A stretch of DNA of 64,000 nt, taken from positions 20,789 to 84,788 of the forward strand of contig JAFQRA010000015.1 in assembly GCA_017410325.1 (NCBI GenBank). Reading direction: 5' to 3'. The DNA is from Clostridia bacterium. GTDB taxonomy: Bacteria; Bacillota; Clostridia; Oscillospirales; Acutalibacteraceae. Shown piece by piece: positions 1 through 64,000 of the stretch. The notes under the pieces are model-generated. The model was not told where the DNA came from, ran no database searches, and saw only the letters and a list, made by a program, of their open reading frames with translations. Each line of letters begins with the position of its first letter. Position 1 is the first letter of the stretch. The translations under genes were made by a program, and so were the position numbers.

Positions 1-438
1 ATCCTCTTTCATTGCATTGAGCTTTTCTGCAAGCACGGGCTCGGAAAGAGCAAGCATCTGAACGGCAAGGATGGCTGCGTTCTCAGCGCCGTCGATAGCT
101 ACGGTTGCAACGGGAATACCTGCAGGCATCTGAACTGTTGCGAGAAGCGCGTCAAGACCGTCGAGTGTAGAGGATTTTATCGGAATACCGATAACGGGCA
201 GGGTTGTGTGAGCGGCAAGCACACCGCCAAGGTGAGCTGCCTTGCCTGCTGCGGAAATGATAACGCCGAAGCCGTTTGCAGCTGCGTTCTTTGAAAACTC
301 TGCGGCGGCATCGGGTGTTCTGTGGGCAGACATAACGTGTGCCTCAACCTCAACGCCGAATTCCTTGAGCTTTTTGATAGCCTTGCTTACTACGGGCAGA
401 TCGCTGTCACTGCCCATTACGATTGCAACTTTTTTCAT
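1..438 (-). CDS. purE: PurE, N5-carboxyaminoimidazole ribonucleotide mutase (3' end cut off)
   Basis: Catalytic subunit of the carboxylation step of purine synthesis, interconverting N5-CAIR and CAIR in the cytoplasm. The visible 146 residues begin MKKVAIVMGSDSDLPVV, with the GSDSD phosphate/substrate loop, then VMSAHRTPD, the SAHR motif characteristic of PurE, and GGVLAAHTTLPVIGIPI. The reading frame is still open at base 1, so roughly 15 residues are missing compared with the usual 160. The start is chosen at 438 because GAAAGGACGG lies just upstream. The gene is preceded on its own strand by a structured leader with a terminator-like hairpin (468-490), so purine-dependent attenuation is possible. 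Other pur genes would be expected beyond the left edge. The family call is secure. Confidence 0.96.
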   Translation of the reverse strand, partial: MKKVAIVMGSDSDLPVVSKAIKKLKEFGVEVEAHVMSAHRTPDAAAEFSKNAAANGFGVIISAAGKAAHLGGVLAAHTTLPVIGIPIKSSTLDGLDALLATVQMPAGIPVATVAIDGAENAAILAVQMLALSEPVLAEKLNAMKED

Positions 439-467
439 AGCTGTACCGTCCTTTCAAAACGATTAAA

Positions 468-490
468 GGCTGTTGCAAAGCGCAACAGCC
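468..490 (-). terminator. Terminator-like hairpin upstream of purE
   Basis: A perfect 9-bp stem, GGCTGTTGC with GCAACAGCC and a 5-nt loop. On the minus strand it is followed by TTTAATCGTTTT. It lies between the leader and the purE ribosome binding site, so it either ends a separate small RNA or works as an attenuator. Confidence 0.55.
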
Positions 491-592
491 CCGTTTTATT
501 TCACTTTTTTGCAGACCTCGGCAGAGCAGTATGAGCTTTTGTGAATAAAAGACAAGCACATTACCATAGCCGCCCACTCCCGAAATCAAGAT
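468..592 (-). ncRNA. Candidate structured small RNA or purE leader
   Basis: The gap before purE holds no convincing protein but has RNA-like organisation on the minus strand. A sigma-70-type promoter (599-627) predicts a start near 592. The transcript could form several nested helices: AUUUC (about 584-580) with GAAAU (about 501-505 on the complementary side), GGCGG with CUGCC, and a CUUUU/AAAAG hairpin. It ends in a perfect 9-bp stem (468-476 with 482-490) followed by a U-rich stretch. This suggests either an independent RNA of about 125 nt, perhaps 6S-like, or an attenuator in the purE 5' leader. It does not contain the conserved core of the guanine riboswitch found before purE in Bacillus. 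Function is unknown. Confidence 0.4.
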
Positions 593-598
593 ACCTCT

Positions 599-627
599 AT
601 TTTAAAGTATCTTTCAGTTTTTTTCAA
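599..627 (-). promoter_or_regulatory. Sigma-70-type promoter of the purE leader
   Basis: Minus-strand -35 TTGAAA (627-622) and -10 TAAAAT (604-599), separated by exactly 17 bp. The predicted start is near 592, about 155 bases upstream of the purE start codon, which implies a long structured leader. Confidence 0.7.
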
Positions 628-733
628 GATGTTTATTATTAAAATATTAAATTCTACATATATATGTATATATCTGCAATTAAATACAACATTTTGGTGA
701 TTATAACTACAGTTGTTTCGGAGGAGGACTTAT

Positions 734-1279
734 ATGAAAAGATTGGTTTTGCCGCTTGTGCTTGTGAGCTTTTTATTCTGCGGCTGTGTACGCACAGGCG
801 AAAGAGATGCCGCGGATTTTATCTGTGCAATGGCAGAATACGGCTTTGAATGTGTCGTTGAGGAAACCGAAAGCGGGGAGGAAACAAAGGAAAGCTGTTA
901 CGTGGATAATTGTAAGATTTCTATGTTTTCAAATTCGGATTACAAGCTGTACAGGGTGTGCGTTACATATTCCGGAAAGAGCGGAAAGGCGTTTTCGGGC
1001 CTTGCAGGTGCGTCGGTTATGAGTATGTGCCTTTATTCGCAGGAACATGCTTCAGCCGTACTTGAGGCGCTCGGCATTTCTCAAACGCCGCCGGACAGCA
1101 CGGGGGGTGTTGCCCGGTGCGAAACGGGAGAGTTTTTATTTTCTTTTACCTGTGATGAGGCAGGCGGAATGCTTGTGATTGACAGCCTTCGCCTAAATCC
1201 TGCTCAGCCTGCAACCGTTACCGTGCGCACAACCGTGCAAAGGCTCGCTTTAACGGAAGAAACCGAAGCCGCGTTTTGA
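734..1279 (+). CDS. Small predicted lipoprotein of unknown function
   Basis: A 181-residue protein beginning with a charged MKR and a hydrophobic stretch that ends in FCGC, which looks like a lipoprotein signal peptide, although Phe at -3 is not the usual lipobox residue. The mature part is acidic, with several cysteines (for example in ESCYVDNCK), and has no recognisable enzyme motif. It would sit on the outer face of the membrane. The start at 734 follows GGAGGA at good spacing; an upstream in-frame start at 713 would destroy the signal peptide. The last 30 bases overlap tail-to-tail with the YlmC-like gene on the other strand. I do not recognise the family. Confidence 0.75.
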   Translation: MKRLVLPLVLVSFLFCGCVRTGERDAADFICAMAEYGFECVVEETESGEETKESCYVDNCKISMFSNSDYKLYRVCVTYSGKSGKAFSGLAGASVMSMCLYSQEHASAVLEALGISQTPPDSTGGVARCETGEFLFSFTCDEAGGMLVIDSLRLNPAQPATVTVRTTVQRLALTEETEAAF

Positions 1280-1546
1280 ACAGTCGTTTTGTCTTGGCGG
1301 GGGAGGGGGTGCGGTGTAGCAGACGAGGATTATGTCATTGCCCACAACGTCCACGTCGCACCAAGCAATGCGCAAATCTCTCTCGCAGGCGTAGGGCGAA
1401 AATGCTCTGCCGCCTCTGCAAACTACAATATTGACAACCTGCCCCGTTGAGCAGTCAATTTCAACGTCGCAAACGTGTCCCAGCCGACAGCCGTCCTTTT
1501 TGTTGATTACTTCTTTGGTTTTCAGCGTTGCTATACAGTGGTTCAT
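1250..1546 (-). CDS. YlmC/YmxH-type PRC-barrel sporulation protein
   Basis: A 98-residue PRC-barrel-like protein. The N-terminus (LKTKEVINKKDGCRLGHV) followed by a short beta-rich domain containing DVEID and VVCRGGR matches the YlmC/YmxH family found in endospore formers, whose exact role is unclear. The family usually ends near residue 80; here there is an additional tail with five consecutive prolines and a Phe-rich end. A strong AAAGGAGG lies 6 bases before the ATG. The upstream sequence contains GAATATT (1593-1587) and CATCCG (1570-1565), a possible SigE-type promoter. The 3' end overlaps the convergent lipoprotein gene by 30 bases. Confidence 0.85.
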   Translation of the reverse strand: MNHCIATLKTKEVINKKDGCRLGHVCDVEIDCSTGQVVNIVVCRGGRAFSPYACERDLRIAWCDVDVVGNDIILVCYTAPPPPPRQNDCSKRGFGFFR

Positions 1547-1564
1547 GCTTAACCTCCTTTAAAA

Positions 1565-1593
1565 CGGATGTTAATAAAATATATGAAATATTC
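1565..1593 (-). promoter_or_regulatory. Possible SigE-type promoter of the YlmC-like gene
   Basis: Minus-strand GAATATT (a full match to the -35 consensus KMATATT of Bacillus SigE promoters), 16 bp, then CATCCGTT, which matches the -10 consensus CATACAnT only in part. The spacer is 2 bp longer than in the two better SigE-like sites of this window. Low confidence. Confidence 0.3.
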
Positions 1594-1621
1594 TGAAAAA
1601 ATAACTGCTAAACTCTTTTAT

Positions 1622-1650
1622 TTTACGGCTTTGTATGCTACACTTATAAA
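1622..1650 (+). promoter_or_regulatory. Promoter of the alpha-mannosidase gene
   Basis: -35 TTTACG (1622-1627), 17-bp spacer, -10 TATAAA (1645-1650). The predicted start near 1657 is downstream of the longest possible reading-frame start (1568) and upstream of the TTG at 1682, so it also decides the start codon. Confidence 0.65.
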
Positions 1651-1681
1651 AACAAAAACCAAAATACGGGAGGACGGAATT

Positions 1682-4600
1682 TTGAATTTTCTTCTTGACA
1701 AACTGAAAGTTTTTCTGCCCGAGGTAAGCAAGCTCGTCTTTGCCGAGTCTTATGAGCTTACGGGCTTTAAGTACATACCCTGCGGCTATAAGCCGTCGGG
1801 AAATGCACTCCCCGAGGTAACGGCTGAGTGGCAGAATTTCGGCAAGTACGACCGTTGGGGCGATGAAACCGACAGCCACGGCTGGTTTTACAAAAAGGTA
1901 ACTCTGCCCGAAAATATGAAGGGCAAGAAGGTACAGTTCTATTTTGAAACCGACGGCCCTTACAGCGACGTTAATTATGAGCCGCAGTTCACCGTTTACG
2001 CCAACGGTGAGCTTCTTCACGGTGTCGATTCCAACCACCGCTACTGTGAGCTTCCCGCAGGCGAGGAGTTCGATATTTACGTTTACGCTTACACGGGTAT
2101 GAATAAATGCCGCCTGAACGTTTTCAGCAGTCTTTACGTTGTGGACGGGCTTTACAAGCAGCTTTATTACGACCTTAAGGTGCCCTACGATGCACTTCGC
2201 CTTCTCCAGAAGGACAGCAAGGAATATAACGATATTCTCCGCTGTATCAACAACGCACTCAACCTTATTGATATGCGTGTGCCCGGTTCGCCCGAGTGCC
2301 GTGAGAGCGTTGAAAGAGCGGTTGAATACCTTAAAACCGAGTTCTACGGCAAGGTCTGCTCCTCGCAGGAGGTCAACTGCATCTGCATAGGCCACACACA
2401 TATCGACGTTGCGTGGCTGTGGACACTTGCACAGACTAAGGAAAAGACGGTGCGTTCTTTCTCAACCGTAATTGCACTTATGAAGGAGTACCCCGAGTAC
2501 AAGTTTATGTCCTCGCAGGCACAGCTCTATAAATATCTCAAAGAGGAAAGCCCCGAAACCTACGAAGAGGTTAAAAAGATGGTTGCCGCAGGCCGTTGGG
2601 AGGTCGAGGGCGCAATGTGGGTTGAGGCGGACTGTAACCTCACAAGCGGCGAAAGCCTTGTGCGTCAGGTGCTTTTCGGCAAGCGTTTCTTTAATAAGGA
2701 ATTCGGCGTTGACAGCAAGGTGCTCTGGCTGCCCGACGTATTCGGCTACAGCGCAGCACTTCCCCAGATTCTGCGCAAGAGCGGTGTTGACAAGTTCGTA
2801 ACCTCCAAAATAAGCTGGAACGAAAGCAACACTATGCCCTACGATACCTTCACCTGGAAGGGTATTGACTCTACGGGCGTTTTTACCCATTTCCTCACGG
2901 CGCAGGATACTCAGCCGCTCGGAAAGTGGAGAAACAACACGACCTATAACGCTATGCTCACACCCACTGAGGTTAAGGGCTGCTGGAACAGATATCAGCA
3001 AAAGCACCTCAACGACGAGGTTATTCTCACCTTCGGCCACGGTGACGGCGGCGGCGGACCCACTCAGCTGCATATGGAAAACCACCGCAGACTTTGCAAG
3101 GGTATACCGTCCTTCCCGAATACGGTTATCGAGTTTGCGGGCGACTACCTTGAGCGCACAAAGCAGAAGGTTGAAAAGGATGAAAAACTGCCCACTTGGG
3201 TAGGCGAGCTTTACCTTGAATTCCACAGAGGTACGTATACCTCCAACGCGTGCAACAAGCGCAACAACAGAAAGAGCGAGTTCCTCTACCAGAACGTTGA
3301 GCTTTTCAGCGAAATCAACCGACTTCTCAATAAGGCGCAGTATCCTCAGGAAAAGATTAACGAGGGCTGGGAGTGCATACTTCTCAACCAGTTCCACGAT
3401 ATTATCCCCGGCTCGTCTATTTATCAGGTGTACGAGGAAAGCACAAAGCAGTACGAAGCTATAGGCGAGGTAGGCAACGGCCTTCTTGACACGGCAAAGG
3501 CAGAAATTGCCGCAAATATTGCTACAGACGGCGGTATTGCCGTGTTCAACCCCAACTCCTTCACAAACAGCGGCGTAGTAGACGTTGACGGCGAAAAGAT
3601 TTACGTTGAAAATATTCCTGCAAAGGGTTGGAAGGTTGTCAAGGTCAACGAGAGCAAGGGCAGCGTTGAAATTTCCGACAAAAAGCTTGAAAACGAATAC
3701 TTCGTTCTTGAATTTGCGGATGATTATACTATCAGCCGTATTTACGACAAGCGCTGCGGCAGAGAGGTGCTCAAGGCAGGCGAGAGGGCAAACGTAATCG
3801 AAGCCTACGAGGACTTCCCCAGAGAGTACGATGCCTGGGAAATTTCCGTATACTACAAGGAAAAGCGTTGGGAAATCAACGACGTAAGCGCGGTTGAAAT
3901 GCTCGACGAGGGCGTCAGAAAGGGCTTCAAGGTAACAAGAAAGTTCTTTGATTCCGTGATTGAGCAGAAAATCTGGCTCTATAATGACATTGATAAAATT
4001 GATTTCGACACCACAGCCGAGTGGTGGCAGGAGCACATCCTTGTCAAGGCGGCCTTCCCCGTTGAAATCAATGCTGACAAGGCGAGCTATGAAATTCAGT
4101 TCGGCTGCGTTGAGCGCCCGACCCATTCCAATACAAGCTGGGATGCCGCAAAGTTCGAGGTCTGTGCACACAAGTTTGCCGACCTTTCCGAATGTGATTA
4201 CGGCGTAAGCATACTCAACGACTGCAAGTACGGCCACGATATTCACGACAGCGTGATCAGGCTCACGCTTCTCAAGTGTGCTACCCATCCCAGCCCCAAG
4301 GCTGATAAGGGTCACCACGAGTTCACTTATTCACTCCGTCCGCACGAGGGCTGCTTCAAGCAGGCAGGCACGGTACGCCTCGCTTACGACCTCAACAATC
4401 CGATGACAGCGGTTAAGCTCGGAAAGCAGAGCGGTACGCTTCCCGAAAGCTACAGCCTCGTTTCGGTTTCGCACGAGAATATCGTTGTCGATACCGTCAA
4501 GAAGGCGGAGGACTCTGACACAACGATTGTCCGTATGTACGAAAGCTGGAACAAGCGTGTGGGTAGCGCAACGCTTACCTTCGGCTTTGATATCAGCAGT

Positions 4601-4711
4601 GCAGTGCTCTGCGACCTTATGGAAAACGAAATCGAAGTATTAGAGGTAGTTGATAATACAGTTACTCTTCCCGTAAAACCGTTTGAGATTGTTACAATTA
4701 AAGTAAAATAA
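1682..4711 (+). CDS. GH38 family alpha-mannosidase
   Basis: A large cytoplasmic glycoside hydrolase of 1009 residues that removes alpha-linked mannose; no signal peptide is visible. An N-terminal accessory region (1-225) precedes the zinc-binding GHTHIDVAWLW motif (about 237-247). WVEADCN (about 313-319) carries the expected Asp nucleophile, followed by LWLPDVFGY, FGHGDGGGGPT and LNQFHDIIPGSSI, then beta-sandwich domains to the end, the usual length for GH38. I place the start at TTG 1682: GGGAGGA sits 8 bases upstream and the promoter lies between 1622 and 1650. The frame remains open to 1568, but those 38 residues look unlike protein and cover the promoter. The gene is monocistronic, ending in a strong terminator. 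It probably acts on host or dietary glycans. Confidence 0.95.
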   Translation: MNFLLDKLKVFLPEVSKLVFAESYELTGFKYIPCGYKPSGNALPEVTAEWQNFGKYDRWGDETDSHGWFYKKVTLPENMKGKKVQFYFETDGPYSDVNYEPQFTVYANGELLHGVDSNHRYCELPAGEEFDIYVYAYTGMNKCRLNVFSSLYVVDGLYKQLYYDLKVPYDALRLLQKDSKEYNDILRCINNALNLIDMRVPGSPECRESVERAVEYLKTEFYGKVCSSQEVNCICIGHTHIDVAWLWTLAQTKEKTVRSFSTVIALMKEYPEYKFMSSQAQLYKYLKEESPETYEEVKKMVAAGRWEVEGAMWVEADCNLTSGESLVRQVLFGKRFFNKEFGVDSKVLWLPDVFGYSAALPQILRKSGVDKFVTSKISWNESNTMPYDTFTWKGIDSTGVFTHFLTAQDTQPLGKWRNNTTYNAMLTPTEVKGCWNRYQQKHLNDEVILTFGHGDGGGGPTQLHMENHRRLCKGIPSFPNTVIEFAGDYLERTKQKVEKDEKLPTWVGELYLEFHRGTYTSNACNKRNNRKSEFLYQNVELFSEINRLLNKAQYPQEKINEGWECILLNQFHDIIPGSSIYQVYEESTKQYEAIGEVGNGLLDTAKAEIAANIATDGGIAVFNPNSFTNSGVVDVDGEKIYVENIPAKGWKVVKVNESKGSVEISDKKLENEYFVLEFADDYTISRIYDKRCGREVLKAGERANVIEAYEDFPREYDAWEISVYYKEKRWEINDVSAVEMLDEGVRKGFKVTRKFFDSVIEQKIWLYNDIDKIDFDTTAEWWQEHILVKAAFPVEINADKASYEIQFGCVERPTHSNTSWDAAKFEVCAHKFADLSECDYGVSILNDCKYGHDIHDSVIRLTLLKCATHPSPKADKGHHEFTYSLRPHEGCFKQAGTVRLAYDLNNPMTAVKLGKQSGTLPESYSLVSVSHENIVVDTVKKAEDSDTTIVRMYESWNKRVGSATLTFGFDISSAVLCDLMENEIEVLEVVDNTVTLPVKPFEIVTIKVK

Positions 4712-4720
4712 GGCAAAATA

Positions 4721-4756
4721 AAAAACTCAGCCGAAACTGAACTCGGCTGAGTTTTT
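4721..4756 (+). terminator. Rho-independent terminator after alpha-mannosidase
   Basis: A 9-bp stem, CTCAGCCGA (4726-4734) with TCGGCTGAG (4743-4751), followed by TTTTT and preceded by AAAAA, so it can work in both directions. Confidence 0.85.
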
Positions 4757-4801
4757 GCTGTCCCTACAATGTTTCTCCTGTTTTATGTTCTGTATAATTA
4801 C

Positions 4802-4861
4802 AATCGGGTGAGGGCAGAGCCCTCCCACAATTTTGCATTTTGCTTTTTGCACTTTGCATTT
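4802..4861. repeat. Half of a small modular repeat element
   Basis: AATCGGGTG followed by the hairpin GAGGGC-AGA-GCCCTC, then a run of TTTTGCATTTTGC-like direct repeats. The hairpin core is nearly the same as that at 33317-33342, and the TGC-rich arm resembles the arms at 38321-38423. No coding potential is visible. Confidence 0.5.
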
Positions 4862-4897
4862 AAAAAGCACCGTCGGCGTTAAAACCAACGGTGCTTT
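4862..4897 (-). terminator. Terminator of the groESL operon
   Basis: A 10-bp stem, AAAGCACCGT (4864-4873) with ACGGTGCTTT (4888-4897). On the minus strand it is followed by a T run (4866-4862) and lies 22 bases after the groEL stop. Confidence 0.8.
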
Positions 4898-4918
4898 GAA
4901 ATTTATGCGGTTATTTGA

Positions 4919-6562
<1,644 letters not shown>

Positions 6563-6578
6563 TCATTTTCTCCTTTAA

Positions 6579-6863
6579 TTATTCGATTACTGCAAGAATG
6601 TCGCCCTGGCGGACGATTGTGTATTCTTCCTTGTTGATTTTAACCTCTGTGCCTGCGTACTTGCCGATGATAACCTTGTCACCGACGTTGATGTACATTT
6701 CTACCTTGTTGCCGTCAATTTCGCCGCCGGGGCCAACAGCAACAACCTCAGCAAACTGGGGCTTTTCCTGTGCGGAAGCGGCAAGAATGATGCCGCTCTT
6801 GGTGGTTTCTTCAACTTCTGCAGCCTTGACGACTACTCTGTCTGCAAGGGGTCTGATTGTCAT
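6579..6863 (-). CDS. groES: GroES, 10-kDa co-chaperonin
   Basis: The heptameric lid of the GroEL chamber. At 94 residues it is the family's usual size. The N-terminus TIRPLADRVVVKAAEVEE is typical, followed by the mobile loop with SGIILAASAQEKPQ that binds GroEL, and an end with the VRQGDILAVIE signature. It is the first gene of the groESL operon, with AGGAGGAG before the ATG. The CIRCE operator lies 36 bases upstream of the start. Confidence 0.98.
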   Translation of the reverse strand: MTIRPLADRVVVKAAEVEETTKSGIILAASAQEKPQFAEVVAVGPGGEIDGNKVEMYINVGDKVIIGKYAGTEVKINKEEYTIVRQGDILAVIE

Positions 6864-6898
6864 TTATAACTCCTCCTGTTAAGTAATTATTTTGTGGT

Positions 6899-6925
6899 TT
6901 AGCACTCTCGTGCGCCGAGTGCTAA
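6899..6925 (-). promoter_or_regulatory. CIRCE operator (HrcA binding site)
   Basis: A perfect copy of the consensus: TTAGCACTC (6899-6907), 9 bp, GAGTGCTAA (6917-6925). It overlaps the predicted transcription start of groESL, so HrcA bound here should block transcription until heat stress. Confidence 0.97.
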
Positions 6926-6930
6926 TTCAT

Positions 6931-6958
6931 ATTCTAACCTATTTTTTTTAAAATTCAA
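6931..6958 (-). promoter_or_regulatory. Promoter of groESL
   Basis: Minus-strand -35 TTGAAT (6958-6953) and -10 TAGAAT (6936-6931), with a 16-bp spacer, directly upstream of the CIRCE element. Confidence 0.75.
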
Positions 6959-7005
6959 GAGTATTTAAGAAATTTTTGCCAATTGGCTTATTGTTTACAA
7001 TTTGT

Positions 7006-8127
7006 TCACATTTTCTTTGCGATTTCCTTGGCAATTCCCGCTGCAGCCGCAACGGTTGCCGTTGCACCGAGTGCCGCAAGCGCAATTCTTCTCGGCTTTT
7101 CAAGCTCATCGGCGTCAATAAAATAGCCGAGCAGTGAAAGGGGAGTTTTGCCCATTAAATCGAAATAGGTGATGTGGCGCGTTGTAAAGGCTGAGGTGTC
7201 GCTTTCGTCAATTTCAAACAGCCTTACACCTTTGTTTTCGTTGCCGTAGCAGCGGAAGGAGGCGGCAGGGGTTTGAATCATTCTCACGCCGTCACAGTCA
7301 ATGTCAAACAGGTTCATATGGTGGTGGCCGTAAACAACTGCAAGCACATCGCCCTGTGCCTTTACCACAGCATACTGACCGTAGTTAGCCTTACAGCCGG
7401 GGGTAGCCTCATACAGCCTGCCCGAATTGATGCAGGATTCTTTGAGCCTTACATACTTTTCCTGCTCGTAGTCATAAACCGAGCCCTCGTCATCCTTTCC
7501 GCAGTCCTCAAGACAGCTTGCAATTTCCGTCATCGGAATGTGCTGGAACATCAGCGAGGGCAGTCTGCCGAGCGAATCGCTTGTCTGTCTGTACCATTCG
7601 ACAGCTTCGGCGGTAACGCCCTCATAGCATCTGTCCTCCTCCTTGTTCTGTCTGGAGGTGTCCATCATCCACAGGTTGAATTTCGGCGTATCGCCCGAAT
7701 AAATGAGAATATTGTGCGTGCCCACGTCACCGTGGCCGTATGTATCAACAAGCCCCACAAAACAACTGTATTCACGGTAGAGGTCAATTATTTCTTCCTT
7801 GGTCATACAGCACATATCGTCGTGGTTGCCGAATATCATACCGAACGGGATATTTCGCTTTTTGAGCGGCTCCAGAATAATTTTCAGCGACTTTTTCATT
7901 CTCTCTTTTGTCGCTTCAAAGCCTTCTGCAACGTGCCTGTTGCCAAAGCGTGCGTCAAGCAGATGGTTGGCTAAAACATTGTCGCCCGTAAAAATGACAA
8001 GGTCGGGCTTTAATTCATCGTACGCCTTGTCCAGCATCCTCAGCATAGACCGCCTCGGGTAGTGCATATCCTGCGGGTCGCTTACCTGCAAAATCTTAAA
8101 TTTTCCGTTGTTAAATTGAAGGTTCAT
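7006..8127 (-). CDS. Calcineurin-like metallophosphoesterase
   Basis: A 373-residue phosphoesterase with the full set of two-metal motifs: DPQDMH (about 16-21), GDNV, GNHDD, an isolated His in FQHIPM and GHHHMN. The order and spacing match the calcineurin-like superfamily, which hydrolyses phosphomono- or diesters; the substrate cannot be told from sequence. There is no signal peptide, but the last 30 residues form an Ala-rich hydrophobic segment followed by KEIAKKM, which could tie the enzyme to the membrane. The start follows AGGAG. It is transcribed alone from a promoter at 8156-8185, divergent from the DUF1858-trmK pair. Confidence 0.9.
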   Translation of the reverse strand: MNLQFNNGKFKILQVSDPQDMHYPRRSMLRMLDKAYDELKPDLVIFTGDNVLANHLLDARFGNRHVAEGFEATKERMKKSLKIILEPLKKRNIPFGMIFGNHDDMCCMTKEEIIDLYREYSCFVGLVDTYGHGDVGTHNILIYSGDTPKFNLWMMDTSRQNKEEDRCYEGVTAEAVEWYRQTSDSLGRLPSLMFQHIPMTEIASCLEDCGKDDEGSVYDYEQEKYVRLKESCINSGRLYEATPGCKANYGQYAVVKAQGDVLAVVYGHHHMNLFDIDCDGVRMIQTPAASFRCYGNENKGVRLFEIDESDTSAFTTRHITYFDLMGKTPLSLLGYFIDADELEKPRRIALAALGATATVAAAAGIAKEIAKKM

Positions 8128-8155
8128 ATAATACTCCTATTGTTGTGATTTTTAA

Positions 8156-8185
8156 ATTTTAACACTGCCAACACTTTACTGTCAA
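8156..8185 (-). promoter_or_regulatory. Promoter of the metallophosphoesterase gene
   Basis: Minus-strand -35 TTGACA (8185-8180) and -10 TAAAAT (8161-8156), with an 18-bp spacer. Confidence 0.65.
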
Positions 8186-8191
8186 GCAACA

Positions 8192-8220
8192 TTGACAAAA
8201 AGAATAAACGCTGATAAAAT
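8192..8220 (+). promoter_or_regulatory. Promoter of the DUF1858-trmK operon
   Basis: Consensus -35 TTGACA (8192-8197), 17-bp spacer, -10 TAAAAT (8215-8220). It is divergent from the phosphoesterase promoter, and the two -35 boxes are only 6 bp apart. Confidence 0.75.
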
Positions 8221-8253
8221 GAATACAGTATTTAAAGAAAAGGAGTTTTTAAA

Positions 8254-8454
8254 ATGACACAGATTGATAAGACAATGACTATCGGCGATATTCTTGACGC
8301 TAACCGTGAGGTTGCACCCTTCTTCCTTGAAATGGGTATGCACTGCCTCGGCTGTCCTTCCGCAAGAAGCGAGAGCGTTGAGCAGGCCTGCCGTGTACAC
8401 GGTGTAAATGCTGACGAGCTCGTTGCAAAGATTAACGCTTTTCTTGCAAAGTAA
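8254..8454 (+). CDS. DUF1858 domain protein
   Basis: A 66-residue stand-alone DUF1858 protein. The fold is recognised from MTIGDILD at the start, [11 protein letters not shown] in the middle with its CxxC pair, and the closing [14 protein letters not shown] helix. In other proteins this domain is fused to hybrid-cluster or iron-sulfur repair (ScdA-like) proteins, so a redox or Fe-S role is often suggested, but no function is established for the free form. AAAAGGAG precedes the start. It is followed after 3 bases by trmK, so the two are almost certainly cotranscribed. Confidence 0.88.
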
Positions 8455-8457
8455 GCA

Positions 8458-9132
8458 ATGAAAAATCTTTCTCCACGTCTTGAAGCGGTAGCCTCTCTTG
8501 TCCGCAAGGGCAGGAGAGTTGCCGATATCGGCACCGACCACGCCTATCTGCCCGTTTACCTCGTGCAAAGCGGCGTTGCTGATTTTTGCATTGCCGCAGA
8601 CCTTCGCAAGGGCCCTCTTGAAAACGCCAAAAATGCAGTTGAAGAAGCGGGGCTTGAAGAAAATATAATTCTTCGCTTGTCCGACGGCTTGCAGAAGTTT
8701 GAGCCCGACGAGGTCGATGAAATCGTGATTGCAGGTATGGGCGGAATACTCATAGCGCAGATTATCGAAGCTGCACCGTGGTTGCAAAAAGGCGGGAAAC
8801 ACCTTGTTTTACAGCCTATGAGCCACCCCGAGGTGCTTCGCAAATTTCTCATTACCAACGGTTACAGCATAGTTTGTGAAACCGTTTGTGAGGATGCCGG
8901 CAAGCTCTACTGCGTAATGAGCGTTGAGTTTTGCGGTGAGTACATAAAGCGGCCTGCGTATTATGAGTATTACGGCGAAATACCGCAGTGCAAAACCGAG
9001 CTTTCGGAAAAATACCTTTCCAAGCTTGCTTTCCGTCTTTCGCGCGATGCGGACAGTATGCGCTGTGCCGACCCGACAAGGGCAGATAAGCTTTATAAGG
9101 TATCCGAAAAAATCGAAACCTTAATTAATTGA
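8458..9132 (+). CDS. trmK: TrmK, tRNA adenine(22)-N1-methyltransferase
   Basis: An S-adenosylmethionine-dependent enzyme expected to methylate N1 of adenine 22 in the tRNA D-loop. The 224-residue protein begins with LSPRLEAVASLV, then the SAM-binding VADIGTDHAYLPVYLV (about residues 20-37). It carries EIVIAGMGGILI with the GMGG motif typical of the TrmK/YqfN family and LVLQPMSHPEVLR. The C-terminal third is helical. Only 3 bases separate it from the DUF1858 gene, and no separate ribosome site is visible beyond the sequence inside that gene. The length is normal for the family. Confidence 0.93.
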   Translation: MKNLSPRLEAVASLVRKGRRVADIGTDHAYLPVYLVQSGVADFCIAADLRKGPLENAKNAVEEAGLEENIILRLSDGLQKFEPDEVDEIVIAGMGGILIAQIIEAAPWLQKGGKHLVLQPMSHPEVLRKFLITNGYSIVCETVCEDAGKLYCVMSVEFCGEYIKRPAYYEYYGEIPQCKTELSEKYLSKLAFRLSRDADSMRCADPTRADKLYKVSEKIETLIN

Positions 9133-9176
9133 AATTTATATGCAGTAGTACATTGTAACATCTTAAAGTTGACTTT

Positions 9177-9246
9177 TGTAGGGGCGGATATTATCCGCCC
9201 GTGCTGATATTGCTCGGTTTGCTGGCGGCTGATAGCCGCCCCTACA
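9177..9246. repeat. 70-bp inverted-repeat element, GTAGGGG family, copy 1
   Basis: Ends are TGTAGGGGCGG and CCGCCCCTACA, perfect inverted repeats of 11 bp. Inside are two further hairpins, GGGCGGATA-TTATCCGCCC and GGCGGCTGATAGCCGCC. It can fold as a cruciform on either strand. It sits between trmK and deoB and might also end trmK transcription, although there is no T run. Confidence 0.65.
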
Positions 9247-9271
9247 GTGAAGGTTTAGTTGTTACAGCGTA

Positions 9272-9342
9272 GTAGGGGAGGCGTTTCGCCTCCCGTTGGA
9301 TGTATGTAGCATTAACAACGGGAGGGGTGACCCCTCCCCTAC
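9272..9342. repeat. 71-bp inverted-repeat element, GTAGGGG family, copy 2
   Basis: Ends are GTAGGGGAGG and CCTCCCCTAC, with inner hairpins GGGAGGCG-TTTCGCCTCCC and GGGAGGGGTGACCCCTCCC. The architecture and length are nearly the same as copy 1, 25 bp away, but the internal bases differ, which indicates two related elements rather than one duplication. It ends 23 bases before the deoB start. Confidence 0.65.
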
Positions 9343-9365
9343 AAAAAGTATATACGGTGATTTTT

Positions 9366-10484
9366 ATGAAACGTGCTTTTCTTATAGTCCTTGACAGCTT
9401 CGGTATAGGTGAAATGCCCGACAGTGCCGCCTTCGGAGATGAGGGCAGCAATACCCTTGCCGCAATTTCGAAATCCGAATTTTTCAAGGCGGAAAACCTG
9501 AAAAAGCTTGGCCTTTTCAATATTGACGGTGTTGACTGCCGCGAAAAATGCGATAATCCCGTTGCCGTTTACGGCAGGCTCAGCGAAGACTCCAAGGGTA
9601 AGGATACCACCACGGGCCATTGGGAGATAGCGGGTCTGGTAAGCGACAGGCCTATGCCGACCTTCCCTGACGGCTTTCCTCGGGATTTTATTGAGAGCTT
9701 TGAAAAGGCAACGGGCAGAAAATGCCTTTGTAATAAGCCTTATTCGGGTACTGCGGTTATTGCCGATTACGGCCGTGAGCATATAAAAACGGGTGCGCTG
9801 ATTGTCTATACCTCGGCGGACAGCGTTTTTCAGATTGCCGCACACGAGGATATCGTGCCCGTTGAAGAATTATATAAATACTGTGAAACTGCGCGTGAAA
9901 TGCTCTGCGGCGATTTGGCAGTCGGCAGGGTTATCGCAAGACCGTTTACGGGAGAATATCCGAATTTTGTCCGCACCTCAAACCGCCACGATTTTTCGCT
10001 TGCACCAACGGGCAAAACCGTGCTTGACGAGCTGAAGGAAAAAGGGCTTGACGTTATTTCCGTTGGCAAAATCAGCGATATTTTTGCAGGTGTCGGCATA
10101 ACCGAAGCCTACCGCACCGCAAACAATACCGAGGGTATGGCAAAAACGCTTGAAATGCTTGATAAGGATTTCAACGGCCTTTGTTTTACAAACCTTGTCG
10201 ATTTCGATATGCTTTACGGACACCGCAACGACGTTGACGGCTACGCAAAGGCGATTGCCGAATTTGACAATTGGCTGCCTTCGTTTATTGATAAAATGCA
10301 GGAAACCGATTTGCTGATTATCACCGCCGACCACGGCTGTGACCCATCAACTCCGAGCACCGACCACTCCCGCGAATACGTGCCCGTGCTCATTTACGGC
10401 AAAAACGAAAATTCCGTTAACCTCGGCACGATAGACGGCTTTGACTTTGTTGCGGATATATTGAGAGAAACAGTTATGAAATAA
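9366..10484 (+). CDS. deoB: DeoB, phosphopentomutase
   Basis: Interconverts ribose or deoxyribose 1-phosphate and 5-phosphate in nucleoside salvage. The 372-residue protein shows the alkaline-phosphatase-superfamily metal sites: VLDSFGIGEMPD at the N-terminus, GKDTTTGHWE, which holds the phosphorylated Thr region, and TADHGCDPSTPSTDHSREY near the C-terminus. The start is the ATG at 9366; the frame is open further upstream, but that part runs through the repeat element. The ribosome site is weak (GGTG). It shares a bidirectional terminator with the convergent secreted-protein gene. No other deo genes adjoin. Confidence 0.96.
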   Translation: MKRAFLIVLDSFGIGEMPDSAAFGDEGSNTLAAISKSEFFKAENLKKLGLFNIDGVDCREKCDNPVAVYGRLSEDSKGKDTTTGHWEIAGLVSDRPMPTFPDGFPRDFIESFEKATGRKCLCNKPYSGTAVIADYGREHIKTGALIVYTSADSVFQIAAHEDIVPVEELYKYCETAREMLCGDLAVGRVIARPFTGEYPNFVRTSNRHDFSLAPTGKTVLDELKEKGLDVISVGKISDIFAGVGITEAYRTANNTEGMAKTLEMLDKDFNGLCFTNLVDFDMLYGHRNDVDGYAKAIAEFDNWLPSFIDKMQETDLLIITADHGCDPSTPSTDHSREYVPVLIYGKNENSVNLGTIDGFDFVADILRETVMK

Positions 10485-10530
10485 AAAACAACCGATATGA
10501 GGCCTGAAGCTTCATATCGGTTGCGTTGTT
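10484..10530. terminator. Bidirectional terminator between deoB and the secreted-protein gene
   Basis: A 12-bp stem, CAACCGATATGA (10489-10500) with TCATATCGGTTG (10512-10523). It is followed by a T-rich stretch on the plus strand and flanked on the other side by AAAAAA, which gives a T run for the minus strand. Confidence 0.85.
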
Positions 10531-10531
10531 T

Positions 10532-12094
10532 TTACACGAAAAGCGAAATGAACCAGTTGTAAATACCCATAAAGAAATTGACTATTTTCTGCCAGAAATT
10601 GGGCTCTTCGGAGGGGCTTTCGGTTGGCTGAGTCGTTGTTTCTGCGGGGGCTTTCGTTGTGGTTTCCTGTGAAGGATTTGTCGTGCCGTCAATGCTTGTG
10701 GTTGTTTCTGTCGGCACGTTGCCTGAGGTCGGCTCGGTTACCGAAGGCGGTGCGGTCGTTGTTTCGGGTGTATAGACTTCGCTCAAATCAATACTGTAAA
10801 TAATCAGCTTGCCGTTTTCAATCGAAAACCATTCAATGCTGTTGGTGCCGGCGTTGTACATTACCTGTCCGAAACGGGGAAGCACGGCACTCGTTTCTAC
10901 CGCCTTGTTGTCCGTGAGGCTGCCGTTTGCATCAAGGAAGCCTACGTACATTCTCTTTGTTTCCGTGAATTGGCTGCTTACCATATACGGCACGGCAACC
11001 TTGTCCTTGCCTATAAGTACAGCCTTCGGGTTGGTGACACCCTCTGCCCTTATTCCTGTGTAGCTTGTCAGCACCTTTTCGGGCTGCGAAGCAAGCGTTG
11101 AGGGGTTGAAAAGCTGAGTGACAAGGTTGGCGGCGGAAATTTCCGTTGAGTCCGTTGTGTTCTGGTAGCTGCTTACAAGCAGGTAGCCTGCGCTTGTTTT
11201 TACAACACCGCCAAGCTGGCTGAAGGTGTCGTTGTAGCCGTATTCGCCTTTGAAAAAGTATGAATCACCCTTTTGCAGTAAGCTCCAACTGTTGCCTCCG
11301 CTCATTTTAGTAATGTGGAAACTTCTGTGCGGTTCGGCATCGGAACGGTCGATATACACAAAGTCCGTACCGTCCTGAAGTATGAACTGGTGGAATGAAT
11401 GACTGGCGTAGGGAATAACTGTTGAATTCGGAACACTGACCTGCTTAAAGGTTTTGGTATCTACAGCAAAAGAATAAGATGCCTGATGAACAAGTCCTTC
11501 AATGTTTGCGGTGAACATCAGCCTGCCTACGTGCCCCGTAATGTATTTTCCATTTTCGGAAAGTGCATTGTTGCCACAATCCAATGCAGCTATGCCTTCA
11601 AAGTGGCCGGGTGCGTTGCCTGTCATATCCAAAGAACGGATTTTTTTGCCGCTTGAATCGTAATTTACAAGGCGCATTGCCGTTTTGCTTTCGTCCTTGT
11701 CGTAAATTCTGTTGCCGAAAAGCACGTAATACGTGCCGTCTGTGCCCTTGGTGAAGGCGCCGAAATCAACAAGCTCCTTTTCTACCGTGATTTCGCTTGT
11801 CACCTTTTTGCCGTCGGTTTCAATTATTTTCAGCGTGCCGTCGGTCTGATTGATACAAACTGCATAACTGCCGTCAGCGTTCTGTACTGTGGTGATGTTT
11901 GGGACATAGCCGTGGTCATATCCGTCGCTGGCATAGATGTTGTCGTTGTCCTTTGCGGCAACATCAATAAGCTGTGAGACGCAGGCTTCAAGCGGCTTTT
12001 CCTCTGCCGCAAAGCCCGAAAGCACGCCCGTGCAAAGCACGGTTAATAGCGCAGACAATATACAAACAATTTTAAATGACTGCCTGTTTTTCAT
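10532..12094 (-). CDS. Secreted protein with Thr-rich linker and aromatic C-terminal helix
   Basis: A 520-residue exported protein of unknown function. The signal peptide covers residues 1-29 (charged start, hydrophobic core, SGFAAEE cleavage region). Residues 30-430 look like a beta-rich repeat domain, possibly a propeller, judging from repeating units such as DGTYYVLFGNR. A low-complexity linker of about 60 residues rich in Thr, Pro, Glu and TTT triplets follows. The protein ends in a short Trp/Phe-rich amphipathic segment, FWQKIVNFFMGIYNWFISLF, with no LPXTG motif or following positive tail. That end might insert in the membrane or bind other surface proteins; this is inference. A promoter and AAAGGAG precede the gene. 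It is not recognised as an enzyme. Confidence 0.85.
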   Translation of the reverse strand: MKNRQSFKIVCILSALLTVLCTGVLSGFAAEEKPLEACVSQLIDVAAKDNDNIYASDGYDHGYVPNITTVQNADGSYAVCINQTDGTLKIIETDGKKVTSEITVEKELVDFGAFTKGTDGTYYVLFGNRIYDKDESKTAMRLVNYDSSGKKIRSLDMTGNAPGHFEGIAALDCGNNALSENGKYITGHVGRLMFTANIEGLVHQASYSFAVDTKTFKQVSVPNSTVIPYASHSFHQFILQDGTDFVYIDRSDAEPHRSFHITKMSGGNSWSLLQKGDSYFFKGEYGYNDTFSQLGGVVKTSAGYLLVSSYQNTTDSTEISAANLVTQLFNPSTLASQPEKVLTSYTGIRAEGVTNPKAVLIGKDKVAVPYMVSSQFTETKRMYVGFLDANGSLTDNKAVETSAVLPRFGQVMYNAGTNSIEWFSIENGKLIIYSIDLSEVYTPETTTAPPSVTEPTSGNVPTETTTSIDGTTNPSQETTTKAPAETTTQPTESPSEEPNFWQKIVNFFMGIYNWFISLFV

Positions 12095-12131
12095 TTGGAG
12101 TTACTCCTTTGTCAATGTTTTATCCGTATTA

Positions 12132-12160
12132 AATTTACCATATATTGCTTTGGCGGTCAA
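12132..12160 (-). promoter_or_regulatory. Promoter of the secreted-protein gene
   Basis: Minus-strand -35 TTGACC (12160-12155), 17-bp spacer, -10 TAAATT (12137-12132). Confidence 0.6.
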
Positions 12161-12259
12161 TTGAGTGTTACTCTTATTTTACGAATGTGTTTGCAAAAAG
12201 CAATATACACGAAGCTGTAATTATTGATAAATTCATTAAAAACTACAGACAAAAAACTG

Positions 12260-12288
12260 TTTACAAAAGTATCATATTATGCTACAAT
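12260..12288 (+). promoter_or_regulatory. Promoter of yebC
   Basis: -35 TTTACA (12260-12265), 17-bp spacer, -10 TACAAT (12283-12288). The predicted leader is about 35 bases. Confidence 0.7.
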
Positions 12289-12328
12289 ACAGAAGTTAAT
12301 GCTTATCTATTAAGGAACGGTGAAAAAT

Positions 12329-13066
12329 ATGTCAGGACATAACAAATGGAGCACGATTAAGCGCAAAAAGGAAAAGACCGACGGCGCACGTGCAAAGGTG
12401 TTTACAAAAATCGGCAGAGAGATTGCTGTTGCAGTGCGTGACGGCGGTCCCGACCCCGCTTCAAACTCCAAGCTCAAGGATATTATTGCTAAGGCCAAGG
12501 CCGCAAACGTACCCAACGATAATATTGACCGTATCATCAAGAAGGCAAGCGGCGAAACAGGTGGCGCAGATTACGAGAACATTGTTTACGAGGGCTACGG
12601 TCCTTCGGGCGTTGCCGTTATCGTTGAAGCTCTTACCGACAACCGCAACAGAACAGCGGGCGATGTGCGCCACTATTTCGACAAGTACGGCGGAAATATG
12701 GGCCAGAGCGGTTGCGTTTCCTTTATGTTCACACGCTACGGTGTAATCCTTATCGAGTCTGAGGACGTTGACGAGGAAACACTTATGGAGGCAGCCCTCG
12801 AAGCAGGCGCAGTTGACTTCATTACAGAGGATGAGTCTGTTTTCGAAATCCGTACAGAGCCCAACGACCTCGGTGCAGTGCGTGATGCTCTTGAAGCGGC
12901 AGGCTATACCTTCGTTGTTGCAGAGGTGCAGTATGTTCCCTCAACCTATACCGCCCTTACAAACGAGGACGATATCAAGAATATGAACAAGATGCTTGAG
13001 ATGTTCGACGATAACGATGATATCCAGGAAGTATGGCACAACTGGGAAAACGCTGACGAGGAATAA
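12329..13066 (+). CDS. yebC: YebC/PmpR family protein (TACO1-like)
   Basis: A 245-residue cytoplasmic protein of the YebC family, which includes transcriptional regulators and the translation factor TACO1; recent work links members to relief of ribosome stalling. It begins with the diagnostic MSGHNKWSTIKRKKEKTD, continues with GGPDPASNSKLKDI, then the acidic domains containing YEGYGPSGVAVIVEALTDN and GCVSFMF. The start at 12329 is confirmed by this conserved N-terminus; an in-frame GTG three codons earlier is unlikely. AAGGA precedes it. It stands alone between its own promoter and terminator. Confidence 0.97.
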   Translation: MSGHNKWSTIKRKKEKTDGARAKVFTKIGREIAVAVRDGGPDPASNSKLKDIIAKAKAANVPNDNIDRIIKKASGETGGADYENIVYEGYGPSGVAVIVEALTDNRNRTAGDVRHYFDKYGGNMGQSGCVSFMFTRYGVILIESEDVDEETLMEAALEAGAVDFITEDESVFEIRTEPNDLGAVRDALEAAGYTFVVAEVQYVPSTYTALTNEDDIKNMNKMLEMFDDNDDIQEVWHNWENADEE

Positions 13067-13074
13067 TTATAATC

Positions 13075-13106
13075 AAAGGCAAGGGTTTATTCTCCTTGCC
13101 TTTAAT
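13075..13106 (+). terminator. Terminator after yebC
   Basis: A 10-bp stem, AAAGGCAAGG (13075-13084) with CCTTGCCTTT (13094-13103), followed by a weak AT-rich tail. Confidence 0.65.
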
Positions 13107-13128
13107 ATTATAAAAGAGGAATTTTATT

Positions 13129-14451
13129 ATGAACTCTGTATTTGAAAAATTCAGGCAGTTCCGTGTTAATGCGGATGAGCCCGATTACGATTGCCGCGAG
13201 GGCTGCTTTATGCGCCTTTACCGGAACGTTGACAAGGCACAGTATACGGACTGGATATCTGCTCTTGTTGCCGACGGTTTTGCCGTTTTACAGCAAACCG
13301 AAAATAACGGCAACCTTTATACCTGCCTTAAGGGTGAGGCTGTAATTAACGCATTTTTTACTCCCTGTGACGGAATTCTCCGCGTTGCCGCAAGCGAAGG
13401 CGAGCGTACACCCGTATTTGAAAAGACAAGCTGTACGGGTGAGGGTGAAACCGCCTTTTACGGCTTTGAAAACGACCGCACACTTATAGACTGCGGTATG
13501 TGTCTGCTCATTCAGTGCCCCGATTACAGCTTTTTTATAGTCGATTCGGGCCACTATCTCCAGTTTAACGACAACGACAGAATCTATAAATTTATGCGTG
13601 ACCGCACACCAAACGGACAGAGGGTAGTCGTCAACGGCTGGCTTCTTACCCACGCACACTCCGACCACGTTTCAAAGTTTATGGATTTTCTGCGTTATAA
13701 CAGATACGACGTTGAAATCGAAGGCATATATTCCAACCTTATTCCTGCCGACAATAAGGCAAGCGAATTCTGGGACCCCGAGGAAAAACGCCTTGCACCC
13801 AAGCTCTTTAAAATGCTTGCTGAAACCGATATTCCGACATATAAAATTCATACGGGTCAGCGTTTTTATATCCGAAACCTCTGTTTTGATGTTATGGGTA
13901 CGCACGAGGATATTTATCCGCAGACGGTTAGAGATTATAACGATTCGTCCTGTATGGTTATGCTCACTGCGGAAGGCTCCAGGGTCTTTATTCCGGGCGA
14001 TGCAAGCAACCTTGCAAGCGCAGAGCTTGAAAAGCGTTACGGCAAAGCTTTAAAATGCGACGTTGTTCAGGTGGCACACCACGGCCACAACGGCCTTTAT
14101 AAGTCTGCTTATGAATTGCTTTGCGCAGATACGGCGGTTTTCCCGATAACGAGAATAAAGTTTGACGAGGAATACCCGAGGATGGAGGCTAACCGCAGAG
14201 CAATCGAGCTGGCTTCAGCCTACTTCATAACCGCCGACGGTACGGTGAAAATTCCGCTCCCGTACAAAAGGGGAGAGGCAGAGGTGCTGCCCGGCGAAAC
14301 CTTTGAGGATTTCGGCAAAATCGAGCGGCTTTGGGGCTACACCTATTCCGATGAGCGAAAAAAGGAACTATATGATATGTTCATTCAAAACGGCGGTGAC
14401 CTTGAAAATGCCACACTTCCCGTTATGTATCAGGGCATTTTCTCAATGTGA
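13129..14451 (+). CDS. Metallo-beta-lactamase-fold hydrolase
   Basis: A 440-residue cytoplasmic protein with an unrecognised N-terminal part (1-140) followed by an MBL-fold domain. The metal site is THAHSDH (about 171-177), and further ligands lie in IPGDAS and VAHHGHNG, an arrangement seen in ComEC-like and related hydrolases. The substrate is unknown. The last 80 residues contain GRRxx-like basic and aromatic stretches without a known domain. GAGGA lies before the ATG. The HAD phosphatase gene begins 12 bases downstream, so the two probably form an operon. Confidence 0.87.
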   Translation: MNSVFEKFRQFRVNADEPDYDCREGCFMRLYRNVDKAQYTDWISALVADGFAVLQQTENNGNLYTCLKGEAVINAFFTPCDGILRVAASEGERTPVFEKTSCTGEGETAFYGFENDRTLIDCGMCLLIQCPDYSFFIVDSGHYLQFNDNDRIYKFMRDRTPNGQRVVVNGWLLTHAHSDHVSKFMDFLRYNRYDVEIEGIYSNLIPADNKASEFWDPEEKRLAPKLFKMLAETDIPTYKIHTGQRFYIRNLCFDVMGTHEDIYPQTVRDYNDSSCMVMLTAEGSRVFIPGDASNLASAELEKRYGKALKCDVVQVAHHGHNGLYKSAYELLCADTAVFPITRIKFDEEYPRMEANRRAIELASAYFITADGTVKIPLPYKRGEAEVLPGETFEDFGKIERLWGYTYSDERKKELYDMFIQNGGDLENATLPVMYQGIFSM

Positions 14452-14463
14452 GGTTAGTCAGTT

Positions 14464-15057
14464 ATGAAGGAAATTGATGTTTTTGATTTTGACAAAACGC
14501 TCATTCCGTTTGACAGCGGTTCACGCTTCTGGCTTTTCTGCCTTGCCCGTAACCCGTGGATTATCGTCTGCCTGCCGTATCAGGTGCTGATGATGCTTTT
14601 ATATATTACGGGAATAAAGGACTTGACCTTTGCAAAGGGACGTTTTTTCTGCTTTATTCGTTTTATAAACCTTGAAAAGAATGTTGCAAATTTCTGGGAT
14701 AAGTACGAGAAAACGGTATTTGACTGGTTTAAAAACGCCAAAAAAGAAAGACCTTGCGTTGTAATCAGCGCAAGCCCCGATTTTCTGCTGGCAGATATTT
14801 GTTTAAGGCTGAATATAGATAAGCTTATCTGTACCGTGCATAACCCGAAAAACGGCAGAATAATCGGCAAAAACTGTAAGCGTGAGGAAAAGATAAGACG
14901 TTTCAATGAAGAGATAGGCAAGTGTCGTGTGGTTAATGTTTGCTCTGACAGCCTTAAAAGCGACAAATGGATATTCTCACTCGGCGAAAACTGCTTCCAC
15001 ATTCAGAAGAACGGAGAAAAGGTCAGGTTTATATACAGCGAAGTATATAAGGATTGA
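14464..15057 (+). CDS. HAD-superfamily phosphatase
   Basis: A 197-residue HAD hydrolase of the phosphoserine-phosphatase-like (subfamily IB) group. Motif I, DVFDFDKTLIPFDSG, is near the N-terminus with both catalytic Asp residues; motif II is VVISASPDF (about residue 99); and a later SDSLKSDKW matches the motif III/IV region, in which one expected Asp pair is replaced by CSDSLKSD. Residues 25-60 are hydrophobic (WLFCLARNPW onward) and form the cap or a membrane-associated segment. The substrate is unknown. It follows the MBL-fold gene after 12 bases. Confidence 0.87.
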   Translation: MKEIDVFDFDKTLIPFDSGSRFWLFCLARNPWIIVCLPYQVLMMLLYITGIKDLTFAKGRFFCFIRFINLEKNVANFWDKYEKTVFDWFKNAKKERPCVVISASPDFLLADICLRLNIDKLICTVHNPKNGRIIGKNCKREEKIRRFNEEIGKCRVVNVCSDSLKSDKWIFSLGENCFHIQKNGEKVRFIYSEVYKD

Positions 15058-15076
15058 TAAATAATAATATATAAAT

Positions 15077-15110
15077 AACGCCCTGAAAGGATTGCTCCTC
15101 TCAGGGCGTT
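15077..15110. terminator. Bidirectional terminator between the HAD and PrsA-like genes
   Basis: A 10-bp stem, AACGCCCTGA (15077-15086) with TCAGGGCGTT (15101-15110), between two convergent genes. T runs are weak on both sides. Confidence 0.65.
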
Positions 15111-15128
15111 GCCGTTTATTCTGCGTTA

Positions 15129-16838
15129 TCAGCCTGCGTAGTAAAGAGACTTAAGCTCGTCGTAAATCTTTGTGTTCATTTCTGCAAGAGCAGCGTTGTC
15201 GTCTGCTACTTTGTAAGCATCTGTCTCGTATGTTGCTTCAAGCTCCTCTGTAAGAGCTTCGCTTGCAAGATTCTGGCTGATTGTAATCTGCCACATGGGC
15301 TTGTCGTGCTTCTGTACGAAGTACATTACATGGTAGCCGTACTCTGTTTCAACAACTGCAATGTCGCCTTCCTTACGTGCTTCGTCAAGTGACCATGCCT
15401 CGAAGGGCTCAACCATCTGACCTCTGCCGACGTACTCGTAAAGGCCGCCTGTTGTGTTGGAGCCTGTGTCCTTGCTGTCCTTTTCAACAAGCTCAAGGAA
15501 CTTCTCAAGCGGGTCTGCCGCTGCCTCAATTTCCTTGAGTGCTGCCTCTGCAAGAGCCTTCTGCTTTGCCTTTTCAGCTTCCTTGTCAGTTGCATCTTCA
15601 GCAAACTGGTAGAGGATGTGGCGAACGTCTACGGGGATAGTCTCGTCATCTCTGTAGGAGGGCTTTTCCATCATGAAGATGTACTGTGAACCGCTTACGT
15701 CGAACATCTTCTTCTCGCCGGCCTTTGTCTTGTCGCTGTAGAGCCAGTCGATTATATCTTCGCTGAAGCTGTTCTGAACGGAGGACTTCTGAATGAACGT
15801 GCTGAGTGTTGTCTTGCTGTCCTTGAAATCGTTAGCTTCTTTCTGTGCTTCTGTTGCGTATTCCTCAGCAAGCTTTACAAAGGAAGCGGAATCCGTAATC
15901 TTGCCGAACATCTCTTCAGCCTTTTTCTTGGCTTCTGTCTTTGCCTTGTCTTCAGCGGCCTTCTTCTCTTCGTCTGTAGCGTTTTCGTCAAGCTCTTCTG
16001 TTTCGGGCTCGATAGCAAAGAGACGGAAGTCAACTACGTCGTATGCTGACTTATCCTCTTTGTAAACCTTTTCAAGCTCCTCGATAGAGTAGCCTTCGCC
16101 TCTTGTTTCAAGAAGGTGCTTGCTGTATTCCTGCGCAAGGGTTTCGTTTTCAACGATATCCTTGAAGGTATTTTCGTTCATACCGTTGCCGTAGCTTGCG
16201 CGAAGGTATGCACCGAGGGAAACAACCTGGCCGCCCTGTTCTTCGGCGCTGGTCTTGATGTTTTCGCGAAGCTCTTCAATCTGAGCCTCGGTTTCTGCCT
16301 TGACTTCATCGCTTACTTTGAAGCCTGCCTCGTTTGCCATATCAACGATTACGTTGTAGTACTGCATACGCTCAAGAGCCATAGCCTCGAAATACTGCTT
16401 CCAGGTAGCCGTTGAGCCGTCCTCAAGCTTGTAATCGTCAAAGGGATAGTCCTGCTCTGCGGGGTCCTTTGAGTAGTCGTAGCCCGTGTACTGGTAGCCG
16501 TAGCCTGCACCGTAGTACTGGTCGTACTGTGCAGCCATGTTGTAGATGTAGTTGTGAACTGATTTGTAGTAGTATTCGTATTCAACGGCGGAATACTTTT
16601 CGCCGCCGACTGTTTCGATAGACTTCATTCTGTCGAACACGCCGAGGTTTTTGCAGCCGAAGAAGCCTGCAACGCCGGCGATTGCAACGACAAGAACAAT
16701 AGAGATAATGCTCTTTGTCTTCTTGCTCATTCTGTGGCCGCCGATTTTGTGGGACTTCTTTGCGTTCTGCTTGGAGGCTTTGGCAAGGCGTGCCTTGCGT
16801 TCCTCACGGTAGTCATTTGCTGATTTCTGAGTAGCCAT
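15129..16838 (-). CDS. PrsA-like membrane-anchored peptidyl-prolyl isomerase
   Basis: A 569-residue foldase expected outside the cell membrane. A basic cytoplasmic head (1-40, rich in Lys and Arg) precedes one membrane segment (about 41-62, SIISIVLVVAIAGVAGFFGC), then a helical chaperone region typical of SurA/PrsA proteins, and a parvulin PPIC domain at about 395-530. The parvulin domain is recognised by VDVRHILYQF, GGLYEYVGRGQMV, FEAWSLDEARKEGD and YGYHVMYFV. A Tyr-rich stretch (YEYYYKSVHNYIYN) lies just after the membrane segment. Unlike PrsA of Bacillus it is anchored by a transmembrane helix rather than a lipid. It has its own promoter (16891-16919). Confidence 0.92.
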   Translation of the reverse strand: MATQKSANDYREERKARLAKASKQNAKKSHKIGGHRMSKKTKSIISIVLVVAIAGVAGFFGCKNLGVFDRMKSIETVGGEKYSAVEYEYYYKSVHNYIYNMAAQYDQYYGAGYGYQYTGYDYSKDPAEQDYPFDDYKLEDGSTATWKQYFEAMALERMQYYNVIVDMANEAGFKVSDEVKAETEAQIEELRENIKTSAEEQGGQVVSLGAYLRASYGNGMNENTFKDIVENETLAQEYSKHLLETRGEGYSIEELEKVYKEDKSAYDVVDFRLFAIEPETEELDENATDEEKKAAEDKAKTEAKKKAEEMFGKITDSASFVKLAEEYATEAQKEANDFKDSKTTLSTFIQKSSVQNSFSEDIIDWLYSDKTKAGEKKMFDVSGSQYIFMMEKPSYRDDETIPVDVRHILYQFAEDATDKEAEKAKQKALAEAALKEIEAAADPLEKFLELVEKDSKDTGSNTTGGLYEYVGRGQMVEPFEAWSLDEARKEGDIAVVETEYGYHVMYFVQKHDKPMWQITISQNLASEALTEELEATYETDAYKVADDNAALAEMNTKIYDELKSLYYAG

Positions 16839-16890
16839 CTAATCATCCTTTTCGAGTAATTGAAGTGTTTAAAACACACTAACGCATTTG

Positions 16891-16919
16891 ATTATATACT
16901 ATTTTGAAAAAATATACAA
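16891..16919 (-). promoter_or_regulatory. Promoter of the PrsA-like gene
   Basis: Minus-strand -35 TTGTAT (16919-16914), 17-bp spacer, perfect -10 TATAAT (16896-16891). Confidence 0.75.
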
Positions 16920-16965
16920 GCCTTATTTTTTATTTTATACAATTATCACAAGTTCGTCAAAATTC

Positions 16966-17000
16966 AAAGGCTCACCGGTGCTGACCGATGAGCCTTTTTT
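16966..17000. terminator. Terminator after the stomatin-like gene
   Basis: A 9-bp stem, AAAGGCTCA (16966-16974) with TGAGCCTTT (16989-16997), plus an inner CGGT/ACCG pair. The T run is stronger on the plus strand, but position fits termination of the minus-strand qmcA-like gene. Confidence 0.7.
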
Positions 17001-17011
17001 GCTAAATGTGT

Positions 17012-17938
17012 TTATTCTTTTACGCTTTCAACTATGCCCTTTGCAAGGCCTGCCATACCCTGAATTTCAGACGGAATGATAATCTTTGTTGCCTGACCGT
17101 CTGCTGCCTTTTCAAATGCGTCAAGGCTGCGGATTGTAAGGAATGCGTTTGAAGGCTCGGATTCGTTGATAAGCTGAATTGCTTTTGCTCTTGCTTCTTC
17201 AACGGCGATGATGGCCTGTGCCTCACCTTCGGATTCACGGATTTTTGCTTCCTTGACAGCTTCTGCACGGAGAATGGCGGCCTGCTTGTCAGCCTCTGCG
17301 GCGAGAATCTTGGAGGTCTTCTGACCTTCCGCAACGAGTACCTGGCTTTCCTTTTCACCCTCTGCGCGAAGGATGGCTTCACGGCGCTCACGCTCTGCCT
17401 TCATCTGCTTCTCCATAGCGTCCTGAATTTCCTTGGGGGGAAGAATGTTTTTCAGCTCAACACGGTTTACCTTGATACCCCATGCATCTGTTGCTTCGTC
17501 AAGGATGCCTCTGATTTTTGCGTTGATTGTGTCACGGGAGGTAAGCGTGTGGTCAAGCTCAAGCTCACCAATGATGTTACGCAGTGTAGTTGCGGTAAGG
17601 TTTTCAATAGCTGAAAGGGGACGCTCAACACCGTAGCAGTAGAGCTTAGGGTCTGTAATCTGGTAGAAAACAACCGTGTCTATCTGCATTGTAACGTTAT
17701 CCTTTGTGATAACGGGCTGCGGCGGGAAATCGACAACCTGCTCCTTGAGCGAAACCATCTTTGCAACTCTTTCAAAAAGCGGTATTTTGAAGTGAATACC
17801 CGTCTGCCAGGTTGTCTGATATGCGCCGAGCCTTTCAAGGACATAGGCCTTGGACTGGGGAACGATTTTGATATTAAGTGCGACTATGACAATTGCAAGA
17901 ATAAATAAGCCTAAAATGATGTACGGTAATGCATCCAT
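17012..17938 (-). CDS. Stomatin/QmcA-like SPFH protein
   Basis: A 308-residue SPFH (band 7) membrane scaffold protein. One N-terminal membrane segment (about 4-24, LPYIILGLFILAIVIVALNI) is followed by the SPFH core beginning VPQSKAYVLERLGAYQTTW and containing YGVERPLSAIENLTATTLR. A long charged coiled coil rich in Ala, Glu and Lys (about 180-260) follows, then the family's C-terminal end. Such proteins oligomerise and organise membrane domains or proteases. It is encoded 48 bases after an NfeD protein, the classic NfeD-stomatin operon, and both are expected to work together. Confidence 0.94.
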   Translation of the reverse strand: MDALPYIILGLFILAIVIVALNIKIVPQSKAYVLERLGAYQTTWQTGIHFKIPLFERVAKMVSLKEQVVDFPPQPVITKDNVTMQIDTVVFYQITDPKLYCYGVERPLSAIENLTATTLRNIIGELELDHTLTSRDTINAKIRGILDEATDAWGIKVNRVELKNILPPKEIQDAMEKQMKAERERREAILRAEGEKESQVLVAEGQKTSKILAAEADKQAAILRAEAVKEAKIRESEGEAQAIIAVEEARAKAIQLINESEPSNAFLTIRSLDAFEKAADGQATKIIIPSEIQGMAGLAKGIVESVKE

Positions 17939-17986
17939 TATAAAATTTCCTCCTGATAAAAAATTGAAAAATTCCTCAAAAATCGT

Positions 17987-18427
17987 TTAAACCTGTGCCG
18001 TCTGCGTCTGTTTTTCGACGATGGCTTTAACGCCCTCAATTTGTTTTACGGTAACGGTTTCTCCCTCTTCGATAATGCCGTTATCGGCAGAACGAGCTGT
18101 CCATACGCTGCCCTTGACCTTGACACAGCCTGTTTCACGCAGGTTGTCTATAGTCTGGGTTACGATGCCTGCTTCGCCTATAAACCTGTCTGCATTGGTA
18201 GGGGCGTATTTGCGGCCCGTGAATTTCTTGACAAACGGCCTCGTTGCAATAAGGGCAACAAGCGAAACGGCGGCAAAGACTGCAATCTGAACGGGTATAC
18301 TCGCCGAGCAAAGTGTTGCTATAAGTGCCGCAAGAGAGCCCAGGGCAAACCATATTGTCAACAGCTGTACCGTCATTGCTTCGATTACGATGAACGCTAT
18401 GAGTGCGCCGATCCATACGAAAACCAC
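17987..18427 (-). CDS. NfeD family membrane protein
   Basis: A 146-residue short NfeD protein: three or four membrane segments (about 1-80, for example FVWIGALIAFIVIEAM) and a C-terminal OB-fold domain containing FIGEAGIVTQTI and KVKGSVWTARS. NfeD partners stomatin-like proteins, which is what the next gene encodes. The start is GTG at 18427: AAAGGAGG ends 7 bases before it, while extending the frame to 18460 would put the ribosome site inside the gene. A nearby ATG TGG is in another frame. Confidence 0.9.
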   Translation of the reverse strand: MVFVWIGALIAFIVIEAMTVQLLTIWFALGSLAALIATLCSASIPVQIAVFAAVSLVALIATRPFVKKFTGRKYAPTNADRFIGEAGIVTQTIDNLRETGCVKVKGSVWTARSADNGIIEEGETVTVKQIEGVKAIVEKQTQTAQV

Positions 18428-18448
18428 ATTATCACCTCCTTTGTCTGA

Positions 18449-18477
18449 ATAATACCACAAATCAAAATTCTTTGCAA
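18449..18477 (-). promoter_or_regulatory. Promoter of the NfeD-stomatin operon
   Basis: Minus-strand -35 TTGCAA (18477-18472), 17-bp spacer, -10 TATTAT (18454-18449). The start falls about 15 bases before the GTG. Confidence 0.6.
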
Positions 18478-18628
18478 TAATTTTCAGTCGGAAATTCGGA
18501 ACATAATGTGTACAAAAAGATTTTTACCGCTACAGGTTGTGGTTTGGCAATGGGCTGATACTTGCTCTAGTATGGTTTTTACTTGTAAATAATTTGTGAA
18601 CACACACGAAAAAAGCGATGAAAAGCAT

Positions 18629-18970
18629 TCAGAAAATATTGTAAACGGACGGTTTCATAAGCTCGCCTATTTCTTCGGCATAAGCCACGATTTCCGCACA
18701 GCTTTCCTTTATCTCGTCGGGCGTTACTAGGTCAATTGAATCAATACGTTCATCAATCGGTTCAAGGTGAATATGGCTTACGAAAAGTGAGAAAAAGCTT
18801 CTGCTTTCTTTCCAGGTGTTTTTCAGCGGTTCAATATACTCGTTGCTTTCGCAGGCGGACAGCGCGGCGGCCTTCAGCTTATCTGCCCTTTCCGTTACCT
18901 CCTTGCTTGTAAACACGGAAAGCAAACCTATTGCCGCAATCAGTATAAGTGCAATTATTCCTCTTTTCAT
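18629..18970 (-). CDS. DUF4363 family membrane protein
   Basis: A 113-residue protein with one N-terminal membrane segment (about 3-20, IIALILIAAIGLLSVF) and a helical, mainly acidic extracytoplasmic domain containing WKESRSFFSLFVSHIH. This corresponds to DUF4363, a family that commonly lies next to DUF421 genes in spore formers. The function is unknown. The ATG overlaps the stop of the DUF421 gene by 4 bases (ATGA), which indicates translational coupling. Confidence 0.85.
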   Translation of the reverse strand: MKRGIIALILIAAIGLLSVFTSKEVTERADKLKAAALSACESNEYIEPLKNTWKESRSFFSLFVSHIHLEPIDERIDSIDLVTPDEIKESCAEIVAYAEEIGELMKPSVYNIF

Positions 18971-19635
18971 TTTTTGTCTATAGCCTTTCCGAAACCGTTT
19001 TTGCTGTAGGTAAGCACCATAATTTCGCTTTCCTCGCGGTGTATGCTTTTTAAGTGCTTTTTCAGCAGCGTTATGTCAAGCCCTACGCAGGGTAAAGCCT
19101 TTTCGATTATTTTTCCGTCGCATATCACAAGCTGCGGCAGCCCTTCGTCGGGTGCTTTTCTGCCTGCAAGCGAGGCGGTCAGCGATGTGTATTCGGGTTT
19201 AAGCATAACGCTTACCGTGCCGTTGGTTTCAACAATTGCGTACTGCACCTGCTCAATGTCGAAAACGTCCTTCTGCCGCAGTGAAGAAAGCAAATCCTGC
19301 ACGGTAAGCCTTAATGCCCTCATCTTTTTCTGGTCAAGCACACCGTCGTTAATCACTATTGCCGGGTGGCCGTCAAAAGCTTCGCGGAATCTGCCGAAGC
19401 GCATTGACAGCACGGAACAGATTATTGAAAGCGCAACGAGCAGAAAAACGCTTAATGCGGAATTTATCAGCGGCATATCAAGATCCTGCATCGGTGCCGC
19501 CGCAAGTTCGGAAAGCAGAATCGTCACAACAAGCTCCGTCGGCTGCATTTCGCCGATCTGCCGCTTGCCCATCAGCCGTACGGAAATAACGGCAAGCAGA
19601 AAAAGTATAAGCGTCCTTATAAGTAATGTAGCCAT
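18967..19635 (-). CDS. DUF421 (YetF/YrbG-like) membrane protein
   Basis: A 222-residue membrane protein with about three N-terminal membrane segments (residues 4-22, 32-45 and 58-80) including VRLMGKRQIGEMQPTELV, the signature of DUF421. A soluble alpha/beta domain follows, with IVINDGVLDQKKMRALRLT and QYAIVETNGTVSV. Family members in Bacillus are linked to spore membranes and resistance, but the biochemical role is unknown. It is coupled to the DUF4363 gene by an ATGA overlap. The start follows GGGAGGA. Confidence 0.93.
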   Translation of the reverse strand: MATLLIRTLILFLLAVISVRLMGKRQIGEMQPTELVVTILLSELAAAPMQDLDMPLINSALSVFLLVALSIICSVLSMRFGRFREAFDGHPAIVINDGVLDQKKMRALRLTVQDLLSSLRQKDVFDIEQVQYAIVETNGTVSVMLKPEYTSLTASLAGRKAPDEGLPQLVICDGKIIEKALPCVGLDITLLKKHLKSIHREESEIMVLTYSKNGFGKAIDKK

Positions 19636-19675
19636 AAATTATCCTCCCGTTTACAGTAATTATGCACGTAAAATA

Positions 19676-19705
19676 TTGACCTGAAACATTTTTATATGAT
19701 ATATT
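19676..19705 (+). promoter_or_regulatory. Promoter of the ROK kinase-SIS operon
   Basis: -35 TTGACC (19676-19681), 18-bp spacer, -10 TATATT (19700-19705), between divergent genes. Confidence 0.5.
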
Positions 19706-19734
19706 GGCTTTGTAATTGAAGAGGTGATAAGGAA

Positions 19735-20724
19735 ATGGAAAAATATTCGCTCGGATTTGATATAGGCGGTACGAAATGTGCCGTTATACTCGGCAGGGGG
19801 GAAATACCCGAAAATCCGACAAACGGATTTATAGTTGATAAAATCCGCTTTGAAACAAGGCAGAAAAGAGGTTGGCGGGAAATTACCGAAGAGCTCTTAT
19901 CCTGTGCTGAAAACATACTTGAAAGAAACTCTGTCAGGCCGGAGCAGGTTATCGGCTGCGGTATAAGCTGCGGCGGTCCTCTTGACAGCAGAAAAGGCGT
20001 GATAATGTGTCCGCCCAATCTTCCCGATTGGGATAACGTACCGCTTGTTGAAATGACGGAAAAAAGGCTCGGAATTAAAGCTTTCCTGCAGAATGATGCG
20101 AATGCCTGTGCGGTTGCGGAATGGAAATTCGGAGCAGGCAGAGGCACGCGCAATATGGTTTTTCTTACCTTCGGCACGGGTATGGGTGCCGGCCTTATTC
20201 TTGACGGCAGGCTGTACAGCGGCACCAACGATATGGCGGGCGAGGTCGGCCATATACGGATTGCACCCGACGGACCCGAGGGATATGGCAAAAAAGGCTC
20301 GTTTGAAGGCTACTGCAGCGGCGGCGGTATAGCAAGGCTGGCAAAAAGCATAGCCGAAAAAAAGCTTGACGAAGGCGTTGAGATGTCCTTTTGCAAGGAT
20401 AAATCGGAGCTTGATTCAATTACCGCAAAATCCGTTGCTCTGGCGGCTGCCGAAGGCGATGAAACAGCAAAGGAAATTTACGGTATATGCGGTGAGCATC
20501 TCGGCAAGGGCCTTGCCGTTATAATTGATATATTAAATCCCGAGGCAATAGTTATAGGCAGTATTTACGAGCGGTCATCGGTCTTGCTCAGGGAAAGAAT
20601 GCAGGAAACGGTTGAAAAAGAGGCGCTTTCTCTCTCCTGCGGTGTCTGCCGTATTCTGCCTGCCGAATTGGGCGACTCAATAGGCGATTTTGCAGCCCTC
20701 GGAGTTGCTTTTATGAACGAATAA
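19735..20724 (+). CDS. ROK family sugar kinase-like protein
   Basis: A 329-residue protein with the ROK fold: phosphate-1 motif LGFDIGGTKCAVIL, then GISCGGPLDSRKGVI, the catalytic FLQNDANACAVAEW and LTFGTGMGAGLIL. The zinc-binding CxCGxxGC motif of most ROK kinases is absent; at that position it reads KKGSFEGYCSGGG, with only one Cys. It should phosphorylate a sugar, but this substitution makes the substrate hard to predict. It is followed after 19 bases by a SIS-domain protein, so the two probably act on the same phosphosugar. Confidence 0.88.
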   Translation: MEKYSLGFDIGGTKCAVILGRGEIPENPTNGFIVDKIRFETRQKRGWREITEELLSCAENILERNSVRPEQVIGCGISCGGPLDSRKGVIMCPPNLPDWDNVPLVEMTEKRLGIKAFLQNDANACAVAEWKFGAGRGTRNMVFLTFGTGMGAGLILDGRLYSGTNDMAGEVGHIRIAPDGPEGYGKKGSFEGYCSGGGIARLAKSIAEKKLDEGVEMSFCKDKSELDSITAKSVALAAAEGDETAKEIYGICGEHLGKGLAVIIDILNPEAIVIGSIYERSSVLLRERMQETVEKEALSLSCGVCRILPAELGDSIGDFAALGVAFMNE

Positions 20725-20743
20725 AAACAAAAGGATGATAAAT

Positions 20744-21361
20744 ATGACTTCATTACAGATATTCGAAGAACTGTTAATGCGCTTTCCCGTTCTTGAAAGC
20801 TGCAAGGACGATATATACGCTTCGTATAAATTGCTTAAAGCTTGCTATGAAAAGGACGGCAAGGTGCTCGTGTGCGGCAACGGCGGAAGCGCGGCAGATG
20901 CCGACCACATCGTAGGCGAGCTTATGAAGGGCTTTCTGCTTAAGAGAAGGATTGAAAAGCCTGCGGCCGACGGTGACGATGAAATACTTTCACGCCTTCA
21001 GGGTGCGTTGCCTGCAATTTCGCTCAACGCTCATTCTGCGTTGCTTTCCGCTTTTGCAAACGACCTTGAATTTGACTGTGCCTACGCTCAGCAGGTTTAC
21101 GGCTATGCCCGTGAAAACGACGTGCTGATAGCTCTGAGCACATCGGGTAATTCAAAGAGCGTTGTCAACGCCGTGCGTGCCGCCTCTGCCGCGGGAATTG
21201 CAAGCATCGGCATAACGGGCGAAAGACAAAGCACGATGAGCGAAAAATGTACAGTCTGTATAAATTTACCCGAAACCGAAACCTTTAAAATCCAGGAGCT
21301 CACCTTGCCCGTTTACCATTGTCTTTGCGCAATGCTTGAAGCGGACTTCTTTGAAAATTAA
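20744..21361 (+). CDS. SIS-domain phosphosugar isomerase (GmhA-like)
   Basis: A 205-residue SIS protein. CGNGGSAADADHIVGELMKGF (about 46-66) is the hallmark of the phosphoheptose isomerase/DiaA group, and ALSTSGNSKSVVNA is the second phosphosugar-binding loop. The acidic ADGDDEILSRLQG insertion also occurs in relatives. It probably isomerises a phosphosugar made by the ROK kinase upstream, although a regulatory role is possible. The start is set at 20744 because AAGGAT lies 9 bases upstream; an in-frame ATG at 20735 overlaps that site. Confidence 0.87.
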   Translation: MTSLQIFEELLMRFPVLESCKDDIYASYKLLKACYEKDGKVLVCGNGGSAADADHIVGELMKGFLLKRRIEKPAADGDDEILSRLQGALPAISLNAHSALLSAFANDLEFDCAYAQQVYGYARENDVLIALSTSGNSKSVVNAVRAASAAGIASIGITGERQSTMSEKCTVCINLPETETFKIQELTLPVYHCLCAMLEADFFEN

Positions 21362-21398
21362 GTTTAGTTCAGCACGGCTGTGCTGACGGACAAGCAAG

Positions 21399-21427
21399 TA
21401 ATAAATTTTCACCTCCCGACATATCTA
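21399..21427 (+). promoter_or_regulatory. SigE-like promoter of spoIIID, inside a hairpin
   Basis: TAATAAA (21399-21405), 14 bp, CATATCTA (21420-21427). The SigE-like site before spoIVFA reads TAATATC-N14-CATATTTA, so two expected mother-cell genes share the arrangement. A start near 21434 would leave out the 5' arm of the hairpin at 21412-21450. Confidence 0.45.
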
Positions 21428-21460
21428 TTTAGCGATATGAATTCGGGAGGAATGTTTTTT
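21412..21460 (+). promoter_or_regulatory. Hairpin masking the spoIIID ribosome binding site
   Basis: CCTCCCGACATATC (21412-21425) pairs with GATATG (21434-21439) and TCGGGAGG (21443-21450), giving stems of 6 and 8 bp separated by an AAT bulge. The 3' arm is the spoIIID Shine-Dalgarno sequence itself, and TTTTTT follows at 21455-21460. In readthrough RNA from the upstream operon it should hide the ribosome site or end transcription. Confidence 0.65.
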
Positions 21461-21710
21461 GAGATGCATAGTTGAAGAAAGGGCGGTTGAGCTGGGCCGC
21501 TATATAGTTGAAAACGGTGCAACCGTACGCACGGCGGCAAAGCAGTTCGGCATAAGCAAATCCACGGTACATACGGATGTTTCGCGCAGACTTGCAAAGC
21601 TCAACCCCTTGCTTTTTGAAGAGGTGAGGGCTGTGCTTGACGTGAACAAGGCACAGCGGCACATCAGAGGAGGTCTTGCAACAAAGGAAAAATACAAATC
21701 TGCTCAATAA
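21459..21710 (+). CDS. spoIIID: SpoIIID, mother-cell sporulation transcription factor
   Basis: A small DNA-binding regulator of the mother cell that acts after SigE and before SigK. The 83 residues match SpoIIID throughout: IVEERAVELGRYIVENGATV, the helix-turn-helix AAKQFGISKSTVHTDVSRRL (about 28-47), INPxL-like LNPLLFEEV and the basic HIRGGLATKEKYK end. The start is a TTG at 21459, 8 bases after GGGAGG; the nearby ATG at 21464 is in another frame. The ribosome site is in a hairpin, and a SigE-like promoter overlaps its 5' arm. Confidence 0.97.
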   Translation: MRCIVEERAVELGRYIVENGATVRTAAKQFGISKSTVHTDVSRRLAKLNPLLFEEVRAVLDVNKAQRHIRGGLATKEKYKSAQ

Positions 21711-21735
21711 AATTTTATTTATTTTTGTAAAATAC

Positions 21736-21764
21736 TTGCAGTTTATGGAGAAGTTATTTATAAT
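21736..21764 (+). promoter_or_regulatory. Promoter of the hprK operon
   Basis: -35 TTGCAG (21736-21741), 17-bp spacer, perfect -10 TATAAT (21759-21764), 31 bases before the hprK start. Confidence 0.8.
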
Positions 21765-21795
21765 ATATCAAAAAGTTTTATTGGTGGGATGTTAA

Positions 21796-22719
21796 ATGGC
21801 TTCTAAGTATTCCGTTTCGCTTAAGCGGATAATAGATGAACACGGCTTCAGCGTTGTTTATTCTCCGTGCGACCCCGGCGAAATTGATGTCACGATGCAG
21901 GAGGTTATCCGTCCCGGTTTTATTCTTACCGGTTATGACGATTATTTTGATGCCGGCAGAGTTCAGTTCCTCGGCCTTACGGAAATCGAATATCTGCGCA
22001 GTCTTTCCGACGAGGTAAGGGCGCAAAGGCTCGATTTTTACCTTTCTCACAAGCCTGTCGTGTGCATAGTCACGCGTTCGCTTGAAATGCCGAAGGAATT
22101 TCTTCCCCTTGCCGAAAAGTACGGCGTTCCCGTTCTTTCCACAAAGGATTCAACTTCTGCCTGTATGTCGGCAATTATTTCTTTCCTCGGCGTTCAGCTT
22201 GCTCCCCGTATCACCCGTCACGGCGTTCTTGTCGAGGTGTACGGCGAGGGTGTGCTCATCCTCGGCGACAGCGGCGTCGGTAAGAGTGAAACGGCGCTTG
22301 AGCTTATCAAGCGCGGTCACCGTCTTATTGCGGACGATGCGGTTGAAATCCGCAAGGTTTCGTCCCGCACGCTTGTCGGCTCCGCTCCCGACAATATCCG
22401 TCACTTTATCGAGGTGCGCGGTGTCGGTATCATAAACGCACAGCGTATTTTCGGTATGGGCTCCGTAAAGCTTACGGAAAAAATTGATATGGTTGTTGAG
22501 CTTGAGCCCTGGGACAGCGAAAAGGCTTACGAACGCCTGGGACTGGACGAAAAGTATACCGAAATTCTCGGTATTGATGTTCCCAGCCACGTTGTTCCCG
22601 TTCACCCCGGCAGAAACCTTTCCGTTATTATCGAGGCGGCGGCTATGAACAACCGCCAGAAAAAGCTCGGCTACAACGCGGCCCGTGAGCTTCTCAACGG
22701 ATTAGGTATGGAAGAATGA
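21796..22719 (+). CDS. hprK: HPr kinase/phosphorylase
   Basis: Phosphorylates and dephosphorylates Ser46 of HPr, the switch for carbon catabolite repression in Firmicutes. The 307-residue protein has an N-terminal domain (1-130), then the P-loop GDSGVGKSE (about 156-164), the HRLIADDAVEI segment and the family signature EVRGVGIINAQRIFG. The C-terminal VPVHPGRNLSVIIEAAAMNN is also present. All catalytic elements are present and the length is standard. It leads a plus-strand cluster with glucokinase, murB, whiA and dnaE. In many relatives rapZ and yvcK would lie between hprK/murB and whiA; neither is found here. Confidence 0.98.
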   Translation: MASKYSVSLKRIIDEHGFSVVYSPCDPGEIDVTMQEVIRPGFILTGYDDYFDAGRVQFLGLTEIEYLRSLSDEVRAQRLDFYLSHKPVVCIVTRSLEMPKEFLPLAEKYGVPVLSTKDSTSACMSAIISFLGVQLAPRITRHGVLVEVYGEGVLILGDSGVGKSETALELIKRGHRLIADDAVEIRKVSSRTLVGSAPDNIRHFIEVRGVGIINAQRIFGMGSVKLTEKIDMVVELEPWDSEKAYERLGLDEKYTEILGIDVPSHVVPVHPGRNLSVIIEAAAMNNRQKKLGYNAARELLNGLGMEE

Positions 22720-22759
22720 AATATTTAATTGAAGTTTAATAAATCGGAGGTAACAAATT

Positions 22760-23710
22760 ATGTACAGAATCGGCGTAGATCTCGGCGGCACAAATATTGC
22801 AGTAGGTGTTGTTGACAAGAATTTCAACATCATCGGCCGAGGCAAAATGAAGACAAATGCACCCCGTCCGGCAAAGGCGATATTTGACGATATTGCTACC
22901 GCCATCAGAATGGCTGTTTCCGATGCTGAAATCACACTTGACGAGGTTAAGTCCATCGGTATAGGTACACCCGGCTCGGTAAACAAGGCAGAGGGTATCA
23001 TTGATTTTGCAAATAACCTTGATTTCGACCACGTTCCCGCCAAGGAACTGCTTTCCGAAAACCTCGGTACGGATAAAATCTATATTGATAACGACGCCAA
23101 CTGTGCAGCCCTCGGCGAAGCTCTCGCAGGCGCAGGCAAGGGCAAGGACAGCTTTGTTGCAATCACACTCGGTACGGGTGTAGGCAGCGGTATCGTTATC
23201 GACGGCAAGCTTGTAGTCGGCTGTAACTATGCCGCAGGCGAAATGGGACACATGGTTATCGCTATGGACGGCGAGCAGTGCAACTGCGGCAGAAGAGGCT
23301 GCTGGGAAAGATATGCTTCCGCAACAGCTCTTATTGCACAGACGAAGGATGCTATGAAAAAGAATGTTGACAGCATAATGTGGGAGCTTGTTGACGATAA
23401 TATAGCAAAGGTCAGCGGAAGAACAGCCTTCGATGCAATGCGCAAGGGCGATGCTGCCGCAAAGCAGGTTGTAGACAACTACATCCGCTACATTGCAGTA
23501 GGCCTTGTAAACGTTATCAACGCACTTCAGCCCGATATGATTTGTATCGGCGGCGGTATCAGCCACGAGAAGGATAATCTTCTTGTTCCCATCCGCAAGC
23601 ACATCAACCGTGGCAGATACAGCATCTATTCAGAAAAGCAGACCGAAATCTGCTGTGCAACACTCGGTAACGATGCAGGTATCATCGGTGCTGCAATGCT
23701 TGACAACTAA
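22760..23710 (+). CDS. ROK family glucokinase
   Basis: A 316-residue ATP-dependent glucokinase of the ROK family, feeding glycolysis. It contains IGVDLGGTNIAVGVV (ATP phosphate loop), GIGTPGSVNKAEG, the catalytic IDNDANCAALGE and LGTGVGSGIVIDGK. The complete zinc site QCNCGRRGCWERYAS (about 173-187) contrasts with the ROK protein at 19735, which lacks it. A good AAATCGGAGG site precedes the ATG. Its place next to hprK and one operon away from pfkA fits sugar uptake control and glycolysis. Glucose specificity is inferred from the motif and context. Confidence 0.93.
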   Translation: MYRIGVDLGGTNIAVGVVDKNFNIIGRGKMKTNAPRPAKAIFDDIATAIRMAVSDAEITLDEVKSIGIGTPGSVNKAEGIIDFANNLDFDHVPAKELLSENLGTDKIYIDNDANCAALGEALAGAGKGKDSFVAITLGTGVGSGIVIDGKLVVGCNYAAGEMGHMVIAMDGEQCNCGRRGCWERYASATALIAQTKDAMKKNVDSIMWELVDDNIAKVSGRTAFDAMRKGDAAAKQVVDNYIRYIAVGLVNVINALQPDMICIGGGISHEKDNLLVPIRKHINRGRYSIYSEKQTEICCATLGNDAGIIGAAMLDN

Positions 23711-23725
23711 AAGGACAGCTTTTTA

Positions 23726-24634
23726 ATGAACAGTATTACAAATATAATCGAGGGTGCGGAAAAGCTCGGCATAAAATACCGACTTGATGCACCTATGTCC
23801 GAATACACAAGCTTCAGAACGGGCGGAAAGGCAGACGTTGTCTTTCTGCCGTCCTCTGAGCTGCAGATACGCAGTCTGCTGCGTATGTGCTCAGACGAAG
23901 AAGTAAAGCCTTTCATTTTCGGTAACGGTTCTAATCTCCTCGTTTCGGATGACGGAATAAGGGGCGTTTCAATCCGCCTTGCCAACAATTTCGAGGAAAT
24001 CCGACTTCTTGACGAAACGACAATATACTGCTCAGCAGGCACAAAGCTTGCCTCGCTTTGCAAATTTGCTCTGGAGCATTCACTCACGGGGCTTGAATTT
24101 GCCTACGGAATCCCCGGTACTGCCGGCGGTGCGGCATATATGAACGCAGGTGCCTACGGCGGAGAAATGAAGGATGTGCTTACCTGCTGTACACACCTCG
24201 ATTTTGAGGGGAATCCCGGCCGCCTTACAAAGGAGTATCTCACCTTCGGTTACAGAAGAAGCTCTTATACCGATAAGTATTTTGTAATTACGGGCATTAT
24301 TGTTTCGCTAAAAAAAGGCGATAAAGAGGAAATCAACGCAAAAATGCAGGAGCTTCTCGGCCGCCGTGTGGATAAGCAGCCGCTTGATTTGCCCAGCGCA
24401 GGCAGCTTTTTCAAGCGCCCCGAAGGCCATTTTGCCGGTGCGCTTATTGAGCAGTGCGGACTTAAGGGCTTTTCGGTCGGCGGTGCGCAGGTGAGCGAAA
24501 AGCACGCAGGCTTTGTTGTAAACAAGGGCGGTGCGACTACTGCCGATATTATGGAGTTGGGCAGAATTGTTGCCGAAAAGGTGCTCGGCGAAACAGGCGT
24601 TGAGCTTGAAAGAGAAGTCAAATATATAGGATAA
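23726..24634 (+). CDS. murB: MurB, UDP-N-acetylenolpyruvoylglucosamine reductase
   Basis: Flavoenzyme that reduces enolpyruvyl-UDP-GlcNAc to UDP-MurNAc with NADPH, the second committed step of peptidoglycan synthesis. The 302-residue protein has the FAD-binding start SEYTSFRTGGKADV, FGNGSNLLVSDDGIRG, YGIPGTAGGAAYMNAGAYGG and the catalytic SAGSFFKRP. EQCGLKGFSVGGAQVSEKHAGF carries the C-terminal catalytic region. It follows the glucokinase gene after 15 bases. Overall this is a standard type II MurB. Confidence 0.98.
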   Translation: MNSITNIIEGAEKLGIKYRLDAPMSEYTSFRTGGKADVVFLPSSELQIRSLLRMCSDEEVKPFIFGNGSNLLVSDDGIRGVSIRLANNFEEIRLLDETTIYCSAGTKLASLCKFALEHSLTGLEFAYGIPGTAGGAAYMNAGAYGGEMKDVLTCCTHLDFEGNPGRLTKEYLTFGYRRSSYTDKYFVITGIIVSLKKGDKEEINAKMQELLGRRVDKQPLDLPSAGSFFKRPEGHFAGALIEQCGLKGFSVGGAQVSEKHAGFVVNKGGATTADIMELGRIVAEKVLGETGVELEREVKYIG

Positions 24635-24658
24635 ACTTGGTTGACGGAGTAATAAATT

Positions 24659-25552
24659 ATGTCATTTACATCTGCGGTAAAAGATGAAATCTGTTCAACA
24701 GCCGATATGCAGACCTGCTGCTACCATGCGATGACCTACGGGCTGTTGCTGTGCGGCAGGTCTTTTGGTTCAACCTCCATGATACTCGTAACGGAGCACG
24801 AGGGCACGGCAAAACTGTATGCCTCGGCTGTTGAGAAAATAACGGGCAGAGCTCCCGTGCTTAAGGGCTCTGAAAGCGGAAAGTATTCCGTAAGCGTCAC
24901 AAAAAAAGAGGACAGGCTTAAAATTTTAGAGCATTTCGGCGTGTCCGAAAGAATGGTCGGTGTCCGCATCAACCGTTCAAACCTTGCTGAGGAATGCTGT
25001 CTTGCCTCGTTTTTAAAAGGTGCTTTTCTTGCGTGCGCAACGGTAACCCATCCGCAAAAAAGCTATCAGCTTGACTTTATTCTGCCCTTCCTGCACCTGA
25101 GCGATGATATGCTCAAATTGATGCAGGAGCTTGAAATCAACGCAAAAATGACAAAACGCAAGGGCAGTTATGTAATATATTTCAAGAGCAGTGAAATGAT
25201 AGAGGATATACTTATGCTGCTTGGTGCGCAGTCGAGTGCACTTGAAATTATGCAGGTCAAAATTGAAAAGGATATGCGCAATAAAATCAACCGCAAGGTC
25301 AATTTTGAAACCGCAAACATTGACCGCTCGGTCGATGCGGCAATGGGACAGATAGAGGCAATACGCAAGCTTCGTGCGAGCGGCAAGTTCGACGGTCTGC
25401 CCGAAGAGCTGCGTGAGCTTGCAACCCTGCGTGAAGAAAATCCCGAAAGCAGTCTGAAGGAGCTTGGCAATATGCTCTCCGTCAGCCTGTCGCGTTCCGG
25501 CGTTTATCACAGGCTTAACAGAATAATAAGCATTGCAAACAGCGAGGATTGA
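24659..25552 (+). CDS. whiA: WhiA, DNA-binding regulator of division and sporulation
   Basis: A 297-residue protein with a LAGLIDADG-derived N-terminal domain (lacking endonuclease residues) and a C-terminal helix-turn-helix. Seen are MSFTSAVKDEIC, a cysteine-rich CCYHAMTYGLLL segment, LKGAFLACATVTHPQKSYQLDF and NFETANIDRSVDAAMGQI. The DNA-binding end ELGNMLSVSLSRSGVYHRLN is conserved. In Firmicutes and actinobacteria WhiA influences cell division and chromosome segregation. It is followed by dnaE. Its usual neighbours rapZ and yvcK are missing from this cluster. Confidence 0.97.
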   Translation: MSFTSAVKDEICSTADMQTCCYHAMTYGLLLCGRSFGSTSMILVTEHEGTAKLYASAVEKITGRAPVLKGSESGKYSVSVTKKEDRLKILEHFGVSERMVGVRINRSNLAEECCLASFLKGAFLACATVTHPQKSYQLDFILPFLHLSDDMLKLMQELEINAKMTKRKGSYVIYFKSSEMIEDILMLLGAQSSALEIMQVKIEKDMRNKINRKVNFETANIDRSVDAAMGQIEAIRKLRASGKFDGLPEELRELATLREENPESSLKELGNMLSVSLSRSGVYHRLNRIISIANSED

Positions 25553-25574
25553 GCTGTCCGAGTGACGGTATTAC

Positions 25575-25589
25575 TGCGGCAAAGCCGCA
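25575..25589 (+). promoter_or_regulatory. Short hairpin just before the dnaE ribosome binding site
   Basis: TGCGGC (25575-25580) and GCCGCA (25584-25589) form a 6-bp stem with an AAA loop, immediately followed by AAGGAGG. It could influence translation of dnaE but does not include the Shine-Dalgarno bases. Confidence 0.4.
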
Positions 25590-25604
25590 AAGGAGGTTAC
25601 GGAT

Positions 25605-28600
25605 ATGTCGGGCTTTACACATTTACATCTGCATACCGAGTACAGCTTGCTTGACGGTGCCTGCCGTATCAGGCCTCTTGTCGCCGCTGCAAAGGAGCTG
25701 GGGCAGACAAGCCTTGCCATTACCGACCACGGTGCTCTTTTCGGTGCAATAGATTTTTATAAGGAAGCAAAAAAGCAGGGCATTAAGCCGATAATAGGCT
25801 GTGAGGTCTACGTTGCGGCAAGAACACGCTTTGATAAGGTTCACGGTATGGACAGCGAGCGTTACCACCTTGTACTGCTTGCCGAAAACGATACGGGCTA
25901 CCGCAATCTGATCAAAATCGTGTCGGATGCCTGGACTCAGGGCTTTTACACAAAGCCCCGTGTAGATAAGGAACTGCTCGAAAAATATCACGAGGGTATA
26001 ATTGCCCTTTCTGCCTGCCTTGCCGGCGAAATTCCGCAGGCGCTTCTCAAAAACGATTACGAGCAGGCTGTCAGGACGGCACAGTGGTACAAAGAAGCCT
26101 TCGGCGAAAACAATTACTTTATCGAAATCCAGAACCACGGTATCGAGGAGGAGCTTCGTGTTCTGCCTCAGCTTGTCCGCCTTGCAAGGGAGCAGGGGAT
26201 AGGTCTTGTTGCCACGAACGATACCCACTATATAGAAAAACGGCATTCCAAAATTCAGCAGATTCTGATCTGCATACAGACTAACCATATCCTCGGCGAA
26301 AACACAGGGCTTGAATTTGAGGCAGACGAGTTTTATCTCAAGAGCGAAAGCGAAATGCGGGAGCTTTTTGCCGATTTCCCCGAGGCTGTGGACAATACCG
26401 CAAAAATTGCCGAAAGATGTAACGTTGAAATAGAATTCGGCAACACGAAGCTGCCCAATTTCGATACCCCCAACGGTGAGGACCATTTTGAATATTTTGC
26501 TTCACTCTGCCGTGAGGGCTTTAAAAAGCGTTACGGCGAAAACGCTACCGAGGAATACAGGGAGCGGCTTGAATACGAGCTCGGCGTTGTCAACAAAATG
26601 GGCTATACGGACTATTACCTTATAGTCAACGATTTTGTTCAGTACGCAAAGAATAACGGCATTCCCGTCGGCCCGGGCAGAGGCTCGGGCGCAGGCAGTA
26701 TAGCCGCCTACTGTATAGGCATAACGGGCATTGACCCGATGAAGTATAACCTTCTTTTTGAGCGTTTTCTCAACCCCGAAAGGGTGAGTATGCCCGACTT
26801 TGACATTGACTTCTGCTATGAAAGACGGCAGGAGGTTATCGACTATGTTATTTCAAAATACGGCTCCGACCACGTTTCGCAGATTGTCACCTTCGGTACG
26901 CTTGCCGCAAAGGCCGCCGTGCGTGACGTAGGCAGGGTTATGGGTCTGCCGTACGCAACGGTGGACTCCGTTGCAAAGCTCATTCCGTTTGAGCTGAATA
27001 TCACTCTTGACAAGGCTCTTGCACGCTCGTCCGATTTACGCAAGCGTTATGATTCCGATGAAACTGTGAAAGAGCTTATTGACAACGCTATGCAGATTGA
27101 GGGTATGCCCCGACACGCCTCAAAGCACGCCGCAGGCGTTGTTATCACCCGTGACCCCGTCAAGGAATACGTGCCGCTTGCGCTGAGTGACGATTTGGCT
27201 GTTACCCAGTACACTATGGTTTCCCTTGAAGAACTGGGTCTTCTTAAAATGGATTTCCTCGGGCTTAAAACACTCACCGTTATTTCCGATGCCGAAAAAG
27301 CGGTTAAGAAAATTGAGCCCGATTTCGATATTGAAAAAATTCCGCTTGACGACAAGGCAACCTATAAAATGTTTGCTTCGGGTCAGACTCTGGGCGTTTT
27401 CCAGTTTGAATCCGCAGGTATGCGAAGCGTGCTTACCAGAATTAAGCCGACCGTGCTTGAAGACCTGATAGCCGTTGTTTCGCTTTACCGTCCCGGCCCT
27501 ATGGACTCGATTGACACATATATAGAAAACAGAAGAAATCCCGAAAAGACAAGCTATAAAGCGGACAAGCTGCGCAGTATTATGGAGGTTACGCACGGCT
27601 GTCTTATATACCAGGAGCAGGTTATGCAGGTTTTCCGTGAGCTTGCAGGCTACTCCTACGGCAGGGCAGACGTCGTGCGCCGTGCAATGTCCAAGAAAAA
27701 GCACGACGTTATGGAAATGGAGCGCAAAACCTTTATCGAGGGTGCTGTCAGCAGGGGAGTTGAGCCTGCCGCGGCAAATTCGATTTTTGAGGATATGTCA
27801 TCGTTTGCTTCCTACGCCTTTAATAAATCCCACGCCGCCGCCTATTCCTTGGTGGCTTACCGCACGGCATATCTCAAATGCCACTATCCGCAGCAGTTTA
27901 TGGCGGCGCTTCTCACAAGCGTGCTTGACCAGACAGCCAAGGTCTGCGGCTATATCAACGAGTGTGAGCGTCTGGGAATACGGGTTATGCCGCCCGACGT
28001 AAATTCAAGCTACGGCGGATTTGTGGCTGAAAACGGCAGAATTCTTTTCGGCCTGCTTGCCGTAAAAAACCTCGGCAGAAATCTTATCAGGGCTATTGTG
28101 GAGGAAAGAGAGAAAAACGGCAGATTCACGTCGTTTTACTCCTTCTGCAAGCGTGTTTACGGAAACAATTTCAACCGCCGTGCCGCAGAAAGCCTCGTTT
28201 ATTCGGGCGCTCTTGACGGGCTGGGCTTAAACCGCCGTCAGATGCTGCAGATGCTTCCTGCCGTTATGTCACAGCTTGAGGCGGACAAGGCCTACAGTAT
28301 GAGCGGTCAGATTAATTTGTTCAGCCTCATCGGCGAGGAAAAAAGCATAGAGCCCGAAATTCCGCAGGTGAGTGAGCTTCCGCAGGACGAAAGGCTGATG
28401 CGCGAAAAAGAGGTTGTCGGTTTTTACGTCAGCGGTCACCCGATGTCGGGCTATGCTCCGCTTGCCGAAAAGCTCGGCTGTGCAAAAATTTTTGATTTGA
28501 CGGAAGGCGAAGGCTATTCCGACAATGAAAACATCAAAGTGCTGGGCATCATAACCTCTGTAAAGAAAAAAATAACGAGAAGCAACGCTGAAATGGCCTT

Positions 28601-29027
28601 CGTTACCCTTGAAGATATGAGCGGCAATATTGAAGCGCTTCTCTTCCCGAAAACCGTTGCCTCGACAATGGAAATTTTAAAGACGGGTAACGTTGTGCTC
28701 CTTGAGGGCAGACTCAGCCTGCGTGAGGACAAGGAGCCGAGCCTCGTGTGCGAAAAGCTTTCACCCTGCCCGAAGGACGTGCCCGAAGCAACGCCTGAAA
28801 AAAAGAAAAAGCACGGTCTGTTCCTACGCGTTGAAGCAAGGGGTGGCGAGCAGGAAAAGCGAGCGCTGAATTTGCTGGGCATTTTTGACGAGGGAAACAC
28901 ACCGGCGTATATTTACTATAATGATATTAAGGAATATTCAAAGCAGGCTGTCGGAGTTGGCGTCAACGAGCCGCTTGTAAATGAATTAAAACGGCTTTTG
29001 GGCGCAGAAAACGTCGTTCTGCAGTAG
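25605..29027 (+). CDS. dnaE: DnaE, DNA polymerase III alpha subunit
   Basis: Replicative polymerase subunit of the DnaE type (1140 residues, C-family). The PHP domain opens with HLHLHTEYSLLDGACRI. The polymerase core contains VGPGRGSGAGSIAAYCIGIT and the catalytic PDFDIDFCYERR, followed by RYDSDETVKELIDNA. Then come helix-hairpin-helix and an OB-fold region near ITSVKKKITRSNAEMAFVTLED. The C-terminal end is shorter than in E. coli. In Firmicutes it works beside PolC. An excellent AAAGGAGG precedes the ATG. No truncation or frameshift was seen. Confidence 0.98.
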   Translation: MSGFTHLHLHTEYSLLDGACRIRPLVAAAKELGQTSLAITDHGALFGAIDFYKEAKKQGIKPIIGCEVYVAARTRFDKVHGMDSERYHLVLLAENDTGYRNLIKIVSDAWTQGFYTKPRVDKELLEKYHEGIIALSACLAGEIPQALLKNDYEQAVRTAQWYKEAFGENNYFIEIQNHGIEEELRVLPQLVRLAREQGIGLVATNDTHYIEKRHSKIQQILICIQTNHILGENTGLEFEADEFYLKSESEMRELFADFPEAVDNTAKIAERCNVEIEFGNTKLPNFDTPNGEDHFEYFASLCREGFKKRYGENATEEYRERLEYELGVVNKMGYTDYYLIVNDFVQYAKNNGIPVGPGRGSGAGSIAAYCIGITGIDPMKYNLLFERFLNPERVSMPDFDIDFCYERRQEVIDYVISKYGSDHVSQIVTFGTLAAKAAVRDVGRVMGLPYATVDSVAKLIPFELNITLDKALARSSDLRKRYDSDETVKELIDNAMQIEGMPRHASKHAAGVVITRDPVKEYVPLALSDDLAVTQYTMVSLEELGLLKMDFLGLKTLTVISDAEKAVKKIEPDFDIEKIPLDDKATYKMFASGQTLGVFQFESAGMRSVLTRIKPTVLEDLIAVVSLYRPGPMDSIDTYIENRRNPEKTSYKADKLRSIMEVTHGCLIYQEQVMQVFRELAGYSYGRADVVRRAMSKKKHDVMEMERKTFIEGAVSRGVEPAAANSIFEDMSSFASYAFNKSHAAAYSLVAYRTAYLKCHYPQQFMAALLTSVLDQTAKVCGYINECERLGIRVMPPDVNSSYGGFVAENGRILFGLLAVKNLGRNLIRAIVEEREKNGRFTSFYSFCKRVYGNNFNRRAAESLVYSGALDGLGLNRRQMLQMLPAVMSQLEADKAYSMSGQINLFSLIGEEKSIEPEIPQVSELPQDERLMREKEVVGFYVSGHPMSGYAPLAEKLGCAKIFDLTEGEGYSDNENIKVLGIITSVKKKITRSNAEMAFVTLEDMSGNIEALLFPKTVASTMEILKTGNVVLLEGRLSLREDKEPSLVCEKLSPCPKDVPEATPEKKKKHGLFLRVEARGGEQEKRALNLLGIFDEGNTPAYIYYNDIKEYSKQAVGVGVNEPLVNELKRLLGAENVVLQ

Positions 29028-29054
29028 TCAGAATAGTATATTTTTCTATAAAAC

Positions 29055-29082
29055 TTGACATATTTTTTTATTTGTGTATTAT
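29055..29082 (+). promoter_or_regulatory. Promoter of pfkA
   Basis: Consensus -35 TTGACA (29055-29060), 16-bp T-rich spacer, -10 TATTAT (29077-29082), giving pfkA its own start separate from dnaE. Confidence 0.75.
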
Positions 29083-29128
29083 ATTAGGGAATGATTTTTA
29101 AGCATTAACCATAGGAGAGATTTTTATT

Positions 29129-30106
29129 ATGAAAAAGATTGGTGTTCTCACAAGCGGCGGCGACGCACCGGGTATGAACGCTGCGGTACGCGCAGTTGTC
29201 CGTACAGCTCTTTACAACAATATGGAGGTTGTCGGTATCCGTTACGGCTACAAGGGCCTTCTCGAAGAAGATTTTATCGAAATGAATATGCGTAACGTCT
29301 GCGATATTATCCACCGCGGCGGTACGAAGATTTATACTGCTCGCTGCCCCGAATTCAAGGAGGAGGAAGCAGTACGCAGAGCAGTTGAGATCGCAAAGAA
29401 GAACGGCATTGAAGGTCTTGTCGTCATCGGCGGCGACGGCTCATTCCGCGGCGCAAGAGACCTTTCCAACTTCGGTCTTCCCTGTGTTGCCGTTCCCGGT
29501 ACTATAGATAACGATATAGTCTGCACAGACTACACAATCGGCTTTGACACCTGCCTTAACACAGTTCAGCAGCTTGTTGACCGCCTTCGCGATACTATCG
29601 AAAGCCACAGCCGCTGCTCCGTAGTAGAGGTTATGGGTGCCCGTGCAGGCTACCTCACACTCAACGCAGGTATTGCTGTCGGCGCTACCGCTATCGTTAT
29701 TCCCGAAATCCCCTACGATATCGAGAAGGACGTTATCAGCAAGATTAAGCGCACCAAGGAAACAGGCAAAAACCACTTCATCGTTATGGTTGCCGAGGGT
29801 GTCCGTTTCCGTGACGGCATAACCGTTGAGCAGATGGCAAAGGAAATCGAGGAAAAGACAGGCATCGAAGCCCGTGCAACAGTCCTCGGCCATATTCAGC
29901 GCGGCGGTACTCCCACGGTACGCGACCGTGTTATCGCAAGCCAGATGGGTAACAAGGCTGTTCACCTCCTTCACGAGGGTAAGAGCAACCGCGTTGTCGT
30001 AATGCACGGCGAAACGATTACGGATCACGATATCAATGAGGCTCTCAATATGAAGAAGACCATTGATAAGGACCTCTACAACTGCGCTATGGAGATTTCT
30101 CTGTAA
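29129..30106 (+). CDS. pfkA: 6-phosphofructokinase
   Basis: Commits fructose 6-phosphate to glycolysis with ATP. The 325-residue protein begins MKKIGVLTSGGDAPGMNAAV; VVIGGDGSFRGA forms the ATP site with Gly at the position that favours ATP over pyrophosphate. PGTIDNDI carries the catalytic Asp, and TIGFDTCLNTV and EVMGARAGYLTLNAG follow. The end GDxxA-like region is complete. This is the standard bacterial allosteric PfkA length. It is the last gene in the dnaE direction, with its own promoter and a strong terminator. Confidence 0.98.
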   Translation: MKKIGVLTSGGDAPGMNAAVRAVVRTALYNNMEVVGIRYGYKGLLEEDFIEMNMRNVCDIIHRGGTKIYTARCPEFKEEEAVRRAVEIAKKNGIEGLVVIGGDGSFRGARDLSNFGLPCVAVPGTIDNDIVCTDYTIGFDTCLNTVQQLVDRLRDTIESHSRCSVVEVMGARAGYLTLNAGIAVGATAIVIPEIPYDIEKDVISKIKRTKETGKNHFIVMVAEGVRFRDGITVEQMAKEIEEKTGIEARATVLGHIQRGGTPTVRDRVIASQMGNKAVHLLHEGKSNRVVVMHGETITDHDINEALNMKKTIDKDLYNCAMEISL

Positions 30107-30131
30107 GCTATACCTTTACATTAAAAAATTA

Positions 30132-30175
30132 CCACCCGAAGAAGAATGAAAACTCTTTTTCGGGTGGATTTTTTT
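30132..30175. terminator. Bidirectional terminator between pfkA and the M56 protease gene
   Basis: Stem CCACCCGAA (30132-30140) with TTCGGGTGG (30159-30167), followed by ATTTTTTT. The reverse strand also shows a T run. Confidence 0.85.
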
Positions 30176-30182
30176 GTGAAGT

Positions 30183-32777
30183 TTAATCTTCTAACTCATA
30201 AACTGCCCATACGGTGGGGATTTGCAGGGGATAGGTTTCCTGAATCGTGCCGTCGTAAATGAATCTCACCTTGTCGCCCTTTTTCATTTCGGGCAGCTCA
30301 ATGTGGGATAATACGCTTTTAAGGCTTACGGTGGCTTGCGTGCCTTCTTTGATTCCTGTATTATTGCCATACGCTTCAACAAACAGGCTGCTGCCGTTGT
30401 TTTCAACAATTACAGCATCAAAATGCGGCTCGTCATTATAACCCACGGGTGCTGTAACGCCGTTGATGTCGTCGTTTGATTCAACACGTACAACCAGAGT
30501 GTCATAATCAAATCTTAACTTAGCGTTGAATTCTTTGTATAAAAAGTAACTCAAGCGCTCACTGGTCATTAAAAATTCGTTACCTACCGCTTTGCATTCT
30601 GCACTATGGGTTGTTCCCGGGAGCTTTGCAAGAAAGTTGAAATCGTTGCGCTCGGTTGTTATTTTAAGTGAATTTTTATCTTTGTTCAAAAGATATTTTC
30701 TACCATTGTATTTAATTGTTACATCGTTGGCTGTCGGGTTTTCTACTGTTGCGCCGAGTGCTTTCACAATTGTAAACAGCGGAAGTGTTACATAATTATC
30801 TTCTTTGTTGAATTCAATATAACCGTTTGCGTTGATTTCCTGTCCGTTAACTATAAGGCGCGGTTTCTTTACGGCGGTAGTCGTCGTTTCCTTTTCCGTC
30901 GGGATACTTCCGCTTATAAACTTAACCGCCGCAGAGTATTCCGTTGTGCTTATATCGGCGTAAGTGATAATCAAATCCTTGTTGCCGTCAACCGTGTTGC
31001 GCTTGATTATCGTGTAGCCGTCGTACCAATAAAACTTCGTTCCGCCGTCCTTGAGTATATCCGTTTTTGCCTTGCTGTTTTTGACGTCTTCTTCCGCTTT
31101 TTTCAGCAGCGTGTCAACATACAGCTTTTCGGAATTGAGCGCATCGCCGATGTAAACGCTCTTACTGCCGAGCGTTACGTAAGCCTTGTCAAGGCAGTAG
31201 AGGTAAGCGTGAAAACCGTTCTTTTTATAGAAGGTTTCATCCGTCATCCACGTAACGCCGCTTGTCTTGCTTCTTTCAACGGTCAGCTCATAGTCAAATT
31301 TTGCTTCGAGTGCAACCGTTGAGTAAGGCTCGGAGTAGGTAACGGTAACGTCCTCAGGGTTAAGTCCGAAGTAGGCAATTGCCTGTGCTTTGCAGTTATC
31401 TATAAGTTCTTGAGAATAGCCGCCGTCGATAACCTTGTTAACTAAAGCGGTCGGGAATTTTGCCTGCAAATCCTTGATGTATGAGCTTCCCATACCCGGC
31501 TCCCAGTAATCGTAAAGCGCATAGCTGTCCTCTCCGTTTACAACGAATGAGAGCGCAAGCGGAGTGCCGTTACCGCCCATTTCAATGAGCTTTCCGTCCT
31601 CGGTGCTGTATTCGTTGTAGCTTGATACAAGGTAAACCGTAATTGCTATTCCGTTTTCGTCGGGCTTGCTCACGGTTTCGGTTGCAAGCACTTTAAATGC
31701 TGCACAGGCAAATTCGCCGTCAAGGTAACTGCCCTTGTTATGCTTTACGATTTCCTCACTTATGGTCTTTTCAAGCTCGGGCGATATGTCGGGCGAATAG
31801 TCGATTTTCCTTGAGTCTGTCGGGTTGGTCAGGAAGCAGACTGCCGTAACGATACAGATAACGACAGCCGCAATGATAACCCAGAACGCAGGCTTTTTGT
31901 AATTCATTACTCCTTTTATCCTTTCTTTTACGCCCGTTTCACCGAATGCGAGGGGGCACGCGGCAATGGATTTGCGGCTGATGCTCGCGTTTAGCAAAGC
32001 CGTTGAATAATCCCTGCGCTGCTGCTCGTCAAGCTCCTTTACTACCTTTTCATCGCAGGCGGCTTCAATATCCCTACAAAGCAGAACGTAGGCAGCCCAC
32101 AGCAGGGGATTGAACCAGTAAATGCTCAGCAGCACAAAGCCAAGCGGTTTTATAAGGTGGTCAAGGCGTTTGATGTGTGCCTTCTCGTGCGCAATTACAA
32201 GCGGCAGGTCGTTTTCGTTTGTCTTGTACGGAATATAAATTTTGGGCTTTATGATTCCGAGCACAAACGGCGACTGCACAAACTCGCTTTGGTATATGTT
32301 TCCTTCCTTTTTCGTTGCGGTTTTAAGGCTCATTTTAAGCCTTGCCCAGCTCGCAAGGGCGTAAAGCAGCATAATTACAAGCCCCGACAGCCACACGCAG
32401 GCGAGAATAATCGTCACGTCAACCGTTCTTTCTGCCATCGGCACAAAGTCGGCGTACTGTGTGTTTACCGCGTTGTCAAGCGGCTCAATGCCCGAATTGA
32501 TTTTAAATTCGTTTAAATAGGGCAGAGTAGGGTCAATTGTTTGTGCGCTGGGAATAAGGCTGAACACGCTTTCAATTGAAAACGGGAAAATAAGCCTGAG
32601 TGCAACTATGCCCCAGAGCACGCAGTTGAGCCATTTCGGAGCTTTTCTGAACAGTAAGCGGAGCACAAGCACCGCAAGCACAATCCAGCCTGCCGTAATA
32701 CTGATGTTTACAATTTCGAGAAACGGCACGGTAATAAAGGTTAAAAACTTCTGAATTAAGTAAATGATTTCGTCCAT
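30183..32777 (-). CDS. BlaR1-like M56 membrane metalloprotease with a non-beta-lactam sensor region
   Basis: An 864-residue integral membrane protease. About four N-terminal membrane segments surround an M56 zinc protease domain with HEKAHIKRLDH (HExxH-type, about 203-213) and a downstream YWFNPLLWAAY segment. A further membrane segment ends near residue 312. In BlaR1/MecR1 a penicillin-binding sensor would follow; here the outside region instead shows an undefined domain, a copper-amine-oxidase N-like domain (about 640-760, GYIEFNKEDNYVTLPLF) and a DUF3221-like beta domain at the C-terminus. The start is ATG 32777 after AAGGAGGGG. It lies just after a BlaI-type repressor gene, whose product it presumably cleaves in response to an unknown signal. 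Confidence 0.9.
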   Translation of the reverse strand: MDEIIYLIQKFLTFITVPFLEIVNISITAGWIVLAVLVLRLLFRKAPKWLNCVLWGIVALRLIFPFSIESVFSLIPSAQTIDPTLPYLNEFKINSGIEPLDNAVNTQYADFVPMAERTVDVTIILACVWLSGLVIMLLYALASWARLKMSLKTATKKEGNIYQSEFVQSPFVLGIIKPKIYIPYKTNENDLPLVIAHEKAHIKRLDHLIKPLGFVLLSIYWFNPLLWAAYVLLCRDIEAACDEKVVKELDEQQRRDYSTALLNASISRKSIAACPLAFGETGVKERIKGVMNYKKPAFWVIIAAVVICIVTAVCFLTNPTDSRKIDYSPDISPELEKTISEEIVKHNKGSYLDGEFACAAFKVLATETVSKPDENGIAITVYLVSSYNEYSTEDGKLIEMGGNGTPLALSFVVNGEDSYALYDYWEPGMGSSYIKDLQAKFPTALVNKVIDGGYSQELIDNCKAQAIAYFGLNPEDVTVTYSEPYSTVALEAKFDYELTVERSKTSGVTWMTDETFYKKNGFHAYLYCLDKAYVTLGSKSVYIGDALNSEKLYVDTLLKKAEEDVKNSKAKTDILKDGGTKFYWYDGYTIIKRNTVDGNKDLIITYADISTTEYSAAVKFISGSIPTEKETTTTAVKKPRLIVNGQEINANGYIEFNKEDNYVTLPLFTIVKALGATVENPTANDVTIKYNGRKYLLNKDKNSLKITTERNDFNFLAKLPGTTHSAECKAVGNEFLMTSERLSYFLYKEFNAKLRFDYDTLVVRVESNDDINGVTAPVGYNDEPHFDAVIVENNGSSLFVEAYGNNTGIKEGTQATVSLKSVLSHIELPEMKKGDKVRFIYDGTIQETYPLQIPTVWAVYELED

Positions 32778-32789
32778 TCTCACCCCTCC

Positions 32790-33140
32790 TTACTTTTCGA
32801 TAATTCTGCGAATCTGCTCGATTTCATCGTCACTTAGTGCCTTGCTTTTTGCAAAGGCGGCAATGAAGGCGGGCACGGAGTTTTCAAACTTCTTCTCCAT
32901 AAGCTCCTCAATTTCCGCCTGCTGTACCTCCTGCTTTGAAACGAGCGAGGTTACAACCGTGTTTTCGTTTTTGAGCACGCCTCTGTCGGAAAGGCGCTTG
33001 ATTACCGTGTAGGTCGTCGTTTTCGACCAGCCGAGCTGCTCCTTGCAAAGCTCGCTTAAACGGCGGGAGGAAACGGGCTCGTTTTCCCACAGAATGAGGC
33101 AGAAGCGGTATTCGCTTTCAAATACCTTGGGTGCAGACAT
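32790..33140 (-). CDS. BlaI/MecI family repressor
   Basis: A 116-residue winged-helix repressor. RFCLILWENEPVSSRRLSEL and LGWSKTTTYTVIKRLSDRGVL form the DNA-binding domain; the C-terminal part (about 75-116) is the dimerisation helix region containing the site normally cut by BlaR1-type proteases. It probably represses its own operon through the two palindromes at 33163-33178 and 33187-33202. The start at 33140 follows AAGGAAG; an in-frame GTG three codons earlier overlaps that site. It is followed after 12 bases by the M56 protease gene. Confidence 0.92.
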   Translation of the reverse strand: MSAPKVFESEYRFCLILWENEPVSSRRLSELCKEQLGWSKTTTYTVIKRLSDRGVLKNENTVVTSLVSKQEVQQAEIEELMEKKFENSVPAFIAAFAKSKALSDDEIEQIRRIIEK

Positions 33141-33162
33141 ATTTTTCACTTCCTTTTCGTTG

Positions 33163-33178
33163 TTCTAATGCATTAGTA
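33163..33178. promoter_or_regulatory. BlaI-type operator, downstream box
   Basis: TTCTAATGCATTAGTA; the inner CTAATGCATTAG (33165-33176) is a perfect palindrome. It begins at about the predicted transcription start of the repressor-protease operon. Confidence 0.65.
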
Positions 33179-33185
33179 CAACGCT

Positions 33186-33214
33186 ATTCTAACGCATTAG
33201 AACGAGTTTGTCAA
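33186..33214 (-). promoter_or_regulatory. Promoter of the BlaI/M56 operon
   Basis: Minus-strand -35 TTGACA (33214-33209), 17-bp spacer, -10 TAGAAT (33191-33186), overlapping the upstream operator box. Confidence 0.8.
33187..33202. promoter_or_regulatory. BlaI-type operator, upstream box
   Basis: TTCTAACGCATTAGAA, a near-perfect palindrome whose centre is 24 bp from the downstream box. It covers the -10 box and part of the spacer, so a bound repressor should block RNA polymerase. Confidence 0.65.
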
Positions 33215-33253
33215 TACGGATTTCAAAAATTAGTTGTTTAAATGAAACTTGAA

Positions 33254-33378
33254 GAATTATGAATTAGGAATTATGAATTAGGAATTGATGGCGGGACACC
33301 CGCACCCGAAAAATATAATCGGGTGTGGGCGTAAGCCCACCCTTTAATTCCTAATTCCGCATTCCGAATTCCTAATTG
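33254..33378. repeat. Small element with long imperfect inverted-repeat arms
   Basis: A left arm of about 33 bp built from GAATTATGAATTAGGAATT units (33254-33286) and a right arm of matching AATTCCTAATTCC units (33346-33378). They surround a hairpin-rich core with CGGGACACCCG, ACCCG/CGGGT and GTGGGC-GTAA-GCCCAC (33325-33340). It makes up most of the gap between the BlaI operon and pcrA and has no coding potential. The core hairpin is nearly the same as at 4802-4826. Confidence 0.6.
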
Positions 33379-33406
33379 AATTTACAATTATTTTAATTTT
33401 TCCGTC

Positions 33407-33435
33407 TTGCCTTTTAAATTTATATATAGTAAAAT
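33407..33435 (+). promoter_or_regulatory. Promoter of pcrA
   Basis: -35 TTGCCT (33407-33412), 17-bp spacer, -10 TAAAAT (33430-33435), 28 bases before the start codon. Confidence 0.6.
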
Positions 33436-33462
33436 AAACACATCTTATTATGGTGGTATATT

Positions 33463-35844
33463 ATGTTCAGCGATAAATTTATTCAGTTAAGAAAACAGGC
33501 TATAGAAAAGCAGTTCGGGCGGATGAACGATATGCAGCGCAAGGCAATCTTTCGCACGCAGGGGCCCTTGCTCGTGCTTGCGGGTGCAGGCAGCGGCAAA
33601 ACGACCGTTCTCGTCAACCGCATTGCAAACATTATGCAGTTCGGCAAGGCTTATTATTCCGATTACACCTGCCGACCCGTTGACCAAAGGGATATCGATG
33701 CAATTGAGGCGTATCTCGACGGTGACGATTTTACATATATGTATATTGAGGATTTGATGCAGGTTGATGCACCACGTCCGTGGGAAATCCTCGCAATCAC
33801 TTTCACAAACAAAGCCGCAAACGAGCTAAAGGAAAGGCTCGAAAAAATGCTCGGCCCCGACGGCAGTGAAATCTGGGCAAGCACCTTCCACGCGGCCTGT
33901 GCCCGAATTTTACGCCGCTACGGCGAAAGGCTCGGCTATTCAAATCACTTCACGATTTATGATACGGACGATTCACGCCGCGCAATGAAGGAGTGTCAGC
34001 GTGCACTCGGCATTGAGGACAGGGTGATTAACCATAAGGCGGCTCTTGCCGAAATCAGCCGTGCAAAGGACAGCCTTATAACTCCCGAGGAGTTCAGGCA
34101 AAGTGCAGGCAGTGATTTCAGGCTCAAAAAAATTGCCGACCTTTATGAAATGTATCAGGCAAACCTCAAAAAAGCCGATGCAATGGACTTTGACGATATT
34201 ATCGTAAATACCGTCTATCTGCTCAAGCAGGACAGGGAAGTGCTTGAATACTATCAGAACAGGTTCAAATACATAATGGTGGACGAGTATCAGGACACCA
34301 ACCACGCACAGTACGAGCTGGTAAGCCTGCTTGCCGCAAAGAACAGAAACCTCTGCGTTGTAGGTGATGACGACCAGAGTATCTACAAATTCCGCGGTGC
34401 AACTATTGAGAATATTCTCTCCTTTGAACAGCAGTTCAATGCCGAGGTTATCCGCCTTGAGCAGAATTACCGCTCAACCCAGACCATTCTCGATGCCGCC
34501 AATGCGGTTATTGCCCACAACTCACAGCGCAAGGGCAAAAACCTCTGGACGGATAACGGCGAGGGCGGAAAAATTATACTCAACACGTCCTACGATGAGC
34601 AGTCCGAGGCCAGATATATTGCCGACACCGTGCTTGACGGTGTTGCAGGCGGCCAACGCTTTAACGATTTTGCCGTGCTTTACAGGGCAAACGCACAGTC
34701 CAACGCGGTTGAAAACGCCTTCGTGCGTATGGGTATTCCGTACTCGATTTTCGGCGGCCGCAAGTTCTACGACCGTAAGGAAATCCGTGATGCAATTGCT
34801 TATCTCACCGTTATAAATAACCCGTCTGACGATATAAGGCTTCGCAGAATTATCAACGAGCCAAAGAGGGGAATAGGCGACACAACCGTTGCCCACGCGG
34901 CGGATATCGCAAATTCGCTTGGGGTAAGCATATTTGAAATTATTTCTCAGGCTCAGGATTATCCTCCGCTCAGCCGTGCTTCGTCAAAGCTCGTTGCCTT
35001 TGCCGGTATGATAAAGGATTTTACCCAAAAAGCGGAAGAGCTTTCGCTTAAAGAATTGTTCGATTACGCAATGAAGGAAAGCGGCTACGTTGATTCGTTA
35101 ATGCTCGATGCCGAAACCGCAACGGACAGGCTTGCCAACATAAACGAGCTTTCAAATAACTTACAGCGCTATACGGAGGAAAATGATGAGGCAACCCTCA
35201 CGGGCTTTCTGGAAGAGGTTGCCCTTATGACAGACCTGGACGCTATGAACGAGGAAGCGGACAGAGCGGTTATGATGACCCTTCACTCCGCAAAGGGTCT
35301 GGAGTTCAACAACGTATTTATTGTCGGTATGGAGGAGGGCGTTTTCCCCGGTATGCAGGCGGTTTATAACCCTGCCGAAATCGAGGAGGAGCGCAGACTT
35401 GCCTACGTCGGCATTACAAGAGCAAAAAAACAGCTCTACCTTACCAAAACAAAAACAAGAATGCTCTACGGCTCAACCACTCACAACCGCACCTCACGCT
35501 TTGCCGATGAAATTCCAATGGAGCTGATTAAGGAAACGGGTGTAGCAAGACAGACCTCACCCTTTATATCGGCCACGGGCGGCCATTTAGTCAGGAGTTC
35601 GGGTGATGCAAGAAATCCCGCCGGCACACCCAAGCCCAAGGCTGAACCGCTGATAATTCCGAAAAAGCCCGATGTACCTGTGGACAGCTTCAACACGGGC
35701 GACAGCGTTTCACACGCCACCTTCGGCACGGGCGTTGTGCTTTCCGTAAAGCCTATGGGTAACGATGCCCTGCTTGAAATTGCCTTCGACAAGGCAGGAA
35801 CAAAGAAACTTATGGCAAAGTTTGCCAAGCTTAAAAAGAATTAA
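33463..35844 (+). CDS. pcrA: PcrA/UvrD family DNA helicase
   Basis: A 793-residue superfamily 1A helicase acting in repair and in removal of recombinase from DNA. Motif I is VLAGAGSGKTTVLVNRI (about 38-54), then ILAITFTNKAANELKER, VDEYQDTNHAQYEL (motif II), VVGDDDQSIYKFRGA, LEQNYRSTQTIL and MTLHSAKGLEFNNVF. The C-terminal end carries the PcrA-type Tudor-like domain beginning VSHATFGTGVV. Between motif I and Ia there is an acidic insertion of about 45 residues (RPVDQRDIDAIEAYLDGDDF region) that is not in Bacillus PcrA. The start follows a GGTGG site. Confidence 0.95.
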   Translation: MFSDKFIQLRKQAIEKQFGRMNDMQRKAIFRTQGPLLVLAGAGSGKTTVLVNRIANIMQFGKAYYSDYTCRPVDQRDIDAIEAYLDGDDFTYMYIEDLMQVDAPRPWEILAITFTNKAANELKERLEKMLGPDGSEIWASTFHAACARILRRYGERLGYSNHFTIYDTDDSRRAMKECQRALGIEDRVINHKAALAEISRAKDSLITPEEFRQSAGSDFRLKKIADLYEMYQANLKKADAMDFDDIIVNTVYLLKQDREVLEYYQNRFKYIMVDEYQDTNHAQYELVSLLAAKNRNLCVVGDDDQSIYKFRGATIENILSFEQQFNAEVIRLEQNYRSTQTILDAANAVIAHNSQRKGKNLWTDNGEGGKIILNTSYDEQSEARYIADTVLDGVAGGQRFNDFAVLYRANAQSNAVENAFVRMGIPYSIFGGRKFYDRKEIRDAIAYLTVINNPSDDIRLRRIINEPKRGIGDTTVAHAADIANSLGVSIFEIISQAQDYPPLSRASSKLVAFAGMIKDFTQKAEELSLKELFDYAMKESGYVDSLMLDAETATDRLANINELSNNLQRYTEENDEATLTGFLEEVALMTDLDAMNEEADRAVMMTLHSAKGLEFNNVFIVGMEEGVFPGMQAVYNPAEIEEERRLAYVGITRAKKQLYLTKTKTRMLYGSTTHNRTSRFADEIPMELIKETGVARQTSPFISATGGHLVRSSGDARNPAGTPKPKAEPLIIPKKPDVPVDSFNTGDSVSHATFGTGVVLSVKPMGNDALLEIAFDKAGTKKLMAKFAKLKKN

Positions 35845-35865
35845 ATTTCAAAGGAGATATTTGCT

Positions 35866-36789
35866 ATGATTAAGTCCATTCCCAACGGTGTTTACCCGAC
35901 CATGATTACCCCCTACACGGCAGATAACAAAATTGATTACAACGCCGTGGAGCAGCTCATTGACTGGTACGTCAAAAAGGGCGTTGACGGTATTTTCGCC
36001 ATCTGCCAGTCCAGTGAAATCTTCTTCCTCTCCTTCGAGGAAAGACTCGAGCTTCTCAAGTTTATTGTTGAGCGTGCCCCGAAGAACATTTCAATCGTCG
36101 CTTCCGGTCACACGGCAGACGATATCGGTACACAGATTGAGGAGGCAAAGGCTTTTGTTGATGTCGGTATAGACGGCTACGTCTTCATCTCCAACCGTCT
36201 TGCAAAGCAGAATGAGGACGACAGCGTATTCCTTCGCAACGTTGACATCTTTATGGACGAAATCAAGGATATCGCCTTCGGTATTTATGAGTGCCCCTAT
36301 CCCTACAAGCGCCTTATGACTCCCGAAACCCTCGGTGAGCTTGCACGCACGGGCAGATTTACTTTCCTCAAGGATACCTGCTGTAATCCCGCTATGATTC
36401 AGGCAAAGCTTGATGCGGTAAAGGGTACGGGCCTTAAAATCTACAACGCTAACTCCGCAACCCTTCTTGAAACACTCCGTATGGGCTGTGCAGGCTTCTC
36501 CGGCGTTATGGCAAACTTCCACCCCGAGCTTTATGCATGGCTTTGCAAGAACTTTGAAAAGGAGCCAGAAAAGGCAGAACTGGTACAGGATGTTGTCGGC
36601 TTCTTCTCCGTTGCAGAGTGCCAGGTTTACCCCATCAATGCAAAATACTACCTCGGACTTGAGGGCATTGATATGGGCTATACCTCACGTGCACGCAAGA
36701 TGGAGGATTTCTTTGTAGGCCGTAAATATGAAATCGAGCAGATGCACAGGGTTACTCAGCGTGTAAAGGAGCAGCTCGGTATAGAATAA
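35866..36789 (+). CDS. DapA/N-acetylneuraminate lyase family aldolase
   Basis: A 307-residue TIM-barrel class I aldolase. GVYPTMITPY near the N-terminus, the TADDIGTQIEEAK segment and the Schiff-base lysine in FTFLKDTCCN (about 167) place it in the dihydrodipicolinate synthase superfamily. It differs from true DapA: the substrate loop reads CQSSEIFFLS instead of the G-TTGE pattern, so it more likely cleaves another 2-keto sugar acid. It follows pcrA after 21 bases with AAAGGAG. No sialic acid or sugar acid genes adjoin, so the substrate is open. Confidence 0.85.
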   Translation: MIKSIPNGVYPTMITPYTADNKIDYNAVEQLIDWYVKKGVDGIFAICQSSEIFFLSFEERLELLKFIVERAPKNISIVASGHTADDIGTQIEEAKAFVDVGIDGYVFISNRLAKQNEDDSVFLRNVDIFMDEIKDIAFGIYECPYPYKRLMTPETLGELARTGRFTFLKDTCCNPAMIQAKLDAVKGTGLKIYNANSATLLETLRMGCAGFSGVMANFHPELYAWLCKNFEKEPEKAELVQDVVGFFSVAECQVYPINAKYYLGLEGIDMGYTSRARKMEDFFVGRKYEIEQMHRVTQRVKEQLGIE

Positions 36790-36841
36790 GCAGCCGCACA
36801 ATAATTAATAAGGAAATATAATTAAGAAAGGCGGATTTTCT

Positions 36842-38254
36842 GTGAAAAAAAAGTTTAAGGCAATAATCTCTGTTCTTATGTCCCTTGTCCTTATTTTTTC
36901 AATTACATCCTCGGCTTTCGCAACCGAGGCAGAGGGCTGTGACTGCGGTCAGGCGCCTACTGTTTTTGTTCCGGGTATCGGTGCGGTAATTTCCTCCGTA
37001 GACGAAAACGGCGAGGAATATTCCGTATTTCCCATTGAAAACAGCAAGCTGATACCGGGAGTTATAGGCTTCCTGCCCGTTGCACTTATTACGGGTGTTT
37101 TCGGCGGCTGGGAATACGTTGCCAAAGCTCTTGATACTCTGCTCAACGACCTTTTTGCCGATATGTACTGCGACAATAAGGGCAACCCCGTAAAGGAAAC
37201 CTTTGTTGACGACAGCCACGAGGTAACGGTTGACAGACATCTGAACCAGAACTATTTCCACTTTGAGTACGACTGGCGTCTTGACCCTTATGAGTCTGCC
37301 GCACAGCTTGACGCTTATATTGACGAAATAATCGAGGTAACGGGTCACGACAAGGTAATTCTCAATGCCTTCAGCGAGGGCGGCGAAATTTCTCTTGCCT
37401 ACCTTGATGCTTACGGCTCGGATAAAATTGAAAAGTATATTGCAGAGTGCTCCGCTTTCCAGGGACTTACCGTTATCGGCAAGCTTTTCACCAAGCAGAG
37501 CTCAATTGAAAGCGAAGCTCTTGTAAATTACCTTGCCACGATGCTTCCCACCGTAGGCCTTGACAGCAGCCTTACAAATCTTATTGTCGGCCTTAAATAT
37601 CTCGGTATTTACGAGCTTGTCGAAGCAATCGCAGCCATTGTTCTGGACAACTGCTTTGAAACAATTTACTACGGCTTTGCCCGCAATTCCTTTGCTTCAA
37701 TGCCGGGCGTGTTCAACTTTACACCGGCGGAATATTATGACGATGCAATTGAATTGCTCTTCGGTGACGACCCGAAGTATGCTGAGCTCATTGCAAAGTA
37801 CGACCGTTACCACAACGCACAGGTTAATGCCGGAAAAATCCTCAAGGCCTGTCAGGACAGCGGCACGGCAATCTGCCTTATCTCAAACTACGGCTGCGAC
37901 CCGATGCCCTTTGTCGGCAATGAACGCTACCAGTCAGACTCTCTGATTGATGCAAAATTTACCTCTGGCGGTGCAACCTTTGCTCCCGTTGGCCAGACAC
38001 TCGGCGAAAGCTACGTACAGAAGAATGCTGACGGACACAACCACCTTTCACCCGACGGCTGTGTTGATGCTTCAACCTGTATGTTCCCCGAGAGCACCTG
38101 GTTCGTTTCGGATTTCAACCATTGGAACGAGCACGACGACCTTGTCGAATGGCTCAAGGCTTATGACGGACAGCCCACGGTATGGGATAACCCCGACTAT
38201 CCGCAGTTCCTCAAAGGCAATGCCGCGACAGGCGAGATGGTACCTCAGAAATAA
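36842..38254 (+). CDS. Secreted alpha/beta-hydrolase (lipase-like)
   Basis: A 470-residue exported protein. The signal peptide (1-27) ends in SSAFATEAEG. The mature part begins PTVFVPGIGAVI, the usual first strand of lipase folds, and contains the nucleophile elbow LNAFSEGGEI (about residues 176-185). The expected Gly before the Ser is replaced by Ala-Phe (AxSxG), which is seen in LCAT-like lipases. A likely acid/His pair lies near GHNHLSPDG and the end. It could be an extracellular lipase or esterase. The gene starts with GTG at 36842, 8 bases after AAAGGCGG, and ends in a strong terminator. Confidence 0.82.
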   Translation: MKKKFKAIISVLMSLVLIFSITSSAFATEAEGCDCGQAPTVFVPGIGAVISSVDENGEEYSVFPIENSKLIPGVIGFLPVALITGVFGGWEYVAKALDTLLNDLFADMYCDNKGNPVKETFVDDSHEVTVDRHLNQNYFHFEYDWRLDPYESAAQLDAYIDEIIEVTGHDKVILNAFSEGGEISLAYLDAYGSDKIEKYIAECSAFQGLTVIGKLFTKQSSIESEALVNYLATMLPTVGLDSSLTNLIVGLKYLGIYELVEAIAAIVLDNCFETIYYGFARNSFASMPGVFNFTPAEYYDDAIELLFGDDPKYAELIAKYDRYHNAQVNAGKILKACQDSGTAICLISNYGCDPMPFVGNERYQSDSLIDAKFTSGGATFAPVGQTLGESYVQKNADGHNHLSPDGCVDASTCMFPESTWFVSDFNHWNEHDDLVEWLKAYDGQPTVWDNPDYPQFLKGNAATGEMVPQK

Positions 38255-38272
38255 TTATTAAATAGAATTTAT

Positions 38273-38310
38273 CGGCTTGCACGGAACGGTTTTCGTGCAA
38301 GCCGTTTTTT
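38273..38310 (+). terminator. Terminator after the lipase-like gene
   Basis: Stem CGGCTTGCACG (38273-38283) with CGTGCAAGCCG (38294-38304), 11 bp, followed by TTTTTT. Confidence 0.9.
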
Positions 38311-38320
38311 GTCTGCGGCA

Positions 38321-38423
38321 AAAAATGCAAAGGGCACAATGCAAAATGCACTGATAGACAATAATTAAAATTCGGAGCGTAGCGACCCTCAGTTTTGCAC
38401 TTTGCGTTTTGCATGTTGCATTT
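38321..38423. repeat. Small element with TGCAAA-type inverted arms
   Basis: The left arm, AAAAATGCAAAGGGCACAAT and more (38321-38352), is imperfectly complementary to the right arm, AGTTTTGCACTTTGCG and more (38391-38423), around a short core. The arms resemble the TGC-rich part of the element at 4802-4861. It is non-coding and lies between the lipase terminator and spoIIGA. Confidence 0.5.
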
Positions 38424-38518
38424 ATTCTCGCCACCCTAAGAAAAAAGATTTGTTCCCGATAATCAAATCCGACTGTTTTTTCAAACTCACGGGTATAAAA
38501 TAAAAGCACTAAAGGGCG

Positions 38519-39451
38519 GTGAGAGGAATAAAGCAGGTAATATATGTTGACGTACTGGTTTGTCTTAATACCATAATCAGCTTTTTTATGCTCGGTGCAG
38601 TGCGGCTGATTTGCCGCGAAAACACAAAGCGGTGGCGTATGCTGCCGGGCAGCTTTATGGGCGGCGCATATTCTCTTTGCATTTTTCTTCCCGAACTTCC
38701 GACAGCCGTGAGTGTTGCATTAAGGGCGGTTTTTCTGTTTGCGGTAACGCTTTGCGTTTTTGGCTTCGGAAGCAGAAAACGCTTTTTCAGGCTCTTTTCC
38801 TGCCTTTGTGCCGTCAGCTTTCTGTTTGCGGGTGCGGTGCTGGGAATATGGCTTGTTTTCAGGCCGCAGGGACTGGTAATCCGCAATTCGGGGCTGTACC
38901 TTGATATAGGCTTTCTGCCGCTCGTGCTGTTTTCGGCGGCAGTATACCTGACCGTTACCGTGTTTATGCGTTTCTTTTCACGCACCGAACGGGACAGCTG
39001 TGCCTGCACGGTTTCTCTGTATTATAACGGTAAAATACTAAGCCTTAAAGGGATAATTGATACGGGCAACACGCTTACCGACAGCTTTACGGGTAAGAGC
39101 ATAAGCGTGGTTGACCGTGCAACAGCATTTTTGCTGTTTGATGAAAAAACTGTGGAGTGCGTTTTCAAAGGGAAGCTGCCGGAGGGTATGCACCTGACCG
39201 TTTCAAATACCGTAGGCGGTGAAGGCTTGCTGCCTGTTTTTACTGCGGAAAAAATGACGGTAAAAACCGATTCGGGCTTTGCCGAATTACAAGGCTCAGC
39301 TCTTGCCGTCAGCAAAACGGAAAGCTTCGGAAACGGTGTGTCCGTGCTTGTGAATGCAGATATGCTTCAGCTGATAAAAGAAAAAGCGGGAGGTGAACTC
39401 AATGCTGAAAAAGCTGTTGCGGAAAATAAAAAAGCTGTTCTTAAAAAATAA
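38519..39451 (+). CDS. spoIIGA: SpoIIGA, pro-SigE processing aspartic protease
   Basis: Membrane protease that removes the SigE pro-sequence during sporulation after a signal from the forespore. The 310-residue protein has five N-terminal membrane segments (residues about 5-155, starting [19 protein letters not shown]) and a cytoplasmic aspartic protease domain with [15 protein letters not shown] (about 177-191), where the DTGN holds the catalytic Asp. The length equals that of Bacillus SpoIIGA. The GTG start at 38519 is the only standard codon available, but its ribosome site is poor. It overlaps sigE by 50 bases. Confidence 0.93.
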
Positions 39452-40106
39452 AAACGGAGTTTATTACATAAACGGTCCGCAGACTCTGCCTGCACCGCTG
39501 ACGCAGGCGAAGGAAAACGAAATAATGCAAAGAATAGAGCAGGGTGACGATTCTGCCCGCGAGCTGCTGATTATCCATAATCTTCGCCTGGTTGTCTATA
39601 TTGCAAGGAAGTTTGAAAATTCGGGGGTCGGAATAGAAGACCTTATTTCAATCGGCACGATAGGGCTTATAAAAGCAGTAAATACCTTCAGCCCTTCGCG
39701 CAACATCAAGCTTGCAACCTACGCCTCACGCTGTGTGGAAAACGAAATTCTTATGCACCTTCGTAAGATTTCCAACCTGAAGGCGGAGGTTTCGATTGAT
39801 GAACCGCTTAACGTTGACTGGGACGGAAATGAGCTTCTTCTCTCCGACGTGCTTGGCAGTGATGTAGACCTTATCAACGCCGACCTTGAACACGAGGACG
39901 AAGCAAGGATGCTGAGAAAAATCGTAAATTCACTCGGCGATAGGGAAAGAATGATTATGTGTATGCGCTTCGGTATGGGAGGCGAAACCGAGCGCACGCA
40001 AAAGGAGGTTGCCGACCTGCTCGGAATATCGCAGAGCTATATTTCACGGCTTGAAAAAAGAATTATCGAACGCATAAAAAATGAAATGGAAACGGTATTG
40101 AAATAG
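39402..40106 (+). CDS. sigE: Sigma-E, mother-cell sigma factor (pro-form)
   Basis: Early mother-cell sigma factor, 234 residues, made as an inactive precursor. The basic N-terminus ([19 protein letters not shown]) is the pro-sequence cut by SpoIIGA. Region 2 contains [21 protein letters not shown] and [12 protein letters not shown], region 4 [14 protein letters not shown] and the helix-turn-helix [19 protein letters not shown]. The start at 39402 follows GGGAGG; it lies inside the end of spoIIGA in another frame (50-base overlap), implying coupling. SigG, the usual third gene, does not follow here. Confidence 0.97.
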
Positions 40107-40126
40107 AATTTAAAATAATGTATTAT

Positions 40127-40159
40127 ATGGACAGAAGAACTTTCTGTCCATTTTGTTTT
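40127..40159 (+). terminator. Terminator of the spoIIGA-sigE operon
   Basis: Stem ATGGACAGAA (40127-40136) with TTCTGTCCAT (40142-40151), 10 bp, followed by TTTTGTTTTG. Confidence 0.8.
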
Positions 40160-40171
40160 GGTGGTGAAAAA

Positions 40172-41335
40172 ATGAAAACTGCGGCGGTTGTTGCCGAATA
40201 TAACCCCTTTCATTCGGGGCATAAATATCAGCTTGAGCAAACACGTGCCGCAGGCGCAACTCATATTGTTGCCGTGATGAGCGGTAACTTTGTCCAGCGC
40301 GGTGAAGCGGCAATCTACGATAAGTATTTGCGTGCCAATGCCGCAGTCAGGTGCGGTGCCGACCTTGTTGTCGAGCTTCCCTTGCCTTGGGCAACGGGTA
40401 CGGCTCAGACCTTTGCAAAGGGGGCTGTGGGCTTGGCAAAAGCACTCGGCAATGTTGATGTGCTGTCTTTCGGCTGTGAAAATTCCGATTTGCCTGCGCT
40501 TGAGAAAATTGCCGATACGCTTTATTGCGCAGAATACGAAGCCGTAATTTCTTCTCAGCTTTCTCAAAACAAAACCTTTGCTTCAATCCGACAGAGTGCC
40601 GTTGAAGCTCTGTGCGGTGAGGATATTGCAAAGCTGCTCGAAAAGCCCAACAACATTCTTGCCGTTGAATATATTGCGGCGGCAAGGAATATGAATTGTA
40701 ATTTTGAATTTAACGCCGTTTCCCGTGCAGGTGACGGCTATAACGAAAACGTCTACAGCGGCAGCGGCTTTGCTTCGGCAACCGCTGTAAGAGAAACAAT
40801 AAGAAGCAACAGCTTCAATCCGTTACTCGTGCCCGAAGAGTTAAGTGCTTTGTATACTCAGGATTTTTCCGACTTTTCACGGCTTGATTTGGCGGTGCTT
40901 TCAAAGCTTCGTACCCTTTCCGTGCAGGAAATTGCGCTTGCGCCCGATATTTCGGAGGGGTTGGAAAACCGCATTTATTCCGCAATCCGTGAAGCGGCAA
41001 GCGTTGATGATTTGCTCCAAAAAATCAAAACCAAGCGCTATACCGCGGCAAGAATAAGAAGAATTATTCTCAGCCTTTTCCTCGGCGTGAGGGCAACGGA
41101 TTCACTCGGCACACCGCCTTATATCAGAATTCTTGCCTGCAATGAAAAGGGCAGGGAAATACTCTCTGCCGCAAAGCCCGCTTTGCCCGTGGTCGGAAGA
41201 GCCTCACAGTTAATGGGGCTTGACGGCAGGGCAGGGGAGATATTTGCTCTTGAATGTAAGGCAGACGATATTTATTCGTTGAGCTTTGCGCCGGCCCGTG
41301 AGTGCGGCGCTTATTATAGAACAAAGATTTTTTAA
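40172..41335 (+). CDS. tmcAL: TmcAL, tRNA(Met) cytidine acetate ligase
   Basis: Uses acetate and ATP to form N4-acetylcytidine at the wobble base of elongator tRNA-Met. The 387-residue protein begins AAVVAEYNPFHSGHKYQLEQ, whose HSGH is the adenylate-binding HxGH signature. VAVMSGNFVQRGEAAIYDKY and ELPLPWATG follow; the C-terminal half has the KPNNILAVEYI and TAARIRRIILSLFLG motifs of the YlbM family. The ATG at 40172 follows GGTGG. The frame is open to 40118, but that would cover the spoIIG terminator. Confidence 0.95.
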   Translation: MKTAAVVAEYNPFHSGHKYQLEQTRAAGATHIVAVMSGNFVQRGEAAIYDKYLRANAAVRCGADLVVELPLPWATGTAQTFAKGAVGLAKALGNVDVLSFGCENSDLPALEKIADTLYCAEYEAVISSQLSQNKTFASIRQSAVEALCGEDIAKLLEKPNNILAVEYIAAARNMNCNFEFNAVSRAGDGYNENVYSGSGFASATAVRETIRSNSFNPLLVPEELSALYTQDFSDFSRLDLAVLSKLRTLSVQEIALAPDISEGLENRIYSAIREAASVDDLLQKIKTKRYTAARIRRIILSLFLGVRATDSLGTPPYIRILACNEKGREILSAAKPALPVVGRASQLMGLDGRAGEIFALECKADDIYSLSFAPARECGAYYRTKIF

Positions 41336-41349
41336 ACGGAGGTATTCTT

Positions 41350-42174
41350 ATGTATCTTGGTATTATCAACGGTTGGTCGGACGGCTGTATTGAAGCTGTC
41401 AGCAAAAAAGGCCTCAAGTGGGTGGAATTCTGCGTAAACCATAATTATGACAGCGCTCAGGTGCTTGCCGAGGCAGACCGAATCAACGAAAGCTGTGCAA
41501 AATACGGTGTTAAGGTCGGCTCAATAGGCCGCTGGGGTATGGACAGGGTTGACGATAACGGTGAAATTATTCCCGAAGCCCTTCAGCACGACAAAAACTG
41601 TATCGACCTTGCCTCAAGGGTCGGCTGTCCCGTGTTCAACTGCGGCTGTAACGAGGTTGAGGGTAAGAGCTTTACGGAAAACTGCGATATCGCAATCAAC
41701 TATCTTTCGCAGCTGATTGAATATGGCAGGGAGAGAAACGTAAAAATTGCCGTTTATAACTGCGATTGGGCAAACTTCGTTGTTGAAGACCCTGCGTGGA
41801 GCGTTGTCCTCGGCAGACTTCCCGAGCTTGGCATAAAGTACGACACGTCTCATTGCATAAACCGCGGCGGCGACTACCTTGCCGAAATGGAAAAATGGGG
41901 CGACAGATTCTACCACTTCCATATCAAGGGTACACTCTACGTCGGCGGCGAGCATTACGATGACCCGCCCGCAGGTCTTGACGATGTCAAATGGGGCCCC
42001 GTTTTCGCACTTCTCTACATAAAGAAATATAACGGTATGCTCTCAATCGAGCCTCATTCGGGTAAGTGGAAGGGCGCAGTCGGCCAGTGGGGCGTTGATT
42101 ACACAATCAACTTTGTCAAGCCCTTTATTATGCCCGAGGACTATTCCTACGACGAAAACCCGTATATGCCGTAA
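41350..42174 (+). CDS. Sugar phosphate isomerase/epimerase-like TIM-barrel protein
   Basis: A 274-residue AP-endonuclease-2-like barrel (xylose isomerase-like). Metal-binding positions are visible as KYDTSHCINRGGD (about 166-178), FYHFHIKGTL and MLSIEPHSGKW. Relatives include myo-inositol and sugar epimerases; the substrate is unknown. It starts after ACGGAGG, 14 bases past tmcAL, and no kinase or transporter for its substrate adjoins. Cytoplasmic. Confidence 0.87.
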   Translation: MYLGIINGWSDGCIEAVSKKGLKWVEFCVNHNYDSAQVLAEADRINESCAKYGVKVGSIGRWGMDRVDDNGEIIPEALQHDKNCIDLASRVGCPVFNCGCNEVEGKSFTENCDIAINYLSQLIEYGRERNVKIAVYNCDWANFVVEDPAWSVVLGRLPELGIKYDTSHCINRGGDYLAEMEKWGDRFYHFHIKGTLYVGGEHYDDPPAGLDDVKWGPVFALLYIKKYNGMLSIEPHSGKWKGAVGQWGVDYTINFVKPFIMPEDYSYDENPYMP

Positions 42175-42228
42175 GCGGTTTGCAGCGCAAACCGTACAAA
42201 TCAATTTACAACCGAAAGGTTTATTGAT

Positions 42229-42405
42229 ATGAAATTTGTTTTATTGTTTGCAGTGGTATTTTTGAGCTGTATGCTGTTAATGTTTATTTTGAGTAAGCCG
42301 TTGGAATATTTAAGGCAAAAAAATCCTAAACTTTTTTGGGGTATTAGTTTTATTGTAATAGTATCAATATCAACCTTTACGATTTTGTATTTAAACCGCA
42401 GATAA
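42229..42405 (+). CDS. Small two-helix membrane protein, 58 residues
   Basis: A short AT-rich open frame: MKFVLLFAVVFLSCMLLMFI forms a first membrane segment, a polar stretch SKPLEYLRQKNPKLF follows, then IVIVSISTFTILYL as the second segment and a basic end LNRR. A fair ribosome site AAAGGT lies 9 bases before the ATG. The two predicted helices with a short charged loop make a chance ORF unlikely, although no family is recognised. It lies between the epimerase-like gene and the putP promoter. Base composition is more AT-rich than the neighbours. Confidence 0.6.
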   Translation: MKFVLLFAVVFLSCMLLMFILSKPLEYLRQKNPKLFWGISFIVIVSISTFTILYLNRR

Positions 42406-42463
42406 CGGGCCTTTATTACTGTGGGGATTTTTTGCATATTTATAAATTTTTATCCGAAAAACC

Positions 42464-42492
42464 TTGCATATTCTGAAAATTAGTGATAGAAT
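42464..42492 (+). promoter_or_regulatory. Promoter of putP
   Basis: -35 TTGCAT (42464-42469), 17-bp spacer, -10 TAGAAT (42487-42492). Confidence 0.7.
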
Positions 42493-42558
42493 GATTTATA
42501 TTTTATCTTTGTAACGCTTTAATACAATAAAGCGCAACGGAGAAAGAGAGGTTAAATT

Positions 42559-44046
42559 ATGACATCACAGCTTTTGGCATTCGTTCTCTATTTTGTAGCT
42601 GTCCTTGGTATCGGTCTTTTCTTCTTCTTCAAGTCGAAGGGTACCGGTGAAAAGGATTACTTCCTTGGCGGCCGTTCAATGGGTCCGTGGGTAACAGCGC
42701 TCAGCGCACAGGCCTCCGATATGTCCGGTTGGCTGCTTATGGGCTTCCCCGGCAGTATTCTTGCTTTCGGTATGGGTCAGGTCTGGATAGGTATCGGCCT
42801 TGCACTCGGTACTGCAGCAAACTGGATTTTCGTTGCAAGAAGACTCCGTAAGTTCTCACAGGTCTGCAACGATTCAATCACAATTCCGCAGTATCTTTCA
42901 AACCGCTTTATGGCGAAGAGCCGTGCTCTTCAGATTATCTGTGCAATCGTATTCCTTGTTTTCTTCACAATCTACGTTGCGTCAAGCTTCGTTGCAGGTC
43001 AGAAGGTATTCATCCAGGTTGTTCCCCAGCTTGCGGATAACCCCAACCTTGCACTTGTCATTTTTGCAGCAATTATTATTGTTTACACATTCTTCGGCGG
43101 CTTCAAGGCAGTTTGTTGGACGGACTTTTTCCAGGGCCTTATGATGCTTGCCGCACTTCTTGCCGTTCCCTTTATGCTCATCTTTGTTCAGGAGCTTGAC
43201 TTCAGCGTATTTGAAGCTGCTGACGGCGGTGTCAATCCCCTCAATCCCTTTGCAGCATCCTGGAAGGATATCGTTTCGGGTCTTGCATGGGGTCTCGGCT
43301 ACTTCGGTATGCCTCACATCATTGTCAGATTTATGTCTACAAAGAACGTTAAGGTTCTCAAGAAGTCTGCAACAATCGGTATCGTATGGGTTGTTCTCTC
43401 CCTCGGTGCAGCTATTGCTATGGCTATCCTGGGTAGAGCCTTCGCTCCCACACAGGCACTTGTTGATGCAGGCCAGCAGGAGCTTGTTTTCGTAACCCTT
43501 GCCCAGAAGCTTTTCCCCGGCTTTATTGCAGGTCTTCTTCTTTCCGCTATCGTTGCGGCTGCAATGAGCACGGCTGACTCTCAGCTTCTCGTTGCTTCCT
43601 CCTCTTTTACAAGCGATATTTACAAGCCCGTTTTCCGCAAGAACGCTTCCGATAAGGAAACCCTCTGGGTAGGCCGTATAGTTGTTCTTATTATCGCGGT
43701 TGTTGCTTTCTTTATCGCAAGCAGCAAGTCGGAAGGTGCATCAACGATTATGAGCCTTGTTGACAATGCCTGGGGCGGCTTCGGCGCAGCCTTCGGCCCC
43801 GTAATTCTCCTTTCACTCTTCTGGAAGAGAACTACATACAAGGGTGCTATCGCAGGCGTTGTCGTCGGTGCTGTCGTTGACGTTGCGTGGATGCTTCTTC
43901 TTTCCGAAACAGGTATCTACGAGCTTCTTCCCGGCTTTATCGCAGGCGGTCTTAGCTGTATCATCGTTTCGCTTCTCGATAAGGAGCCCACGAAGGAAGT
44001 TGTTGCAATGTTTGAAAAGGCAAGCAACATTTCAATCGAAGACTAA
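42559..44046 (+). CDS. putP: PutP-type sodium/proline symporter
   Basis: A 495-residue sodium:solute symporter with about 13 membrane segments. Family marks are DYFLGGRSMGPWVTALSAQASDMSGW near the N-terminus (21-46), TIPQYLSNRF, AMSTADSQLLVASSSFTSDI with the sodium-site Ser residues, and APxxG-like WGGFGAAFGPVILLSLFWKR. It takes up proline, or possibly pantothenate or another substrate, driven by sodium. GAGAGG precedes the ATG. It is monocistronic, ending in a bidirectional terminator. Confidence 0.94.
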   Translation: MTSQLLAFVLYFVAVLGIGLFFFFKSKGTGEKDYFLGGRSMGPWVTALSAQASDMSGWLLMGFPGSILAFGMGQVWIGIGLALGTAANWIFVARRLRKFSQVCNDSITIPQYLSNRFMAKSRALQIICAIVFLVFFTIYVASSFVAGQKVFIQVVPQLADNPNLALVIFAAIIIVYTFFGGFKAVCWTDFFQGLMMLAALLAVPFMLIFVQELDFSVFEAADGGVNPLNPFAASWKDIVSGLAWGLGYFGMPHIIVRFMSTKNVKVLKKSATIGIVWVVLSLGAAIAMAILGRAFAPTQALVDAGQQELVFVTLAQKLFPGFIAGLLLSAIVAAAMSTADSQLLVASSSFTSDIYKPVFRKNASDKETLWVGRIVVLIIAVVAFFIASSKSEGASTIMSLVDNAWGGFGAAFGPVILLSLFWKRTTYKGAIAGVVVGAVVDVAWMLLLSETGIYELLPGFIAGGLSCIIVSLLDKEPTKEVVAMFEKASNISIED

Positions 44047-44061
44047 TCAACATATAAAATT

Positions 44062-44104
44062 AAGCAAGGTAATTGCCAAGCGGCTTTTACCTTGCTTTTG
44101 TTTA
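44062..44104. terminator. Bidirectional terminator between putP and the alarmone synthetase gene
   Basis: Stem AAGCAAGGTAA (44062-44072) with TTACCTTGCTT (44087-44097), then TTTGTTT. The minus strand offers a weaker T run. Confidence 0.75.
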
Positions 44105-44791
44105 TTCGTTCATTACCTTTTTCCTCAGCTCGCCCATACGCTTGTCGAGTGCGGCGCTTTGCTCTGCACATTCAAACAGCTCTTTTGCCATTTCTTCCGT
44201 GAAATCAAAATCCTTTTTATATCTTAATTGGTGCTCAAGGCTTGCCCAGAAATCCATGGCCAGCGTGCGCAGCTGAATTTCAACCTTCATCAGCCTTTTT
44301 TCGTGTGCGAGGTAAATCGGTACGGCAACTATCAGGTGCAGGCTGCGGTAGCCGTTTTCTTTCGGATTTTCAATATAATCCTTTTTCCTTATAAGCATTA
44401 CATCGTCCTGCTTGAGCAGCGAATCGGCAAGCAGATAAACGTCCTCGGGAAACGGGCAGGTAACTCTGATTCCCGCAATATCGTTGATATAGTTTTCTAT
44501 GTTGTCAACGTCAAACGCCAGGTCTCTGCGTTCAAGCTTTTCAATAATGCTCGGTACGGATTTTATTCTTGTTTTAATTGAGCTTATGGGATTTCTGTCA
44601 TATTTGAGCGAGAATTCCTCGTTGAGCACCCTGAATTTGGTTTCAACCTCCATAAGCGCACAGCGGTAGTAGGATAGAAGCCGCCTGAATTCAACAGCCT
44701 TTTCCTGCACTATCTCAAGCGTGATTTCGTTTGCCGAATCTATAAGCTTTTCCTTGAAAAGCCTTTCTTCATTTGCTCTTTCAGATCTCAT
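44102..44791 (-). CDS. RelQ-like small alarmone synthetase
   Basis: A 229-residue GTP pyrophosphokinase family protein without the (p)ppGpp hydrolase half. The synthetase core shows NDIAGIRVTCPFPEDVYLL and YIENPKENGYRSLHLIV (about 135-150), VEIQLRTLAMDFWASLEHQL. These match RelQ/RelP/YjbM-type enzymes, which make (p)ppGpp from GTP or GDP and ATP. The start is ATG 44791 inside the end of the kinase gene (11-base overlap), so it is the third gene of the two-component operon and probably translationally coupled. This links the signal sensed by the kinase with alarmone synthesis. Confidence 0.9.
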   Translation of the reverse strand: MRSERANEERLFKEKLIDSANEITLEIVQEKAVEFRRLLSYYRCALMEVETKFRVLNEEFSLKYDRNPISSIKTRIKSVPSIIEKLERRDLAFDVDNIENYINDIAGIRVTCPFPEDVYLLADSLLKQDDVMLIRKKDYIENPKENGYRSLHLIVAVPIYLAHEKRLMKVEIQLRTLAMDFWASLEHQLRYKKDFDFTEEMAKELFECAEQSAALDKRMGELRKKVMNE

Positions 44792-46322
44792 TTTCGGTTT
44801 CTCCGTTAGGTTTCTTAATATCAAAGTTGAATGTTACGCCGCCCTCAACGTTTTGGGCTGAGTAGGGCATACCGTGCAATTCCTGAATAGCCTTGACTAT
44901 CGAAAGCCCGAGGCCGAATCTGCCTTCTTCTCTTGAGTGGGCTTTGTCTGCCCTGTAGAAGCTCTGCCATATATTTTCAAGGTCGTTTTCGGCAATATGG
45001 TCGCCCGTATTGAATACGCTTACCCGTACGCTGTCTTCGGTTTCCCGTGCACTGAGTATTATTTTTTTGTCGTACTTGGCGTGGGAAAGGGCGTTTGAAA
45101 CATAATTGTGTATAACCATTTCGAGCCTTTCGGGGTCGCCGCGGCCCATTAAACCGTTCGGAATATTGTTGATGATTTCAATACCGCTTTCTTTGGCGAG
45201 AATATCGTAGGACTCAATGCTTTCTCTGGTGAATTCGCCTATATCGAAATTTCTGCATTTGAGCGTATAGCTGCCCGTTTCGTATTTGGAAAGCTCAAGC
45301 ATATCGCACACAAGTCTGTTCATCTTGTGCGTTTCCTCTATGATAATGTCGCAGTAATCGTCCGTGTTCATTCTGCCCGATTTCATACCGAGCTTCAGGC
45401 CTTCCGCATAGCCCTGAATAATTGCAATCGGGGTTTTCAATTCGTGCGAGGAGTTGGAAACAAATTCCTTGCGCATCTGCTCAACCTTTATTTTGTGCTC
45501 GATATCCGCTTCAAGCTGTTCGTTTTTCTGCTGCAAATCCTTGAGCGTTGCATCAAGCGAAGCGGAAAGCGTGTTTATGCTCTGCCCGAGCTCACCGATT
45601 TCGTTGTTGGCGTACGGCGGACATTTCTGTGAAAAGTCCATCTTCGCCATATCCCTCGTAATCTTGTTCATTTCAATGAGCGGCTTGCTGAAATGGTGAA
45701 GATAAACGTACATCGAAATAATAATGAACATAAACGTTGCACACGCGATTATGCTCACGTACCGTGTCGTGGCGTTTGCCGTTGCGGAAAGGTAATCCAT
45801 CTGCGCATAAACCTTAAGCGAGCCCGAGGTACCCAGCGGCGTGCTGAACATAAGATACTGTAACCCGTTGCTGTCGTCCTTCAGCGTTTCGTAGTAAGTT
45901 CCGTTGTCCAGCACTCTGCGCTCAATCAGGGTGAGGTTTCGTGTGCGCATTACGTCAAAAAGGTTAATTCCCGAATCCTCAACCCAGTCCTGCAAAAAGT
46001 CGTTGATTGCGGAAATATAAACGAGCCTGCCTTCGTTGTTGTATATTTCAACCTCTACGTTGTAGTTGTCCTCAATTACCGTCATATCGCCGTAAAAATC
46101 CTTGCTTTCGTACAGTGCCTGGTTTATCTGTTCGGAAGCAAATACAAGGTTTTTGGTCTGGCGTATGGTGTAAATTATCGGTATCAGCTGGGAATTCGCA
46201 AGCAGTATAGCAAGCGTGCCGGCACAGATAAAAAAAGCAGTAACCCCGAAGAACTGCGTCCTCAGGGAATACTTTTTGCCTTTTATCTTTTGAATTCTTC
46301 TTCGGATTCTCTTTTTCATCAT
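44781..46322 (-). CDS. Sensor histidine kinase
   Basis: A 513-residue membrane kinase. Transmembrane segments lie at about 24-48 and 186-206, with an extracellular sensor domain of about 140 residues between them. A HAMP linker and coiled coil follow, then HisKA with the phosphorylated His in SNSSHELKTPIAIIQG (about 290), and HATPase with VIHNYVSNALSHAKY (N box), FNTGDHI (G1) and EGRFGLGLSIVKAI (G2). The start overlaps the stop of the response regulator gene (ATGATG), so the pair is coupled. The signal is unknown; the sensor domain has no recognised fold. Confidence 0.94.
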   Translation of the reverse strand: MMKKRIRRRIQKIKGKKYSLRTQFFGVTAFFICAGTLAILLANSQLIPIIYTIRQTKNLVFASEQINQALYESKDFYGDMTVIEDNYNVEVEIYNNEGRLVYISAINDFLQDWVEDSGINLFDVMRTRNLTLIERRVLDNGTYYETLKDDSNGLQYLMFSTPLGTSGSLKVYAQMDYLSATANATTRYVSIIACATFMFIIISMYVYLHHFSKPLIEMNKITRDMAKMDFSQKCPPYANNEIGELGQSINTLSASLDATLKDLQQKNEQLEADIEHKIKVEQMRKEFVSNSSHELKTPIAIIQGYAEGLKLGMKSGRMNTDDYCDIIIEETHKMNRLVCDMLELSKYETGSYTLKCRNFDIGEFTRESIESYDILAKESGIEIINNIPNGLMGRGDPERLEMVIHNYVSNALSHAKYDKKIILSARETEDSVRVSVFNTGDHIAENDLENIWQSFYRADKAHSREEGRFGLGLSIVKAIQELHGMPYSAQNVEGGVTFNFDIKKPNGETENEI

Positions 46323-46999
46323 TCAGCCTCTATTTTGTAGCCTATGCCGTAAACTGTCTTAAGGTGGTCGTTACCCCATTGGCCGAGCTTTGTGCGAAGT
46401 CGGGCAACGTGGCTGTCAACCGTGCGTATGTCGCCTGCGTAATCGTAGCCCCAGATATCGTCAAGCAGCTGCTCTCTGGAAAAAACTCTGCCTACGGAGG
46501 AAAGCAGCTTTAAAAGAATGTTGTATTCTTTTAAGGTCAGCTCAAGTGCCGCGCCGTCAAGCGTTACAACGTGGGCGGTTTCGTCCACCGTAAGTCCGCA
46601 CAGAGAGGGGAGCTTGCCCGTTTCTTCCGCTTCTCCGCCTGCTCGTCTCAGAAGAGCGGCAACTCTTTTCATAAGCACACCGGGGCTGAAGGGCTTGGTA
46701 ACGTAATCGTCTGCACCGACCTCAAAGCCCATAAGCTCGTCAAATTCCTCGCTTCTTGCCGTGAGCATCAGAATAGGCACGTTGGACTTTTCTCTTATCC
46801 TTCGGCAGACCTCCCAGCCGTCCATATTCGGCATCATAACGTCGAGTATGAGTGCGTCAATACTGCCCTGCGTGTTGAATATTTCAAGTGCCACATCGCC
46901 GTCGTTGGCTTCAATTGCCTCGTAGCCCTCACAACTTAAAAAATCGCACACAAGCCTGCGGATTCTGGCTTCATCGTCTGCAACAATAATTCTTTTCAT
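46319..46999 (-). CDS. OmpR family response regulator
   Basis: A 226-residue regulator: receiver domain with ADDEARIRRL, the phosphorylated Asp in ALILDVMMPNMDGWEV (about 53) and YVTKPFSP (Lys about 102), then a winged helix with LTLKEYNILLKLLSS and DIRTVDSHVARLRTKLG (about 200). It is the first gene of the operon with the histidine kinase and the alarmone synthetase. It follows the promoter at 47029-47057 and an AAAGGAG site. Confidence 0.96.
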   Translation of the reverse strand: MKRIIVADDEARIRRLVCDFLSCEGYEAIEANDGDVALEIFNTQGSIDALILDVMMPNMDGWEVCRRIREKSNVPILMLTARSEEFDELMGFEVGADDYVTKPFSPGVLMKRVAALLRRAGGEAEETGKLPSLCGLTVDETAHVVTLDGAALELTLKEYNILLKLLSSVGRVFSREQLLDDIWGYDYAGDIRTVDSHVARLRTKLGQWGNDHLKTVYGIGYKIEAE

Positions 47000-47028
47000 T
47001 TATCATCAAACTCCTTTTCTTTGGCTTA

Positions 47029-47057
47029 ATTTTATCATAATACGCCGTTTTAGGCAA
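47029..47057 (-). promoter_or_regulatory. Promoter of the two-component/alarmone operon
   Basis: Minus-strand -35 TTGCCT (47057-47052), 17-bp spacer, -10 TAAAAT (47034-47029). The spacer contains the 3' half of a short CCGTT/AACGG inverted repeat. Confidence 0.6.
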
Positions 47058-47098
47058 CGGTTTTAACAGTCATTTAACATTTTGGCAACAGCTTCGTG

Positions 47099-47127
47099 TA
47101 ATATCTGTAATTTTGATTACATATTTA
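47099..47127 (+). promoter_or_regulatory. SigE-like promoter of spoIVFA-spoIVFB
   Basis: TAATATC (47099-47105), 14 bp, CATATTTA (47120-47127). This agrees with the Bacillus SigE pattern KMATATT-N14-CATACAnT in the first box and CATA of the second, and with the site before spoIIID in this window. The predicted start near 47134 is about 10 bases before the GGGAGG site. Confidence 0.45.
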
Positions 47128-47155
47128 TTTACAAGTTGTTATAGGGAGGTTAAAT

Positions 47156-47908
47156 ATGGAAGGCTTTGATGAAACATATCCGAGAAAACGCCCGGTGAAT
47201 TCCAAAAAGAAAAAGCAGAGCATAAAGCACGATTGGCTAGTCGGCATCTCTTCGGCACAGCTTACGCTGGCTGTTATCGGAATAGCCTTGCTTTTGCTTA
47301 TTTCAAAGGCTTCTCCTACGGGCTTTAACGATTTGAGGGCGCGCTTCAACGCGATTATGAGCAATGATATGAGCGTTTCGCAGGTTGTAAACGCAGTTAA
47401 AAATCTTATTCCCGATATGACTCCTGCCGAAGAGGAGACGAGTCTTCCCTCGGGCGGTGAGGATGTTGCTCTTTACGAGGCAACGGATAACGTTTGCTTT
47501 GCGCCCATAGAAACCACGGTTGATATCTGTTTGCCCGTTGAGGGCGAGTTTACCTCACGCTTCGGTTACCGCACTCACCCGATAACGGGCGAATTCGGCG
47601 TACATAACGGGCTTGACATTGCCGCACCCGAGGGCACTAAAATTTCTTCCGCTTTCAACGGCGTTGTAGAAGAGGTTGGCTGTAACAAGGTCAGAGGCAA
47701 TTATATCCTCGTTGCGCACGGCGGTGAAACAAAAACGCTTTATATGCACTGCTCCGAGATTATTGCACCCGAGGGCGCAGTCGTAAGGCAGGGCGAAATA
47801 ATAGCGCTCGTGGGGAATACGGGCTGGTCAACGGGTGCGCATCTGCATTTTTCAATTATAATAGGCGGTAAATACTGCAACCCGGAGTGGCTGCTCAATG
47901 ACCTTTAA
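47156..47908 (+). CDS. SpoIVFA-like protein with an M23 (LytM) domain
   Basis: A 250-residue membrane protein: basic cytoplasmic N-terminus (1-36), one membrane segment (about 40-58, LTLAVIGIALLLLI), a linker, and a C-terminal LytM/M23 domain starting near residue 125 (FTSRFGYRTHPITG). All zinc-site residues are present: VHNGLDIAAP (His and Asp), YMHC and GAHLHFSI. The next gene, which overlaps it by 11 bases, is an SpoIVFB-type protease; that arrangement indicates SpoIVFA, which in Bacillus holds SpoIVFB in check and is cut during engulfment. An independent murein endopeptidase remains possible. GGGAGG precedes the ATG. Confidence 0.85.
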   Translation: MEGFDETYPRKRPVNSKKKKQSIKHDWLVGISSAQLTLAVIGIALLLLISKASPTGFNDLRARFNAIMSNDMSVSQVVNAVKNLIPDMTPAEEETSLPSGGEDVALYEATDNVCFAPIETTVDICLPVEGEFTSRFGYRTHPITGEFGVHNGLDIAAPEGTKISSAFNGVVEEVGCNKVRGNYILVAHGGETKTLYMHCSEIIAPEGAVVRQGEIIALVGNTGWSTGAHLHFSIIIGGKYCNPEWLLNDL

Positions 47909-48494
47909 AGTAAAAGGCAGCCGTGTCAGCATCAGCTTTTTCTTCTTCTTTACCGTTTGCATTGCTTTGGTGCTCGACACTACCAACACCGCCGTGCTGA
48001 CAATTTTCGCCGCCGTAATTCACGAAAGCGGACATCTTATTTGTATGCTTGCCTGCGGCGAAAAGCCGAGCAAGGTGTTTCTTGCACCCTTCGGTATGTG
48101 CATAACCCGTTTTTCGGGCTGCAGCCACCGCAGAGAAATGTGCATAGCTCTTGCAGGCCCTGCCGCCAATCTTTTTGCAGCGGCTGTTATGGCGGCTGTA
48201 ATGTGTATTTGCGATTTGAACGGACTTTTCAAGCCCATAGCCGTCAACGTCAGCCTTGCTCTGTTTAATCTTCTGCCAATTGAGCCACTCGACTGCGGCA
48301 GGGCAATCAAATGCCGCCTGATGTGCCGTATGAATTCAGCCAAAGCGGAAAAAACGGTTTTTATATTGGGCATAATCTGCCTTATTCCGCTTTCGGCTTT
48401 CGGGTTTTATATACTCATACGAAGCCGCTACAACATAACTCTTGTGCTTGCAAGTATTTATTTATCCTTTACACTCTTGAAAAGAAGGGAATAA
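47898..48494 (+). CDS. SpoIVFB-like M50 intramembrane metalloprotease
   Basis: A 198-residue site-2 protease homologue with about six membrane segments. The zinc site is AAVIHESGHLICM (HExxH form, about 38-50), and LFNLLPIEPLDCGRAIK (about 120-136) supplies the third-ligand Asp in LDxGR. In Bacillus SpoIVFB removes the SigK pro-sequence in the mother cell. The overlap with the SpoIVFA-like gene and the presence of spoIIID and sigE in the same window support that role. It is a little shorter than Bacillus SpoIVFB (no CBS domain visible). Confidence 0.88.
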   Translation: MTFKVKGSRVSISFFFFFTVCIALVLDTTNTAVLTIFAAVIHESGHLICMLACGEKPSKVFLAPFGMCITRFSGCSHRREMCIALAGPAANLFAAAVMAAVMCICDLNGLFKPIAVNVSLALFNLLPIEPLDCGRAIKCRLMCRMNSAKAEKTVFILGIICLIPLSAFGFYILIRSRYNITLVLASIYLSFTLLKRRE

Positions 48495-48501
48495 TGTTGT
48501 A

Positions 48502-48523
48502 CAATAATCAGGTTATTATTGTT
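48502..48523 (+). terminator. Weak hairpin after spoIVFB
   Basis: ACAATAAT (48502-48509) and ATTATTGT (48516-48523) form an 8-bp AT-rich stem, followed by TTAA only. It may reduce readthrough into the radical SAM gene. Confidence 0.4.
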
Positions 48524-48543
48524 TAATCATCTGGAGGACGTTT

Positions 48544-50418
48544 ATGCTTTCCGAAAAGCTCGAAAGAATACTTCCGCTTGTCCAGAAGCCCGGCAGATAT
48601 ACGGGCGGCGAGCTCAACAGTATTGTAAAGGATAAAGAAAATATTGATATCCGCTACGCTTTTTGCTTCCCCGATACTTATGAAGTGGGTATGTCACACC
48701 TCGGCATCAAGATTCTCTATTCGCTTGTCAATGAAAGGGAGGATGCCTGGTGCGAGCGCGTTTTTGCACCGTGGGTTGATATGGAGGAGAAAATGCGCGA
48801 AAACGGCATTCTTCTCTACGGCCTCGAAAGCGGCGACCCGATAAGGGATTTTGACCTTATCGGCTTTACACTGCAGTATGAAATGAGCTATTCCAACGTG
48901 CTCAATATGCTCGACCTTGCAGGCCTGCCCGTCTACGCTAAGGACAGAAAAGACCTGATGCCGATTGTTATTGCAGGCGGTCCGTGCGTATGTAATGCGG
49001 AGCCTATGGCTGATTTCATTGATATTATGCTCCCCGGTGAGGGCGAAGAGGTTACGAACGACCTTATTGATCTGCTCAAAATCCATAAGGCAAAGGGCTC
49101 GACAAAGCAGGAATTTCTGCTTGAGGCGGCTAAAATAAAAGGCGTCTATGTGCCCTCACTCTATGATATTGAATACAACGCGGATAACACCGTTAAGGCA
49201 ATAAAGCCTTTGGGTACGGCACCCGAAAGAGTTGAAAAAAGAATAATCAGCGACCTTGATAAGGTGTATTTCCCCGAAACGTTTATTGTACCTTCCGTCG
49301 AGATTATTCACGACAGAACGGTTGCCGAAATTTTCCGCGGCTGTATCCGCGGCTGCCGCTTCTGCCAGGCGGGCTATATCTACCGTCCGATAAGGGAAAA
49401 GACAGCGGAAACCGTAAACCGTGACTGCAAGCGAATCTGCGATTCAACCGGCTATGACGAGGTTTCCCTCTGCTCACTGAGCACCAGCGACTACACCGAG
49501 CTTGAGCCGCTGCTCAACAAGCTGCTTGACTGGACGGTAAAGGACAGGGTGAACATTGCTCTGCCCTCGCTTCGCGCAGACAACTTTTCAAAAGAGCTTT
49601 CCGAGCGCCTTGCTTCTGTCAGAAGGAGCGGTCTTACCTTTGCACCGGAAGCCGGCTCACAGCGTATGCGTGACGTAATAAACAAAAACCTTACCGAGGA
49701 AGAAATCCTTTCCGCCGCAAGGAAGGCCTTTGATGCGGGCTGGACAAGCGTTAAGCTCTACTTTATGCTCGGTCTCCCGACGGAAACGGATGAGGATATT
49801 GTTGCCATAGCTCAGCTTGCACAGAAGGTGGTTGACGAATTCTACCGCAACCCCAACAAGCCCAAGGGCAAGGGCGTAAATGTAAGCATCAGCGTTGCCC
49901 CCTTTGTGCCCAAGCCCTTCACGCCTTTCCAGTGGGAGGGTCAGAACAGCAAGGAGGAGCTGCTTCGCAAGCAGCAGCTTGTCATCAGCAGCCTTACAAG
50001 CCGTAAAATTTCGCTCACCCGCCACAATACGGATATGAGCTTCCTTGAAGGTGTGTTCGCAAGGGGCGACAGACGCCTTTCCGCCGTTATTGAAACCGCC
50101 TGGAAAAGAGGCTGTAAGCTTGACGGCTGGGATGAGTGCTTCCGCCTTGACGACTGGATGGCAAGCTTTGACGATTGCGGCATAGACCCGGCCTTCTATG
50201 CAGGCAGGGAAAGAAGCCTTGATGAAATTCTGCCGTGGGATCATCTTGACTACGGAGTTACCAAGAATCATTTGATCAGAGAATACACAAAGGCACACAA
50301 CAACGAAACTACTCCGCATTGCCGGGAAAAGTGCTCGGGCTGCGGTGCCAACAAGATTAACGGAGGTGAATGCGATGCGCTGCGTAAGAGTAGTTCTTGC
50401 CAAAAAGGGCAGGGCTAA
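48544..50418 (+). CDS. Radical SAM protein with B12-binding-like N-terminus
   Basis: A 624-residue radical SAM enzyme. An N-terminal domain (about 1-230, YAFCFPDTYEVGMSHLGIKIL) resembles a cobalamin-binding fold, followed by the iron-sulfur site in FRGCIRGCRFCQAGYIYRP (CxxxCxxC, about 260-278). The SAM-binding VSLCSLSTSDY and FAPEAGSQRMRD segments follow, and a C-terminal Cys-rich patch (CREKCSGCGANKINGGEC) may bind a further metal. This family (TIGR03960-like) always adjoins the DUF2344 protein found next; its reaction is not established. It overlaps that gene by 44 bases. Confidence 0.9.
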   Translation: MLSEKLERILPLVQKPGRYTGGELNSIVKDKENIDIRYAFCFPDTYEVGMSHLGIKILYSLVNEREDAWCERVFAPWVDMEEKMRENGILLYGLESGDPIRDFDLIGFTLQYEMSYSNVLNMLDLAGLPVYAKDRKDLMPIVIAGGPCVCNAEPMADFIDIMLPGEGEEVTNDLIDLLKIHKAKGSTKQEFLLEAAKIKGVYVPSLYDIEYNADNTVKAIKPLGTAPERVEKRIISDLDKVYFPETFIVPSVEIIHDRTVAEIFRGCIRGCRFCQAGYIYRPIREKTAETVNRDCKRICDSTGYDEVSLCSLSTSDYTELEPLLNKLLDWTVKDRVNIALPSLRADNFSKELSERLASVRRSGLTFAPEAGSQRMRDVINKNLTEEEILSAARKAFDAGWTSVKLYFMLGLPTETDEDIVAIAQLAQKVVDEFYRNPNKPKGKGVNVSISVAPFVPKPFTPFQWEGQNSKEELLRKQQLVISSLTSRKISLTRHNTDMSFLEGVFARGDRRLSAVIETAWKRGCKLDGWDECFRLDDWMASFDDCGIDPAFYAGRERSLDEILPWDHLDYGVTKNHLIREYTKAHNNETTPHCREKCSGCGANKINGGECDALRKSSSCQKGQG

Positions 50419-51031
50419 ATATACCTCGCACCTCGATATGCAAAGATGTATGATGCGTGCCGTGCGCCGTGCAGGCATTGTCCTGTGGTATACCGAGGGC
50501 TTTAACCCTCACCCCTACGTAACCTTTGCGCTTCCGTTGCCGCTCGGTGTGGAGAGTGACGGCGAACCCGTTGACATACGCCTTGAGGGTGACATTTCCA
50601 ACACCGAGGTAAAAAGAAAGCTCAATCCCGTTCTGCCCGAGGGCATAGAGGTTGTCCGTGTTGAAAACGCGGTCAATAAACCCGGCGATATAGCTTTTGC
50701 AAAATACAGTACAGTAATTTACAGCTTTGAGGGTGCAAGGGAAAAAATCCTTTCTGCCCTCGCTTCGGGTAATCTTCCTGCCGAGAAGACGGGCAAGTCA
50801 GGCAGACACAAGGTTACAAAGCAGGTCAATATTGCCGAAATGATGGGGGATTACACCGTAAGCGAAAACGGAGACTTTGTTGAAATAGACATAGTTCTTG
50901 CCGCAGGCAGCACCAGAAATGCAAGCCCGTTTCTGCTTCTTGAAGCGCTTTCGGCCGTCACGGGGGAGAGCATAGAATACAAAAGCGTCACCCGTAAAGG
51001 AATTTTACTTGCAAACCTTGAAAATTTTTAA
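50375..51031 (+). CDS. Radical SAM-associated protein (DUF2344)
   Basis: A 218-residue cytoplasmic protein of the DUF2344 family. RVVLAKKGRAKYTSHLDMQR near the start and YTEGFNPHPYVTFALPLPLG (about 42-61) are typical. In many Firmicutes it is fused to or encoded beside the radical SAM enzyme upstream, sometimes near ribosomal protein genes and rne/rng-like genes, so a role in RNA or ribosome modification is suspected but unproven. The start at 50375 follows GGAGG inside the end of the upstream gene. Confidence 0.88.
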   Translation: MRCVRVVLAKKGRAKYTSHLDMQRCMMRAVRRAGIVLWYTEGFNPHPYVTFALPLPLGVESDGEPVDIRLEGDISNTEVKRKLNPVLPEGIEVVRVENAVNKPGDIAFAKYSTVIYSFEGAREKILSALASGNLPAEKTGKSGRHKVTKQVNIAEMMGDYTVSENGDFVEIDIVLAAGSTRNASPFLLLEALSAVTGESIEYKSVTRKGILLANLENF

Positions 51032-51039
51032 AAAAACAC

Positions 51040-51068
51040 TTGCATTTTGGAAATGTTTGTGTTAATAT
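51040..51068 (+). promoter_or_regulatory. Promoter of rplS
   Basis: -35 TTGCAT (51040-51045), 17-bp spacer, -10 TAATAT (51063-51068), 142 bases before the start codon. Confidence 0.7.
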
Positions 51069-51074
51069 ACTTTA

Positions 51075-51205
51075 GCGTTTGTTATCCGTCGTGTTCCAAA
51101 GACGGGAATTAATGCAAAAAACATTAATGCTGGCGGTCCTCTTTCAAATGCTTTTTCACAAAGTATAGTTGTTACGAACGCCTGAAAATTTATTTGGAGG
51201 AAATT
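51075..51205 (+). promoter_or_regulatory. Structured leader of rplS (candidate L19 autoregulatory leader)
   Basis: The 5' untranslated RNA contains a stem CCGTC (51086-51090) with GACGG (51101-51105), a second stem ATTAATG (51108-51114) with CATTAAT (51122-51128), and further pairable GGCGGTCC. Ribosomal L19 leaders in Firmicutes are known to bind L19 and control translation. Whether this sequence belongs to that Rfam family was not checked. Confidence 0.45.
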
Positions 51206-51209
51206 AAAG

Positions 51210-51554
51210 ATGGACGCATTGAAACTCATTGCACAGGACAGCATCAAGGCAGAAAAGCCCGTTGCTGAAGTCGGCGACACAGTAAGAGTCGACGTTAAGA
51301 TTCGTGAAGGCGAAAGAGAAAGAATTCAGGCTTTCGAAGGTATCGTTATTGCTCACAAGGGCAGCGGCGTTTCCGAAACCTTTACAGTTCGCCGTGTTTC
51401 CTACGGCGTAGGCGTAGAGAGAGTATTCCCTGTTCACTCTCCCAACGTTGACAAGGTAACAACAATCAGAAAAGGTAAGGTTCGCAGAGCAAAGCTCTAC
51501 TATCTTCGTGACAGAGTCGGTAAGGCTGCCAAGGTTAAGCAGGATCTTAAATAA
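51210..51554 (+). CDS. rplS: Ribosomal protein L19
   Basis: 50S subunit protein at the 30S-50S interface; 114 residues, the normal length. [21 protein letters not shown] and [20 protein letters not shown] are conserved landmarks, and the basic end [20 protein letters not shown] is complete. It has its own promoter, structured leader, a TTTGGAGGAAA ribosome site and a strong terminator. In many Firmicutes rplS stands in the rpsP-rimM-trmD group, but here only rplS is present, followed by the signal peptidase, rbgA and rnhB genes. Confidence 0.99.
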
Positions 51555-51579
51555 GCTAAAATTTTCTCAACAAAAAATG

Positions 51580-51610
51580 GGAACAAGTCTTGTGCTTGTT
51601 CCTTTTTTTT
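51580..51610 (+). terminator. Terminator of rplS
   Basis: Stem GGAACAAG (51580-51587) with CTTGTTCC (51595-51602), then eight T. It overlaps the promoter of the next gene. Confidence 0.9.
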
Positions 51611-51618
51611 GCTATAAT
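51590..51618 (+). promoter_or_regulatory. Promoter of the signal peptidase operon, inside the rplS terminator
   Basis: -35 TTGTGC (51590-51595), 17-bp spacer, perfect -10 TATAAT (51613-51618) with an extended TG motif at 51610-51611. The -35 lies in the loop and 3' arm of the terminator. Confidence 0.65.
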
Positions 51619-51693
51619 GTAAAATGAGCGATTTTATAGGTATCTTTAAATCGTATTAAAAGGAATTATGAAAAAGAATCAGCAGGTGACACT

Positions 51694-52299
51694 TTGAAAA
51701 TTACCGAATACCGTAAATATTATGACGAGCCTGTTGCTCCCGTATCCGAAGCCGGAGAAAGCTCAAAAAGCCGTGCGGCAGGTATGTTTGAATGGGCTCA
51801 GTCGGTTGTGGTTGCAATATGCGTGCTGTTTGTTGTGTTCACGTTTGTTCTCCGCCCCGTAAAGGTTGTGGGGGATTCAATGCTTCCCACGCTTCAGGAC
51901 GGCAACTGGCTTATTATTTCAGCGTTTGACCTTTCACCCGATTACGGCGATATAATTGTTTCAACCCAGCCCAACAAGACTCAGACGGGTGAGCCCGTTA
52001 TCAAGCGCGTTATCGCAACGGCGGGACAGACTGTGGATATCGATTTTGACCGCGGCGTTGTCTATATCGACGGCAAAGCGTTGGACGAGCCTTATATCAA
52101 AGACCCTACCTACAGAAGCTTTGACGTTTCTTTCCCGCTTACCGTGCCCGAGGGTTATCTCTTTGTAATGGGCGACAACCGCAACGACTCTCTTGACAGC
52201 CGTACAACACGCATAGGCCTTATCGACGTGCGCTATGTGCTCGGCAGCGTAAAGCTGAGAGTTATACCTTTTGAAACTGATTTTATGAATGAAGGGTGA
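51694..52299 (+). CDS. lepB: Signal peptidase I, first of two
   Basis: A 201-residue type I signal peptidase that cleaves secretory signal peptides on the outer face of the membrane. One membrane segment (about 32-52, SVVVAICVLFVVFTFVL) is followed by the catalytic Ser in VVGDSMLPTL (about 64) and the catalytic Lys in VIKRVIATAGQ (about 107), and by the FVMGDNRNDSLDSR box. The start is TTG at 51694 after AGGTGA. A second signal peptidase gene begins 12 bases downstream. The two differ throughout, so they are not a recent duplication. Confidence 0.95.
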   Translation: MKITEYRKYYDEPVAPVSEAGESSKSRAAGMFEWAQSVVVAICVLFVVFTFVLRPVKVVGDSMLPTLQDGNWLIISAFDLSPDYGDIIVSTQPNKTQTGEPVIKRVIATAGQTVDIDFDRGVVYIDGKALDEPYIKDPTYRSFDVSFPLTVPEGYLFVMGDNRNDSLDSRTTRIGLIDVRYVLGSVKLRVIPFETDFMNEG

Positions 52300-52310
52300 C
52301 GAGTAATAAA

Positions 52311-52913
52311 ATGAACGAAGAACTTGAAATGAATACCCCGATACAGCAAAATGAGCCTGACTTCAAAAAGCGTACCTTTGCGCAGATACTGGTTGATTTT
52401 GTGTCCATAATATCCACATCCATTGTTGCCATTATGTTAATATTCACCTTTGTTTTCCGTATTGTAGGTGTCAGCGGCCCGTCGATGATGAACACGCTTC
52501 ACAACGGTGACTGGCTTCTGGTTTCTGCTTTTATAACCGAGCCGGAAAGAGGCGATATCGTAATTGTCACACAGCCCAATTCTTTCAACGAGCCCATAGT
52601 AAAGCGCGTCATTGCCGTTGGCGGCGACACGATAGATATTGATTTTGAAAACGCTTTGGTCTATATCAACGGCGAAGTTATCAATGAGCCATACCTCGCC
52701 TCGCCCACAACAACAGACGAGCTCGCGTGGAACTATCCTATCACCCTCAAGGAGGGCCAGGTTTTCGTAATGGGCGACAACCGCCAGCACTCAACGGACA
52801 GCCGTTCGCCCGATATCGGCCTGATAGACGAGAACTATATACTCGGTCAGGTTATGGTCAGGTTTTCTCCAATAACCAGCTTTAAGATTTTCGGTGATTA
52901 CGATTATGAATGA
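52311..52913 (+). CDS. lepB: Signal peptidase I, second copy
   Basis: A 200-residue type I signal peptidase. Membrane segment at about 34-54 (FVSIISTSIVAIMLIFTFVF), catalytic Ser in GVSGPSMMNTL, catalytic Lys in VKRVIAVGGD, and FVMGDNRQHSTDSR. It differs from the first copy in the Ser region (GPSMM against GDSML) and elsewhere, so the two may have different preproteins. The ATG at 52311 is preferred over a GTG at 52296, but neither ribosome site is strong. Its end overlaps the rbgA start by 8 bases. Confidence 0.93.
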   Translation: MNEELEMNTPIQQNEPDFKKRTFAQILVDFVSIISTSIVAIMLIFTFVFRIVGVSGPSMMNTLHNGDWLLVSAFITEPERGDIVIVTQPNSFNEPIVKRVIAVGGDTIDIDFENALVYINGEVINEPYLASPTTTDELAWNYPITLKEGQVFVMGDNRQHSTDSRSPDIGLIDENYILGQVMVRFSPITSFKIFGDYDYE

Positions 52914-53769
52914 TACACAAAAACAGGTAGTGCAGTGGTTTCCGGGCCACATGGCCAAAACACGCAGGCTTATTAAAGAGAGTCTGCCGCTTGTCGATGC
53001 CGTAACGGAACTGCTCGATGCACGTGTGCCCGTGTCAAGCCGCAATCCCGAGCTTGACGAGATGACGGGTAAAAAGCCCAGAATTATTCTGCTCAATAAA
53101 TGCGATATGGCAGACGAAAGAGCAACCAAGCTCTGGCTTGACTATTTCAATTCCAACGGTGCCGCCGCAATTGCTGTTGACTGCCGCAGCGGAAAAGGTC
53201 TGAACAACTACCGTCCGCTTGTGCGCAAGGTGCTTGCCGACAAAATCCGCTCCAACGAAGAAAAAGGCATGGCAGGCAAGCCTCTTCGTATGATGGTTGT
53301 CGGAATTCCCAACACGGGTAAATCCTCGTTTATCAACCGTATGGCAGGCTCAAACCGTGCAAAGGTTGCGGATAAGCCCGGCGTCACACGCAGTAATCAG
53401 TGGTTTGCTATCGGCAACGGTATTGAGCTTCTTGATACTCCGGGTGTCCTCTGGCCGAAATTCGATGACCCTGCCGTGGGAGATAAGCTTTCCTTTATCG
53501 GCTCTGTCAAGGACGAGGTTGTCGATGCCGAAACCATGGCGGTGCGCCTTATTGAAGTCCTTGCAAAGGACTACCGCGACCTGCTGCTTGAGCGCTATAA
53601 GCTCGGCAGTATAGACGGGCTTGAAACCTACGAAATCCTTGAGCTCATAGGCAGAAAAAGAGGTATGCTTATCAGCAGGGGAGAGATAGATACACAGCGT
53701 GCGGCTACAACCCTGCTTGATGAATACAGGGGCGGTAAGCTCGGTAAAATCACACTTGAAAGGCCGTGA
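52906..53769 (+). CDS. rbgA: RbgA (YlqF), ribosome assembly GTPase
   Basis: GTPase of large ribosomal subunit assembly; 287 residues from the ATG at 52906. It is circularly permuted: G4 LLNKCD (about 64) comes before G1 GIPNTGKSS (about 134) and G3 LDTPG (about 178). The N-terminal VQWFPGHMAKTRR is the YlqF signature, and the C-terminal ANTAR-like helical domain is present. The order rplS-signal peptidase-rbgA-rnhB is conserved in many Firmicutes. The start codon is inside the end of the second signal peptidase gene. Confidence 0.96.
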   Translation: MNDTQKQVVQWFPGHMAKTRRLIKESLPLVDAVTELLDARVPVSSRNPELDEMTGKKPRIILLNKCDMADERATKLWLDYFNSNGAAAIAVDCRSGKGLNNYRPLVRKVLADKIRSNEEKGMAGKPLRMMVVGIPNTGKSSFINRMAGSNRAKVADKPGVTRSNQWFAIGNGIELLDTPGVLWPKFDDPAVGDKLSFIGSVKDEVVDAETMAVRLIEVLAKDYRDLLLERYKLGSIDGLETYEILELIGRKRGMLISRGEIDTQRAATTLLDEYRGGKLGKITLERP

Positions 53770-53775
53770 CATAAT

Positions 53776-54372
53776 ATGCCCGATTACGAATACGAAGCAA
53801 GGGCTGCCGCTAAAGGCTTCACAGCCGTCTGCGGTGTCGATGAAGCTGGCAGAGGCCCTCTTGCCGGGCCGGTTTGTGCCGCCGCAGTAATATTGCCTCA
53901 GGGCTTGGTTATTGAGGGACTTAACGATTCAAAAAAGCTCAGCGAAAAGAAGCGTGAGATGCTTTATGACAAGGTGGTTGAAAACGCTCTTGCGTGGTCT
54001 GTTGCCTTTGCAAGCGAAGCTGAAATCGATGAAATAAATATCCTGCAGGCAACCTTTCTGGCAATGAAAAGAGCCGTTGAGGGCCTTTCCGTAAAGACGG
54101 ATTATGCTCTCATTGACGGCAACCGTATGCCGCCGCTGGGCATTGACGGCGAAACGGTTATAAAGGGCGACTCGCTTTCAATGAGCATTGCCGCCGCCTC
54201 GATAATTGCAAAGGTTACCCGTGACAGACTTATGCTTGAAATTGATAAGGAATATCCGCAGTATCTCTTTTCGCAGCACAAGGGCTACGGCACGGCGCTT
54301 CATTACGAAATGCTCGAAAAGCACGGCATATCGCCCGTGCACAGGCGTTCGTTTCTGAAAAAGATATTATGA
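53776..54372 (+). CDS. rnhB: Ribonuclease HII
   Basis: Removes ribonucleotides from DNA; 198 residues. The metal site begins [21 protein letters not shown] (DEAGRGP, about 20-33) with further Asp in YALIDGN and KVTRDRLM, and the TGYGT-like [12 protein letters not shown] is near the end. It follows rbgA after 6 bases and overlaps the yraN start by 4. Confidence 0.97.
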
Positions 54373-54728
54373 ATGTTAAAAGAATGAAAGGCGATATCGG
54401 TGAGGAATATACCCGTAAGCGCCTTGTAAGAAAATTTTATAAAATTCTTGATACCAACTATTCCTGCCGTTTCGGCGAAATTGATATCATTGCCCGAAGG
54501 GGTGAGTATATCTGCTTCGTCGAGGTTAAAACACGCTCGGCAAATGCCGTGGAAAGACCGGTTACGGCGGTGGACGGTAACAAACAGCGCAGAATACTTA
54601 CAACTGCACAGCATTATCTTATGGCTCACCCGAGCGGTTTGCAGCCGCGCTTTGATATAGCGGAGGTTATCACCGAGTCGGGCAGGGTCATAGAATTTAA
54701 CTATATAGAAAATGCTTTCGGAGAATAA
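54369..54728 (+). CDS. YraN/UPF0102 family protein
   Basis: A 119-residue protein of UPF0102, related to archaeal Holliday junction resolvases by fold. [38 protein letters not shown] (GExDxIA..vFVEVK, PD-ExK-like metal site) and [17 protein letters not shown] are conserved. It may be a nuclease, but no activity is established. It is coupled to rnhB by a 4-base overlap, which is the usual order in Firmicutes. Confidence 0.93.
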
Positions 54729-54750
54729 TCTAAAGGTGGTCTTTAATTTG

Positions 54751-56247
54751 ATGTACACAAGCACAAGAGATAATTCCGTAAAGGTAACGGCCGCACAGGC
54801 TATTGCCAACGGTATCTCAAAGGACGGCGGACTTTTTGTTCCCACTGAAATTCCGCCACTCACACTTGACGAGCTCAATGAATTGGTCGGTATGGATTAT
54901 CAGGGCAGGGCAGTAAAGGTGCTCGGCAAATATCTTTCCGATTTTACGGCTCAAGAGCTCGCCGAATGCGTAAGTGGTGCTTACGGCGGCGGTAAATTCA
55001 GCAGCGATAAAACGGCTCCCGTCGTAAAGCTCGACGAGAGCGCATATATTCAGGAGCTCTGGCACGGCCCTACCTGCGCGTTCAAGGATATGGCTCTCCA
55101 GATTCTTCCTCACCTTCTTACCCGTGCGGCAAGCAAAACGGCAGGCGACAAGCAGATTGTCATTCTCGTTGCTACTTCGGGTGATACGGGCAAGGCTGCC
55201 CTCGAAGGCTTTAAGGATGTTCCCAACACTAAGATTCTTGTTTTCTACCCGTCAGACGGTGTCAGCGTAATGCAGAAGCTTCAGATGGTAACGCAGGAAG
55301 GCGGAAACGTCGGCGTGTGCGCAATCAAGGGCAATTTCGACGATGCGCAAAGCGGTGTAAAGGCTATTTTCACCAGCCCCGATGTCGCAAAGCTTCTTGA
55401 AGACAACGGTATGCAGTTCTCTTCTGCAAACTCCATCAACTGGGGCAGACTCGCTCCCCAGATTGTTTACTATATTTCCGCTTACTGCGACCTTGTTGAG
55501 CAGGGCGCAATCAAGCTTGGCGACAAGATTAACGTTGCCGTTCCCACAGGTAATTTCGGCAATATCCTTGCAGCTTTTTATGCAAAGGAAATGGGTCTGC
55601 CCGTCGGCAAGCTCATCTGTGCCTCCAACGCAAACAACGTTCTCACGGACTTCCTGTCAAACGGCACTTATGACAGAAACCGCAGCTTCTTCACAACAAT
55701 TTCTCCCTCAATGGATATCCTCATTTCCTCTAACCTTGAGCGCCTTCTCTATATTCTCAGCGGCGGCGACGACAAGAAGGTCGGCGGCTATATGTCAGAG
55801 CTTTCCAAGGAGGGTAAGTACACCGTAGATGCCGATATCCTTGAAAAAATCAAGGCTGTCTTCTCCGCAGGCTGCTGTGACGACGAGCAGACCAAGGCAA
55901 CAATCGGTGCTGTTTATACAGATAAGAAGTACCTGTGTGATACGCATACGGCAGTTGCCGTCAAGGTTTACGATGAATACCGCAAGGCTACAGGCGACAG
56001 CACACCTGCCGTCATTGCTTCAACGGCAAGCCCGTTCAAGTTTACGGCAAGCGTTCTTTCTGCAATCAATCCTTCTCTCGTTGAGGGTGAGGAATACGAA
56101 ATGGCAAAGGTACTTGCTGCCGAAACGGGAGTGCCCTGTCCGGTACAGCTTACAGGCCTTGAAAACAAGGAAATCCGTTTCTCCTGCGTTATTGACAAGA
56201 CGGAAATGTACGATGAAGTTTACAAAATGTTAGGCATTGAGGGCTGA
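54751..56247 (+). CDS. thrC: Threonine synthase
   Basis: PLP-dependent last step of threonine synthesis, converting phosphohomoserine; 498 residues, of the long type. YTSTRDNSVKVTAAQAIANG starts the protein, the PLP lysine is in WHGPTCAFKDMALQ (about 115), and LVATSGDTGKAALEGF and NSINWGRLAPQIVYY follow. The end contains KxxVAxAA-like sequence. AAAGGTGG lies 11 bases before the ATG at 54751; a TTG at 54748 is an alternative start. It follows yraN without a terminator. Confidence 0.96.
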   Translation: MYTSTRDNSVKVTAAQAIANGISKDGGLFVPTEIPPLTLDELNELVGMDYQGRAVKVLGKYLSDFTAQELAECVSGAYGGGKFSSDKTAPVVKLDESAYIQELWHGPTCAFKDMALQILPHLLTRAASKTAGDKQIVILVATSGDTGKAALEGFKDVPNTKILVFYPSDGVSVMQKLQMVTQEGGNVGVCAIKGNFDDAQSGVKAIFTSPDVAKLLEDNGMQFSSANSINWGRLAPQIVYYISAYCDLVEQGAIKLGDKINVAVPTGNFGNILAAFYAKEMGLPVGKLICASNANNVLTDFLSNGTYDRNRSFFTTISPSMDILISSNLERLLYILSGGDDKKVGGYMSELSKEGKYTVDADILEKIKAVFSAGCCDDEQTKATIGAVYTDKKYLCDTHTAVAVKVYDEYRKATGDSTPAVIASTASPFKFTASVLSAINPSLVEGEEYEMAKVLAAETGVPCPVQLTGLENKEIRFSCVIDKTEMYDEVYKMLGIEG

Positions 56248-56252
56248 TTTGA

Positions 56253-56945
56253 ATGTCTCTTTTTGCAATAGGTGATACGCACCTTTCCTTCGGAGTTGAA
56301 AAGCCTATGGACGTTTTCCACGGCTGGAGCGGTTATGAGCAAAGGCTTGAGGAAAACTGGCGTAAAATAGTTAAAGAGGACGATACCGTGCTTATCTGCG
56401 GAGACGTTTCCTGGGGAATGAAGCTTCCCGAAGCACTTGAGGATTTCCGCTTTATTCACTCACTGCCCGGGAAGAAGCTTCTTATGAAGGGCAACCACGA
56501 TTACTGGTGGGAAACCAAGGCGAAAATGCAACGCTTTCTTGCCGACAACGGCATTGATTCTATTGATTTCCTTTTTAACAATGCCTTTCGCTGCGGCGGT
56601 GTAAGCATTGCCGGCACAAAGGGCTGGTTTTTTGACTGCGGAGCGGAGGATGAAGCCAAGGCACTCAACCGCGAGGTCGGCAGATTAAGGCGTTCGCTTC
56701 AGGAAGCGGAAAAGCTCGGAGGCGAAACAATCGCTTTTCTGCACTATCCGCCGGTGAGCAACAAAGCGGCTGTCAGTGAGCTTGTCTGCGTGCTCAAAGA
56801 GTTTGGCGTGAAGCGGTGCTTCTATGCCCACCTTCACGGGGCATCAATCAGAAATGCCTTCGTTTCCGAGTACGAGGGTGTGCAATTTCACCTGATTTCG
56901 GGTGACAGCCTCGGTTTTTGTCCGAAATTAATAGAAAAATTTTGA
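56253..56945 (+). CDS. Metallophosphoesterase
   Basis: A 230-residue calcineurin-like phosphoesterase, with FAIGDTHLSF, LICGDVSWGM, MKGNHDYWW (about 71-79), a separate His in FLHYPPV and FYAHLHGASI (about 191-200). All two-metal motifs are present. It lacks a signal peptide and is shorter than the enzyme at 7006, with a different motif I (GDTH against DPQDMH). The substrate is unknown. It starts 5 bases after thrC. Confidence 0.92.
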   Translation: MSLFAIGDTHLSFGVEKPMDVFHGWSGYEQRLEENWRKIVKEDDTVLICGDVSWGMKLPEALEDFRFIHSLPGKKLLMKGNHDYWWETKAKMQRFLADNGIDSIDFLFNNAFRCGGVSIAGTKGWFFDCGAEDEAKALNREVGRLRRSLQEAEKLGGETIAFLHYPPVSNKAAVSELVCVLKEFGVKRCFYAHLHGASIRNAFVSEYEGVQFHLISGDSLGFCPKLIEKF

Positions 56946-56997
56946 AAATTTGCCAAAATTTATTATTAAAACTATAGCCATTTCAGTTTTTACATGC

Positions 56998-57003
56998 TAT
57001 AAT
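56998..57003 (+). promoter_or_regulatory. Extended -10 promoter of tig
   Basis: TATAAT (56998-57003), preceded by TG at -1/-2 of the box (TGCTATAAT). The -35 region is weak (TAGCCA, 56975-56980, at 17 bp), so the extended -10 probably drives recognition. Confidence 0.5.
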
Positions 57004-57035
57004 ACTTGGGTCTAAATACTAGGAGGATTTTAAAA

Positions 57036-58439
57036 ATGAGCTTAAAATCAGTCAAAGAAGCAGAAGCTAACGTTCAGGAACTTACCGTAACCATTGATGC
57101 CGCTACCTTCAAGGCAGCTACAGTCAAGGTTTACAACAAGCAGAAGAAGGATATTGCTATCCCCGGCTTCCGTAAGGGTAAGGTTCCCATGCAGATGGTA
57201 GAGAGAATGTACGGCAAGGGCATTTTCTACGAGGATGCTCTCAATGATCTTTTCCCCGCTGCAGTAGATGAAGCAATCAAAGAGTCAGGCATCGAGGCCG
57301 CAAGCCAGGCATACGATGCAAACGTAGTCGAAATCGGCGAAAACGGCGTAGAGTTCACGGTAAAGGTTGCAACTCAGCCCGATGCAGATGTCGGCGAATA
57401 TAAGGGTCTGAGCGCTGAGAAGCCTTCCGCAGAGGTTACGGACGAAGAAGTTAACCACGAGATTGAGCATCTTCGCGAGCAGAACTCCAGGCTTGTCGAT
57501 GTTGACGACAGAGCAGCCAAGGACGGCGATATGGCAAACATCAATTTCGAAGGCTTTGTTGACGGCGTAGCTTTCGAAGGCGGCAAGGCAGAGGATTACG
57601 ACCTTGTTCTCGGTTCCGGTTCTTTCATCCCCGGCTTCGAGGAGCAGATTGTCGGCAAGAACATAGGCGAAGAGTTTGACGTAAACGTTACCTTCCCCAC
57701 AGAGTATACACCCGAGCTTGCAGGCAAGGAAGCTGTTTTCAAGTGCAAGCTCAACAAGCTCTCCGTTAAGGAGCTTCCCGAGGTTGACGACGAGTTTGCA
57801 AAGGATCTCGGCGAGTACGATACAATTGCAGAGCTTAAAGAGGGCATCAAGAAGGAGCTCGGCGAGGCAAAGCAGAGAAATGCTGACGACGCTTTCGAAA
57901 ACGCTCTCAGAGAACAGCTTGTTGCTAACGTAAAGGCAGAAATCCCCGCAATCATCATTGACGAGGCTGCACAGCAGAATAAGGACAGCTTCATTCAGCG
58001 CTTCGAGTCACAGGGTATCAGCTACGAGCAGTACCTTGCATACACGGGTATGGATGAGAAGGTTCTCGATGAGCAGATCAGAGCAGAGGCTGAAAAGCAG
58101 GTTAAGCTCCGCCTTGCACTTGAGAAGATTGCAAAGCTTGAGAACATCGAAGTTACCGATGAGGACGTCAACGCTGAGTACGACAAGATTGCCACAACCT
58201 ACGGCATCGATATTGAGACAGTCAAGAAGTTTGCACCTGTTGACAGCGTAAAGGCTGACGTTGCCGTACAGAAGGCAATGAAGGTTGTTGTTGACAACGC
58301 AAAGGCTGCAAAAAAGAAGGCCGCTCCCAAGAAGAAGGCTGCCCCCAAGGCAGAAGCTGCCGAGGGTGAGGCAAAGCCCGCTCCTAAGAAACGCACAACC
58401 AAGAAGGCCACCGAGAAAAAGGCAGAAGACGCTGAATAA
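57036..58439 (+). CDS. tig: Trigger factor
   Basis: Ribosome-bound chaperone and prolyl isomerase, 467 residues against the usual 430. The ribosome-binding signature AIPGFRKGKVPMQMV is at about 41-55, the FKBP-type domain starts near 160 (GDMANINFEGFVDGVAFEGG), and the helical C-domain follows. The last 40 or so residues form a Lys/Ala/Pro/Glu tail (repeats of KKxAAPK) that is not part of the normal protein. It has an AGGAGG ribosome site. It is followed by clpP and clpX, the typical order in Firmicutes. Confidence 0.97.
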   Translation: MSLKSVKEAEANVQELTVTIDAATFKAATVKVYNKQKKDIAIPGFRKGKVPMQMVERMYGKGIFYEDALNDLFPAAVDEAIKESGIEAASQAYDANVVEIGENGVEFTVKVATQPDADVGEYKGLSAEKPSAEVTDEEVNHEIEHLREQNSRLVDVDDRAAKDGDMANINFEGFVDGVAFEGGKAEDYDLVLGSGSFIPGFEEQIVGKNIGEEFDVNVTFPTEYTPELAGKEAVFKCKLNKLSVKELPEVDDEFAKDLGEYDTIAELKEGIKKELGEAKQRNADDAFENALREQLVANVKAEIPAIIIDEAAQQNKDSFIQRFESQGISYEQYLAYTGMDEKVLDEQIRAEAEKQVKLRLALEKIAKLENIEVTDEDVNAEYDKIATTYGIDIETVKKFAPVDSVKADVAVQKAMKVVVDNAKAAKKKAAPKKKAAPKAEAAEGEAKPAPKKRTTKKATEKKAEDAE

Positions 58440-58481
58440 TCATAAAGCGTAACAGCCAATAATAAGATTTAATGTCTGTAA

Positions 58482-58518
58482 GACCGGCAGAGCCTTTTTG
58501 CAAAAGTTTCTGCCGGTC
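58482..58518 (+). other. Stem-loop between tig and clpP
   Basis: GACCGGCAGA (58482-58491) pairs with TCTGCCGGTC (58509-58518), 10 bp, with an inner CTTTTTGCAAAAG. It is not followed by a T run on the plus strand. It could be an RNA processing or stability element, or a weak terminator for the other strand. Confidence 0.55.
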
Positions 58519-58552
58519 AAAAATCAATTTATATTGAAAAGGAGAAATGAAA

Positions 58553-59134
58553 ATGAGTTTAGTACCGTATGTAATCGAACAGACGAGCAGAGGCGAAAGA
58601 CAGTTCGACATTTTTTCAAGACTGCTCAACGACAGAATAATCGTTCTTTCCGACGAAGTTAACGATGCAACCGCAAGCCTTGTTGTTGCACAGCTTCTCT
58701 TCCTTGAGGGTCAGGACAGCGAAAAGGACATCAGCCTTTATATCAACAGTCCAGGCGGTTCAGTTTCCGCAGGCCTGGCAATTTATGACACTATGCAGTA
58801 CATCAAGTGCGATGTTTCGACAATCTGTATGGGTATGGCCGCAAGTATGGGTGCCTTCCTGCTTTCCTCAGGCGCAAAGGGCAAGCGTTATGCTCTTCCC
58901 AACAGCGAAATTATGATTCATCAGCCCCTCGGCGGCACAAAGGGTCAGGCATCCGATATCGCAATTGAGGCTGAACACATACTCAAAATAAAGAACAACC
59001 TCAACAAAATTCTTGCTGAAAACACAGGCAAGGATATCGAAACAATAGCCCTTGATACCGACAGAAACAACTGGATGAGCGCTGAAGAAGCAGCCGCTTA
59101 CGGCCTTGTTGATAAGGTTCTTTACAAGAGATAA
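58553..59134 (+). CDS. clpP: ClpP protease, proteolytic subunit
   Basis: Serine protease of the ClpXP machine, 193 residues. [24 protein letters not shown] at the N-terminus, [23 protein letters not shown], catalytic Ser in [14 protein letters not shown] (about 96) and His in IMIHQPLGG (about 121), with the Asp in [10 protein letters not shown]. All are present. The ATG at 58553 is favoured by GGAG 8 bases upstream over the ATG at 58547. It lies in the tig-clpP-clpX cluster. Confidence 0.98.
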
Positions 59135-59159
59135 ATTTTATTTTTAGGAGAAAAAACCA

Positions 59160-60488
59160 ATGCCAAGAGACGGCGATATGAGAGAAAAGACAGTTCGCTG
59201 TTCGTTCTGTAACAAGCTCCAGAGCCAGGTAGATAAGCTTATCGCAGGCCCGGGTGTATTTATCTGTGACGAATGTGTTGAGCTGTGCCGCAGCATAATT
59301 GAGGAAGAAGCGGAGACCCGCAAGAGCAAAAAATCTGCTCAGCCGGGTGCTTTCACTCTGCCCAAGCCTATGCAGATTAAAGAAAAACTTGACGAATACG
59401 TAATAGGTCAGGACGAAGCCAAAATCGTTCTGAGCGTTGCTGTTTATAACCACTATAAGCGCATTTTCTTCGGCCGCGATTCGGGTGCGGAAATTCAGAA
59501 GAGCAATATTCTTATGCTCGGTCCCACGGGTGTCGGCAAAACAATGCTTGCCCAGACGCTTGCAAAGACCCTTGACGTGCCCTTTGCAATTGCCGATGCA
59601 ACTACGCTTACAGAGGCAGGCTATGTCGGCGAGGACGTTGAAAACATCCTTCTGCGCCTCATTCAGGCAGCTGATTTCGATATCGAAAAGGCAGAACGCG
59701 GCATTATCTATGTCGATGAAATTGACAAGATTGCAAGAAAATCCGAAAACGCCTCCATTACGCGTGATGTAAGCGGTGAGGGTGTTCAGCAGGCGCTTCT
59801 CAAAATTATTGAGGGTACTGTTTCCAACGTTCCTCCCGGAGGCGGCAGAAAGCATCCCCAGCAGGAGTTTATCCAGATTAATACCGCAAATATTCTCTTT
59901 ATCTGCGGCGGTGCGTTTGACGGAATTGAAAAGATTATAGAAAAGCGCATCGGCGGCTCCGCACTCGGTTTTGAGGCTGAAATCAGAGACAAGAGCCAGC
60001 TTGATTCCGACTATATTATGGGGCAGGCCATTCATCAGGATTTGGTCAAGTTCGGCCTTATTCCCGAGCTTGTCGGCCGTATGCCCGTTATGACTGCGCT
60101 TCACGAGCTTGACAGAGAGTCACTCGTCCGTATTCTCAAGGAGCCCAAAAACTCCATTGTCAAGCAGTACACACAGCTTGTCGGTATGGACGATGTTGAG
60201 CTTGAGTTTGAGCCCGAAGCACTTGAGGCAATTGCCGATATGACTCTGGAAAAGAAAACGGGCGCAAGAGGTCTGCGCTCCATTATGGAAAAAACACTCA
60301 TCCCGATAATGTATTCCATTCCCTCGGATGCTGCTGTGTGCAAGGTTGTCGTAACTGCGGACTGCGTTAAAAACGGCAGTGAGCCCGTGCTTGTCAAGGA
60401 CAGCACAAGGCAGGAAAAGGTACTCACGACCGACCTTAACTTTTCCGTTGAACAGAGCAAAAAGAGAAAAACACAAAAAGCGTACTGA
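59160..60488 (+). CDS. clpX: ClpX ATPase
   Basis: Unfoldase that feeds substrates to ClpP; 442 residues. The zinc-binding domain has [14 protein letters not shown] and [10 protein letters not shown] (four Cys), the AAA+ core has [14 protein letters not shown] (Walker A, about 120), [13 protein letters not shown] (Walker B), and the pore loop and RKH regions; the LGF motif (SALGFEAE) that docks on ClpP is present. It follows clpP after 25 bases with AGGAG. Its C-terminal end is longer and Lys-rich. Confidence 0.98.
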
Positions 60489-60525
60489 TTTTGTGTTAAT
60501 TTAGTGTAAAATACACAATATCTTG

Positions 60526-60555
60526 TTGACAAATATTTACAACAGGTATTATAAT
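60526..60555 (+). promoter_or_regulatory. Strong promoter of the cohesin-like surface protein
   Basis: Perfect -35 TTGACA (60526-60531), 18-bp spacer, perfect -10 TATAAT (60550-60555). Confidence 0.8.
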
Positions 60556-60564
60556 GCCTATTGT

Positions 60565-60603
60565 AAGGGGATTACATTCCCTTTATGCAGTTTGAATACT
60601 GCA
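60565..60603 (+). other. Two hairpins in the surface-protein mRNA leader
   Basis: AAGGG (60565-60569) with CCCTT (60579-60583), and TGCAGT (60586-60591) with ACTGCA (60598-60603). They occupy nearly all of the leader before the ribosome site and may stabilise the message. Confidence 0.45.
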
Positions 60604-60622
60604 AGCGAAAGGATGAATTTAA

Positions 60623-62143
60623 GTGAAAATCAGAATGAACAAGCTCGTTGCCGCTCTTCTTGCAATCGCACTCGTTTTCGGTGCGGTTTCCGTTATGGCA
60701 AGCGCAGCTAATGAAAACCCCTATGTTAAAATTTCCTCTATTTCAAACGTTGCTCTCGAATCAAAGGCACAGACTGTAACTGTCAGCCTTTCTCCCGACA
60801 CCGAGCTTAAAAATGCTTCCATTGTCCTCAGTTATGACAAAACTGCTCTTGCAGATGTAAGTGTTGTTAATGCTGATAATAAAGTTGATAAGGATATTAA
60901 AATTTCATCTGGTGCAGAGAATGGCAAAATTACTCTTAATGTTGATTCAGCTGCAAACACAGACAAGACAAATGAGATGACCCTTTTCACAATCAAGTTT
61001 GATTTTGCTAAGGGCACAAAGGGTCTTGTTGAGCTTACTGCCGCTGTTGCTCCTATTGTAACAGAAGATGATGCAAAGGCAACAATCGGCGCAAAAGAAT
61101 TCGGCGCATCACTTGTTATAGGCGAAGAAAAGGAAGCTGTTTACAGCGACCTTGCAGGTATTGCGCTCAAGGGTGCTGTAAAGGCGGCAGGTAAACCTGC
61201 TCCCCGTGCGGATGCAAAGGTTGTCGTTACTCTCAAGCCCTTCGAGGGTGAGGGTGCAATGGCTCCTGTTGCTGATTTTGAGCTTGCATACACAGATGCT
61301 ATCTGCACAAAGCCTGTAGCTACCGATTCTCAAATCAAAGAATTCCTTGATACAAAGGAAAGCGATATTACCGCAAGAATCCAGGCTGTTGACGGCAATT
61401 CCGAAATTACTTATGACGATTTTGACGTTGAAAAGGCAGTTATCACACGTGAGCCCGCAGATGCAAAGACTTACGCTGAGGGCACTTCCTATGTTTGGCA
61501 CGTAACTCTCAAGCAGCTTAAGAAGACTACCGCAAAAATCGAGGTTATCTTCAGACCTGCTTTTGAGGATACAACGCTTTACCACAGCTCCGATATCGCT
61601 CCCTTTGAAATGTCTTTGGAAGTAAACGCAGGCAAAACCGTTAAATCCCAGACCGAAATTCTTTCATATATCAAGACATACTCTCCCACTATTGATCAGT
61701 ACATAAAGTCACAGTCTGCCGACAAGTACGGCATTGACGACTTTGTTCTTGACGAATCCGTTGTCGAGTTCAACGGCGCAAAGATGACGGGCAAGGAAAC
61801 CTTCGTTGAAGGCGGCGAGAACGTTTACACCGTTTACTTTGACCAGGTCAACGTTCCTTCAACCGTTCTCGGCACCGCCGCTCAGGCGCTCGGCAGTATC
61901 GACTACAGCCAGTTTGTAAAGGCTCAGGTTTTCGCAATCAACGAAACGATTGACGCTTTCAAGGCAATGGTTGACAGCCTCGTAAACGCAGAGTGGCCTA
62001 CAGCAGACGATGTCAAGGAAGAAGATAAGGACGACTCCAAGAGCCCGAGCACTGGCTCCTCTCTCAGCCTCGGCTTTGCCCTCGCTTCTGTCGTAGCTCT
62101 CGCTTCTGCCGCAGTTGTTGCAGTCAAGAGAAAAGAAGACTGA
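60623..62143 (+). CDS. Cell-surface protein with a cohesin-like domain and a variant sorting signal
   Basis: A 506-residue exported protein. Signal peptide 1-29 (MNKLVAALLAIALVFGAVSV core). Residues about 32-165 resemble a cohesin-type beta domain (VTVSLSPDTELKNASIVLSYDKT ... MTLFTIKFDF). Two or three similar beta modules follow (YDDFDVEKAVI and IDDFVLDESVV are repeated pieces). The end has KSPSTGSSLSLGFALASVVA then VKRKED: motif, membrane segment and positive tail as in sortase substrates, but with SPSTG in place of LPxTG. It is probably on the surface, where it may bind other proteins. The start is GTG at 60623 after AAAGGA. Strong promoter and terminator suggest high expression. Confidence 0.85.
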   Translation: MKIRMNKLVAALLAIALVFGAVSVMASAANENPYVKISSISNVALESKAQTVTVSLSPDTELKNASIVLSYDKTALADVSVVNADNKVDKDIKISSGAENGKITLNVDSAANTDKTNEMTLFTIKFDFAKGTKGLVELTAAVAPIVTEDDAKATIGAKEFGASLVIGEEKEAVYSDLAGIALKGAVKAAGKPAPRADAKVVVTLKPFEGEGAMAPVADFELAYTDAICTKPVATDSQIKEFLDTKESDITARIQAVDGNSEITYDDFDVEKAVITREPADAKTYAEGTSYVWHVTLKQLKKTTAKIEVIFRPAFEDTTLYHSSDIAPFEMSLEVNAGKTVKSQTEILSYIKTYSPTIDQYIKSQSADKYGIDDFVLDESVVEFNGAKMTGKETFVEGGENVYTVYFDQVNVPSTVLGTAAQALGSIDYSQFVKAQVFAINETIDAFKAMVDSLVNAEWPTADDVKEEDKDDSKSPSTGSSLSLGFALASVVALASAAVVAVKRKED

Positions 62144-62159
62144 TATTAATACAATAGTT

Positions 62160-62202
62160 AAAGGTGTACTTCTTGATGAAAGAGGTACACCTTTATTTTT
62201 TT
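62160..62202 (+). terminator. Terminator after the surface-protein gene
   Basis: Stem AAAGGTGTAC (62160-62169) with GTACACCTTT (62185-62194), followed by ATTTTTTT. Confidence 0.9.
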
Positions 62203-62215
62203 AGGAGATGAAAAA

Positions 62216-62731
62216 ATGAATATACGTTTGATTCTGCCGTGCGCAGAATATAAAGATAAAATATGGAACTATAAAAAGGAATTTGAGCTGGCAGGTGAGG
62301 AACCTCACGGAACAGCTTCACTTAACAGCGCAACTGATTTTGAAACGTGGCTCAAAAACACATTGGGCGAAATGAATGAAGAAACAGTCAGACCGGGTCT
62401 TGTGCCTGCTTGGACTTTTCTTGCCGTTGATGAGAACGATGAAGTGGTCGGTATGATTAATATCCGTCACAGATTAAGTGAGTATCTTTTTAATTTCGGA
62501 GGCCATATCGGCTACAGCGTAAGCCCCTTGCACCGTAGGAAGGGCTACGGCGCTAAAATGTTGGCGTTAGGCTTGCAGGAGTTCAGAAAGCTCGGTACAG
62601 ATAAATGCCTTATAACCTGTAATAAAAACAATATCGCTTCGGCAAAAACAATCCTGCACAATGGCGGTGTTCTCGAAAACGAGGTTATCAACAACGGCGA
62701 AACAATTCAGAGGTATTGGATAACGCTGTAA
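62216..62731 (+). CDS. GNAT family N-acetyltransferase
   Basis: A 171-residue acetyltransferase. TFLAVDENDEVVGMINIRHRL, then GGHIGYSVSPLHRRKGYGAKML with the acetyl-CoA loop RRKGYG (about 108-113), and NIASAKTILHNGG near the end fit the GNAT fold. The substrate cannot be predicted. It lies 14 bases after the terminator of the surface protein, with TAGGAG as ribosome site. No partner is visible. Confidence 0.9.
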   Translation: MNIRLILPCAEYKDKIWNYKKEFELAGEEPHGTASLNSATDFETWLKNTLGEMNEETVRPGLVPAWTFLAVDENDEVVGMINIRHRLSEYLFNFGGHIGYSVSPLHRRKGYGAKMLALGLQEFRKLGTDKCLITCNKNNIASAKTILHNGGVLENEVINNGETIQRYWITL

Positions 62732-62765
62732 AATGCGGCTGTATAAGGTGTCTGCTTTATCAATC

Positions 62766-62791
62766 GTAGGGGTCGGCGTCCCCGACGACCC
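62766..62791. repeat. Truncated GTAGGGG element
   Basis: GTAGGGGTCGGCGTCCCCGACGACCC: one end and one inner hairpin of the GTAGGGG family found at 9177 and 9272, without the second half. Confidence 0.5.
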
Positions 62792-62869
62792 TTAAAGTTT
62801 GCCGATATATATTAATATAGTGTAATGAATAATTAGACAAATCTGAATTTTACAAGGAGAGAAAATACA

Positions 62870-63373
62870 ATGAAAAGCTTTTTTCAAAAGCGTAGTATAG
62901 AAAACAATATCAACATTGAACCAAACGAAACAGAAAAAGTGAATAAAGCCAAGCCATTGATTATTGACGGTTTGACCCAAGAAATGACATTTTTCCACGA
63001 TGAATTCAAAGTTGATGATAAGTCCACCAAATTAACCTTATCTGTGTGTTCAAAGTCTTCGGGTAAACCTGTTGGTAAACTTCATTTCAATTTCGGCGAT
63101 AATGTTCTTGCTCACAGAATTAGTAATAATTCCATAGTTACAACAATTGAAGATATTATTCTTGAATTTATGGATAACAACCCCGATTATGTTGCCGGTG
63201 CACCTATCCTGATGACGGAAAGCGAGTTTTTGGATTGGTATATTAAAACTTATCGGGAAACCAATTGTCAGAATATAGTTCATTTTTTTGTGTATAGCGT
63301 TGAATATTATTATGAGTTTATTCTGAACGCGTTACCCGAAATAACCTTTATCAAAAATGAAGATAGATTTTGA
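62870..63373 (+). CDS. Orphan AT-rich gene of unknown function
   Basis: A 167-residue predicted cytoplasmic protein with an AAGGAGAG ribosome site. It has no signal peptide or membrane segment, a basic start (MKSFFQKRSIENN), a central beta-rich part with VGKLHFNFGD, and an aromatic region YYYEFILNALPEI near the C-terminus. No family is recognised. Its codon use is clearly more AT-rich than that of most neighbours, and it lies between a truncated repeat and an IS110 gene, which suggests recent acquisition. A possible promoter (TTGCCG at 62799, TGTAAT at 62821) precedes it. Confidence 0.7.
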   Translation: MKSFFQKRSIENNINIEPNETEKVNKAKPLIIDGLTQEMTFFHDEFKVDDKSTKLTLSVCSKSSGKPVGKLHFNFGDNVLAHRISNNSIVTTIEDIILEFMDNNPDYVAGAPILMTESEFLDWYIKTYRETNCQNIVHFFVYSVEYYYEFILNALPEITFIKNEDRF

Positions 63374-63510
63374 AGGGTAGGTGGGTAATACTGCCAAAGG
63401 AGGTGACTAACTATTAAAAGTCAAGAACTTTTTTGAAATTTTTAGAGAATTGAAAAAGGCGCACATAAATAAGCCCTATGTTTCAAGGACTGAAAAAATA
63501 TTAGTTAGAA

Positions 63511-64000
63511 TTATCTCATAGCATCAGGATCGTAAACAAGATTTTTCGTTTGAATGGTAAAAAGAACTCGGAGAAGCTTCTTGGCAGTATGAGAAAGAGC
63601 AACACGGAATGTTTTGCCTTGGGCACGTTTCTTTGCGTAATATTCTGCAAATGTAGGCTCGTAGTTTGCAACAGAGCGAGCGCAATTCATAAGAGTATAT
63701 CGCAAATAAGAAGAACCGTGTTTTACCATTTTGCCTTTAGTTTCGGAAGTGCCGGATTGAAAATACCCCGGTTCCATACCCGCAAACGAAAGAAGCTGCG
63801 CAGGATTTTCAAATTTAGAAAAGTCTCCGAATTCGGCAAGAATAACAGCAGCAGATTCGATGCCGATGCCCGGAATGGTTAGCATAGGTGGATTTATCTC
63901 TAAAACACATTCTCGGATAAGGGCTTCCGTTTCGTCAATCTTAGAATCCAATTGACTGAAAATATCAATAACAATAGCCATTTCATGCAACAAAAAATCA
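63511..64000 (-). mobile_element. IS110 family transposase, C-terminal part (5' end cut off)
   Basis: About 163 residues of an IS110-type transposase, open at the right edge. The visible Transposase_20-type part includes LTIPGIGIESAAVILAEFG (helix-hairpin-helix-like), LLSFAGMEPGYFQSG and KHGSSYLRYTLMNCARS with the conserved Ser-bearing G-S-x-LR region, ending in FRVALSHTAKKLLRVLF. The DEDD catalytic domain of the N-terminus lies outside the window. IS110 elements do not make inverted repeats of the usual type, so the left boundary is uncertain; it probably falls between 63374 and 63510. Confidence 0.9.

Follow-up and report, generated by a model that had tools for sequence, protein, structure and literature searches.

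A hairpin nested in a sigma-E-type promoter hides the spoIIID ribosome binding site in predicted read-through RNA and probably insulates the gene in Clostridia

Introduction

Hairpins that hide a Shine-Dalgarno (SD) sequence are known from bacteriophage T4, where they are described for gene e, soc, 49, I-TevI and relatives and are established for gene e and for homing endonucleases, and for e and I-TevI a late promoter lies within the region of the hairpin's 5' strand (PMC3014915 and PMC2988022, in their accessible parts). In these T4 systems RNA started upstream folds and is poorly translated; the promoter region encodes the 5' strand, and a transcript begun at the late promoter of the gene itself is without this 5' portion and is translated. 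A related arrangement was proposed for sigG of Bacillus subtilis, where a hairpin of 20+ pairs, which read-through RNA forms but transcripts begun at the sigG promoter do not, would block read-through from spoIIG (Masuda 1988, as cited in the accessible part of PMC5942855). Translation of B. subtilis spoIIID is itself limited in its RNA leader and requires a small upstream gene, usd (Decatur et al. 1997, as cited in the accessible part of PMC4474612). The principle of hiding a ribosome site in one transcript is therefore known, from T4 gene e and B. subtilis sigG.

Here we describe a hairpin of this kind in front of clostridial spoIIID. Two features of T4 gene e are found in the spoIIID sequence, an SD that would be sequestered in upstream-started RNA and a promoter that encodes the 5' strand, and a short RNA without that strand is predicted likewise, so by analogy the spoIIID hairpin would work as that of gene e does. 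The T4 hairpins belong to a phage and serve temporal control within one infection, whereas spoIIID belongs to a developmental programme of the cell itself and is controlled by a sigma factor of the mother cell; unlike in T4, the strength of the spoIIID hairpin tracks the direction of the neighbouring gene and T-rich tails are frequent. The sigG case shares with spoIIID a sporulation gene and a hairpin confined to read-through RNA, but as described in that source it concerns sigma factors F and G and one locus, whereas the spoIIID promoter is of the sigma-E type and hairpins with covarying arms are found across Clostridia, at spoIIID and at other sigma-E-like genes. The usd-spoIIID system concerns the same gene and, as we propose here, a limit on translation set in the leader; in B. 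subtilis the sigma-E RNA carries the upstream ORF that is needed, whereas the clostridial sigma-E transcript is expected to begin beyond the 5' arm and to need none. Intrinsic terminators resemble the hairpin of the genus studied here in their GC-rich stem and T-rich tail, but in spoIIID the 3' arm is the SD, the tail ends in the start codon, and most leader hairpins have no tail.

Our literature search, outside which most subscription journals lie, found no clostridial spoIIID hairpin, no account of its spread and no neighbour rule, and the spoIIID leader was not found in the accessible part of PMC7438776, on C. difficile start sites. What is new is the occurrence at spoIIID, the spread, the covarying arms and the dependence on the neighbour.

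Results

The spoIIID locus

The window, the whole stretch of 64,000 nucleotides that was analysed, comes from a clostridial genome of 2.67 Mb and carries spoIIID on the + strand (21459..21710), as are all features of the locus given below. The gene encodes 83 aa from a TTG start and was identified by alignment to TIGR02844 at 111.6 bits against a cut-off of 111.5. It is preceded in the same direction by a ROK-family kinase gene (19735..20724), which opens the upstream transcription unit, and by a phosphoheptose-isomerase-like SIS-domain gene (20735..21361), the final gene ahead of the promoter; in profile searches both fell under the curated cut-offs (ROK_glcA_fam, 4.8e-50; GmhA-like, 1.1e-35). 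The SIS stop (21361) and the spoIIID start are 97 bases apart, and a promoter and terminator scan of positions 20000-23000 listed no + strand terminator between them; an inverted repeat, CAGCAC/GTGCTG, at 21370-21385 lacks a T-run. The ROK-SIS unit is co-directional with spoIIID and terminator-free before the promoter, which matches the sigG type of read-through setting. No Rfam riboswitch or leader family matched above its gathering score in the window.

A sigma-E-type promoter stands in this gap, with AATAAA at -35 (21400..21405; TAATAAA at 21399-21405 was confirmed by letters, with the conserved ATA at 21401-21403) and CATATCTA at -10 (21420..21427). RNA folding predicts a hairpin over 21412-21450 that joins the spacer and -10 of this promoter to the SD of spoIIID. 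Its 5' arm, CCTCCCGACATATC (21412..21425), pairs with a 3' arm (21434..21450) made of GATATG (21434-21439), a 3-nt bulge and TCGGGAGG (21443-21450), giving 14 pairs around an 8-nt loop. The SD, GGGAGG (21445..21450), ends the 3' arm 8 nt before the TTG start. Six T (21455..21460) begin 4 nt past the SD arm; they form a terminator-like tail and also the spacer from SD to start, and the final two belong to the TTG codon (21459-21461). The first-pass annotation had placed the hairpin, the SD and the six T letter for letter at these positions. From the promoter geometry, transcription would be expected to start within 21431..21436.

The computed folding energy of the hairpin is -20.5 kcal/mol; shuffled sequences average -8.3 (z -5.14), none of 200 being equally stable, and with wider flanks z is -3.55, with 0/200 shuffles as stable. 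As a background from the same genome, 233 other SD-bearing ORF starts were drawn from the window and 300 kb in fifteen 20-kb stretches. Their mean duplex between upstream arm and leader was -7.9 (sd 3.8), and a duplex as strong (-21.9) was found at one of them, an in-frame start inside hprK that is not the true start of hprK. By plain folding energy over bases -60 to +12, 14/233 were equally stable. The simple terminator scan of 20000-23000, which knew only sigma-70 consensus promoters, missed the hairpin, presumably because of the bulge. Within the genus, pairing was seen in 10/10 genomes that have spoIIID, counting the genome of the window, and an 11th genome gave no match; three of the ten show the pairing in another form, in which the outer helix is longer and the inner CATATC/GATATG helix is missing.

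Accessibility was computed for RNAs with different 5' ends. In RNA from 20735, 21300 or 21405, all holding the 5' arm, the SD is predicted to be unpaired with a probability of 0.000-0.008 per base, and the earlier suggestion that read-through RNA folds shut is borne out at this level. For predicted starts at 21428, 21431, 21434 and 21436 the value rises to 0.10-0.48, depending on start site and base. For the companion suggestion, that RNA from the promoter keeps the ribosome site free, the prediction is mixed: the SD is freer than in long RNA but only partly open, and it would still pair in part with the T-run. The TTG start is mostly paired in the predicted short RNA, being unpaired at 0.05-0.23 there and at 0.09-0.76 in the long RNA. 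Over 170 leaders the mean unpaired probability of the SD is 0.24 in long versus 0.54 in short RNA, and the SD is freer in the short RNA in 146 of them.

Conservation of the promoter

SpoIIID was searched in 97 related genomes, of which 79 matched. The 5' part of the gene was located in 77/82 loci, and these 77 leaders were aligned by an iterated position-weight matrix. The matrix has a -35 of (c/a)ATAa and a -10 of gCATAtaaaT, 19 bases from the ATA, which we take to be the sigma-E consensus; the CATA bases each reach 0.94-0.98, and CATA lies ~39 bases ahead of the start in many leaders. Scores of at least 10 were obtained for 68/77 leaders, the same leaders on which the matrix was trained. Because the window site fits the matrix at the strongly conserved positions, the promoter appears real by conservation, and its use and its start point are predicted. 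An earlier reading of a SigE-like promoter whose -10 lies in the 5' arm is supported by the relatives with one refinement, in that the first six of the eight -10 bases are in the arm and the last two in the loop.

Upstream of the promoter, GGACAAG (21388..21394), which we take to resemble the SpoIIID binding site consensus, starts 13 bases before the -35 ATA. The same offset occurs in 9/172 loci overall and in 6/10 leaders of the genus, and this placement suggests that in this genus SpoIIID acts on its own promoter. B. subtilis SpoIIID acts on its own promoter. For spoIIIAA, a sigma-E gene in B. subtilis, a site matching the matrix was found near the start in 13/30 loci. In six spoIIIAA promoters GGACAAG stands between -35 and -10, which would fit repression by SpoIIID. 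Seven other loci have long leaders with an SD-like GGGGGAA site ~30-35 bases before the ATG and, by eye, an inverted repeat between the two.

In some relatives the gene itself is interrupted. In six genomes spoIIID is split near codons 35-43 (the TVH of the HTH), and it is also split in four others. Both halves were found in 6/97 genomes and one half only in two; in five of the six a single contig carries both halves, with 3-28 kb between them, and in the sixth they lie on two contigs. A large serine-recombinase-like ORF abuts the 3' half in 7/7 fetched stretches, and the one such ORF that was tested matched Resolvase, Recombinase and Zn_ribbon_recom. In 4/6 a stretch of 6-12 bases around TACAT(A) is common to the two split ends; in the other two it is so only with a mismatch. 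This looks like a skin-like excisable element; we found no excisable element in spoIIID in the literature searched, which included the accessible part of PMC5595907.

Pairing across genomes

We performed a swap test in which the segment of locus i (spacer and -10) was folded with the leader of locus j, with 20000 permutations and the tree not modelled. Three sets of loci were used. The first holds 55 genus representatives, being the 77 leaders minus nine with low promoter scores, nine from the genus of the window and four other genus duplicates; the second holds 67 loci with public titles, from 80 minus eight duplicates and five low scores; the third holds 37 class or phylum loci, from 57 (taken from the best 30 of 111 and the best 30 of 129 matching genomes) minus twenty that were low-scoring, duplicate or too short. 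Identity of the leader was the criterion for removing duplicates, so the sets may still contain close relatives of one another. In each set a promoter segment pairs better with its own leader than with those of others: -9.48 versus -6.15 swapped (sd 0.36, z -9.4), -11.19 versus -5.15 (sd 0.34, z -17.7) and -7.70 versus -4.42 (sd 0.42, z -7.8), with 0/20000 permutations in all three.

A second comparison holds composition constant by shuffling the spacer letters and keeping the -10 and the leader. At p<=0.05 stood 17/59 loci of the relatives set (which here retains the four other genus duplicates), 33/67 of the titled and 17/37 of the class and phylum loci, a total of 67/163 where ~8 are expected. 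Because 96/163 miss p<=0.05, the hairpin is common and not universal. The loci's own spacer also outpairs its reversal in 39/59, 53/65 and 27/37 untied loci (119/161).

The same tests were applied to other sporulation genes, taking 30 loci per family. A sigma-E site near the chosen start was missing for spoIID and for most spoIVA loci, so the control sets are small, with 3 usable loci for spoIID, 6 for spoIVA and 13 for spoIIIAA. In the shuffle test 3/13 spoIIIAA, 3/6 spoIVA and 1/3 spoIID loci reach p<=0.05; the pairing is therefore not special to spoIIID, and spoIVA and spoIIIAA are not clean negative controls. Among the nearest relatives the excess of spoIIID over spoIIIAA by this test is small (17/59 vs 3/13). 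The swap test gave z -1.7 and -1.9 for spoIIIAA (994 and 669 of 20000), -3.6 and -3.2 for spoIVA, and -1.0 and 0.1 for spoIID. Three spoIVA leaders with a nearby sigma-E promoter, each from a different genome, pair their promoter with their leader at p 0.025, 0.0 and 0.02.

The letters of the arm differ from genome to genome (ACCCCTCAGAACGCTT in L276, CCCCTGTGC in L024, CCCGTGTGAGAG in L224), and each matches its own leader. In an alignable group of six close relatives 92.7% of cells pair, against 37.5-57.3% with slid partners; two pairs changed on both sides, and 17/500 shuffles reach the score, a modest covariation. The hairpins of a mixed group of 15 loci use different registers, for which reason a count of structure by alignment column was dropped there and only the six alike loci were counted. 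Conservation and covariation in relatives had been named by the first-pass annotation as a check on its reading, and there the pairing is retained while the letters change; it appears to be maintained by selection as they drift.

Dependence on the upstream gene

The nearest upstream ORF was assigned for 161 loci, in genomes that are mostly from uncultured organisms, with ORFs and terminators called by simple rules and not taken from annotation. The 100 loci with a co-directional upstream ORF have a mean duplex of -17.3 kcal/mol, and 52 of them show p<=0.05; for the 54 loci with an opposite upstream ORF the figures are -11.6 and 14 (Mann-Whitney 6.5e-9 for the duplex energies), and of 7 loci where no upstream ORF was found 1 shows p<=0.05. 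Among the co-directional loci p<=0.05 was reached by 47/78 without a terminator-like hairpin in between versus 5/22 with one. Hairpins are thus commoner behind co-directional, terminator-free neighbours, as a block to read-through predicts.

The energy difference has the same direction in the three sets (p 0.0024, 2e-5 and 0.0065), persists when SpoIIID clusters are collapsed at 75, 80 and 90% identity (7e-4, 1e-5 and 1e-6) and remains at 1e-8 after regression on GC. Scored as yes or no, the dependence on the neighbour is less marked in the individual sets (Fisher 0.042, 0.068 and 0.27; pooled 0.002), and the 14/54 opposite-neighbour loci have the hairpin regardless. In clusters with both neighbour types the co-directional loci are stronger in 3/5, 5/6 and 2/3. 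The proteins encoded upstream of the strongest loci, judged by eye with no family search, include SIS, Upp-like, ATPase, M23 peptidase and membrane proteins. Because these look dissimilar, the hairpin does not seem to travel with one neighbour; rather, it appears to have persisted or to have formed anew as the neighbours changed.

Other genes of the same genome

The whole genome was searched with two patterns combining a sigma-E site with GAGG, which gave 13 and 5 matches against 6 and 3 for reversed-pattern controls. An ORF follows 11/18 of the matches, spoIIID among them. With a co-directional upstream ORF 3/6 pattern loci show p<=0.05 (spoIIID, L373 and L375) and another, L374, stands at 0.053; with an opposite upstream ORF 1/5 does so, at a 40-aa ORF (L379). 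Two of these loci appear to be further sigma-E-like genes built like spoIIID. At C17:26476-26513 (L306, L375) a polysaccharide deacetylase gene (PF01522) stands behind a promoter-nested hairpin (-29.9, z -7.8) that is followed by T7 and then ATG, and the -35 starts 5 bases past a small co-directional ORF that itself follows ireB; L306:6522, one of the 233 other starts, has a duplex of -18.3 and the full design. At C16:43732 (L373) the genes behind the hairpin encode a TIGR04086 membrane protein and then a SpoIIM-like protein (26 bits, under the cut-off), and the -35 starts 4 bases after yajC of a co-directional tgt-yajC pair. This hairpin has 16 pairs, and T6 and then an ATG in frame come after it; the true start is ambiguous, because a longer ORF call begins at an ATG inside the stem.

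A bare CCTCC...GGAGG pattern occurs 79 times per strand in the genome, against 73 for the reversed-pattern control. About half of the 15 loci examined among the matches listed are intergenic repeats, and beyond spoIIID a sizeable ORF stands behind GGAGG in only two of these 15 (L086 and L087). On the minus strand of L086 (G000:C7:118552) a lipoprotein-like ORF has its SD paired in a hairpin that contains TATAAT, and this may be a sigma-A counterpart of the promoter-nested hairpin. A GC-rich intergenic repeat, TAGGGGAGG..CCTCCC..GGGAGG..CCTCCCCTA, is found at 9289-9325 of the window and in three other loci; it is dispersed in the genome, with some copies close to contig ends.

Discussion

We propose, at a probability of roughly four in five, that the hairpin is an insulator against read-through into spoIIID. 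In the sequence this reading is founded on the hairpin, the conservation of the promoter, the covarying arms and the dependence on neighbour direction, which together would point to selection on the pairing; the start of transcription, the read-through, the block to translation or termination, and the purpose we infer. The complement of the SD lies within the sigma-E-type promoter, between the -35 and the end of the -10. RNA entering from the ROK-SIS unit would carry both arms, and the hairpin would bury the SD before a ribosome could use it, so that read-through RNA would be left untranslated or would be ended at the T-run, a T-rich stretch in this genus. Sigma-E polymerase would start its RNA a few bases past the 5' arm; this RNA would lack the arm and could be translated, and SpoIIID would be made only upon firing of its own promoter in the mother cell. 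The pairing would be selected despite drift of its letters, and it is strongest where the neighbour points into spoIIID. The parts of the earlier read-through-block reading that can be tested on sequence are supported, and the hairpin probably serves to keep growing cells from making SpoIIID.

An appreciable but lesser chance attaches to the hairpin being chiefly the intrinsic terminator of the upstream operon, with the SD in its 3' arm for lack of space; the block would then act through ended transcription and not through a hidden SD. The first-pass annotation had already named termination as an alternative, and it should be taken seriously, since throughout the genus a T-rich stretch stands between the SD arm and the start codon. 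In the window the hairpin and the six T have the layout of an intrinsic terminator at the sequence level. Among leader hairpins 33/134 are followed by 8 nt of which 5 or more are T, the count of T in 9 is 4.36 for the 66 loci with significant hairpins versus 2.92 for 63 loci (p 3.6e-4), and hairpins are commoner where a separate upstream terminator is lacking. Against this, 101/134 leader hairpins lack such a tail, among them four of the strongest (L057, L024, L040 and L059), and a T-rich stretch also serves simply as the spacer from SD to start. A terminator is compatible with the insulator reading, and termination may share the block with the hiding of the SD.

Translational coupling in the manner of usd-spoIIID, in which ribosomes finishing the upstream gene would melt the hairpin and read-through RNA would be translated, is improbable here. 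The B. subtilis precedent speaks for it, as do several loci whose upstream stop codon lies in or beside the -35 (gap -6 to 3), but in the window 50 nt separate the SIS stop from the 5' arm, and a terminating ribosome cannot reach a hairpin arm that far past the stop. Nor does the expected sigma-E leader of ~25 nt hold, by eye, a usd-like ORF with an SD of its own: of its two ATGs, that at 21437 is preceded by no SD within this transcript, and that at 21452 has GGGAGG only one base before it; the ORF is 12 codons long. Coupling would also have no need for a sigma-E promoter inside the 5' arm.

It is very unlikely that the arms act as an inverted repeat in the DNA to which a regulator binds: they do span the spacer and -10, a usual place for a repressor, but from one genus to another their letters vary and only the complementarity to the leader persists, whereas a bound site would retain its letters, a repressor site does not predict dependence on neighbour direction, and the likely regulator box, GGACAAG, sits outside the hairpin. 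Equally slight is the chance of a by-product of composition, a purine-rich SD facing a pyrimidine-rich promoter spacer. In its favour, the spacer is C-rich in the leader matrix, composition accounts for part of the swap result, to judge by the weaker outcome of the shuffle test, and spoIIIAA reaches 3/13 in the latter; the excess in composition-preserving shuffles, the advantage over reversed spacers and the survival of the neighbour effect after GC regression all stand against it.

The insulator reading may extend to a general clostridial class of sigma-E promoters that hold the complement of their own SD between -35 and -10, often with a terminator tail, and that are gained, lost or rebuilt as neighbours change, so that the choice of start site alone would decide whether an RNA can be translated; spoIIID would be a common bearer, beside several other sporulation genes per genome. 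We regard the existence of such a class as an even call.

If the insulator reading is true, it would explain how a small but potent developmental regulator escapes leaky expression although a housekeeping operon lies immediately upstream of it, and such leak-free placement behind operons is a question for every gene-dense genome. The arrangement would be a compact insulator, with promoter, lock and perhaps terminator within ~60 bases. Its mark is computable, a promoter arm complementary to the SD whose strength follows neighbour direction, and could be used to find tightly kept stage-specific genes; the hairpin would also strengthen the case for sigma-E promoters in spore formers that are uncultured. 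RNA-seq coverage of such a gene during growth would then not necessarily mean expression.
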